NCBI GenBank assembly: GCA_947311485.1
Contig: CAMZLM010000212.1
Location: 1-33,855, forward strand
DNA: 33,855 bases
From: an uncultured Paracoccaceae bacterium
Lineage (GTDB): Bacteria > Pseudomonadota > Alphaproteobacteria > Rhodobacterales > Rhodobacteraceae
Reading direction: 5' to 3'
Numbering within the stretch: position 1 is the stretch's first letter; the number at the start of each line of letters is the position of its first letter. The notes below the pieces were generated by a model, which saw only the letters and a program-made list of their open reading frames with translations, had not been told where the DNA came from and made no database searches. The translations under genes were made by a program, and so were the position numbers. Positions 1-33,855 of this stretch are shown here, in pieces.

Positions 1-696
1 ATATTCCACCAGCCCCGCCCGCGCCGTATGCCAACAGGGCGCGTTGTTCAGGCCGAGTTCACGTGCCAGCGTCGCCGCAATGGCATCCCCTTTGCCGTGA
101 AACGAGTCCCGTGTTCCGACCGGCCCGCCGAGCTGCAGAACTTCTACCCTTGGTCGCAATTGTTGCAGTCGTTCCAGATGTTGCACCAGCGGTGCGTGCC
201 ATTGGGTAATGCGGTGTGCCACTGTGATCGGCAGTGCCGCCTGCATCCGCGTGCGCCCCATCAGTTCGCGTTTTCCAAATTCGGCAGAGAGGCCTTCCAG
301 CCCGTCAATCACTGTTTGCAATCGTGCCCGTAAAAGATTGCTCAACTCGCGCAGTGCTTGGGACAGGGCTGTATCGATCAAATCCTGACTGGTGGCCCCG
401 CTGTGAATGGCACCTTTGGCCACCGGCCCTGCGCAGGTTTTCAGCTGCCGCACCAGTTCCGGAACCGGTAGCCCGTCAATGGTGGTGGCGGTCTGGATCG
501 CTGCCATATCCGGTGTGAAGCAGTCATAGGCCACCAAGGCCGCCTTGGCGGCAGAGGTCGAACAAAGCCCGTGATCGGCCAGCGCTTTGGTCAGGGATTT
601 TTCAAAGGAAACCATCTGCGCGATAGCCCGGTCCGCCGAAAACAATCCGGCGATTTCGGGGTCATTGAACAGGGCAGAGGTAAAGGCGTTTGTCAT
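1..696 (-). CDS. pcaB: 3-carboxy-cis,cis-muconate cycloisomerase, N-terminal 232 residues (cut by window edge)
   Basis: Member of the fumarase/aspartase superfamily. PcaB cyclises 3-carboxy-cis,cis-muconate to 4-carboxymuconolactone in the cytoplasmic protocatechuate branch of the beta-ketoadipate pathway. The frame is open from ATG at 694-696 to the left edge with no stop, so the C-terminal part, including the superfamily signature loop, is outside the window. Visible family features are GATSQD at about residues 100-105 followed by DTAL, and MGRTRMQAALPIT about 45 residues later, both typical of PcaB rather than of adenylosuccinate lyase. It lies 37 bases downstream of sulP on the same strand. 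Neither the junction nor the sulfur genes suggest a functional link, and the rest of the pca cluster would be expected to the left. The family call is firm. PcaB against another superfamily member is likely but not proven from half a protein. Confidence 0.85.
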   Translation of the reverse strand, partial: MTNAFTSALFNDPEIAGLFSADRAIAQMVSFEKSLTKALADHGLCSTSAAKAALVAYDCFTPDMAAIQTATTIDGLPVPELVRQLKTCAGPVAKGAIHSGATSQDLIDTALSQALRELSNLLRARLQTVIDGLEGLSAEFGKRELMGRTRMQAALPITVAHRITQWHAPLVQHLERLQQLRPRVEVLQLGGPVGTRDSFHGKGDAIAATLARELGLNNAPCWHTARAGLVEY

Positions 697-733
697 GCTC
701 TGACATTAGCACAGGCCGTACCCTTGTCATGCC

Positions 734-2449
734 TTATTTACAGGACAGTTTGGCAAAGGCTTCGTGCTGGGACAGGAATAATTCGCCGCTTAGGTTGTCA
801 AAGAAATTGGTCTGGTATAGGCGGTCGGTGACGGGGCCTTTGACCTCTGACATATGCAGTTTTATGTTTGCCGATTTCAGACGGGAATTAATTTCCTCGA
901 GTGCTTCAAGCGCGCTCATGTCGATGTCGTTGACGGCGGAACACATCAGGATCACGTTTTGCAATTCCGGACTGTCGGCGACGGCGTCCAGAATGTAATC
1001 CTCCAGATAGCGGCTGTTGGCGAAATACAGGCTTTCGTCGATGCGGATGGTCAGGATATGCGGGCAGGTTTCCACATCATGGCGGTGGATATTGCGAAAA
1101 TGCTCACATCCCGGTACCCGCCCGACAACGGCGATATGGGGTTTGGACGTGCGGTACAGGTGCAGCGCCAGCGACAGGACCACACCGGCAGAAACGCCTA
1201 TTTTTACGCCGAATACCAGCGTCATCAGAATGGTCACAGCCACGGCAGCAAAATCGGGGCGGGAGTATTCCCACGCCTTGCGCAGAGGCGAGAAATCCAG
1301 CAGCGACAGCACGGCAACGATGATGATTGAGGACAAGGTTGCCTTGGGTAAAAAATACAATAGCGGGGTCAGGAACAGGGCGGCAAACAGGATGCCCACC
1401 GCAGTAAAGGCACCGGCTGCGGGGGTGCGCGCACCGGAATCGAAATTCACTACAGAACGGGAAAACCCGCCGGTCACCGGATAGCCGCCGGAAATGGCCG
1501 AGGCAACATTGGCCGCGCCCAACCCGATCAGTTCCTGATTGGGGGAAATTTTTTGCCGACGGCGCGCGGCCAGCGTTTGCGCCACGGAGACGGATTCAAC
1601 GAACCCGATCATGGAAATCAGAAAGGCCGACATGCCCAGCTTGCCCCAGAGGTTGGCATCGAATTCCGGCACAGTCAGGGGCGGGATGCCTTGGGGCAGG
1701 GTGCCGACGATTTTAACGCCGCTATCGGATAGCCCGAACAGCCAGGTTAGCAGAGTTGTTACGACAACCACCACCAGCGGGCCGGTTTTGGACAGGATAG
1801 TGGTGGCCATCGGGCCAAGGTCGAACCGTTGCAAGAACGGTTTCAACCCTTTGCGCGACCAGATGAGAAAGCCGATGCAACTGGCGGAAATGAAAACTGT
1901 GGCCGGATTGACCTGACCGATATTTTGCAGCAGGGAACCAACAAGTGTGACCATATCGCGGCCATGCGCCTGAATGCCAAGCAGGTGTTTGATCTGGCTG
2001 GCCGCAATCAATAAAATCGCGGCGGTCATGAAACCGGAAATCACTGGATGGCTGAGGAAATTGGCCAGAAAGCCCAGCCGAAAAATGCCCATTACCAGCA
2101 GCATCAAACCGGACATAAACGCCAGCACAATCGCGGCGGCGGCGTATTCGCCGTTTTCCAGGCCCATAGAACCAAGCGCGCCGGCTGTCATTAGCGATAC
2201 AACCGCTACCGGCCCCACGGCCAGATAACGGCTGGAACTGAACAAGGCATAGGCCATCAGCGGGAGGATCGAGGCATACAGCCCCATTTCCGGTGGTAAA
2301 CCGGCAAGCAAAGCATAGGCGAGCGATTGCGGGATCAACATGATCGTCACGATTACAGCGGCAATCATATCGCCGGAGAAAACGTCTTTGTTATATGTTT
2401 TCCCCCATTGCATCGCGGGGATATAACGTTCCAATGCCTTGCGTATCAT
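734..2449 (-). CDS. SulP-family anion permease with C-terminal STAS domain
   Basis: Inner-membrane transporter of the SulP/SLC26 family, 571 residues, a normal length. The N-terminal part has the family pattern IPQSLAYALLAGLPPEMGLYAS (about residues 40-61) and the following many-pass hydrophobic core. The last ~130 residues form a STAS domain with DIDMSALEAL near its centre. SulP proteins move sulfate, bicarbonate or other anions. In this position, downstream of a persulfide dioxygenase and a sulfurtransferase, sulfite, sulfate or thiosulfate is the natural guess, but that is inference from context. The ATG has no clear Shine-Dalgarno, and a perfect stem-loop ends only 17 bases before it, so expression probably differs from that of the upstream genes. 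A later in-frame Met at residue 13 is a possible alternative start. Confidence 0.93.
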   Translation of the reverse strand: MIRKALERYIPAMQWGKTYNKDVFSGDMIAAVIVTIMLIPQSLAYALLAGLPPEMGLYASILPLMAYALFSSSRYLAVGPVAVVSLMTAGALGSMGLENGEYAAAAIVLAFMSGLMLLVMGIFRLGFLANFLSHPVISGFMTAAILLIAASQIKHLLGIQAHGRDMVTLVGSLLQNIGQVNPATVFISASCIGFLIWSRKGLKPFLQRFDLGPMATTILSKTGPLVVVVVTTLLTWLFGLSDSGVKIVGTLPQGIPPLTVPEFDANLWGKLGMSAFLISMIGFVESVSVAQTLAARRRQKISPNQELIGLGAANVASAISGGYPVTGGFSRSVVNFDSGARTPAAGAFTAVGILFAALFLTPLLYFLPKATLSSIIIVAVLSLLDFSPLRKAWEYSRPDFAAVAVTILMTLVFGVKIGVSAGVVLSLALHLYRTSKPHIAVVGRVPGCEHFRNIHRHDVETCPHILTIRIDESLYFANSRYLEDYILDAVADSPELQNVILMCSAVNDIDMSALEALEEINSRLKSANIKLHMSEVKGPVTDRLYQTNFFDNLSGELFLSQHEAFAKLSCK

Positions 2450-2466
2450 TTTTGTATTCCGAAAAT

Positions 2467-2488
2467 ACGGCGGGGATGTCCCCGCCGT
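2467..2488 (-). terminator. Intrinsic terminator-like hairpin between the DUF442 gene and sulP
   Basis: Perfect inverted repeat with 10-base arms (2467-2476 and 2479-2488) and two central bases. On the minus strand the stem is followed by A and then TTTT, as in a Rho-independent terminator. It begins 6 bases after the DUF442 stop and ends 17 bases before the sulP start. It should end most transcripts and leave sulP to read-through or a separate start. Confidence 0.75.
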
Positions 2489-2493
2489 TGGTG

Positions 2494-2895
2494 TTAGGCT
2501 CTTCCGGTGAACATAGACGTAAGATTACGCATTGTCCCTGCCAAACCGGCATTGGGGGTCGCGGATTTGGGCAGCGCGTGAGAGGCCATCATCGAAGACC
2601 GTGCGCCGGACAGACAAAAGGCAACGATTGTGCCGGGCATTTCTTCGACTGCGGCGGCAAATTCGTCGACCATATTCTGGGTCACGCCGCCAAAACCGAC
2701 AGGAATATAACGGGCTTCCATGCCCAGTTTTTCCGCAGCGGTTTTCAGTTCGTTGAATGTTGGCTGGCCGGCCCCTTCGAAATCGGGACGGTTACAGATG
2801 ATCGACTTGACGCCTTGGCTTTGCAGGGCAGGCAGATCCTGCACATTCACTTGACCAGAGATCGACAATTTGTCGTTAAGAGGCTTGATTCGCAT
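2494..2895 (-). CDS. DUF442 / TIGR01244-family sulfurtransferase (rhodanese-like phosphatase fold)
   Basis: 133 residues, matching the stand-alone DUF442 family, which also occurs as the N-terminal domain of Blh-type fusion proteins. The fold is of the tyrosine-phosphatase/rhodanese type and the active-site loop is C94-L-S-G-A-R99, the CxxGxR arrangement of rhodaneses. The expected role is transfer of sulfane sulfur (persulfide) between small thiols or proteins in the cytoplasm. The gene begins 13 bases after the persulfide-dioxygenase stop, so the two are almost certainly co-transcribed and work on the same persulfide pool. In many bacteria the two activities are fused, and here they are separate adjacent genes. 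Substrate is inferred from family and neighbours. Confidence 0.88.
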   Translation of the reverse strand: MRIKPLNDKLSISGQVNVQDLPALQSQGVKSIICNRPDFEGAGQPTFNELKTAAEKLGMEARYIPVGFGGVTQNMVDEFAAAVEEMPGTIVAFCLSGARSSMMASHALPKSATPNAGLAGTMRNLTSMFTGRA

Positions 2896-2908
2896 GGTAT
2901 TTTCTTTC

Positions 2909-3790
2909 TTAGAGACCGTTTACCGGCACCTTTAACATTGGGTTTCCTTCGGCGTCAGTGGGCAAATTGCCGCCGCGCATATTGACTTGTAAGGACGGGA
3001 TAATCAGCTTGGGAACGGCCAGTTGCGCATCGCGTTCAGTGCGGAATTTGATGAAATCCTCGCGGGTTTTTCCCTGTCCTACATGGATGTTGTTGGCCTT
3101 TTCTTCGGCGACGGTGGTTTCCCATTTGATGTCACGGCCACCGGTGCCGTAATCGTGGCACATGAACAGGCGCATGTTGTCGGGCAAGGCCAGAATTTTC
3201 TGGATCGAGTCATACAGATCACCGGCATCGCCACCGGGAAAATCGGCGCGGGCAGAGCCGCTGTCCGGCATGAACATCGTGTCGCCGGTAAAGGCCGCAT
3301 CGCCCATCACATGCACCATGCAGGCGGGGGTGTGGCCCGGGGTATGCATGGCAAAACAGTCCATTTCACCGACTTTATAGGTATCGCCATCCTTGAACAG
3401 CGCATCGAACTGGCTGCCGTCGCGTTGGAACTCGGTGCCTTCGTTAAAGATTTTGCCAAAGACTTCCTGCACGGTGACGATCTGTTCACCAATGCCGATT
3501 TTACCGCCCAGCGTTTCCTGAATATAGGGGGCGGCCGACAGGTGATCGGCGTGGACGTGGGTTTCGATCAACCATTCCAGCTGCAAATTATTGTCCTGCA
3601 CAAAGGCGATCATTTTATCCGCATGTTCATAGGTGATGCGGCCGGAAAAATAATCAAAGTCCAGAACGGAATCGACAATCGCACAGGCATTGGAAGCGGG
3701 GTCTTTGACAACGTAACTGATGGTGTTTGTTGCGTCGTCGAAAAAGGCTGTGACCTCGGGTTTTATATCCATGTTCACGGGATAGGTCAT
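2909..3790 (-). CDS. Persulfide dioxygenase-like metallo-beta-lactamase-fold protein (ETHE1/Blh type)
   Basis: 293-residue metallo-beta-lactamase-fold hydrolase. The metal site is HVHADH (residues 78-83), followed by HTPGHTPACMVHV and TGDTMFMPDSGSARADFPGGDAGDLYDSI. This last pattern is characteristic of the ETHE1/Blh persulfide-dioxygenase group rather than of glyoxalase II. These mononuclear-iron enzymes oxidise glutathione persulfide with O2 to sulfite and glutathione. An AGGAGG Shine-Dalgarno lies 8 bases before the ATG. The gene is preceded by a strong hairpin and followed closely by the DUF442 sulfurtransferase, the usual pairing for sulfide/persulfide detoxification. Enzyme class is well supported and the exact thiol substrate is inferred. 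Confidence 0.9.
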   Translation of the reverse strand: MTYPVNMDIKPEVTAFFDDATNTISYVVKDPASNACAIVDSVLDFDYFSGRITYEHADKMIAFVQDNNLQLEWLIETHVHADHLSAAPYIQETLGGKIGIGEQIVTVQEVFGKIFNEGTEFQRDGSQFDALFKDGDTYKVGEMDCFAMHTPGHTPACMVHVMGDAAFTGDTMFMPDSGSARADFPGGDAGDLYDSIQKILALPDNMRLFMCHDYGTGGRDIKWETTVAEEKANNIHVGQGKTREDFIKFRTERDAQLAVPKLIIPSLQVNMRGGNLPTDAEGNPMLKVPVNGL

Positions 3791-3838
3791 GTGTCTTTCC
3801 TCCTTGTTGCGGGGTGTCGAGGGTATTTAGGTCATAAA

Positions 3839-3866
3839 CAAGCGAGGCCAAGGGAGGCCTCGCTTG
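3839..3866 (-). terminator. Hairpin between the DUF2892 gene and the persulfide dioxygenase gene
   Basis: Perfect 11-base stem (3839-3849 with 3856-3866) and a 6-base loop. On the minus strand the stem is followed by TTTATG, so it could act as a partial intrinsic terminator or an mRNA-processing boundary. It lies 21 bases past the DUF2892 stop and about 49 bases before the dioxygenase start, inside what otherwise reads as one operon. Confidence 0.65.
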
Positions 3867-3887
3867 AATGGGAAAAACAGGGGGGTG

Positions 3888-4106
3888 TTATTTGTTCAGG
3901 GGACAGGTGCGAATGCCCAGAATAGAATACAGCGGGCAGATTTTGGTCATGCTGACGACCAGCATTACCAGCCCAACAACCACAGCACCCCATTTAAACA
4001 AGCCGCTGTCAAACAGCGCCATGCCGGATACAAAAGGCAATGCGATCAGGACCAGCCCGATGATTGCACGAAAAATGCGGTCAATCCCGCCTACGTTCGG
4101 TGACAT
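3888..4106 (-). CDS. DUF2892 (YgaP-type transmembrane) small membrane protein
   Basis: 72-residue protein with two predicted membrane helices: residues about 13-31 (IFRAIIGLVLIALPF) and about 39-56 (KWGAVVVGLVMLVVSMT). It ends in CPLYSILGIRTCPLNK with two cysteines near the membrane face. This is the DUF2892 pattern (GGIDRIFR...CPLY...G..TCP), also found as the membrane part of the rhodanese YgaP. The start is set by a GGAGGA Shine-Dalgarno 7 bases before ATG 4104-4106. The longer upstream reading frame lacks such a site and would run through the promoter palindrome. It heads the persulfide genes downstream of the Crp/Fnr regulator. The role is unknown; a part in sulfur transfer or export at the inner membrane is inferred from this repeated association. 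Confidence 0.85.
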   Translation of the reverse strand: MSPNVGGIDRIFRAIIGLVLIALPFVSGMALFDSGLFKWGAVVVGLVMLVVSMTKICPLYSILGIRTCPLNK

Positions 4107-4161
4107 ATCAGTTCCTCCGTTGATGTCTGCAAGTTTGATACACGGCGGATTGATTCGCTTC

Positions 4162-4176
4162 GGTGACATTGTCACC
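4162..4176 (-). promoter_or_regulatory. Candidate Crp/Fnr-type operator upstream of the DUF2892 gene
   Basis: GGTGACATTGTCACC is a perfect palindrome with 7-base arms around one central base, in the 88-base gap between the Crp/Fnr stop and the DUF2892 start. On the minus strand a possible -10 (TATCAA, 4140-4135) would put its centre about 41 bases upstream of transcription start, the usual activator position for this family. The spacing between half-sites is one base shorter than the canonical CRP/FNR boxes. Two TTGAT half-sites (4135-4139, 4150-4154) also lie in the gap. Confidence 0.55.
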
Positions 4177-4194
4177 AACGGATTGAAAAACTGT

Positions 4195-4857
4195 TCAAGC
4201 CTCTGTTTCGGCAAGTTTTTTAATTGCATATTTGTCCAGAAGGGTGATGGTCCCCCGTGTCAGGGTCACCCAGTCGCGGCGCTGGAACTCTTGCAATTGG
4301 CGTGAAACCACTTCGCGCGCGGAGCCGAGTTCGGCTGCCAGCTTCTGATGTGTGGCTTTGACCACATCGGTTTCGCGGCTCAGGGTCAACAGCCGCTGCG
4401 CCAGCCGGATATCCATGCGCTGAAAGGCGATTTCCTCGATCACGAAAAACAGGTCGGTGATGCGCTTGGAATAGGCCGAGAAGACAAACCGGCGAAAGGT
4501 TTCGGATCTGGAGACCAGCTCGTCAAACACCCCGCGCGGGATTGCCGCAGCCTCTACCTCGGTTTCGGCGATACCTTCGGCGGAGTATTCCTCATAAGCT
4601 AGCAGGCAAGCGGTGGTCATGACACAGCTTTCGCCCGCATTCACCCGATAGAGAACGATTTCGCGCCCACTTTCCGAAAGCTGTTGCACCCGCACGGTGC
4701 CGGCCAGCATCAACAGCAGGTTTTCCGGTATCTTACCCGGACCAAAAACCACAGTGCCGGCGGGCACCTTTAGCACCTGACTTTGCCCGACCAATATGTC
4801 GCGCACATCGGCAGGCAGGCTCGAGAGGCCCTCAAATCGGTCAATCCATGTGGTCAT
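4195..4857 (-). CDS. Crp/Fnr-family transcriptional regulator, probable sulfide/persulfide-responsive
   Basis: 220 residues: an N-terminal cyclic-nucleotide-binding-like beta barrel (about 15-115), a dimerisation helix (about 120-150) and a C-terminal winged helix (about 155-215). The recognition helix carries E182-x-x-S185-R186, the FNR-type E-xx-SR set. The four FNR iron-sulfur cysteines are absent. The only two cysteines are C78 and C84 (CVMTTAC), at the position where cAMP-binding CRPs have their phosphate cassette. A redox or persulfide-reactive cysteine pair is therefore a reasonable inference. It lies directly upstream of the DUF2892/dioxygenase/sulfurtransferase genes and probably controls them from the palindrome at 4162-4176. 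A 13-base-stem hairpin precedes its start, with AAGGAT as Shine-Dalgarno. Confidence 0.88.
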   Translation of the reverse strand: MTTWIDRFEGLSSLPADVRDILVGQSQVLKVPAGTVVFGPGKIPENLLLMLAGTVRVQQLSESGREIVLYRVNAGESCVMTTACLLAYEEYSAEGIAETEVEAAAIPRGVFDELVSRSETFRRFVFSAYSKRITDLFFVIEEIAFQRMDIRLAQRLLTLSRETDVVKATHQKLAAELGSAREVVSRQLQEFQRRDWVTLTRGTITLLDKYAIKKLAETEA

Positions 4858-4866
4858 CAGGGTATC

Positions 4867-4901
4867 CTTGTTGCGCCGCCCGACTGTAGCGGCGCAACAA
4901 G
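4867..4901 (-). terminator. Large hairpin between the TRAP permease gene and the Crp/Fnr gene
   Basis: Perfect 13-base stem (4867-4879 with 4889-4901) and a 9-base loop, starting one base after the dctM-like stop. No T-run follows on the minus strand. It may stabilise the 3' end of the TRAP message, or terminate weakly. The AAG of the next gene's Shine-Dalgarno forms the last bases of the 3' arm, so it may also influence translation of the regulator. Confidence 0.65.
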
Positions 4902-4902
4902 C

Positions 4903-6372
4903 CTAGTTCAACAGCACCCGTGGCAGCCACAGCGCGATTTCCGGGAAGATGATGATCATCAACAGCCCGAACAGTTGCAACAGCACAAACGGCACGATGC
5001 CCGCGTAAATCTGCTGGATCTTGATCGAGGGCGGGGCTACGGCTTTCATATAGAACAGGGCAAAGCCAAAGGGCGGGGTGAGAAAGGATGTCTGCAAATT
5101 CACCGCCAGCAGGATCGCGAACCAATAGACCATGTCGACCTTGGCCACATGGTCGCCAAAATCCAGCTGTTCGATAATCGGTGCAAAAACCGGCAGCACG
5201 ATCAGGGTGATTTCGATCCAGTCGAAAAAGAACCCCAGCACAAACACGATGCCCATCAACAGGAACAACAGCCCCCATGAACCGAAGCCCAGCTTGTTGA
5301 CCAGTTCGATAATAATGTCGTCGCCGCCGAGCGAGCGGAACACAAAGGAAAACATCGTCGCCCCCATGAACAGCCCGAAAATCATCGCGTTGGTCATGGC
5401 GGTACGTTCCATCACATCGCCAACCACACCCCAGAAATCCTTGAGCCGCTGACCAAAACCGATGCGTGCCATCTCTGTCGGGCCATCTTCGCCGGCAACG
5501 AACATCTGCATTTCCTGCACGCCGATTGCCGGCAGGATCACCAGATTGAACAGTCCCAGCAAAATCGCCCCGAGCGCGCCAACGCCGGCGGCCTCGGTTG
5601 GGGTGGCAAACCCCATCAGGATAGACCCCAGCACCGCCATGATCAGCAGCACCGGCGGGATGAACGAACGCAGCACCATCACCAGAATGGGGCCAAGCGT
5701 TTGTGGCCCGATATTTTTATCCAGCTTCGGTGCCAGCGCCGGATTGAGCGTACAGCGCACCACGATGTAAACCACATACAGGCTGGCCAGCATCAGACCG
5801 GGGAATACGGCGGCGACAAACAGATTGCCCACGGACCGGCCCAGCAGATCGGCCATAATCACCAGCATGATTGAGGGAGGGATCAGAATACCCAGCGTAC
5901 CGGATGCGGCAATCGTACCGGTGGACAGGCGCGGATCATAGCCGCGTTCGATCATCACCGGCAGCGCCAGCAGCGACATCATCACAACCGAGGCACCAAT
6001 AATCCCCGTGGTGGCAGCCAGAATAGTGCCCATCAGGGTCACCGCCAACGCCAGCCCGCCGGGCACACGGCGTAGCAATACTTGTAAACAGTTCAGCAAA
6101 TCCCGTGCAATGCCGGACCGTTCCAGCATCGTGCCCATCAATATGAACATCGGTATTGCCGTCAGCAGCAGATTTTCCGACACTGCCCCGTAAATCCGCG
6201 ACGGAATCGCGCCGAACTGTGGCCAATCAAACAAAAACGGATCAATCCAAATCGCCAGCAGCGCATAGCCAAGCCCGACACCGCCCAGCACAAATGCCAC
6301 CGGAAAGCCGGTGAACAACAACACCGCCAGCGTGGCAAACATGGCCAGCGGCAAGAGTTCCTCAAAGCCCAT
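4903..6372 (-). CDS. TRAP transporter large permease subunit (DctM type)
   Basis: 489-residue multi-pass inner-membrane protein of the DctM/IT superfamily, the main transport subunit that imports an organic acid with sodium or proton co-transport. The body is almost wholly hydrophobic with family patterns TGIIGASVVMMSLLALPVM and SGTLGILIPPSIMLV. A charged insert of about 60 residues in the middle (around EDGPTEMARIGFGQRLKDFW) is typical of the larger COG4664 branch linked with mannitol/chloroaromatic-acid-type TRAP systems. ATG 6370-6372 is one base after the DctQ stop, so translation is coupled; longer starts upstream would lie inside dctQ. The substrate is not given by the sequence. The adjoining ThDP enzymes suggest a carboxylic or 2-oxo acid. 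Confidence 0.92.
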   Translation of the reverse strand: MGFEELLPLAMFATLAVLLFTGFPVAFVLGGVGLGYALLAIWIDPFLFDWPQFGAIPSRIYGAVSENLLLTAIPMFILMGTMLERSGIARDLLNCLQVLLRRVPGGLALAVTLMGTILAATTGIIGASVVMMSLLALPVMIERGYDPRLSTGTIAASGTLGILIPPSIMLVIMADLLGRSVGNLFVAAVFPGLMLASLYVVYIVVRCTLNPALAPKLDKNIGPQTLGPILVMVLRSFIPPVLLIMAVLGSILMGFATPTEAAGVGALGAILLGLFNLVILPAIGVQEMQMFVAGEDGPTEMARIGFGQRLKDFWGVVGDVMERTAMTNAMIFGLFMGATMFSFVFRSLGGDDIIIELVNKLGFGSWGLLFLLMGIVFVLGFFFDWIEITLIVLPVFAPIIEQLDFGDHVAKVDMVYWFAILLAVNLQTSFLTPPFGFALFYMKAVAPPSIKIQQIYAGIVPFVLLQLFGLLMIIIFPEIALWLPRVLLN

Positions 6373-6373
6373 G

Positions 6374-6937
6374 TTATATCTCCCCGCCCAGAATTTCATC
6401 GGCCTGTTCTGGCGGCAGTTTGCCTGCCAGACCGGCAATAACTTTGATGAGCTGGGAAATTCCGGCCATCCCCATCAGGATAAACATGATCGGGATCGTG
6501 ATTTTCAATGCCCAGCTATAGGGCAGACCGATAATGGATTTGGATACCTCGCCTTCCAGAAAAGACGTGTGTGTATAAGCAGAGGAATAATAAATCACCA
6601 CCACCAGATAAGGCAGCAGAAACAGCATGATTCCCAGAAATTCGATAAAATACTTCCCGCGTGGCGAAAAGGAATCGCGCAATAGATCAATCCGTACATG
6701 GGCACCTTTGATATAGGCGTAGCCCAGCACCAGCGTAAAGAAATAGGAATGCAGCCAGTATTCGGATTCCTGCACCATAGTGGAATTCAAACCAAAGGGT
6801 TTAGGCACCCCCAGATAGCGGCTGGAAACATCGTAACAGACGACCACAACCAGCAACAGACCGGACCATTTGGCGATACCGGCAACAAAGGCCAGCACGC
6901 GATCCAGACCGGCGCTTATGGATAAAAGACTTTGCAT
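6374..6937 (-). CDS. TRAP transporter small permease subunit (DctQ type)
   Basis: 187-residue membrane protein with four predicted helices and the family pattern around residues 30-45, VVCYDVSSRYLG, followed by Q..E..LH. It forms the membrane complex with DctM. ATG 6935-6937 was chosen because it has a G-rich Shine-Dalgarno a few bases upstream and starts the conserved part; an earlier start would add about 11 unsupported residues. It lies 55 bases downstream of the binding-protein gene and runs directly into dctM. Some of its spacing to dctP is a short untranslated stretch without any strong hairpin. Confidence 0.9.
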   Translation of the reverse strand: MQSLLSISAGLDRVLAFVAGIAKWSGLLLVVVVCYDVSSRYLGVPKPFGLNSTMVQESEYWLHSYFFTLVLGYAYIKGAHVRIDLLRDSFSPRGKYFIEFLGIMLFLLPYLVVVIYYSSAYTHTSFLEGEVSKSIIGLPYSWALKITIPIMFILMGMAGISQLIKVIAGLAGKLPPEQADEILGGEI

Positions 6938-6992
6938 ATGCCCCCCCTTCAGGTGCAAACGGCTCGGCACAGCTGCCGGGCCGTCCGATTTT

Positions 6993-8036
6993 TTACTTCA
7001 AGAAACCGTAGTTTTTCCACAGTTTGTATTCTTCACGATAGTCCTGCATGGATTTCCAGATACGGGCGAAATCCTCGTTCTTGGCGGCTTGCTCTGCGGC
7101 AACCTCGTTCCATTTTTCCTCGAACACGGCCAGATCCTCGTCAGACCATTTATGCAGGGTTACCCCGTGGCCGACCAATTCCTTGAGTGCCTTGGCCTGC
7201 AGGGCTTCGCCTTCGGCCAGACCGGTTGCCACATTGGCGCGACAGGCGGTGGTGATGATTTTTTGCTGTTGGGCGTCCATGGCATTCCATTTGTCCATGT
7301 TGATCATCATTTCCAGCAGGGTGGATTGCTGATGCCAGCCGGGGAAGTAGTAATGTTTGGCGATCTGGTAGAACCCCAGTTTCAGATCAATCGCCGGCAT
7401 GGAAAATTCGGTCGCATCAATGGTGCCCCGCTCCAGCGCCGGATAAATATCGGCGGCAGCCAGCAACTGTGTATCGACTCCCAGCTTCTGCATCACCTTG
7501 GCTCCCAGACCAAAGAAACGCATTTTCAGCCCTTTCAGGTCGGCCACGGAATCAATCGGCTTGCGGAACCAGCCGGATGCCTCGGGTGCGATGATACCGC
7601 AGACCATGGTGTGGATATTGTGGCGGGCGTACAGTTCCTGCATCATTTCCTCGCCACCGCCGTAATACATCCAGCCAAGGTATTCACCGGCGGACGGGCC
7701 AAAGGGCACGGTGGTAAACAGGGTCACAGCGGGTTCCTTGCCCTGCCAGTATCCCGGCGCGGACCACCCCGCATCCACGGCACCGGATTTCACCGCGTCA
7801 AACAGTTCAAGCGCTGGCACCAAGGCACCCGGCTCGTAGAATTTCACCTTGATACGGTCGCCGGCCATGGCGTTGATGTTGGCTTCCAGCTCTTTGCCAA
7901 GCGTGCCCAGCTGCACCAGACCGCCGGGGAACGTGGACCCCATTTTCAGACGTGCGTTTTCAGCGGCATTCGCCCCTGTAACGCTTGTCATGGCCATAAC
8001 GGCCCCCGCCACGGCGGAATAAATCAGTTTTTTCAT
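6993..8036 (-). CDS. TRAP transporter substrate-binding protein (DctP family)
   Basis: 347-residue periplasmic binding protein. The first ~25 residues are a Sec signal peptide (KK, a hydrophobic core, then ANA before AEN). The mature protein shows the DctP pattern GLKMRFFGLGAKVMQKLG near the middle and GTIDATEFSMP after it, which places it with the FcbT1/COG4663 type that binds carboxylates through a conserved Arg (R in KMRFFG). A GGGAG Shine-Dalgarno precedes the ATG. It follows the ThDP-enzyme gene by 92 bases containing a 6-base-stem hairpin, which may allow a different expression level for this usually abundant protein. Ligand unknown. Confidence 0.92.
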   Translation of the reverse strand: MKKLIYSAVAGAVMAMTSVTGANAAENARLKMGSTFPGGLVQLGTLGKELEANINAMAGDRIKVKFYEPGALVPALELFDAVKSGAVDAGWSAPGYWQGKEPAVTLFTTVPFGPSAGEYLGWMYYGGGEEMMQELYARHNIHTMVCGIIAPEASGWFRKPIDSVADLKGLKMRFFGLGAKVMQKLGVDTQLLAAADIYPALERGTIDATEFSMPAIDLKLGFYQIAKHYYFPGWHQQSTLLEMMINMDKWNAMDAQQQKIITTACRANVATGLAEGEALQAKALKELVGHGVTLHKWSDEDLAVFEEKWNEVAAEQAAKNEDFARIWKSMQDYREEYKLWKNYGFLK

Positions 8037-8092
8037 TATTCAAGTCTCCCTTTTCAGTTGCCAGCCCGCGGTGCTGACGGATTACGCGGTGT

Positions 8093-8109
8093 GCGGGGTT
8101 TGTCCCCGC
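8093..8109 (-). other. Short stem-loop between the ThDP-enzyme gene and dctP
   Basis: GCGGGG (8093-8098) pairs with CCCCGC (8104-8109) around a 5-base loop. There is no T-run on the minus strand, so an mRNA-stability or processing element within the operon is more likely than a terminator. Confidence 0.4.
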
Positions 8110-8128
8110 TTGTTTGGTGCGAGTGGCA

Positions 8129-9856
8129 TCAGGCCACCCGATCCCCTTTTTTGATTTTCACAGTACGGTTATCCACCGCCGGCAACATGCGCGATGGATC
8201 GCGTGTGACCATCACGTCAATCACGCTGGGCCGGTCGGTTTCGTCCATGGCCGCCGCCAGCGCCGCCGCCAGATCACCGGGCTGTTCCACCCGAATCCCG
8301 TGGCAGCCCATGGCCTTGGCCACCTCTGCGTAATTGGTTTCCGACAGGTCGGAAGATTGATAATTGCCTTCGCCATACATCAGATGCTGCAACGCCTTGA
8401 CGTAACCGGAGGCCGCGTTGTTCACCACGATCACCGTCACCCCCAGCCCCATGCGTCGCGCGGTTTCCAGTTCGCCCAGCACCATGTTGAACCCGCCGTC
8501 CCCTGTCAGGCCGATCACAGTGGCATCCGGCGCGGCCAGTTGCGCGCCCATTGCCCCGGGTAACCCGTACCCGATGCTGGCAAAGCCCCGATCCGGTACG
8601 AAATTGCGCATGGCCTTTTGGGTGTCAAACAGCAAGCCGCCCCAATGGGCCGCAAAACCGCCGTCGGCGATTAGATAGCCGTCTTCGGGCAGGGCCTTGT
8701 TGATTTCGGTAATCAGCCGCGCCATATGTACCGGCGTTTCATCGGAATCGAGCCGCCCGGAAACATCCTGTCGCCATGCTGCCATTTTGGCCGGAATTTC
8801 AGCCAGATAATCCGTACGCGCCGCCTTTTGCGCGGCCCCGTCACCCATTTCCAGCGCAATATCGGACAGCCCCGCCTTGGCATCGCCCCAGAGTTTCAGC
8901 GTCGGCGTATAGGTCCGCCCCATTTCCTCGGCCACGGAATCCAGATGGATCACCGCCGCCCCTGCTGCCGGTATCGAATAACGTTTGGTGGCGATTTCTC
9001 CGAGCTTGCACCCCACTACCAGCAAACAATCGCTGGCGGCAATCAGGTCATTGGCAATCCGGTCATAGCGCCCGAACAGCCCTGCGCTTAGCGGGCTGTT
9101 GCAAGCGATTGCCCCCTTGCCGGTCAGGGTATGGGCCACCGGAATACCGAAGGTTTCGGCCAGCGCCGTGACCTCTTCCTGCGCGCTGGACAGATGGATT
9201 CCGCCCCCCACCAGCAGCATTGGCCGCTTGGCCTTGGTCAGCATATCGGCGGCCTTGGTCACATCGTCCATATCGGGCCGGCAACGCAGCGCCGGAATGG
9301 CGGTGTGGGCCGGGTTGGCGGTGAATTCGACCATGTCAAAATCATGGGTGCCGTGGGCCACGTCCTCGGGGACTGACACCACCACAGGACCGGGGCGCCC
9401 CGATGTCGCCACACAAAAGGCCCGCGCGATGATTTCAGGGATCCGCGCCACGGTTTCCACCCGCAACAGTTCCTTGCAGGCCGGACGCAGGATCGACACC
9501 TGATCGGTTTCCTGCGTCATGTTCTTGCCCGCATGTTCGCGGTTGGCGTCGCCAATGATGGCCACAATTGGCGACCCCGCGTTTAGGGCCTCCACCAGTC
9601 CGGTCACCAAATTGGTCGCCCCCGGCCCAAGCGTGGCATCCACCAGCCCGACGCGGTTGGATACTTTGGAATAGGCATCGGCGGCAAAAACCGCGCAGCG
9701 TTCGTCGTTGATCAGGTTATGTTGCAGCCCCAGCCGCCGTGCCGCATCGTAAAACGGCAACAATTGAAACCCGCCCATGCCGAACATCGGGCCGGCTCCG
9801 TGGGCCTGCAACATACGGGCTATGGCTTCGCCGCCGGTGATTTCATTCTTGCTCAT
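8129..9856 (-). CDS. Acetolactate-synthase-like thiamine-diphosphate enzyme
   Basis: 575 residues with the three-domain layout of the AHAS/POX family: N-terminal pyrimidine-binding domain, central domain (about 190-330), and C-terminal pyrophosphate domain. The catalytic Glu that activates ThDP is E52 (NDERCA), and the metal/ThDP motif is GDG 452-454 with NN 479-480. These enzymes decarboxylate or ligate 2-oxoacids. The sequence does not match the hallmark N-terminus of sulfoacetaldehyde acetyltransferase, and no AHAS small subunit is nearby, so a catabolic role is likelier than branched-chain amino-acid synthesis. Its ATG overlaps the E1-beta stop by 4 bases, linking it to an E1 pair that uses the same cofactor. 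Substrate unknown. Confidence 0.85.
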   Translation of the reverse strand: MSKNEITGGEAIARMLQAHGAGPMFGMGGFQLLPFYDAARRLGLQHNLINDERCAVFAADAYSKVSNRVGLVDATLGPGATNLVTGLVEALNAGSPIVAIIGDANREHAGKNMTQETDQVSILRPACKELLRVETVARIPEIIARAFCVATSGRPGPVVVSVPEDVAHGTHDFDMVEFTANPAHTAIPALRCRPDMDDVTKAADMLTKAKRPMLLVGGGIHLSSAQEEVTALAETFGIPVAHTLTGKGAIACNSPLSAGLFGRYDRIANDLIAASDCLLVVGCKLGEIATKRYSIPAAGAAVIHLDSVAEEMGRTYTPTLKLWGDAKAGLSDIALEMGDGAAQKAARTDYLAEIPAKMAAWRQDVSGRLDSDETPVHMARLITEINKALPEDGYLIADGGFAAHWGGLLFDTQKAMRNFVPDRGFASIGYGLPGAMGAQLAAPDATVIGLTGDGGFNMVLGELETARRMGLGVTVIVVNNAASGYVKALQHLMYGEGNYQSSDLSETNYAEVAKAMGCHGIRVEQPGDLAAALAAAMDETDRPSVIDVMVTRDPSRMLPAVDNRTVKIKKGDRVA

Positions 9857-10833
9857 GGTGCGGATTTCCCCAGTGTTTCAAGTGCTGCTTTTTCGATCAT
9901 GTCTTCGGTGATGCGCACCTGATCTTCAAGATTCGGTGCATAGGCTACCAGCGAGCGCGGTGCGCCCAGCCGGCGCAAAGGCCCGCGCAAGGCGTCCCCG
10001 GCCTGTTCGGCGACTGTGGCCACGACCTCGGCTCCGAAACCGCCCACGGCCACGGATTCATGTGCCACCACCAGCCGCCCGGTCTTGCGCACGCTGGCCA
10101 GCACGGTTCCCTTGTCCCACGGCCAGAGGCTGCGCAGGTCGATCACCTCGGCGTGGATGTTTTGCGTGGCCAGCCTGTCGGCCACAGCCACACATTTGTT
10201 GGCGGTGTCGGACCAGCTGACAAGGGTCACATCATCGCCGCTGCGCCGCACGGCGGCCTTGCCAAGGGTTACCTCGAGGCTTTTGTCTACCTCGCCTTCC
10301 ATCTGCCAGATGTTTTTGTGTTCCAGATAAACTACAGGGTCATCGCATTTGATTGCGGCTTTCATCATCGAATAATTGTCCTGCGGTGTGGCAGGACAGA
10401 CCACCACCAACCCGGGAATATGTACATACCAGCTTTCCAGCGACTGGCTGTGTTGCGCGGCAGAAGAGCGCCACAACCCGATCGGTTTGCGGATCACCAT
10501 CGGTGCGCGGGACTGGCCGCCGAACATGAAACGCGCCTTGGCGATCTGGTTGACCAGCTCGTCCGTGGCGCACAGGGCAAAATCGGAAAACCGCATTTCC
10601 ACAATCGGTCGCGTGCCGACCATCGCCGCCCCAAAGGCCGCCCCCATGATCGCTGCCTCTGAAATCGGGGTGTCCGCCACACGGTCAGGGCCGAATTCCT
10701 CTTGCAAGCCGAGGTATTGCCCGAACACCGACCCGCGCCCGAGATCCTCTCCCACACACCAGACAGTTTTGTCCGCATGCATCATTTCGCGCACGGCCTC
10801 GCGGCTGGCCTCTACATAGGTCATTTTTACCAT
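9853..10833 (-). CDS. 2-oxoacid/acetoin dehydrogenase E1 component, beta subunit
   Basis: 326 residues, the usual size of AcoB/PdhB-type beta subunits. Family features are DTPISEAAIMGAAFGAAM (about residues 53-70), then PIVEMRFSDF, and AAQHSQSLESWYVHIPGLVVVCPATPQD in the middle. It should pair with the alpha subunit immediately upstream to make an alpha2beta2 ThDP enzyme that decarboxylates a 2-oxoacid or cleaves an acetoin-like ketone and passes the acyl group to a lipoyl carrier. No E2 or E3 gene is present in the window. Its start overlaps the alpha stop by one base and its stop overlaps the next ThDP gene, so all three are translationally coupled. Confidence 0.9.
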   Translation of the reverse strand: MVKMTYVEASREAVREMMHADKTVWCVGEDLGRGSVFGQYLGLQEEFGPDRVADTPISEAAIMGAAFGAAMVGTRPIVEMRFSDFALCATDELVNQIAKARFMFGGQSRAPMVIRKPIGLWRSSAAQHSQSLESWYVHIPGLVVVCPATPQDNYSMMKAAIKCDDPVVYLEHKNIWQMEGEVDKSLEVTLGKAAVRRSGDDVTLVSWSDTANKCVAVADRLATQNIHAEVIDLRSLWPWDKGTVLASVRKTGRLVVAHESVAVGGFGAEVVATVAEQAGDALRGPLRRLGAPRSLVAYAPNLEDQVRITEDMIEKAALETLGKSAP

Positions 10834-11840
10834 CAGAATGCCTCCACTGCCGGGCTGCCCGTGTCCTGAACATCCAGAAACGCGGTGTTGTCATCGGGGA
10901 AAGGTGTCGCTGCGGCTTTGGCCAGCACGGCGATCATTTCGGTTTGGGCGGTTTGGTGGATGGTGTCGAGCGCATCCTCGCTCACGCCCATTCCGGCCAG
11001 CAATGTACGTTGGCGGGCAATCGGATCGTTCAGCTTTTCCTCGCGTGCGGATTCGTCTTCGGGTCGATAGGTCGCCGGATCAAACGAGGTATGCCCCGTG
11101 CGCCGGTAGGTGATCAGATGCAACATTTCCGGTGGACCACCCGCCCGCAGGCGGGCGGCGATTTCGTCGGCAGCATTGGCGACGGCCTCGACGTTGTTGC
11201 CGTCAATTACTGTTGCCTTCAGGCCCAGCGATTTTGCCCGCGCTGCCGCCCCCTGACCGGCGGTAACGCTTTTGGTCTTGGTGGTGGCGGAATACTGGTT
11301 GTCCTCGCAGACAAACATCACCGGCAGTTCAAATACGCTGGCCCAGTTGATACCCTCCAGAAACGGGCCGCGATTGATCGCGCCATCGCCGAACACATCC
11401 ACCACAATCCGGTTGTCACCCATCAGCTTGATCCCGTGTGCGGCACCGGCTCCGATGGTGATGTTGGCACCAACCACCCCGTTGGCCCCCAGCATTCCCA
11501 CCCCGAAATCGGCAATATGCATGGACCCGCCCTTGCCCCCGCAACAGCCGCCCTCGCGGCCCAGCAATTCGCGCATCATGGCCAAAGCGTCGGCCCCCTT
11601 GGCCAGCGTGTGGCCGTGTCCCCGATGGGTCGACAGCAAAATATCATCCGTGTTCAACGCCTGCATCACGCCGGCGGCGCAGGCCTCTTGGCCGATGGAG
11701 GGATGGATCGCCCCCAGCACCAGTTTGTCCCGTTCAGCGGCCAGAATCGCCTGTTCCTCAAAGGCGCGAATGCGTTCCATCATCGCCAGAAGTTCCCGCG
11801 CCCGTGCGGTGTTATGGGTTGCCGTGTTCACTTGTTTCAC
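10833..11840 (-). CDS. 2-oxoacid/acetoin dehydrogenase E1 component, alpha subunit
   Basis: 335 residues. The ThDP/Mg motif is GDGA (151-154) with N181 closing it (EDNQYS). GGCCGGKGGSMHIAD (about 97-111) and the G-A-N-G-V-V-G-A loop are very close in pattern to acetoin dehydrogenase AcoA, and it lacks the N-terminal extension of branched-chain oxoacid E1-alpha. It uses a GTG start that overlaps the iclR stop by 4 bases (GTGA), with GGAG 7 bases upstream. Acetoin, pyruvate or another small oxo compound are all possible substrates. The family assignment is firm and the substrate is not. Confidence 0.9.
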   Translation of the reverse strand: MKQVNTATHNTARARELLAMMERIRAFEEQAILAAERDKLVLGAIHPSIGQEACAAGVMQALNTDDILLSTHRGHGHTLAKGADALAMMRELLGREGGCCGGKGGSMHIADFGVGMLGANGVVGANITIGAGAAHGIKLMGDNRIVVDVFGDGAINRGPFLEGINWASVFELPVMFVCEDNQYSATTKTKSVTAGQGAAARAKSLGLKATVIDGNNVEAVANAADEIAARLRAGGPPEMLHLITYRRTGHTSFDPATYRPEDESAREEKLNDPIARQRTLLAGMGVSEDALDTIHQTAQTEMIAVLAKAAATPFPDDNTAFLDVQDTGSPAVEAF

Positions 11841-12610
11841 CCTTGCTCCATTTCATCAATTCGTTGTGCCAGCAGCGTTGCTTCCTGCCACATGGCCGGT
11901 ATCAGAACCGTATTGATCCGTTCCGGCGTCATACGGGCATCAATTGCGCCAATGGCAATCGCGGCCACCAGCCGGCCCTTGCCGGTGATCACCGGCACGG
12001 AAATCGCGCTGGTGCCGGCCACGATCCGCCCGAAATTTGCGGCATAGGCGGTTTTCTGAAAGACGGCATAATCGGCGGCCAGTTCGGCCTCGCTCACCCC
12101 GTAATCCGCCATCCAGTTCTTGTTGATCCGCTGGATGGTTTCGCGTTCCTTACGGCTCATCGAACAATAGAGCGCGAGCGCCCCCGCCCCGACACCCAGC
12201 GGGCGTGTGTCGCCTACATTCAGCGTCAATGTCCGAATGGGAAAGGCCCCTGTGGCGCGTGAAATACAGATGGCGGCGGCCCCTTCGGGGATCGACAGAA
12301 AAACGGTGTCCTCGGTCAGGGCAGCCAGCCGCTGCATGCCGCGTTTGGAAATGGCGGCAATATCGGTGCGGCAGGCGGTCTGCGATATCCGCGCCAGTTT
12401 TTGCCCCAGCCGGTATTGGCGGCTCTCCAGATCCTGAAAGACGTACCCTACATCTTGTAAATTCGCCAACACGCGAAACACCGTGGTTTTGGAAAAGTCG
12501 GATTCGGCAACGATCTGGGCGAGCGACAGCCCGTCAGGTGCTTTGGTCAGCACATCAATAATACGCGCAGCACGCGGGATGGATCCGGTTATCGCGGCGA
12601 TCTCGGTCAT
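11837..12610 (-). CDS. IclR-family transcriptional regulator
   Basis: 257 residues: an N-terminal winged helix (about 8-70, with GLSLAQIVAESDFSKTTVFRVLANLQDVGYV) and a C-terminal GAF-like effector domain (about 80-250, with LTLNVGDTRPLGVGAGALALY and ISVPVITGKGRLVAAIAIG). IclR proteins bind small carboxylates and repress or activate adjacent catabolic genes. It heads the ThDP/TRAP operon and is divergent from the duplicated protein and ABC importer, so it most likely controls both from the 94-base gap. A TTCCG-N5-CGGAA palindrome lies there at 12628-12642. The effector is probably the imported compound or an intermediate. Confidence 0.92.
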   Translation of the reverse strand: MTEIAAITGSIPRAARIIDVLTKAPDGLSLAQIVAESDFSKTTVFRVLANLQDVGYVFQDLESRQYRLGQKLARISQTACRTDIAAISKRGMQRLAALTEDTVFLSIPEGAAAICISRATGAFPIRTLTLNVGDTRPLGVGAGALALYCSMSRKERETIQRINKNWMADYGVSEAELAADYAVFQKTAYAANFGRIVAGTSAISVPVITGKGRLVAAIAIGAIDARMTPERINTVLIPAMWQEATLLAQRIDEMEQG

Positions 12611-12627
12611 GTCACCCTGTCTATATG

Positions 12628-12642
12628 TTCCGTTTATCGGAA
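12628..12642. promoter_or_regulatory. Candidate IclR operator in the divergent promoter
   Basis: TTCCGTTTATCGGAA is an inverted repeat with 5-base arms and a 5-base centre, 18 bases upstream of the iclR start. The arm sequence and 15-base span fit known IclR-family operators. It lies in the only non-coding gap shared by the two divergent operons. Confidence 0.65.
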
Positions 12643-12704
12643 TGTTTTGTTCTGATAACTAGAAACCATTTGCTGAATCGAGTCAAGCATCCTAGGTTTC
12701 GCCT

Positions 12705-13499
12705 ATGGATTCTCTATTGCTCGACTCAATCACGGATGCGGATGCCCTTGCCAAAGGGCGGGTGGTGGTTTGTGGATCGCACGGCGGTATGTATCCGGCG
12801 GCGGTGGCCTCGGGGGCCGGTGTGCGCGCGGTGGTTTTCAATGATGCGGGCGAGGGGCTGGAACGCGCCGGTGTAGCCGGTGTGCTGGCGCTGGAAGGCA
12901 TCGGCATGGCAGCGGCAGCGGTGGATTGCAACAGTTGCCATATCGGGTCAGCCAGCGATACACTGGCGCGGGGTATCATCAGCGTTGCCAATGATGTTGC
13001 GGCGGGATTGGGCGTTATGCCCGGCACGCCGGTGGCGCAGGCGGTGGCCCTGTTGCAAGGTGCCGCCGCGCCGGCAGGGCAGTTGCCGCCGGTAAGCGAA
13101 TCCCGTCAGGAATTAAAATTCGGTAACGGTACTGTGCTGCATTTGCTCGATTCGGCGTCGCTGGTCGGGCCGCAAGATATCGGTAAAATCGTGATCACCG
13201 GCTCGCATGGCGGGCTGATCGGGGGGAATCTAAAGCGCGCGATCAAGGCCAATGCCCGTATTGCAGTGTTCAATGATGCCGGCTTCGGGGCGGATGATAT
13301 CGGAGTTACCCGTCTGCCGGCCCTGAATGCGCGCGGGGTTGTTGCCGTGACGGTTGCCTGCCAAACTGCCCGCATCGGCGAGGCGCTCTCGGCGCTTGAA
13401 ACCGGCGTGATTTCGGCCCAGAATGATCTGGCGCAGGCGCTTGGTGCGCAAACGGGGCGCGGCCTGTCGGATTGGCTGCTGGCTATAGAACAAGACTGA
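12705..13499 (+). CDS. Unrecognised protein built from two copies of one ~105-residue domain
   Basis: 264 residues, no signal peptide or membrane segment, probably cytoplasmic. I do not recognise the family. Residues ~3-107 and ~147-252 align end to end. Both copies have LLDS at the start, then GSHGG (24-28 and 166-170), VFNDAG (45-50 and 188-193), an aligned cysteine (C75 and C219), IG (80-81 and 224-225), and a closing helix with ISxxND. The linker (108-146) is rich in Ala, Pro and Gln. Conserved His, Asn, Asp and Cys in both halves suggest an enzyme with pseudo-twofold symmetry. It is the first gene of the plus-strand operon, 21 bases before the ABC binding protein and divergent from iclR. 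No good Shine-Dalgarno precedes the ATG. The function is unknown; the context suggests action on the imported substrate. Confidence 0.8.
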   Translation: MDSLLLDSITDADALAKGRVVVCGSHGGMYPAAVASGAGVRAVVFNDAGEGLERAGVAGVLALEGIGMAAAAVDCNSCHIGSASDTLARGIISVANDVAAGLGVMPGTPVAQAVALLQGAAAPAGQLPPVSESRQELKFGNGTVLHLLDSASLVGPQDIGKIVITGSHGGLIGGNLKRAIKANARIAVFNDAGFGADDIGVTRLPALNARGVVAVTVACQTARIGEALSALETGVISAQNDLAQALGAQTGRGLSDWLLAIEQD

Positions 13500-13520
13500 A
13501 AACAAAATGGGAGTAAAGAC

Positions 13521-14537
13521 ATGACAAAACTGAACCGCCGCACGGCGCTGACATTGATGGGCGGGGCGGCTGCGGCCTCTGCCTTGGCCACACCGGTCCT
13601 GTCACAAAACCGCAAGATCAAGGTTGGTGCGCTGCATTTCACCAGCCATTCCGGCAGCTTTATCGCGCTGGAAAAAGGCCATTTCGATAAGGCCGGTCTT
13701 GATGTGGAGTTGAAATTTTTTCAGGCCTCGACGCCGATGGCCGTGGCGATTGCGTCGGGGGATATCGACTATGCCGTCACCGCGATTTCCGGTGGTTTGG
13801 TGTCTTTGGCAGACAAAGGCGCGATCAAGGTCATCGGGGGTGCCCTGTCCGAAGAACCGGGCATTGAGGGGCAGAAGATCCTTGCCTCGGACGCGGCGTT
13901 TCAGGCGGGTCTGACCTCGCCTAAAATGCTGGACGGCAAGACCTATGGCATGACCAGCGCCGGTTCATCGTTCCATTACATGGGGTCCAAGGTCGCCATG
14001 GCCGAAGGTGTGAACGTTAAATTCAAGCCGCTGCAAAAAGTCGGCGCGATCATCGGCGCACTGAAATCGGGCCAGATCGACGCTTGGTCGATTGTGCCGC
14101 ATATTGCCAAGCCGCTGGCCGGTTCCGGCAAGGTGCATATCATCGGCAATATTTCCGATTACCTGCCAAACTATCAGGTGACCACTGTGTTTACCTCGGC
14201 CCATAACGCGGCCAATGAACGCGATATGACGACCGCCTTTATCAAGGGGTTTTCCGCGGGTGTAGCCGATTACAACGCGGTTATGGTGGATAAAACCCAA
14301 GGCGAAGACGCCATCAACGCCATGGTCGATCTGATCCACAAATACGTTTATGCGGATCGCCCGCGCGAAAAGGCGGCGAAATCGATCATCAATGGCTCCA
14401 TGCGCCTGACCCCCGGTGCGGCGCTGAATGTGACGTCGGTTGCGGATCAGTTGAACTGGTTCAAATCCGAAGGGCTGGTCAAAGATCACATCACCCTTGA
14501 TACGCTGGTGGATGCCAGCTACGTCAAAACCATGTAA
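13521..14537 (+). CDS. ABC transporter substrate-binding protein (nitrate/sulfonate/taurine, NMT1-like family)
   Basis: 338 residues. The N-terminus is a Tat-like signal (NRRTALTLMGG, a hydrophobic stretch, then an Ala-rich cleavage region near residue 29). The mature part has the SsuA/TauA/NMT1 pattern: LHFTSHSGSFIALEKGHFDKAGLDVELKFF near the start, SGDIDYAVTAISGG, and KSGQIDAWSIVPHIA in the middle. A GGGAG Shine-Dalgarno precedes the ATG. With the following ATPase and permease it makes a complete importer. This family binds sulfonates, nitrate, pyrimidine thiamine precursors, aromatic acids and others, so the ligand cannot be read from the sequence. Confidence 0.9.
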   Translation: MTKLNRRTALTLMGGAAAASALATPVLSQNRKIKVGALHFTSHSGSFIALEKGHFDKAGLDVELKFFQASTPMAVAIASGDIDYAVTAISGGLVSLADKGAIKVIGGALSEEPGIEGQKILASDAAFQAGLTSPKMLDGKTYGMTSAGSSFHYMGSKVAMAEGVNVKFKPLQKVGAIIGALKSGQIDAWSIVPHIAKPLAGSGKVHIIGNISDYLPNYQVTTVFTSAHNAANERDMTTAFIKGFSAGVADYNAVMVDKTQGEDAINAMVDLIHKYVYADRPREKAAKSIINGSMRLTPGAALNVTSVADQLNWFKSEGLVKDHITLDTLVDASYVKTM

Positions 14538-14582
14538 ACCGCGCGGGGCGGGCAACCGCCCCGACGCCAAAGGACAAACCCC

Positions 14583-15350
14583 ATGGATATCCGCCTGTCG
14601 GCTCTCACCCATAAATACGATGACTTCGAGGTGCTGCGCGACATCTCTCTGGATATTCCGTCGGGTAAAATCACCTGCATTGTCGGGCCGTCCGGTTGTG
14701 GCAAGTCTACCCTGTTGCGCCTGATTGGCGGGCTGGAGCGGCCGACGGCGGGGCAGGTGTTGCAACTGGGCGATCCGCCGCCGGATTGTCTGAACCCGCT
14801 GACCTATATCTTTCAGGATTTCGCCCTGCTGCCATGGCGTAGCGTGCGGGGCAATATTGCGCTGGTGCTGGAGGATCACGGTCTGACCAAGGCGCAGATA
14901 CAGGCGATCATCGACGATGTGCTGGCCCGTACCAAACTGTCCGATTTTGCCGATGCCCTGCCCAAACAGCTGTCAGGCGGGATGAAACAACGGGTGGCCA
15001 TTGCCCGCGCATTGGCGGTGAAACCGGCTGTGATGCTGATGGATGAACCCCTGTCCGCGCTGGACAGCCAGACCCGTGAATTGCTGATGGAGGATCTGGT
15101 GTCGCTCTGGTCCCGTACGCCGTTCACCGCTGTTTATGTTACCCATAATCTGGCAGAGGCCGTGCGCCTTGGCCATGCCATCGTGGTGCTGTCGCGCCGA
15201 CCCGGGCAAATTCAGGAAATCGTTCATATCGACAAACCGCTGGAACAACGCAGCCATGCCGATCCGGAACTGGACGCCAAACAAACCCACCTGTGGAACC
15301 TGATGCGCGAAGAAGCCCGCGCCGCCGATGCGGAGCTGCTGCATGTCTGA
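14583..15350 (+). CDS. ABC transporter ATP-binding protein (SsuB/TauB type)
   Basis: 255-residue nucleotide-binding subunit. Walker A is GPSGCGKST (about residues 38-46), the signature is LSGGMKQR (about 122-129), Walker B is VMLMDEPLSALD, and the switch His is in YVTHNLAEAVRLGHAIVVLSRRPG. The pattern places it with the nitrate/sulfonate/bicarbonate group, consistent with its binding protein. The start has AAAGGAC 10 bases upstream. Its last codons overlap the permease gene by 8 bases, so the two are coupled. Confidence 0.93.
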   Translation: MDIRLSALTHKYDDFEVLRDISLDIPSGKITCIVGPSGCGKSTLLRLIGGLERPTAGQVLQLGDPPPDCLNPLTYIFQDFALLPWRSVRGNIALVLEDHGLTKAQIQAIIDDVLARTKLSDFADALPKQLSGGMKQRVAIARALAVKPAVMLMDEPLSALDSQTRELLMEDLVSLWSRTPFTAVYVTHNLAEAVRLGHAIVVLSRRPGQIQEIVHIDKPLEQRSHADPELDAKQTHLWNLMREEARAADAELLHV

Positions 15351-16131
15351 ACGTCCGGTCAAATTTCGCGGTGGCGGCTTTGCCCCGACCGCGCGCCGCT
15401 GGGTCGGCTTGGTGGTGTTTGTGGTGTTGATCGCATTGGCCGAAATCGGCACCCGGAGCGGTTTTATTTCATCGCTGACCCTGCCGCGCCCGTCAGATGT
15501 GCTGCAAACCTTTGTTGATCTGTACAACTCCGGCCTGTTGTTCACGCATTTGCTCCCCAGCCTGACCCGCCTTGCCGTCGGTTCTGCGATGGGTATCAGC
15601 GCGGGCATGTCGGTGGGAATTCTGATCGGGCTGTTTTCCTATGTGCGGGCGGGTCTGATCCCGCTGGTGGCCGCGATATTCCCGATTCCAAAAATCGCTT
15701 TGCTGCCGTTGTTCGTGATCTGGTTCGGCATCGACGAAGGCTCCAAATACGCGTTGATTGCGCTTGGTACATTCACGCCCACGGTGGTTGCCACTTATGG
15801 CGCGGTGGACAATGTGGATCGCACCCTGATTCGTATGGGGCAGAGCTTTGGCCTGTCCTGGGCGTCGATTGTGCGCAAAATCGTGATTCCCGGGGCCATG
15901 CCCGGCATTCTGTCGGGACTGCGTATATCGCTGGCCATCGGCATTATCCTGCTGGTTGCCGCTGAAATGCTCGGGGCGGAATACGGTATCGGGGCTTATA
16001 TCCTCGAGGCCGGTTCCCTTTATGATCTGGAACGTCTGTTCGTTGGCGTGGTGATGCTGTCGGTACTGGGCGTGGTGGTCAGCGCCTTGATCGGTATCGT
16101 GGAAAAACGTCTGCTGCGCTGGCGCAACTGA
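15343..16131 (+). CDS. ABC transporter permease (SsuC/TauC type)
   Basis: 262-residue inner-membrane subunit with about six helices. The BPD-type coupling loop is visible as IRMGQSFGLSWASIVRKIVIPGAMPGILSGLRISLAIG (the EAA-like motif, about residues 165-203). ATG 15343 was chosen because GGAG lies 7 bases upstream; an ATG five codons earlier lacks a site and is deeper inside the ATPase gene. It completes the importer begun by the Tat-exported binding protein. No further gene of the operon follows for 114 bases. Confidence 0.92.
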   Translation: MSERPVKFRGGGFAPTARRWVGLVVFVVLIALAEIGTRSGFISSLTLPRPSDVLQTFVDLYNSGLLFTHLLPSLTRLAVGSAMGISAGMSVGILIGLFSYVRAGLIPLVAAIFPIPKIALLPLFVIWFGIDEGSKYALIALGTFTPTVVATYGAVDNVDRTLIRMGQSFGLSWASIVRKIVIPGAMPGILSGLRISLAIGIILLVAAEMLGAEYGIGAYILEAGSLYDLERLFVGVVMLSVLGVVVSALIGIVEKRLLRWRN

Positions 16132-16164
16132 CCACGGCCTTGAGGCAAACTGTCACAGTGCAAC

Positions 16165-16195
16165 TTGCATGGATCGGCCTAGTTAGGGTACAAAT
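16165..16195 (+). promoter_or_regulatory. Possible sigma-70 promoter for the SQR-like gene
   Basis: TTGCAT (16165-16170) and TACAAAT (16189-16195) are separated by 18 bases, about 50 bases before the next start. The 114-base gap after the ABC permease implies a separate start here. The elements are only moderate matches. Confidence 0.3.
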
Positions 16196-16245
16196 TTACT
16201 CGACTATTCCGACAACAGGCTCTCTGACAGCTCAAAGGAAACCCC

Positions 16246-17376
16246 ATGACCCATATCGTCATTCTCGGCAGCGGCTTTGGCGCGCTGACCGCCGTTCGCC
16301 AAATTCGCAAACGCAATCTGGATGCCAAAATCACGCTTGTTTCCCCGAACAAGTTTCTGGCCTATCTGCCCAGCCTGATCTGGATGCCTTCGGGCATGCG
16401 CAAGGCATCCGACATCAACGTTGATCTGGACAATTTTTTCGCCAAACACAACGTCAGCTGGCATCAGGGGTCGGTCACCAATGTGACAGACGGCGGGCGT
16501 AGGGTGGAAACCGATACCGGCACGCTGACCAATGACTATCTGGTGATCGCCACCGGGTCGCGGTTTATCAAGAAATTGCCGGGCATCACCGAACACGCGA
16601 TCATTCCGTGTGAAGGCACCACCGCCGGCCAGATGATCCATGACCGAATTGCAGAAATGGACGGCGGTACCATTGCCATCGGTTTTGGCACCAACCCCAA
16701 GGAACCCAAAGCCGTGCGTGGCGGGCCGATGTTTGAATTCCTGTTCGGGATCGAAACCATGCTGCGCCGGCAGGGACGGCGGGACAAATTCAATCTGGTG
16801 TTTTTCAACGGCTCCCCCAACCCGGGTATCCGGTTGGGCGAAAAGGCAGTTGCCGGTTTGCTGAAACAGATGGCCAAACGCGGGATTGCAACACATCTAG
16901 GCGCAAAGCCGATCCGGATCGAGGCCGACAAAGTCGTCACTGAACGCGAAGAGATCCCCGCCGATCTGGTGCTGATGATGCCCGGTTTGACTGGTCCGCT
17001 GTGGCTCGACAACACCGACCTGCCCCGATCCGAAGGCGGCTTTATCCAGTCGGATGCCAAATGCCGCGTGCAGGGGCTGAAAGGCACCTATGTCATCGGC
17101 GATACCGGCTCCTATCCCGGTCCGGAATGGTTGGCAAAACAGGCGCATCAGGCGGATTTGCAGGCCGAGGCCGCCGTGGCCAACATTGCCGATGAAATGG
17201 CGGGCAATGCGCCAAGCCATGATTTCAAGGCCGAACTGATCTGCATTGTGGATACGCAGGACACGGGTATTCTTGTGTTCCGCAACGAAAAGCGCTCTAT
17301 TTTTCTGCCGCCGCTGAAGATCTTTCACTTTGCCAAGCGTATCTTTGAAGGCCTGTATCTGCGGCCCTACCGCTAA
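16246..17376 (+). CDS. Sulfide:quinone oxidoreductase-like FAD-dependent oxidoreductase
   Basis: 376 residues of the FCC/SQR/NDH-2 flavoprotein group. The Rossmann FAD motif is at the N-terminus (VILGSGFGALTAVR), the second FAD contact is ATGSRF (about 102-107), and TYVIGDTGSYPGPEWLAKQAHQA (281-303) is the C-terminal FAD motif. The hydrophobic tail (KIFHFAKRIFEGLYLR) suits monotopic membrane attachment. SQR enzymes pass electrons from sulfide to quinone through a cysteine pair. Here C122 (PCEG) and C333 (ICIVDT) match two of the three usual cysteines. The middle one, expected just before the GPxFEF segment at about residue 160, is replaced (AVRGGPMFEF). It may be a variant SQR or a different quinone reductase. 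It stands apart from the persulfide genes on the left. Confidence 0.75.
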   Translation: MTHIVILGSGFGALTAVRQIRKRNLDAKITLVSPNKFLAYLPSLIWMPSGMRKASDINVDLDNFFAKHNVSWHQGSVTNVTDGGRRVETDTGTLTNDYLVIATGSRFIKKLPGITEHAIIPCEGTTAGQMIHDRIAEMDGGTIAIGFGTNPKEPKAVRGGPMFEFLFGIETMLRRQGRRDKFNLVFFNGSPNPGIRLGEKAVAGLLKQMAKRGIATHLGAKPIRIEADKVVTEREEIPADLVLMMPGLTGPLWLDNTDLPRSEGGFIQSDAKCRVQGLKGTYVIGDTGSYPGPEWLAKQAHQADLQAEAAVANIADEMAGNAPSHDFKAELICIVDTQDTGILVFRNEKRSIFLPPLKIFHFAKRIFEGLYLRPYR

Positions 17377-17388
17377 CGATTGCCAAGA

Positions 17389-17443
17389 GGCGGAACCCCT
17401 GATACGGTTAACTAAACAGTTGTTCAGTTAACGGAGTTCCGCC
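17389..17443 (+). promoter_or_regulatory. Nested dyad directly before the thiolase start (operator or translation-control hairpin)
   Basis: Outer arms GGCGGAAC (17389-17396) and GTTCCGCC (17436-17443) are perfect complements, and the second ends on the base before the ATG. Inside lies a 26-base near-palindrome (17407-17432, 22 of 26 bases symmetric) with GTTAACT and AGTTAAC at its ends, the size and style of a TetR-family operator. The GGAG Shine-Dalgarno (17433-17436) sits between them. Both DNA binding and mRNA folding would block expression. Confidence 0.6.
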
Positions 17444-18625
17444 ATGGCACATGAAATCGCAATTCTGGGCGCGGCCCGCACCCCCATGGGGGGGCTTCAG
17501 GGTGTGTTTGCCGATACCAAAACTCCCGTCTTGGGCGGGGTTGCCATCGCCGGCGCGTTGGCCGATGCAGGGATACCTGCCGACAAGGTGGATGAACTGG
17601 TCATGGGCTGTGTGCTGCCGGCAGGGCTGGGGCAGGCCCCCGCCCGTCAGGCCGGTTTCGCGGCGGGTCTTGGTCAGGAAACCCCCGCCAGCACCGTTAA
17701 CAAAATGTGTGGCTCCGGTATGCAGGCCGTGATGAATGCTTGCGATCAGGTGGCGCTGGGCCGAACCGGTATTGCGGTTGCCGGCGGCATGGAGAGCATG
17801 ACCAACGCGCCCTATCTGCTGCCGAAAATGCGCAGCGGCGCGCGGTTGGGGCATGGGCAGGTGATCGATCATATGTTTCTGGACGGGCTTGAGGATGCCT
17901 ATGACAAAGGCCGCCTGATGGGTACCTTTGCCGAGGACTGCGCCGATAAATATGGTTTCACCCGTGAAGCACAGGATGACTACGCGCTACAATCGCTCAG
18001 CCGGGCGCTTGCCGCACAGGAAAGCGGCGTGGCGGCGCGGGAAATTACCCCCGTGACCCTGACAACCCGCAAAGGTGAAACCACCATTGTGCTGGACGAA
18101 CAGCCGGCCAAGGCCCGCCCTGAGAAAATCCCGACCCTGCGCCCGGTTTTTCGCAAGGATGGTACGGTAACGGCGGCGAACTCTTCGTCTATTTCCGATG
18201 GCGCGGCGGCATTGGTGCTGGCTTTGCCACAAACCGCTGCCGCTGAAAACCTGCCGGTGCGGGCGATCATCAAGGGCTATGCCAGCCATGCACAGGAACC
18301 GGCGTGGTTTTCCACCGCCCCGATTTTTGCGGCGCAAAAGGTGATGGACCAACTGGGCTGGACCACGGATGATGTGGATATCTGGGAGGTAAACGAAGCC
18401 TTTGCCGTGGTGCCGATGGCATTCATGCATGACCTGAATATCGACCACGCCAAGATGAACATCTATGGCGGTGCCTGCGCGCTGGGTCATCCGATCGGGG
18501 CATCGGGCGCGCGTATTCTGGTGACGTTGATCAATGCGCTGGAACAGACTGGTGGTAAAAAGGGCATCGCTGCGGTGTGTATCGGTGGCGGAGAGGCTAC
18601 GGCGGTTGCTGTAGAACTCCCGTAA
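17444..18625 (+). CDS. Acetyl-CoA acetyltransferase (thiolase II family)
   Basis: 393 residues, the normal length of biosynthetic/degradative thiolases. The acyl-accepting cysteine is C89 in VNKMCGSGMQAV. GGACALGHPIGASGAR near residue 345 holds the catalytic His, and CIGGGEATAV near residue 380 the second Cys; NEAF is also present. It condenses two acetyl-CoA or cleaves acetoacetyl-CoA in the cytoplasm. It is transcribed alone: no beta-ketoacyl-CoA partner follows, and a convergent gene with hairpins comes next. The nested dyad at its start suggests tight regulation, perhaps by a TetR-family protein encoded elsewhere. A role in beta-ketoadipyl-CoA cleavage is possible given pcaB in the window, but the sequence pattern fits acetoacetyl-CoA thiolase better. 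Confidence 0.92.
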   Translation: MAHEIAILGAARTPMGGLQGVFADTKTPVLGGVAIAGALADAGIPADKVDELVMGCVLPAGLGQAPARQAGFAAGLGQETPASTVNKMCGSGMQAVMNACDQVALGRTGIAVAGGMESMTNAPYLLPKMRSGARLGHGQVIDHMFLDGLEDAYDKGRLMGTFAEDCADKYGFTREAQDDYALQSLSRALAAQESGVAAREITPVTLTTRKGETTIVLDEQPAKARPEKIPTLRPVFRKDGTVTAANSSSISDGAAALVLALPQTAAAENLPVRAIIKGYASHAQEPAWFSTAPIFAAQKVMDQLGWTTDDVDIWEVNEAFAVVPMAFMHDLNIDHAKMNIYGGACALGHPIGASGARILVTLINALEQTGGKKGIAAVCIGGGEATAVAVELP

Positions 18626-18636
18626 ACCCCGACCGT

Positions 18637-18650
18637 GCCCCTGCGGGGGC
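18637..18650 (+). terminator. GC-rich hairpin after the thiolase gene
   Basis: GCCCC (18637-18641) and the following G-rich arm ending at 18650 form a short strong stem 11 bases after the stop. No T-run follows directly. Together with the next hairpin it separates two convergent genes. Confidence 0.45.
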
Positions 18651-18670
18651 GCGGCCAAAGGTATTTGGAC

Positions 18671-18690
18671 ATAAAGCGCAAACGCTTTAT
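18671..18690. terminator. Bidirectional hairpin between convergent genes
   Basis: ATAAAGCG (18671-18678) pairs perfectly with CGCTTTAT (18683-18690) around a CAAA loop. The stem ends give short A/T-rich tails on both strands. It overlaps the stop codon of the minus-strand zinc-ribbon gene. Confidence 0.5.
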
Positions 18691-20381
18691 TGCATCAGGT
18701 TTTCAATCATCAGCCGTAGTGAATCGATAAAGTTGGCGTAGGGATTAAGCACCACGCCACTGACGGGCAGGGCTGCAATAATCATGGGCCGCATAACATA
18801 AAGCGCGACCAGAATCGCAAAAATGAGCAGCGTCCAGATAAACGCGCGCCCAAAGCCCTTTGTTGACGATACGGGCGAGGTATCATCGCTGTCCTGCGCG
18901 GCCTGAACCGTGGCGGCCTCTCCGCGCAGTGTGGAATCCAGTTCTTCGACATCCGGTAGCAACTCTTTGCGCGAAGATGGGGATTTAACCTCTTTTGGTG
19001 CGGTTGGCGCGGGGCGCTTGGAGGGTTCAGCGCGGTGTGGTCGTTCCGGACGGGACAACAGGGTCGCGGGATCCTCCACAGGCTCTGTCGCTGGTGGAAC
19101 AGGCGGTTCTGTACGCAGGTCATGCGGGTCGGTTATTTGGCGAACAGGGCGTGCTGTTTTGCTGGCGCGGGGCCGTAAACTGCCGAGAGCCACCGCTGCT
19201 GGAATGGCCGACTTAATAGGTGCATCAGGTTCGTTCTGGCCTTCCTCGGGTGTTTCCACCGGCGCTTCCGGCTCATCCGTTTCGACAAAAAAGGTTTCTT
19301 CTGCTGCGGGGGTGTCGGGTGTGGCATCTGCGACACGGTCCGCACGGAATACCTGACGTGGCAAACTTTCTTCAAAGTCATCAAAAGCAATGGCCTCTGA
19401 GGTTTCCGGAATTATTTCCTCTACCTCTACCTCTACCTCTTCGGCTGCGGGGCTGCCCAGACTTTGCGAAAAAGCATCCAGATCGAATTCGACGGGGGCC
19501 TCGGGTGTTGCTTCGGGGGAGGGGGATTCCGTTGTTGAATTCAGATCAGGGCTTTCGGAACTTGATGTGAATTCATCTTCATGCGGTGTATCTGCTGCCT
19601 CGAAGGAAACCTCGATTGCCGCATCCAATTCATCGTTTGCATCGGGGTTTTCGCGGATGCTGTCGAGTTGGCTGCGGATGGCATCAAGGTCGCTCAGAGG
19701 GTCAAAAACCTGATCGGTGTGGGCATCTGCCTCCTGCGGCTCATCGGCTTCGGTGTCGGTTGTTTCGACATCCGCGTCCGTATCTGCATCTGCCTCATCC
19801 AGTTCCTGTGATGATAAAAACGCGGTAAGTTCATCAAGATCTGTTTCCAGCGGTTCCTCGATGGCGTGAGTTTCTTCAACTTCAACTTCAACTTCAACTT
19901 CGGTGCTCGGTTCGATGTCCCCGCGATTGCTGGAAAATTCGGCCTCTTTACGCAAGACATCCAGAACGTCATCGTTCAGCAGTGCGCTGCCTTCGGGGCG
20001 GTCCATCGACGGATCATCGTCGTATTCCGGCTCTTCGTCGAAATCTTCAGCCAGAATATTTTTGGCTTCATCACCATCTTCAACCGGTGCGGCGGTGTCA
20101 ATTTCGGTTGGGGGCAGTTCTTGGCCTGCATCCGGCTCTTCTGCGGTGTCGCGGTGGTGCTGAAATGCAACATCGCTAACGCCGTCGAGGTCGTCAAAAA
20201 TCTCGTCTGCGCTGTTTTCTTCAGGTGCATCGGCGGTTTCCCGCTTTTCTGTAAACATCACAATCCGGTCCTGAAACCAGATATGTTCGCAATTCGCGCA
20301 TTGTACTTCGCGGCCCTCTTCAGGGATTTCCTGCTCCGCAACTTCATATTGCGCAACGCATTTCGGACAAACCAAACGCAT
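18687..20381 (-). CDS. Zinc-ribbon (MJ0042-type) protein with long acidic linker and C-terminal membrane helix
   Basis: 564 residues. The N-terminus is a zinc ribbon: CPKC at residues 5-8 and CANC at about 28-31, followed by HIWFQDRIV. A very acidic, low-complexity stretch of about 350 residues follows, rich in Glu, Asp and Ala with EVEVEVEV-type runs, then a basic/Pro-rich stretch (about 395-475). One predicted membrane helix lies at about 513-530 with ~35 residues after it. The DNA of the acidic part contains hexanucleotide tandem repeats. GAGG lies 6 bases before the ATG. It is divergent from ftsE. The function is unknown; a membrane-tethered cytoplasmic protein possibly linked to cell-envelope functions is inferred from this position only. 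Confidence 0.8.
   Translation of the reverse strand: MRLVCPKCVAQYEVAEQEIPEEGREVQCANCEHIWFQDRIVMFTEKRETADAPEENSADEIFDDLDGVSDVAFQHHRDTAEEPDAGQELPPTEIDTAAPVEDGDEAKNILAEDFDEEPEYDDDPSMDRPEGSALLNDDVLDVLRKEAEFSSNRGDIEPSTEVEVEVEVEETHAIEEPLETDLDELTAFLSSQELDEADADTDADVETTDTEADEPQEADAHTDQVFDPLSDLDAIRSQLDSIRENPDANDELDAAIEVSFEAADTPHEDEFTSSSESPDLNSTTESPSPEATPEAPVEFDLDAFSQSLGSPAAEEVEVEVEEIIPETSEAIAFDDFEESLPRQVFRADRVADATPDTPAAEETFFVETDEPEAPVETPEEGQNEPDAPIKSAIPAAVALGSLRPRASKTARPVRQITDPHDLRTEPPVPPATEPVEDPATLLSRPERPHRAEPSKRPAPTAPKEVKSPSSRKELLPDVEELDSTLRGEAATVQAAQDSDDTSPVSSTKGFGRAFIWTLLIFAILVALYVMRPMIIAALPVSGVVLNPYANFIDSLRLMIENLMQ
19418..19441 (-). repeat. Hexanucleotide tandem repeat in the zinc-ribbon gene (first array)
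   Basis: Three exact CCTCTA units followed by CCTCTT. On the coding strand they encode alternating Glu-Val residues in the acidic linker. Confidence 0.85.
19874..19897 (-). repeat. Hexanucleotide tandem repeat in the zinc-ribbon gene (second array)
   Basis: Four exact CTTCAA units followed by CTTCGG. They encode another Glu-Val run with different codons from the first array, so the two arrays probably expanded independently. Confidence 0.9.
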
Positions 20382-20543
20382 AAAAGCCTCACTGATTTAT
20401 ATGCCGCCCGCCCCCCGACGAATCAGCTTTTTGTATAGTTCTAGCCTTGCAGACGTATCTTTCCAAGTATCTGTTCTATTTTGTAAAGATTGCATATATT
20501 CATGCCACAGGCAAATATTGCATTAAAGAGCAGGAGCAGAGGC

Positions 20544-21221
20544 TTGATCGAGTTAAAAAACGCGGCTTTTTCCTATGGGGGGCGGGATATCCTGATGGAT
20601 ATGGATCTGCGTCTGGCACCGGGATCGTTCCATTTTTTGACCGGACCTTCGGGATCGGGCAAAACCACTTTGATGAAATTGTGCTACAAAGCCCTGCAGC
20701 CGACCACCGGTTTGATGCGGATTTTTGAACAGGATGTCCGGGCGATGGACCGGGATGATGTGGCCCGTGTGCGCCGGCGCATTGGTGTTGTGCATCAGGA
20801 TTGCCAGTTTCTGGACCATCTGAATGTGGCTGAAAATGTGACCTTGCCGGTGCAGGTATCCGAACGTGACGAAGAAATAGACGAGGCCCATTTGATGGAT
20901 TTGCTGGGCTGGGTTGGCTTGGCGGATCACTATGATGCGATGCCGGCGGAATTGTCGGGGGGGGAACGGCAACGGGCGGCCTTGGCGCGGGCGGTGATTA
21001 TGTCGCCGGATCTGATTATTGCCGATGAACCCACCGGAAATGTGGATTGGGAAATGGCACAGCGATTGCTGTCGCTTTTGATCGAACTGAACAAAATGGG
21101 CAAAACGATTTTATTGGCAACCCATGATTTGAATTTGATCCGCACGGCCAAACAACAGGTCGCGGCACGGGTGTTGCGCATTCAAGACCACAGGGTTGTA
21201 TTGGCGGGGGCTGATTTGTGA
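20544..21221 (+). CDS. ftsE: Cell-division ABC ATPase FtsE
   Basis: 225 residues from the chosen TTG start. AGGAG lies 7 bases upstream, and the protein then begins (M)IELKNAAFSYGG, the usual FtsE start; an upstream ATG at 20502 would add 14 residues without a ribosome site. Walker A is GPSGSGKTT, the signature LSGGERQR and Walker B LIIADEPTGNVD, with the D-loop and switch HDLNL following. FtsE with FtsX forms the inner-membrane complex that activates peptidoglycan hydrolases at the septum. The stop overlaps the ftsX ATG by one base (TGATG). Confidence 0.92.
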   Translation: MIELKNAAFSYGGRDILMDMDLRLAPGSFHFLTGPSGSGKTTLMKLCYKALQPTTGLMRIFEQDVRAMDRDDVARVRRRIGVVHQDCQFLDHLNVAENVTLPVQVSERDEEIDEAHLMDLLGWVGLADHYDAMPAELSGGERQRAALARAVIMSPDLIIADEPTGNVDWEMAQRLLSLLIELNKMGKTILLATHDLNLIRTAKQQVAARVLRIQDHRVVLAGADL

Positions 21222-22123
21222 TGGTGGATGTTTCGGGTATCGTCGCCCTGTTCCAAGGCGACCGGCAAGCGGACCGTGTGGTCCCGCCCAGCGGTTTTAC
21301 CGCGCGATTGACCAGCTTTACCGCTGGCGCGATGGCGTTTTTGACGGTGTTTGCGCTGGCACTATCCCTTGCGACGGGGCGTTTGGCGGATCGCTGGAAC
21401 GCAGAGCTGGCGCGGACATCAACCGTGCGGATTTCTGCGCCCGAAGGCCAGATGGCGGCGCAGTCAGAAGCCGTGCTAAACGTATTGCGCACCACACAGG
21501 GGATTAAAACTGCCCGCGTGATGGGTGACAAGGAGCAGCGCAAGTTGCTGGAGCCGTGGTTCGGGCCGGATTTGCCGCTGGACAGCCTGCCGATCCCGCG
21601 TTTGATCGAGGTGATCGAAACCGATGACGGTCCCGACAACGAGAGCCTGCGCCTGCGTCTGTCAGCCGAAGCCCCGGGCGCGGTGCTGGACGACCATACC
21701 CGTTGGCGCCGTCCGCTGGTGCAGGCGGCGGGGCGTATCCGGCTGATGGGGCTGTTGTCGATTCTGCTGATCGCGGGATCAACGGCGGCGATGATTACGC
21801 TGGCGGCGCAATCGGCACTGGCGGCGAATGGGCAGGTGATTACGGTGCTGCGCCTGATCGGCGCGCGGGATGTGTATATTGCCCGCGCCTTTGTGCGCCG
21901 TTTCACCGTGCGCGCCTTTATGGGGGCGCTGGTTGGCACGCTGCTGGCGATGGTGGCCACCTATTTTCTGCCTGCCGCCGCCGAAGAAGGGGCGTTTCTG
22001 ACAGGGCTGGGTTTTCGCGGTGCGCATTGGTTGTTGCCGCTTCTCATCCCGCCAATGGCGGCTATTGTGGCGTTTTGGGCCACGCGTCTGGCGGCTTTCC
22101 GTGTTTTGAAAAGGTTGATGTGA
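21221..22123 (+). CDS. ftsX: Cell-division protein FtsX
   Basis: 300 residues with four predicted membrane helices. The first (about 30-50) is followed by a ~120-residue periplasmic domain, which in other bacteria contacts the amidase activators. The other three lie in the last 140 residues, with the family pattern VITVLRLIGARDVYIARAFVRRF between them. ATG 21221 shares its A with the ftsE stop, and its own stop overlaps the next ATG in the same way. The sequence is divergent from enterobacterial FtsX, as is usual in alphaproteobacteria, but position and topology make the call firm. Confidence 0.88.
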   Translation: MVDVSGIVALFQGDRQADRVVPPSGFTARLTSFTAGAMAFLTVFALALSLATGRLADRWNAELARTSTVRISAPEGQMAAQSEAVLNVLRTTQGIKTARVMGDKEQRKLLEPWFGPDLPLDSLPIPRLIEVIETDDGPDNESLRLRLSAEAPGAVLDDHTRWRRPLVQAAGRIRLMGLLSILLIAGSTAAMITLAAQSALAANGQVITVLRLIGARDVYIARAFVRRFTVRAFMGALVGTLLAMVATYFLPAAAEEGAFLTGLGFRGAHWLLPLLIPPMAAIVAFWATRLAAFRVLKRLM

Positions 22124-22854
22124 TGGCTTATGCATTTCAGTGGCTGCGTTCGGTGGTTTTCATTTTCCTGATGTATGCGGCGATGCCGATTATGGGACTG
22201 ATTTACCTGCCCTTGGCGATTTATGATCGAAAATGGGCCTATTCGGTGATGCATCTGTATTGCCGCTGGGTGCGCTGGACCGCGCATCATGTGGCCGGCC
22301 TGAAATCGGAAATTCGCGGCGTGGCCCCGACGGACGAGGTTATCATTGCCTCCAAACACCAGAGCTTTTTTGATATCCTTCTGATTTTTTCCGCCATTCC
22401 CAAGGGCAAGTTTATCATGAAAAGCCAGTTGAAATGGGCGCCGGTTCTGGGGCTTTATGCGCAACGTATTGGCTGTGTTCTGGTGGATCGGGGCAAGCGT
22501 GGGCAGGCGATCAAGGCGATGGTGGCCAAGGTCAAGGCCGGCAAGGAAGACCCCGGCCAATTGGTGATTTTTCCGCAGGGAACCCGCGTCGCCCCTGGGG
22601 CTAAACTGCCTTACAAGGTTGGCACGGCGGTGCTGTACAAGGAACTGCAACAAGACGTTGTTCCCGCAGCTACCAATGTTGGCTACTTCTGGCCGCGTCA
22701 CGGGCTTTATCGCAAACCGGGGGTGGCGGTGATCGAATTCCTGCCGCGGATCAAACCCGGATTGCCGACCGATGAATTTATGCAAAAACTCGAAGAGGTG
22801 ATTGAAACCGCCTCGGATAAACTGGCCGAGGAGGCCCGGAATGAGCATCGTTAA
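22123..22854 (+). CDS. plsC: 1-acyl-sn-glycerol-3-phosphate acyltransferase (PlsC family)
   Basis: 243 residues. One N-terminal membrane helix (about 8-30) is followed by the acyltransferase motifs: KHQSFFD (HX4D, about residues 79-85), then DRGKRG, and FPQGTR (about 147-152). It transfers an acyl chain to lysophosphatidic acid to give phosphatidic acid at the inner membrane. The start at 22123 is fixed by the TGATG overlap with ftsX; the longer open frame upstream is antisense-like filler within ftsX. It overlaps the next gene by 14 bases. Coupling of ftsEX to phospholipid synthesis in one operon is consistent with envelope growth. Confidence 0.9.
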   Translation: MAYAFQWLRSVVFIFLMYAAMPIMGLIYLPLAIYDRKWAYSVMHLYCRWVRWTAHHVAGLKSEIRGVAPTDEVIIASKHQSFFDILLIFSAIPKGKFIMKSQLKWAPVLGLYAQRIGCVLVDRGKRGQAIKAMVAKVKAGKEDPGQLVIFPQGTRVAPGAKLPYKVGTAVLYKELQQDVVPAATNVGYFWPRHGLYRKPGVAVIEFLPRIKPGLPTDEFMQKLEEVIETASDKLAEEARNEHR

Positions 22855-23452
22855 AACCATTGCCGATCTTGAAACCCTTTACGGTACGCCCAAGGCACCG
22901 GCCCTGCGTAAGGTTGCGCATCATTTGACGCCGGAATACCGCAAGCTGATCGAAACCAGCCCGTTTTGTGCCATTGCCACGGTCGGGCCGGAAGGGGCCG
23001 ATGCCTCGCCGCGCGGGGATCGGGGGCAGGTGGTGTTTGAACTGGATGACAAAACCCTCGCCATACCGGACCGGCGGGGCAATGACCGGATCGATACTCT
23101 ACGCAATATTGTGGCCGATGGCCGTATTGCGCTGATGTTTCTGACGCCGGGGTCCACCATGGTGACACGGGTGAACGGGCAGGCTGAGGTATCAATTGCG
23201 CCGGAGCTGTTGACGCGGTTCACGGTTGATGGCAACGCCCCGCGTTCCGTGATCCTTATCCACATCGAAGAAGTCTACTTCCAATGCGCCCGCGCGGTGA
23301 TGCGTGCCAATCTGTGGGATCAGGCGCATTGGCCCGACCTGTCCGAAGCCCCGACAGCAGGGCAAATCCTCAAGGCGCAGACGCAAGGCGAGGTCGGCGG
23401 CGAAGCCTATGACCGCGAATGGCCGGCACGGGCCGCGAAAACCTTGTGGTAA
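22841..23452 (+). CDS. Pyridoxamine-5'-phosphate-oxidase-like flavin-binding protein
   Basis: 203 residues of the PPOX split-barrel group. Typical features are FCAIATVGPEGADASPRGDRGQVV (about 42-65) and a following LAIPDRRGNDRIDTLRNI, which match the MSMEG_1061-like FMN-dependent branch. The ATG lies inside plsC, 14 bases before its stop, with GAGG upstream, so it is the last gene of the ftsEX-plsC operon. Proteins of this branch bind FMN or F420 and reduce unknown substrates. Function is not known. Confidence 0.83.
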   Translation: MSIVKTIADLETLYGTPKAPALRKVAHHLTPEYRKLIETSPFCAIATVGPEGADASPRGDRGQVVFELDDKTLAIPDRRGNDRIDTLRNIVADGRIALMFLTPGSTMVTRVNGQAEVSIAPELLTRFTVDGNAPRSVILIHIEEVYFQCARAVMRANLWDQAHWPDLSEAPTAGQILKAQTQGEVGGEAYDREWPARAAKTLW

Positions 23453-23465
23453 GGGCGGTTGCCCT

Positions 23466-23494
23466 GATCCTGTGCCTGTTTTTCTGACAGGATC
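23466..23494 (+). terminator. Possible terminator hairpin after the PPOX gene
   Basis: GATCCTGT (23466-23473) pairs perfectly with ACAGGATC (23487-23494) around a 13-base loop that is T-rich. It lies 13 bases past the stop of the last gene of the ftsEX operon. A T-run after the stem is lacking. Confidence 0.4.
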
Positions 23495-23624
23495 GTATCT
23501 GTTTGCGAATGTCATTTATGACGGTTACCTTACAAGCATGTTCACCCGTCTGTCATTCGGGGTATGCGATGTATGGCCTATCATAACGAGCAACACTGCT
23601 TTTGAAATGTAGGAAAATAATAAA

Positions 23625-23906
23625 ATGACGACCCAAAACACACCTGATGCCGCGATTGTTGCGATGATTTCTCTGGCAGCAGGAATCGCTTCGAACCATC
23701 CTAAAATGTGTGCCTGCCAGTTGAACCGTTTACGCGGTTTTGGTGTGAAAGAAGATATGATCGAAACTGTGATTGATATTGCGCGTCACATTCGCGAGGA
23801 AGCGGCTGAAAAAATTGACGCTGAATTTGATGAACAAATTGCGGCACAGAATGCACAATTTGCCGCGATGGAAGCGACGCTTCAAAAGGTTGAAGCCGCG
23901 GCCTAA
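23625..23906 (+). CDS. Small AhpD/carboxymuconolactone-decarboxylase-like protein
   Basis: 93 residues, cytoplasmic. The stretch SLAAGIASNHPKMCACQLNRLRGFGVKEDMIETVIDIARHIREEAAEKIDAEF follows the helix pattern of small AhpD-like proteins: A..N....C...L......G....I...I..A...........K.D. The pair C29-x-C31 stands where AhpD has CxxC. The last 20 residues are Ala/Gln-rich. A weak AGGAAA lies before the ATG and the gene stands alone, with 172 bases before it and 244 after. A thiol-based redox or metal role is possible. The family call is from pattern only and could be wrong. Confidence 0.6.
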   Translation: MTTQNTPDAAIVAMISLAAGIASNHPKMCACQLNRLRGFGVKEDMIETVIDIARHIREEAAEKIDAEFDEQIAAQNAQFAAMEATLQKVEAAA

Positions 23907-23988
23907 CGCATTTCGGGTTAAATGTTGGGGTTCTGAATGGTACCCTTTGGGTATAATTGGTTGGGATAGCCTCCAGAAGAGTTCGGGA

Positions 23989-24017
23989 TTGAAGCGGCAG
24001 AGTTTTTGCCGCTTCAA
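23989..24017 (+). terminator. Strong hairpin in the gap before the tautomerase gene
   Basis: Perfect 11-base stem (23989-23999 with 24007-24017) and a 7-base loop (GAGTTTT). It lies 82 bases past the stop of the AhpD-like gene in a 244-base gap that holds no supported gene. A smaller stem TACCC-TTT-GGGTA precedes it at 23941-23953. It could be a terminator or part of a small RNA. Confidence 0.5.
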
Positions 24018-24150
24018 CGGGCATAGAACAAGTGCCGTAAGGTCCCGGAAGATGGACGGTCGGTTGCTGATCTGCAATAGGCTTTGACGGGGGCAGGCTT
24101 TGCTGTCACTCTCTGCGATAATCGGACCAACGCCAACAGAAAGCCATCCC

Positions 24151-24492
24151 ATGCCCCATTTTGTCATCGAATATTCCCGCGATGTGGAAACCCGTTATGA
24201 TATGGCAGAAGTCATGGAAATCGCCTTTGATAGCGGCGTTGAAACCGGCGTGATGCAGGCCAAGGATATCAAGGTCCGCGCGCGGCCCTATGACCATTAC
24301 CGGATGCCGGACAAGGACGATTCCTTTCTGCATGTGACTGTGTTCTTGCTGGCGGGTCGCACCGATGCGCAAAAGGAAAAGGTCTCGCTCGCCCTGCGCG
24401 CGGCATTGGCGGGGCACCTGAAAACCGTGTCCAGCGTCAGCGTCGACATTCGCGATATGAACACAACGGTCTATAAAAAGCGTCTTTTATGA
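24151..24492 (+). CDS. 5-carboxymethyl-2-hydroxymuconate delta-isomerase-like tautomerase
   Basis: 113 residues of the tautomerase superfamily. After removal of Met the protein begins with Pro (MPHFVIEYS), the catalytic base of these enzymes, and the pattern PHFVIEYS..V matches the HpaF/HpcD (CHMI) family. The family enzyme isomerises 5-carboxymethyl-2-hydroxymuconate in homoprotocatechuate meta-cleavage. The remaining hpa genes are not in the window. The start at 24151 is chosen because only it places Pro at position 2; an earlier start would hide it. The gene stands alone and its true substrate may be a different enol/keto acid. Confidence 0.82.
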   Translation: MPHFVIEYSRDVETRYDMAEVMEIAFDSGVETGVMQAKDIKVRARPYDHYRMPDKDDSFLHVTVFLLAGRTDAQKEKVSLALRAALAGHLKTVSSVSVDIRDMNTTVYKKRLL

Positions 24493-24495
24493 CAA

Positions 24496-24519
24496 AGGCC
24501 CGAGGTTTCCGCCGGGCCT
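24496..24519 (+). terminator. Hairpin after the tautomerase gene
   Basis: AGGCCCG (24496-24502) pairs with CGGGCCT (24513-24519) around a 10-base loop, 4 bases past the stop. No T-run follows. Probably the transcript end of the tautomerase gene. Confidence 0.5.
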
Positions 24520-24661
24520 GACACACAGCTTTCTGTGGGGGGTGTCCCTTTCTACCAGATTAACCCCGAGGCGATTGCCATTTAGGGTTGGTTTTCGGCC
24601 GTTTGGCATGTTTAGCTTGGGGAAATTAACAATTAAATAAGACATAAAACAGGAAAGAACC

Positions 24662-25069
24662 ATGACTACTATACGAGATGAAATAACCATAAATATTGGA
24701 AACCTTATTGGGAAAGGCGCAAACCTTGGCAAACTGAAGTGGGATTACGCTGGATACATTTATATCAATTCAGGTGACAATTCTCCAGAAAGTGAATTTT
24801 TTGTTTTCAAAGACGGAAATCGTATTGATTTGGATGATGATGAAATCTGGGATGAAGCGATGACGAATTTTTCTCGCCTCCGCGAAATCATCCGTGTTGA
24901 TGGCGATGACTATTGGATCAGATGTCTTGCTGTTGTTAAGAATGAGGGGAAAAAATTCAAAATATTATTTGAATTTGACGACGCAAGCCGCTGGGAAATC
25001 ACGCCTGCAAATGCAAGAGATGCGTATAAGATTGTGATTGGTGATGTTTTCCCAGAGGTATTGGAATAA
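24662..25069 (+). CDS. Hypothetical protein, AT-rich; resembles orphan contact-toxin immunity proteins
   Basis: 135 residues, soluble, strongly acidic, without signal or membrane helix. Alternating short strands rich in aromatic residues (WDYAGYIYI, SEFFVFKDG, DDYWIRCLAVV, KFKILFEFDD, RWEI) resemble DUF600/YezG-type and similar immunity proteins; this is an impression of composition, not a family match. GC content is clearly below the surroundings: sampled rows give 32-47%. AGGAAAG precedes the ATG. No toxin, Rhs or secretion gene is adjacent. It may be a recently acquired orphan. Function unknown. Confidence 0.6.
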   Translation: MTTIRDEITINIGNLIGKGANLGKLKWDYAGYIYINSGDNSPESEFFVFKDGNRIDLDDDEIWDEAMTNFSRLREIIRVDGDDYWIRCLAVVKNEGKKFKILFEFDDASRWEITPANARDAYKIVIGDVFPEVLE

Positions 25070-25111
25070 GGGATTTGCAGCTAACCACCTCTCTCCCCTT
25101 TCCCCACTTAA

Positions 25112-25135
25112 CCTTCAAGCATTGGAACTTGAAGG
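25112..25135. promoter_or_regulatory. Perfect 8-base inverted repeat upstream of the molybdenum hydroxylase genes
   Basis: CCTTCAAG (25112-25119) and CTTGAAGG (25128-25135) flank 8 bases. It lies about 205 bases before the medium-subunit gene and 43 bases after the AT-rich gene. It may be a regulator site (SoxR/MerR-like arms, though the spacing is longer than usual) or the end of the upstream transcript. Confidence 0.4.
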
Positions 25136-25186
25136 ACCGCGAGGTTGAACTATCCGGAGCCTTGCATTGTGGTGTCCGGTTGAAAT

Positions 25187-25204
25187 CACCGGCTTTTGTC
25201 GGTG
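25187..25204 (+). terminator. Weak terminator-like stem with T-run
   Basis: CACCG (25187-25191) pairs with CGGTG (25200-25204), followed within 10 bases by TTTTT. A possible end for the transcript of the AT-rich gene. The 271-base gap it lies in contains no supported gene. Confidence 0.35.
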
Positions 25205-25340
25205 GTACCAATTTTTAAGTCGCTTTTTTGGCTTGTCGATTCTTGAAATACGATGGTATGCATTGTGAAACGGGCGGAAAAACCGGCGCGCTGTGCCGCT
25301 CTTTGCCTGACCTTACCGAAGAATTTGCAAAGGATATTCC

Positions 25341-26201
25341 ATGCGATATGTGGCTGCTGAAACCGTGGAACAGGCGGTGGCGTTATTGGCCGGTGAAACG
25401 GGGGATGCCCGGGTTCTGGCCGGTGGCACCGATCTGTTGGTACAGATCAGAATGGATCTGATCGAACCGGATTTGCTGGTGGATATCAAGCGGATCGACG
25501 GGATGTTCGATATCACACCGGAAAACGGCGGGTATCGTATTGGCGCGGCTGTGAGCGGTGCAATGCTGGGTGAACATGCCGGTGTTTGCGCCCTGTGGCC
25601 CGGTGTGGTGGAAGGGTTCGAATTGATCGGTTCCACACAGGTTCAGGGCCGTGCGACCATGGCCGGTAATTTGTGTAATGCTTCACCTGCGGGGGATGCG
25701 GTGCCGGCACTGGTGGCGGCAAATGCAACCGTGCGGATTGCCGGACCGGATGGTACGCGCGATTGTGCGGTGGCGGATATTCCGGTGGCCCCGGGAAAAA
25801 CGTCGCTGGGCAAGGGGGAGTTTATTACCTCGGTTTATTTGCCAGCGCGTTCTGACAGCGCGGCGGATGCCTATTTGCGGTTCATTCCACGCACCGAAAT
25901 GGATATTGCCGTGGCTTCGGCGGCGGTCTCGCTGGAAATGGAAGGCGACATTTGCCGTGCGGCGCGGGTGGTTCTGGGGGCGGTAGGCCCGACTATCCTG
26001 ATTGCGGATCAGGCGGCCAAAACACTGGTTGGCACCACGATGGACGATGCGGCGCTGGATGCGCTGGCAACGGCCTGTTCCGATCTGGCCAGCCCGATTG
26101 ACGATAAACGCGGTACGGTGGAATTCCGCAAGGACGTGGTGGGCGTATTGGCCAAACGCGCGGCAAAAATTGCGCAGACCCGCGCAGGAGGTAAATCATG
26201 A
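25341..26201 (+). CDS. Molybdenum hydroxylase FAD-binding medium subunit (CoxM type)
   Basis: 286 residues, the FAD-binding subunit of a xanthine-dehydrogenase-family enzyme. The two FAD motifs are AGGTDLLVQI (about 31-40) and TMAGNLCNASPAGD (about 107-120). It takes electrons from the iron-sulfur subunit to FAD and on to the acceptor. AAGGAT lies before the ATG. Its stop overlaps the small-subunit ATG by 4 bases, and the medium-small-large order follows. Gene order alone resembles CO dehydrogenase, but the large subunit does not. Confidence 0.93.
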   Translation: MRYVAAETVEQAVALLAGETGDARVLAGGTDLLVQIRMDLIEPDLLVDIKRIDGMFDITPENGGYRIGAAVSGAMLGEHAGVCALWPGVVEGFELIGSTQVQGRATMAGNLCNASPAGDAVPALVAANATVRIAGPDGTRDCAVADIPVAPGKTSLGKGEFITSVYLPARSDSAADAYLRFIPRTEMDIAVASAAVSLEMEGDICRAARVVLGAVGPTILIADQAAKTLVGTTMDDAALDALATACSDLASPIDDKRGTVEFRKDVVGVLAKRAAKIAQTRAGGKS

Positions 26202-26674
26202 GCAAGATCCATGTAACCACAAACATCAACGGCGATGCGGTGGAATACCTGTGCGAGCCACAGGAAACCCTGCTGGATGTCCTGCGCAACCAGCTGAACA
26301 TGACTGGCGCGAAAGAGGGCTGCGGATCGGGTGATTGCGGTGCGTGCAGCGTGACGCTCGACGGGCGGTTGGTCTGTTCCTGTCTGGTGCTGGCGGCAGA
26401 GGCCGAGGGCAAACAGGTGTCCACCATCGAAGGCATGGCGGACGGCGAGGAATTGCACCCGCTGCAAAAGAAAATACTGGAACATGCTGCTCTGCAATGC
26501 GGGGTGTGTATTCCGGGCATTCTGGTGGCAGCCAAGGCGTTGTTGGAAAAACACCCTGACCCGACAGAAACCGAAGTCCGGTATTGGCTGGCGGGCAACC
26601 TGTGCCGGTGTACCGGATATGACAAAATCATTGCGGCGGTAATGGATGCCGCAGCCGAAATGCGGGGGGCTTGA
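26198..26674 (+). CDS. Molybdenum hydroxylase [2Fe-2S] small subunit (CoxS type)
   Basis: 158 residues carrying two [2Fe-2S] clusters. The plant-ferredoxin-like cluster is bound by CGSGDCGAC (about 42-50) and a later Cys in RLVCSC. The second, in the helical domain, is bound by CGVC (about 101-104) and CRC (about 136-138). CGVCIPG replaces the more usual CGFCTPG, a mild variation that keeps the ligands. It passes electrons from the molybdenum site to FAD. The gene overlaps the medium-subunit stop and ends two bases before the large-subunit ATG. Confidence 0.95.
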   Translation: MSKIHVTTNINGDAVEYLCEPQETLLDVLRNQLNMTGAKEGCGSGDCGACSVTLDGRLVCSCLVLAAEAEGKQVSTIEGMADGEELHPLQKKILEHAALQCGVCIPGILVAAKALLEKHPDPTETEVRYWLAGNLCRCTGYDKIIAAVMDAAAEMRGA

Positions 26675-26676
26675 TC

Positions 26677-28911
26677 ATGGCTTTGGATACAGACAAGCGC
26701 GAATTCAAAATTGTTGGCACACGGCCCTTGCGCCCCGATGGAATAGACAAGGTTACGGGGCGCGCGCTCTATGGGGCGGATACGACGGCACCCGGTATGC
26801 TGGTCGGGCGCGTGTTGCGCAGCCCGCATGCCCATGCGCGGATTGTGTCGATAGATGCAAGCGCGGCCGAGGCGCTGCAAGGCGTCAAGGCCGTGATTAC
26901 AGCTGCGGATTTTACCACGGCGAATAATTCGCACAGTCAGGCCGTGCTGGATAACTGCATGGCGCGGGGCAAGGCCATGTATCACGGTCACGGGGTTGCT
27001 GCCGTGGCAGCGGTTAGCGAGGCTATCGCCAAACAGGCGTTGAAGCTGATCAAGGTGGATTATGAAATTCTGCCCCATGTGACCGAAATCGAGGATGCCC
27101 TGAAACCGGATGCGCCGGTGCTGTATCCGGACAAACCGGCCAAACGGGTACCCGAAGGCACGCCTGCAAATGTCAGCCATGTGACCCATTTCGGCCATGG
27201 TGATCTGGAGGCAGGGTTTGCCAAGGCGGACAAAATCATCGAACGGACCTTCCGCACCGAGGCCACACATCAGGGCTATATCGAACCTCATGCCTGTTTG
27301 GCCAGTGTGTCGCCCGATGGCAAAGGGGATTTGTGGTGCTGCACGCAGGGCCATTACAATGTGCGTGCGCTTTGTGCGGATTTCATGGGCATGGATGCCA
27401 GCCAGCTGCGGGTGACGGCCTCTGAAATCGGTGGTGGTTTTGGTGGCAAGACGACCGTGTTTATCGAGCCGATCGCGCTGGCGCTGTCGCGCAAGGCCAA
27501 CAAACCGGTGAAGCTGGTGATGAGCCGCGAGGAGGTTTTCAAGGCCTCGGGGCCGACCATGTCTTCTGTCACGGATGTGAAAATCGGCATGACCAAGGAC
27601 GGGCGGATCACAGCAGGTTATGCCAATCTACGCTATCAGTGCGGCGCGTTTCCAAGCGGCACAATCGAACTGGGTGCGATGAGCGCTTTCGCTGCCTATG
27701 ACCTCGATGCGGTGAAAACCGATGGTTTGAACGTGATGACCAACCGCCCGCGTGAGGCCGCCTATCGTGCGCCGGGGGCGCCGACGGCGGTTTATCCGGT
27801 GGAATCGGTGGTGGATGAACTGTGTCAGGAACTGGGGCTGGATCCGCTGGATGTGCGCCTGAAAAATGCTGCGCGCAAGGGGACCAAGGCCAGCTACGGA
27901 CCGACATTTGACGATATCGGGCTGGTTGCCACGCTGGAGGCCGCCAAAGCGCACCCCCATTACAGTGCGCCGCTTGGCCCTAATCAGGCGCGCGGGGTAT
28001 CCTGCGGGTTCTGGTTCAATTTCGGTGGCAACACGTCGGTTTCTCTGGCTGTGAATGTGGACGGTACGGTGACATTGACCGAAGGCAACCCCGATATCGG
28101 CGGTTCGCGTGCGTCCATCGGTATGATGGCAGCAGAGGAGCTGGGCATCCCGTTTGACAAGGTGCGCACACTGGTGGCGGATACGGCGTCGCTTGGGTTC
28201 AATGATGTGACCGACGGCAGCCGCGTGACCTTTGCGGTTGGGCTGGCCACGATCAAGGCGGCGCGTGATGCCATTCAGAAGATGTGCGCGCGGGTGGCCA
28301 AAATCTGGGATATTGATCCGGAAGCGGTGGTCTGGGAAGACGGCTGTGTAAAACCGGCGGGTGACAATGCGGGGCAATATGAACCAATGTCACTGGCGGA
28401 AATTGCGGCGATCAGCGTCAAGACCGGCGGACCGATTGCCGGCCACCACGAGGTTAATGCCGACGGGGCAGGGGTCAGTTTCGGTGTGCATCTGGCGGAT
28501 GTGGAAGTGGATCCCGAAACAGGCCATACCAGCGTTGTGCGCTATACCGTGTTTCAGGATGCCGGCAAAGCGGTGCATCCGGCCTATGTGGAGGGCCAGA
28601 TGCAGGGCGGTGCCGTGCAGGGGATCGGCTGGGCGTTGAACGAGGAATATATTTACGGCGCAGACGGGCGTTTGCAGAATGCGGGCTTTCTGGATTACCG
28701 GATTCCGGTGGCATCGGATTTGCCGCCGATTGATACGGTGATTCTGGAAATTCCCAATCCGGGGCATCCTTATGGAGTGCGTGGGGTTGGTGAAACCCCG
28801 ATTGTGCCGCCACTGGCCGCGCTGAACAATGCGGTGTCACGGGCGATCGGGGTGCGGATGAGCGCGCTGCCGATGTCGCCCCCCAGAATTCTAAAGGCGA
28901 TCAAGGGCTGA
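26677..28911 (+). CDS. Molybdenum hydroxylase large (molybdopterin-binding) subunit
   Basis: 744 residues, the catalytic subunit with the molybdenum-cytosine-dinucleotide or molybdopterin site. GGGFGGKTTVFIEP (about 249-262) and GVRGVGETPIVPPLAALNNAV near the C-terminus are family motifs. The Glu of GVGE is the conserved catalytic base. The active-site loop reads AAYRAPGAPTAVYPVES, without the AYxCSFR of form I CO dehydrogenase or the AYRGAGR of form II, so this is not a CO dehydrogenase. It presumably hydroxylates a heterocycle, aldehyde or aromatic thioester. The substrate is not clear. The chosen ATG follows the small subunit by two bases; the next gene encodes a MoaD-like carrier. Confidence 0.93.
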   Translation: MALDTDKREFKIVGTRPLRPDGIDKVTGRALYGADTTAPGMLVGRVLRSPHAHARIVSIDASAAEALQGVKAVITAADFTTANNSHSQAVLDNCMARGKAMYHGHGVAAVAAVSEAIAKQALKLIKVDYEILPHVTEIEDALKPDAPVLYPDKPAKRVPEGTPANVSHVTHFGHGDLEAGFAKADKIIERTFRTEATHQGYIEPHACLASVSPDGKGDLWCCTQGHYNVRALCADFMGMDASQLRVTASEIGGGFGGKTTVFIEPIALALSRKANKPVKLVMSREEVFKASGPTMSSVTDVKIGMTKDGRITAGYANLRYQCGAFPSGTIELGAMSAFAAYDLDAVKTDGLNVMTNRPREAAYRAPGAPTAVYPVESVVDELCQELGLDPLDVRLKNAARKGTKASYGPTFDDIGLVATLEAAKAHPHYSAPLGPNQARGVSCGFWFNFGGNTSVSLAVNVDGTVTLTEGNPDIGGSRASIGMMAAEELGIPFDKVRTLVADTASLGFNDVTDGSRVTFAVGLATIKAARDAIQKMCARVAKIWDIDPEAVVWEDGCVKPAGDNAGQYEPMSLAEIAAISVKTGGPIAGHHEVNADGAGVSFGVHLADVEVDPETGHTSVVRYTVFQDAGKAVHPAYVEGQMQGGAVQGIGWALNEEYIYGADGRLQNAGFLDYRIPVASDLPPIDTVILEIPNPGHPYGVRGVGETPIVPPLAALNNAVSRAIGVRMSALPMSPPRILKAIKG

Positions 28912-28990
28912 GAATTCGGGGTGCCTCCGGCAGGGGTATTGTTGTGAAAAGGAAGAACGGGGGCCTGTGTTCCCGTTCCGGAGGTGTGTT

Positions 28991-29236
28991 GTGGTTCAGG
29001 TGGTGATCTGGGGATCCTTGCGCAGCGCCGTTGACGGGGCCGTGCAAGTGGAGGTCGAGGCGTGCGATTTTCGCGGGGTGCTGGCGGCTTTGGCACGAGA
29101 CTATCCCGGTTTGCGCGCGCAGATTGAAGCAGGGGTTTCCCTGTCGATAGATGGCAAGATCTACCGCGAGGCGTGGTTTACGCCGGTGCATGCGGATAGC
29201 GAAGTGGTGTTGATGCCGTTTATGGTGGGCGGATAG
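28991..29236 (+). CDS. MoaD/ThiS-family sulfur-carrier-like protein
   Basis: 81 residues from a GTG start with GGAGG 6 bases upstream. It begins VQVVIWGSLRS, has a beta-grasp-like pattern, and ends in GG (MPFMVGG), the C-terminal diglycine that is adenylated and thiocarboxylated in MoaD and ThiS. It lies 79 bases after the molybdenum-hydroxylase large subunit, so a role in providing the dithiolene or terminal sulfur of the cofactor is a natural inference. ThiS-like or a general carrier cannot be excluded. No MoaE, ThiF or sulfurtransferase gene is adjacent. Confidence 0.8.
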   Translation: MVQVVIWGSLRSAVDGAVQVEVEACDFRGVLAALARDYPGLRAQIEAGVSLSIDGKIYREAWFTPVHADSEVVLMPFMVGG

Positions 29237-29303
29237 GGGTTCCCTGTTGTGGAAATCGGGTTTAATGTGGGCGTTCCCGTTCATAACGTATCCATGATCT
29301 GCA

Positions 29304-29567
29304 ATGACCCGAAACACGCCTACCCAGCTGGACATATTTCCTGACCGTATAAAACTGCGCCGGATTGATCCGGCAAAGAACATGCGGCGGTTTTTCCTGA
29401 TGACAGTACAACGTGATTTATTTGGCGGGGCGACCCTGATCAAGGAATGGGGGCGCATCGGGGCTGCGGGGAAAGTGGTGCAGGATCATCATCCGGATGA
29501 AGGCAAGGCGGTGGATGCCTTGGCAGAACTGGCCCAGCAGAAATTCAAAAGCGGTTACCGGATGTAG
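29304..29567 (+). CDS. WGR-domain protein
   Basis: 87 residues, essentially a single WGR domain (LRRIDPAKNMRRFFLMTVQRDLFGGATLIKEWGRIGAAG..., with the signature EWGRIG at about residues 48-53). WGR domains occur in PARP-type proteins and bind nucleic acid or nucleic-acid-processing proteins. Free-standing copies in bacteria are of unknown function. The gene is convergent with the fumarylacetoacetate-hydrolase-family gene, with 2 bases between the stops. Not obviously linked with either neighbour. Confidence 0.9.
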   Translation: MTRNTPTQLDIFPDRIKLRRIDPAKNMRRFFLMTVQRDLFGGATLIKEWGRIGAAGKVVQDHHPDEGKAVDALAELAQQKFKSGYRM

Positions 29568-29569
29568 AA

Positions 29570-30259
29570 TTAGCCGATGGTTAGTTGGATTGGGTCCAGT
29601 CCGTCGATGCTGCCGGTGATGTCGTCGCCAGTTACAACGGGGCCGACACCGGCAGGGGTGCCGGTCAGAATCAAATCGCCCGGGCGCAGGTGATAATAGC
29701 CGGACAGGTGGCAGACCAGTTCCGGCACAGACCAGACCATATCGTTTAACGTCGCGTTTTGTCGTTGTTTGCCATTCAGGGACAGGCCGATTTTTTGCGA
29801 GCCAATATGGCCCATATCGGCGGCTTTGGTCAGGCGGGCGAAAACGGCGCAGCCTTCGACGTCTTTGCCCAGATCCCACGGGCGCTGTTTGGCACGCAGG
29901 GCCTGCTGTACATCGCGGCGTGTCATGTCGAGCGCGCAGCCATAGGCATAGATGGCGGCGGTGGCTTCGGTCAGATCCGCCTGAAACAGGGGGGTGCCAA
30001 TGGCGACGGCCAGTTCCATTTCGTAGTGAAAATTTTTCGTGCCCGCTGGATAGGGTAGGGTGCAGCCACTGTTCAGCGCGTGGCAAGCGGATTTGGTGAA
30101 ATAGAAGGGGGCCTCGCGGTCGACTTCGGTGCCCATTTCGGCCGCGTGGGCGGCGTAATTGCGGCCTACGCAGAAAACACGCCCGACGGGGTATCGGGCG
30201 GTTTCTCCGTTGACGGGCAGGGTGACCGGTTCCGGCAGGGTAAATAGCGTATCGGGCAT
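29570..30259 (-). CDS. Fumarylacetoacetate-hydrolase-family enzyme (acylpyruvase / fumarylpyruvate-hydrolase type)
   Basis: 229 residues, the short single-domain FAH fold. FCVGRNYAAHAAEMG (about 30-44) and HYEMELAVAIG (about 76-86, with two metal-binding Glu) and DLILTGTPAGVGPV (about 196-209) are diagnostic. Family members cleave or decarboxylate 2,4-dioxo acids such as fumarylpyruvate, acylpyruvates or oxaloacetate. It is the last gene of the minus-strand operon, 9 bases after the GlpB-like gene, with GGGAG before its ATG. Why a dioxo-acid hydrolase sits with a GlpAB-like flavoprotein pair is unclear, and it suggests a substrate other than glycerol-3-phosphate. Confidence 0.88.
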   Translation of the reverse strand: MPDTLFTLPEPVTLPVNGETARYPVGRVFCVGRNYAAHAAEMGTEVDREAPFYFTKSACHALNSGCTLPYPAGTKNFHYEMELAVAIGTPLFQADLTEATAAIYAYGCALDMTRRDVQQALRAKQRPWDLGKDVEGCAVFARLTKAADMGHIGSQKIGLSLNGKQRQNATLNDMVWSVPELVCHLSGYYHLRPGDLILTGTPAGVGPVVTGDDITGSIDGLDPIQLTIG

Positions 30260-30268
30260 GGGGGCTCC

Positions 30269-31489
30269 CTACAGAAGTTTGACTTTGACTGTAGCGGTAT
30301 CAGCTGTGCTGGCCAAGGGGGAGAGCGGGGCGAATATGCGTCGTTCAGGACGGGAGCCGAGGTAATCGCTCCACAGGGTTTTGTCGCTCTGGGTCAGGGA
30401 GAGGTAACCGCTGGCCGGTTTGTTCAGACGGATTTGCATATGTTCCATGCCACCGCTGCGGTCTGTTCGGGTGAACCGTTGCGGCAGGGCAAAGCGGATG
30501 GCGGGATCGGCGGCTTGCAGCCGGATTTGGGGGGCGTCACCGATCGGGTTGGCCAGATCATCCACCAGACGCGCGGCGGTTTCTGCGGCCTCGTGCCAGC
30601 ACCAGGAGGAGGTTTCAACAGGGCGCAGCAGGTTGCCGGTGCAAAAATACGCGGGATCGGAGGCGCGACCGAACTGGTCGATTTCTGGCCCGCCGGTGGC
30701 TGGATCTACCCGCAGGTGGCTGGCGTGGAGCAGGGCAGATTCCGGGCGGAAGCGGCCCGAGACAATCACCCCGTCAGTGTCAATGTGGCGGGCTTGGCCG
30801 CTGGCGTCGGTAAAGGTGACGGCCTCGACTGTTTTACCGCCGAGGATACGAAGGTCGCGTACACCGGTGTGCAGCGGGATGCCTTTGATTGCCGGAAAGG
30901 GGCGCATGAATTTGCGCACAAATATTTCGGGGTTTTCCTCGATCATGGCTGCGGGTTTGATGCCCATGTGGCCACAGGTCATGATGGCGGAAAAAGAGAC
31001 CAGTTCGCTGCCCAGAATGACGGGGCGTTTGAACGGGCGTTTGTGGTGCAAAAACACCATGGATTGCAGCGCGCCGGTGGAGAGGATGCCAAGCGGGCGC
31101 TGGCCGGAGAGGAACCGTTGCGCGCGGCTGGATTCACGCACGCCGGTACACAGAACCACCCGCTGCGCCTGCAATTCGGTCAGGCCTTCGGGTGTGGCCA
31201 GCGACAGGCGGGCATTCGGGTGCAGAGCGGTCACAGTGGTACCGGTGCGGATATCGACACCGGCGGCGCGGGCGGTGGCGACGTTGCGGGCGGCGTAATC
31301 GGGGCCTTTCATCAGGCGTTTGTATTCGCGAACGCCAAAAGGGTAGTGGCCGCAATGGCGCGGGACGCCGCCGGCCTCTGGTTCGCGTTCCAGAACCACG
31401 ACATCGCGGATACCCAGTTCACACAGGCGGGTGGCGAGCGACAGGCCTGCGGTGCCGCCGCCGACAATGGCTATGGTGCAGGTGGTCAT
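30269..31489 (-). CDS. NAD(P)/FAD-dependent oxidoreductase, GlpB/HcnB-like subunit
   Basis: 406 residues. The start is ATG 31487-31489, which overlaps the upstream gene's stop by 4 bases (ATGA); an earlier in-frame start would lie inside that gene. The N-terminus has the Rossmann motif IAIVGGGTAGLSLATRL, then GGVPRHCGHYPFGVREYKR, a pattern of the alpha-type subunits of amino-acid/octopine oxidases and HcnB. VVLCTGVRESSRAQRFLSGQRP follows. The last ~90 residues (after about 315) match nothing that I recognise and are not iron-sulfur ligands. It probably forms a complex with the BFD-domain flavoprotein upstream. Confidence 0.82.
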   Translation of the reverse strand: MTTCTIAIVGGGTAGLSLATRLCELGIRDVVVLEREPEAGGVPRHCGHYPFGVREYKRLMKGPDYAARNVATARAAGVDIRTGTTVTALHPNARLSLATPEGLTELQAQRVVLCTGVRESSRAQRFLSGQRPLGILSTGALQSMVFLHHKRPFKRPVILGSELVSFSAIMTCGHMGIKPAAMIEENPEIFVRKFMRPFPAIKGIPLHTGVRDLRILGGKTVEAVTFTDASGQARHIDTDGVIVSGRFRPESALLHASHLRVDPATGGPEIDQFGRASDPAYFCTGNLLRPVETSSWCWHEAAETAARLVDDLANPIGDAPQIRLQAADPAIRFALPQRFTRTDRSGGMEHMQIRLNKPASGYLSLTQSDKTLWSDYLGSRPERRIFAPLSPLASTADTATVKVKLL

Positions 31490-32877
31490 TGGCAATCCTC
31501 CGCAAGGGGCGGGGTCAGATACCCGGCGGTTAGTTCCGACAGGGGGCCGGTGCAATAAAATCCCTGACAGCGGCCCATGCACACGCGGGTGCGCCGTTTC
31601 AGGCCTTGCAGGGTGCGCGGCGGCAAAGGGCCTTCCAGTGCGGCCAGAATTTCACGTTTGGTCACCAGTTCACAATGACAGATGATCCCGCCGTTATTCG
31701 GCTCTTGCCAGTCACGCGGGTGGTAATTGGACAGGCGGTCTGGCGGCGGGCAAACCGGATTGGTTAGCGGTGCACGGGCAAAGCCGGTGCTTGTGTTCAG
31801 GCCGGCCACATGGCGGGCGATGCCAAGTGCGGCGCTTAGGCCGGTCGAGCGAATGCCGCTGACGCTGATGTAGTTTTGGTCGGCATGGGCGCTGATCTGG
31901 TAGTCCTGAAATTCGGTGGCAGGGCGCAGACCGGCGTAAACTGTTGTGACCTCGTAATTTGCCAGTTCCGGCAACATTTCGATGCCTTTGGCGCGCAAGT
32001 CCTGCAAGGTGTCGCGGTCGGTTGAGGCATCGGTGCGGCTTTGCTGCTCTTCGGCGGTGGGACCAACGGCGAGATTGCCGAAAATGGTGCGGAACAGCAC
32101 GACGCCTTTGGTGGTTTTTGTTGGCACCGGCAGAATCACGGCCTGTGCCAATTCGGAGGCGGGTTTGTCAAACACCACAAATTGGCCCTTGCGCGGTTTG
32201 ATCTGGAAATCGGCGTGCCCCAGCAGGCGTTGATCGACCACATCGCCATACAGGCCGGCGCAGTTGATTACCTGTTTGGCCTGAACCGTTCCCTGTGCGG
32301 TTTCCAGCGTCCAGTGACCGTTGCCAAAGCTGCCCGACAGCAATTCACAATCGCGGCGCAATTCGGCCCCGTTGGCCATGGCTTGTAGAATATAGGCATG
32401 GGCCGAGGCCCACGGGTCAATCAGATATTCGCCCGGTACGGCAAAGCCGCCCATGACGTGATCCGCCAGATGCGGTTCGCGTTCCAGCACTTGTTCACGG
32501 GTCAGCAAAGTCACATCCATGACACCGTTTTTATGGGCCTTGGCGATTAACCCGTCCAGTTGTGCCAGTTGATCCGCATCCCAGGCCAGCACCATCGCGC
32601 CGGTTTTCAGCAACGGCAGGCCGAGGCTCTCGTGGATATCAAGGTATTCCCTATACCCTGCCGCAATGCAGGCCTGTTCCAGTGATCCGGGGGGCGCATC
32701 AAATCCGGTGTGCAAAATCGCGCTGTTGGCCTTGGAGGCGCCATCCAGCACGTCGGCGGCCTTTTCCAGTATCACCACGCGGGCACCGTCAAGGGTGAAG
32801 CGTCGCGCCATGGCACAGCCGACAACACCGGTGCCGATAATGGCAACATCAAAGGGGTCTGAAAAGTGGGAGTGCAT
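31486..32877 (-). CDS. GlpA-like FAD-dependent oxidoreductase with C-terminal BFD-type [2Fe-2S] domain
   Basis: 463 residues. The N-terminal part is a DAO-family flavoprotein (FDVAIIGTGVVGCAMARR with GASKANSAILHTGFD). The C-terminal ~60 residues are a BFD-like [2Fe-2S] domain: C-x-C (ICHCE) at about 394-396 and CMGRCQGFYC at about 429-438, the CxC...CxxxxC set of GlpA. Anaerobic-type glycerol-3-phosphate dehydrogenase is the best-known relative; 2-hydroxyacid or other alcohol oxidation is also possible. The ATG at 32875-32877 lacks a clear ribosome site; a TTG three codons earlier is another option. It is the first gene of a three-gene operon and divergent from a DeoR regulator. Confidence 0.85.
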   Translation of the reverse strand: MHSHFSDPFDVAIIGTGVVGCAMARRFTLDGARVVILEKAADVLDGASKANSAILHTGFDAPPGSLEQACIAAGYREYLDIHESLGLPLLKTGAMVLAWDADQLAQLDGLIAKAHKNGVMDVTLLTREQVLEREPHLADHVMGGFAVPGEYLIDPWASAHAYILQAMANGAELRRDCELLSGSFGNGHWTLETAQGTVQAKQVINCAGLYGDVVDQRLLGHADFQIKPRKGQFVVFDKPASELAQAVILPVPTKTTKGVVLFRTIFGNLAVGPTAEEQQSRTDASTDRDTLQDLRAKGIEMLPELANYEVTTVYAGLRPATEFQDYQISAHADQNYISVSGIRSTGLSAALGIARHVAGLNTSTGFARAPLTNPVCPPPDRLSNYHPRDWQEPNNGGIICHCELVTKREILAALEGPLPPRTLQGLKRRTRVCMGRCQGFYCTGPLSELTAGYLTPPLAEDCQ

Positions 32878-32930
32878 AAGAGTCAATCAATCTAGGGGTT
32901 ACCTGGTTTTTTTATGGTAGTACGTGTTGC

Positions 32931-32958
32931 TTGACAAGATGAAATTTGTGGCTACTGT
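32931..32958 (+). promoter_or_regulatory. Probable sigma-70 promoter of the DeoR-family gene
   Basis: TTGACA (32931-32936) and TACTGT (32953-32958) are separated by 16 bases in an AT-rich divergent gap of about 210 bases. A copy of AAATTTGTGG (32942-32951) lies within the spacer and would place a bound repressor on the promoter. Confidence 0.5.
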
Positions 32959-33042
32959 GGATAAGGTAATTATTGGCATAAAAATATAGCCAGTATAAAG
33001 TGAATGAAAACAATGAGGTGCGCGATATTATGACTACTTGGT

Positions 33043-33054
33043 CACAAATTTGTG
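33043..33054. promoter_or_regulatory. Candidate DeoR operator palindrome
   Basis: CACAAATTTGTG is a perfect 12-base palindrome about 38 bases before the DeoR-family start. Its right side plus one base, AAATTTGTGG, recurs 104 bases upstream in the promoter spacer. Confidence 0.55.
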
Positions 33055-33091
33055 GTAAAACGCTAGTCTTTTTGTGACTGCGCATCGTAAA

Positions 33092-33850
33092 ATGTTGACC
33101 CCGGCCAGCCGTCAAGCGGAAATTTCCGATTATGTTGCGCGCCGCGGTGAGGTTACTGTTGATGCTTTGGCTTTACGCTTTGGGACATCGGCAGAAACGA
33201 TCCGGCGCGATTTGGGTTTGTTGGCTAATGCGGGACTGTTGCGCAAAGTTCACGGAGGCGCAAAGGCGACATCTTCAGCACAAGAGGGTGCTTTTGGCGC
33301 GCGGATGCGTCGAAATTTTTCGGCTAAGCAAATGGTTGCTGAAAACTTGTCGACGTTGGTCAAGCCGGGCATGACCTTGTTTATGGATACCGGGTCGACC
33401 ACGCTCATTTGCGCACAAGCGCTGGCGAGGGTGAGGCGCTTGACTGTGATTACCAATTCCACACGAATTGCTTCTGCTTTAGCCGGCGATTCTGGCGATG
33501 CAGAGGTGTACTTGCTGGGTGGGAGGTATCGTGGGGATAATGCACAAACTGTAGGTGTTACGGCGCTGGGAGAGATCGACATGTACCAGGCAGATATGGC
33601 GGTATTGACAATCGGCGCGCTGGATGAAGGTGGCGCGAGTGATTTTTCCAACCACGAAGCACAGGTTGCCCGGGCGATGGTGAGGGCATCAAAATCGGTG
33701 GCGCTCGTGGCAGATCACAGCAAATTCGGTCAGTCCGCAGCCTTTCGGGTGGCCAGTCTGACGGAGGTCACGCGTTTGGTGATTGATCGGGTGCCTGACG
33801 GGCCGCTGCTGAGTGCCTTGCGCGATGCCGATGTGGAGGTTGTAGCGTGA
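33092..33850 (+). CDS. DeoR/GlpR-family transcriptional regulator
   Basis: 252 residues from ATG 33092; a GTG six codons earlier (33074) is an alternative, and neither has a good Shine-Dalgarno. The N-terminal helix-turn-helix is TVDALALRFGTSAETIRRDLGLLANAGLLRKVHGGA (about residues 22-57), followed by a sugar-phosphate-isomerase-like sensor domain with DTGSTTLICAQAL and LTVITNS..IASAL, and SVALVADHSKFG near the C-terminus. It is divergent from the GlpA/GlpB-like/FAH operon, which it probably represses until a phosphorylated or small acid ligand binds. The gene is complete: its stop is 5 bases before the window's end. Confidence 0.9.
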   Translation: MLTPASRQAEISDYVARRGEVTVDALALRFGTSAETIRRDLGLLANAGLLRKVHGGAKATSSAQEGAFGARMRRNFSAKQMVAENLSTLVKPGMTLFMDTGSTTLICAQALARVRRLTVITNSTRIASALAGDSGDAEVYLLGGRYRGDNAQTVGVTALGEIDMYQADMAVLTIGALDEGGASDFSNHEAQVARAMVRASKSVALVADHSKFGQSAAFRVASLTEVTRLVIDRVPDGPLLSALRDADVEVVA

Positions 33851-33855
33851 GGAAA

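Follow-up and report, generated by a model that had tools for sequence, protein, structure and literature searches.

The protein that we call T, encoded in a 33,855-nucleotide contig of an uncultured Paracoccaceae bacterium (the window, by which we mean the whole stretch of DNA analysed), consists of two tandem copies of one domain, and its homologues are found together with two ThDP enzymes far more often than expected. That T takes part in a pathway with these enzymes is very probable given this co-occurrence, and it is probably a missing step of an undescribed pathway for the breakdown of small keto acids. The best explanation as a whole, to which we would give an even chance, is that T is an enzyme in one 2-oxo-acid pathway with the two ThDP enzymes. 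The preliminary description of this sequence is confirmed in what it observed and partly supported in how it read it: the link with the ThDP genes is stronger than it could know, while the link with an adjacent ABC importer and a shared cysteine fall away. A surface-level literature search found nothing on T.

The gene for T is an intact ORF of 264 codons with an ATG start, and the features around it are listed in Table 1. On the minus strand the order is IclR, E1-alpha, E1-beta, acetolactate-synthase-like (ALS-like), and then the P, Q and M genes of a TRAP transporter, running from 12610 to 4903. A regulator divergent from T and three ThDP genes had been described, and the gene layout is as stated, although the three ThDP polypeptides make up two enzymes, an E1 of alpha and beta subunits and a single ALS-like chain, and the same-strand run extends into the TRAP transporter, which was absent from that account. 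The genome encodes a second E1-alpha elsewhere (36% identical) and several other ALS relatives (27-32% identical), and the ThDP enzymes that accompany T are thus extra copies. Beyond the TRAP genes (734-4857) there are, by eye, a SulP-type permease, a persulfide-dioxygenase-like protein of metallo-beta-lactamase fold and a Crp/Fnr-type regulator, a group with a sulphur-related look. On the other side, downstream of the ABC importer (16246-17376), lies a gene for a FAD protein similar to type III sulfide:quinone reductase (86 bits; cut-off 525).

Table 1. Features of the window in the region of T
Feature	Position	Strand	Remarks
T	12705..13499	+	a ~130-aa alpha/beta domain present twice in tandem; AlphaFold2 model (ten sequences) pLDDT 89.4, pTM 0.82
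T repeat 1 (residues ~4-122)	12714..13070	+	DSIT, GSHGG, VFNDAG, ISxxN
T repeat 2 (residues ~146-263)	13140..13493	+	DSAS, GSHGG, VFNDAG, TARIG, ISxxN; AlphaFold2 single-repeat model (21 rows) pLDDT 92.1, pTM 0.87
Palindrome TTCCGTTTATCGGAA, probable IclR operator	12628..12642	.	between T and IclR gene
IclR-family regulator, PcaR/BhcR-like	11837..12610	-	under curated NCBIfam cut-offs
E1-alpha-like ThDP subunit	10833..11840	-	family scan
E1-beta-like ThDP subunit	9853..10833	-	family scan
ALS-like ThDP enzyme, own subfamily	8129..9856	-	found in 35 further genomes (of 385 searched) at 57-80% identity
TRAP solute-binding protein	6993..8036	-	closest solved relative TakP
TRAP small permease, DctQ-like	6374..6970	-	named by position and look; clusters with same-place gene in L064-L066
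TRAP large permease, DctM-like	4903..6372	-	clusters with gene annotated TRAP large permease in L056

The tandem duplication in T was proposed from the single sequence and is borne out by closer comparison. Residues 1-128 and 129-264 are identical at 42 of 105 aligned positions (40%; E 7e-18 in a single BLASTP comparison), and profiles of the two halves, built from 61 full-length sequences, align over 118 columns with an hhalign probability of 100 and an E value of 8e-47. These 61 sequences include the window's own, and 60 of them are distinct, the proteins of L009 and L095 being the same. The motifs said to be shared are found in register in both halves (GSHGG at 24-28 and 166-170, VFNDAG at 44-49 and 188-193, ISxxND at 92-97 and 236-241), and the polar residues are retained on both sides in most of the family: among the 61 sequences, S25 is kept in 61, H26 in 58, D47 in 55, N46 in 46, R79 in 49 (the window's own protein has His there) and N96 in 60, with S167 in 60, H168 in 60, D191 in 61, N190 in 50, R223 in 54 and N240 in 60 at the second repeat. 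Four positions (E132, R134, D158 and R203) are asymmetric, being retained on one side only in the homologue set A1. In the predicted structure, GSHGG, NDAG and ARIG come directly after strands, and the invariant polar clusters of both halves look like ligand sites.

Not every shared residue is a family feature. C75 and C219 do fall at the same alignment column, as had been pointed out, but Cys occurs there in only 16 and 20 of the 61 sequences, and the Asp of ISxxND is poorly kept (Asp at position 97 in 8 of 61). Neither Cys nor Lys is conserved anywhere in the 264 positions (at most 25 and 29 of 61 respectively), and a conserved catalytic cysteine is therefore rejected. Half-length homologues of 120-137 aa, with one repeat and the motifs of T, occur in L105, L106 and L109-L112, and eight single-repeat stretches match both half-profiles at E 4e-43 or better; L113, scored among the nine half-length loci, is a diverged two-domain protein. 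The simplest history is that of a homodimer whose gene was then duplicated and fused.

The claim that T fits no known family also stands, in that the window protein reaches the cut-off of no Pfam or NCBIfam model and has no significant sequence relative in the PDB, the best profile match (E 0.051) being a local one to a Y-family polymerase. Foldseek searches of the PDB gave no match at E<=0.001 for the whole model (0 of 477) or the single repeat (0 of 424), and none of 131 matches to viral structures was significant. A deaminase-like fold was rejected, the matches being short and non-significant (dCMP deaminase, E 0.36 over 42 columns; five viral deaminases, E 2.3-5.1). While profile and fold searches thus returned no clear family, a weak link to DUF1805 (PF08827) did emerge. 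The window protein scores 16.6 bits against this model, below the gathering cut-off of 29.5, and so falls outside the family by that measure; 36 of the 42 members of set A1 match it at E<=1 (best 8e-9), and among 28 distinct homologues with scores the cut-off is narrowly passed by L022 (30.3) and L014 (30.2), with L032 at 29.4. In hhalign comparisons the first-half profile matches two DUF1805 proteins at E 5.5e-6 (probability 86, 37 residues aligned), the second-half profile does so at E 1.4e-4 (probability 52) and the profile of the single-domain set at E 5.4e-4 (probability 30), against E 0.09-1 for 17 control families, the alignments covering only the C-terminal 27-37 residues. The third Foldseek match of the single repeat, and the one of highest probability among the 50 listed, is 1qw2 (54 columns, 2.1 A, probability 0.75, E 0.41, TM 0.41 by target length). 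This protein (TA1206) belongs to DUF1805, since L115, which is positive for the Pfam model, matches it at E 2e-11.

A remote relationship of T to DUF1805 is thus plausible. The IMS model, of the plainly unrelated Y-family polymerases, nevertheless matches 34 of the 42 members of A1, and its cut-off of 23.2 is passed by four T proteins (L033/L084, 29.3; L018, 26.9; L023, 26.2; L032, 23.3), so that the stretch shared with DUF1805 may be a common local motif. We rejected the IMS and UPF0227 matches, which are local and taken as chance. The IMS match apparently runs through a short GxISxxNxxAxxLG stretch and is likely to appear as a false positive in annotation pipelines.

Homologues of T were found at ten loci in a collection of genome contigs, in 49 of 385 genomes of the window's class, the Alphaproteobacteria, in four of 33 of its genus, in ten of 398 genomes of a phylum sample (four of them weak), and on ten plasmids, five of which are haloarchaeal; among viral contigs there were 347 pattern matches, none confirmed. 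Two of the 49 (G069 and G133) are doubtful, as a profile recheck found no T in them, and both are nonetheless included in the count. The neighbourhoods examined comprise 51 regions from the genome searches and eight of the ten plasmid matches; they do not include G186 and G314 (genera already represented), G090, G304, the weak matches of the phylum sample, or G069 and G133, which are likewise weak. Genes were called by codon usage, a procedure that did not call the T gene itself in L007, L010, L074, L078, L081, L085, L093, L105, L109 and L112, and neighbouring families were matched using all open frames.

The strongest evidence for the role of T comes from the company that it keeps, and the link with ThDP genes proposed from the window alone is real and strong. 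With orthologues defined at E<=1e-130 for the ALS-like enzyme and E<=1e-70 for E1-alpha (limits of our own choice), the 385 genomes include 49 with T, 36 with the ALS-like gene and 36 with E1-alpha. T occurs with the first in 34 genomes and with the second in 36, where 4.6 would be expected for each pair (hypergeometric probabilities of 1.5e-34 and 4e-40, which ignore relatedness, genomes of the same family not being independent). All three genes are present in 34 genomes of 18 families; in 27 of these the ALS-like gene, and in 26 E1-alpha, is no more than 12 kb from T, while the ALS-like gene is further away or on another contig in seven, E1-alpha in eight and both in three (G104, G219 and G404), each of which still encodes both.

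The same picture is seen from the loci themselves. Among the 61 full-length T loci (60 distinct), the ALS-like gene is nearby in 33, E1-alpha in 32, either in 37 and both in 28; for the 43 loci (42 distinct) with at least 5 kb on both sides, the corresponding figures are 24, 23, 26 and 21. Nine loci hold one of the ThDP enzymes only, and the other is encoded elsewhere in all eight for which the genome was searched. ThDP genes are nearby in none of the nine half-length loci. On a tree of 60 T proteins, whose bootstrap had not settled, the presence of ThDP genes is clustered (nine changes against 18.5 when shuffled). The arrangements vary: T is directly followed by the ALS-like gene in L008, L070, L072, L075, L082, L084, L086, L087 and L096, overlapping its start by 4 bases in L070, L082 and L096 (with script-called starts), and elsewhere T is divergent from E1-alpha or the order resembles that of the window. 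T and the ThDP genes are also together in L067, L075, L086 and L087, where about 19 kb contain no match to IclR or to the TRAP large permease; L005 and L077 are not counted here, as their contigs stop less than 0.8 kb from the ALS-like gene. L098 and L103 each have two E1-alpha/E1-beta pairs in the cluster with T and the ALS-like gene, and within one family L075 (with kin in L084, L086 and L087) has two small conserved genes beside the ThDP genes (5910-6515 and 6498-6968), the L075 copies having no Pfam hit. There are exceptions to the association: G077 and G111 have the ALS-like gene without T, even by profile recheck, both ThDP orthologues are missing from eight genomes that encode full-length T, and G319 and G397 combine E1-alpha with a half-length T.

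Such near-perfect co-occurrence, maintained even where the genes are unlinked, could also be explained if T were not catalytic at all and bound or helped both ThDP enzymes, as an assembly factor or as a stand-in for a missing E2. No E2-like gene was found in 32 T loci by a rough scan with a lipoyl motif, run without a positive control, which is consistent with such a role. We nonetheless regard it as quite improbable, given the eight genomes with T and neither enzyme, the presence of T beside a RuBisCO-like protein elsewhere, and the resemblance of its polar clusters to sites for ligands. As T has no conserved Cys or Lys it is no lipoyl or thiol carrier, and its use as an E2 or acyl-carrier substitute is weakened accordingly.

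An NMT1/SsuA-like ABC importer follows T on the same strand, with a gap of only about 20 bases to the binding-protein gene, and the preliminary description had tied T to it. That T belongs functionally to this importer is, in our opinion, highly improbable: at E<=1e-5, BLASTP against the 69 other T loci gave no match to its binding protein or permease and matches in nine loci to its ATPase, a member of a very common family, and in close kin the gene next to T is by eye valS-like (L001 and L005) or kpsF-like (L002 and L003). Another NMT1-family binding protein does occur about 6 kb from T in L009. Thus of the two neighbours whose recurrence was in question, the ThDP genes recur near T and the importer does not; as a general rule the link is rejected, it may hold as local co-transcription only, and the importer looks incidental to T.

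The TRAP transporter is more informative as to what may be taken up. The nearest matches to its binding protein are TakP (223 bits) and a chain that bears the name ketoacid-binding protein. TakP takes pyruvate and other 2-oxo acids as ligands, the cation and the keto acid being contacted by the side chains of Tyr100, Gln156, Arg177, Glu214 and Glu240 and by a main-chain oxygen of Trp215 (PMC1839085). At the positions named there, the window protein has Tyr, Glu, Arg, Glu, Gln and Phe respectively, so that three of the five side chains are identical; Gln156 and Glu240 are reciprocally exchanged, with charge kept, and Phe replaces the Trp that gives a main-chain oxygen in TakP. These TakP-like binding residues suggest that a 2-oxo or 2-hydroxy acid is the likely import, and we infer the substrate class of the pathway on this basis. 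The same binding-protein cluster is present in L064-L066, whereas seven other TRAP-bearing T loci have a different one (c12) that is not of the TakP type. As to regulation, exact TTCCG-N5-CGGAA palindromes occur in five of the ten loci in which T is divergent from an IclR gene (the window, L002, L068, L069 and L073) and one-mismatch versions in four (L004, L064, L065 and L066), with L089 lacking it; none of 12 loci with T divergent from E1-alpha and no IclR gene between has the exact palindrome. The copy in the window is a probable IclR operator.

T is also found in quite different surroundings. In five loci, four on haloarchaeal plasmids and the fifth L104, it accompanies a RuBisCO-like protein and a four-carbon acid sugar kinase; in the haloarchaeal L056 these are OiaX-like (504 bits) and OiaK-like (445 bits), against a cut-off of 700. 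A PGDH_C-type dehydrogenase (cluster c21) is present in four of the five, having been scanned in L056 and L104. NF042435, a dehydroshikimate dehydratase model, was of no help as a lead. Ring-cleavage-type genes adjoin T in L064 and, by gene order, in L065 and L066, and acyl-CoA, GMC-oxidoreductase or SDR genes do so in other loci. In L094 and L099, which have no ThDP genes nearby, T is preceded by a GMC oxidoreductase and a tandem pair of small genes belonging to one cluster, the L094 copy scanned being rhodanese-like. With contexts so varied, and eight genomes without the ThDP enzymes, no single substrate can apply to all of the family, which probably has several, the ThDP-linked group being the largest seen.

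That T turns up in a number of clusters for degradation, alongside SDR, VOC, FAH, dienelactone-hydrolase or CMD genes, raises the question of whether it is a hydrolase, cleaving lactones or 1,3-dicarbonyls and feeding varied catabolic pathways of which the ThDP one is an example, with its invariant Ser, His and Asp as catalytic residues. Ser-His and Asp are indeed among its most invariant polar residues, but the Ser and His are adjacent, unlike those of a normal triad, and among solved folds there is no significant match, two metal-dependent hydrolases appearing only at E 0.69 and 1.6. The lactonase version is weakened in the RuBisCO-like context by the gluconolactonase-like (SGL) gene that already adjoins T in L104, and the tight tie to two ThDP enzymes acting on C-C bonds would be left unexplained. 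We consider a hydrolase possible, if doubtful.

Returning to T as an enzyme of a 2-oxo-acid pathway, we offer as a tentative guess that it is a cofactor-free isomerase interconverting 2-oxo-3-hydroxy and 2-hydroxy-3-oxo acids. T would be soluble and would descend from an alpha/beta domain of ~130 aa that was duplicated and fused. In the window, a 2-oxo (or 2-hydroxy) acid would be imported through the TakP-type TRAP transporter, the pathway being switched by the divergent IclR regulator, and the Ser-His, Asn-Asp and Arg that follow strands in the model may carry out the interconversion, the Ser-His, Asp, Asn and Arg being suited to acid-base chemistry and carboxylate binding. The substrates of E1 enzymes are 2-oxo acids, and 2-hydroxy-3-oxo acids are formed or cleaved by acetolactate synthase and glyoxylate carboligase; the proposed step would join the one class to the other. 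It would also suit the haloarchaeal setting, in which T adjoins a 3-oxo-acid kinase and a RuBisCO-like decarboxylase, OiaK and OiaX acting on 3-oxo acids. Hydroxypyruvate isomerase catalyses an analogous cofactor-free reaction on another fold. T has no match to any isomerase, either in structure or at the level of residues; the hydroxypyruvate isomerase-like PF01261 does not match the window protein at E<=10 and is absent from the ten families listed at E<=1 for the 42 members of A1. In its fullest form, the proposal is that T represents a new family of cofactor-free ketol-acid isomerases on a duplicated DUF1805-like domain which, with a dedicated E1-alpha/beta without E2 and a dedicated ALS-like enzyme, makes up an undescribed route by which imported 2-oxo acids are broken down, present in 34 of the 385 class genomes sampled (about 9%); in its entirety this is rather unlikely.

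A conserved protein that scores below every family cut-off applied here has thus been tied genome-wide to two named enzyme types, which makes for a testable pathway. If the proposal is right, it would explain the purpose of the dedicated E1-alpha/beta and ALS-like copies in these bacteria, which could readily be mistaken for pyruvate dehydrogenase and acetolactate synthase, and could supply a first function for a DUF1805-like domain.

Several known systems are useful for comparison. DUF1805 proteins have a single domain of ~100 aa, whereas T has two ~130-aa repeats with GSHGG and NDAG, and the single-domain kin of T (120-137 aa) keep its motifs, unlike DUF1805. The partner enzymes have close sequence relatives in E1-alpha/beta of 2-oxo-acid dehydrogenases and in acetolactate synthase, but unlike these named families they do not reach the curated cut-offs of the NCBIfam models listed, and the ALS-like partner forms its own subfamily. 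Proteins similar to the D-apionate pathway enzymes OiaK and OiaX (NF042436 and NF042437) are encoded directly after or beside T in the four haloarchaeal plasmids and L104, although in L056, where they were scanned, they score under the curated cut-offs, and T is not itself among the enzymes named in that pathway. The hydroxypyruvate and 2-oxo-tetronate isomerases Hyi and OtnI are AP-endonuclease-like TIM barrels with no sequence match to T, whose fold is a duplicated alpha/beta domain; they nonetheless resemble it both in the proposed reaction and in the kinds of partner with which they act, a ThDP carboligase and an acid-sugar kinase.
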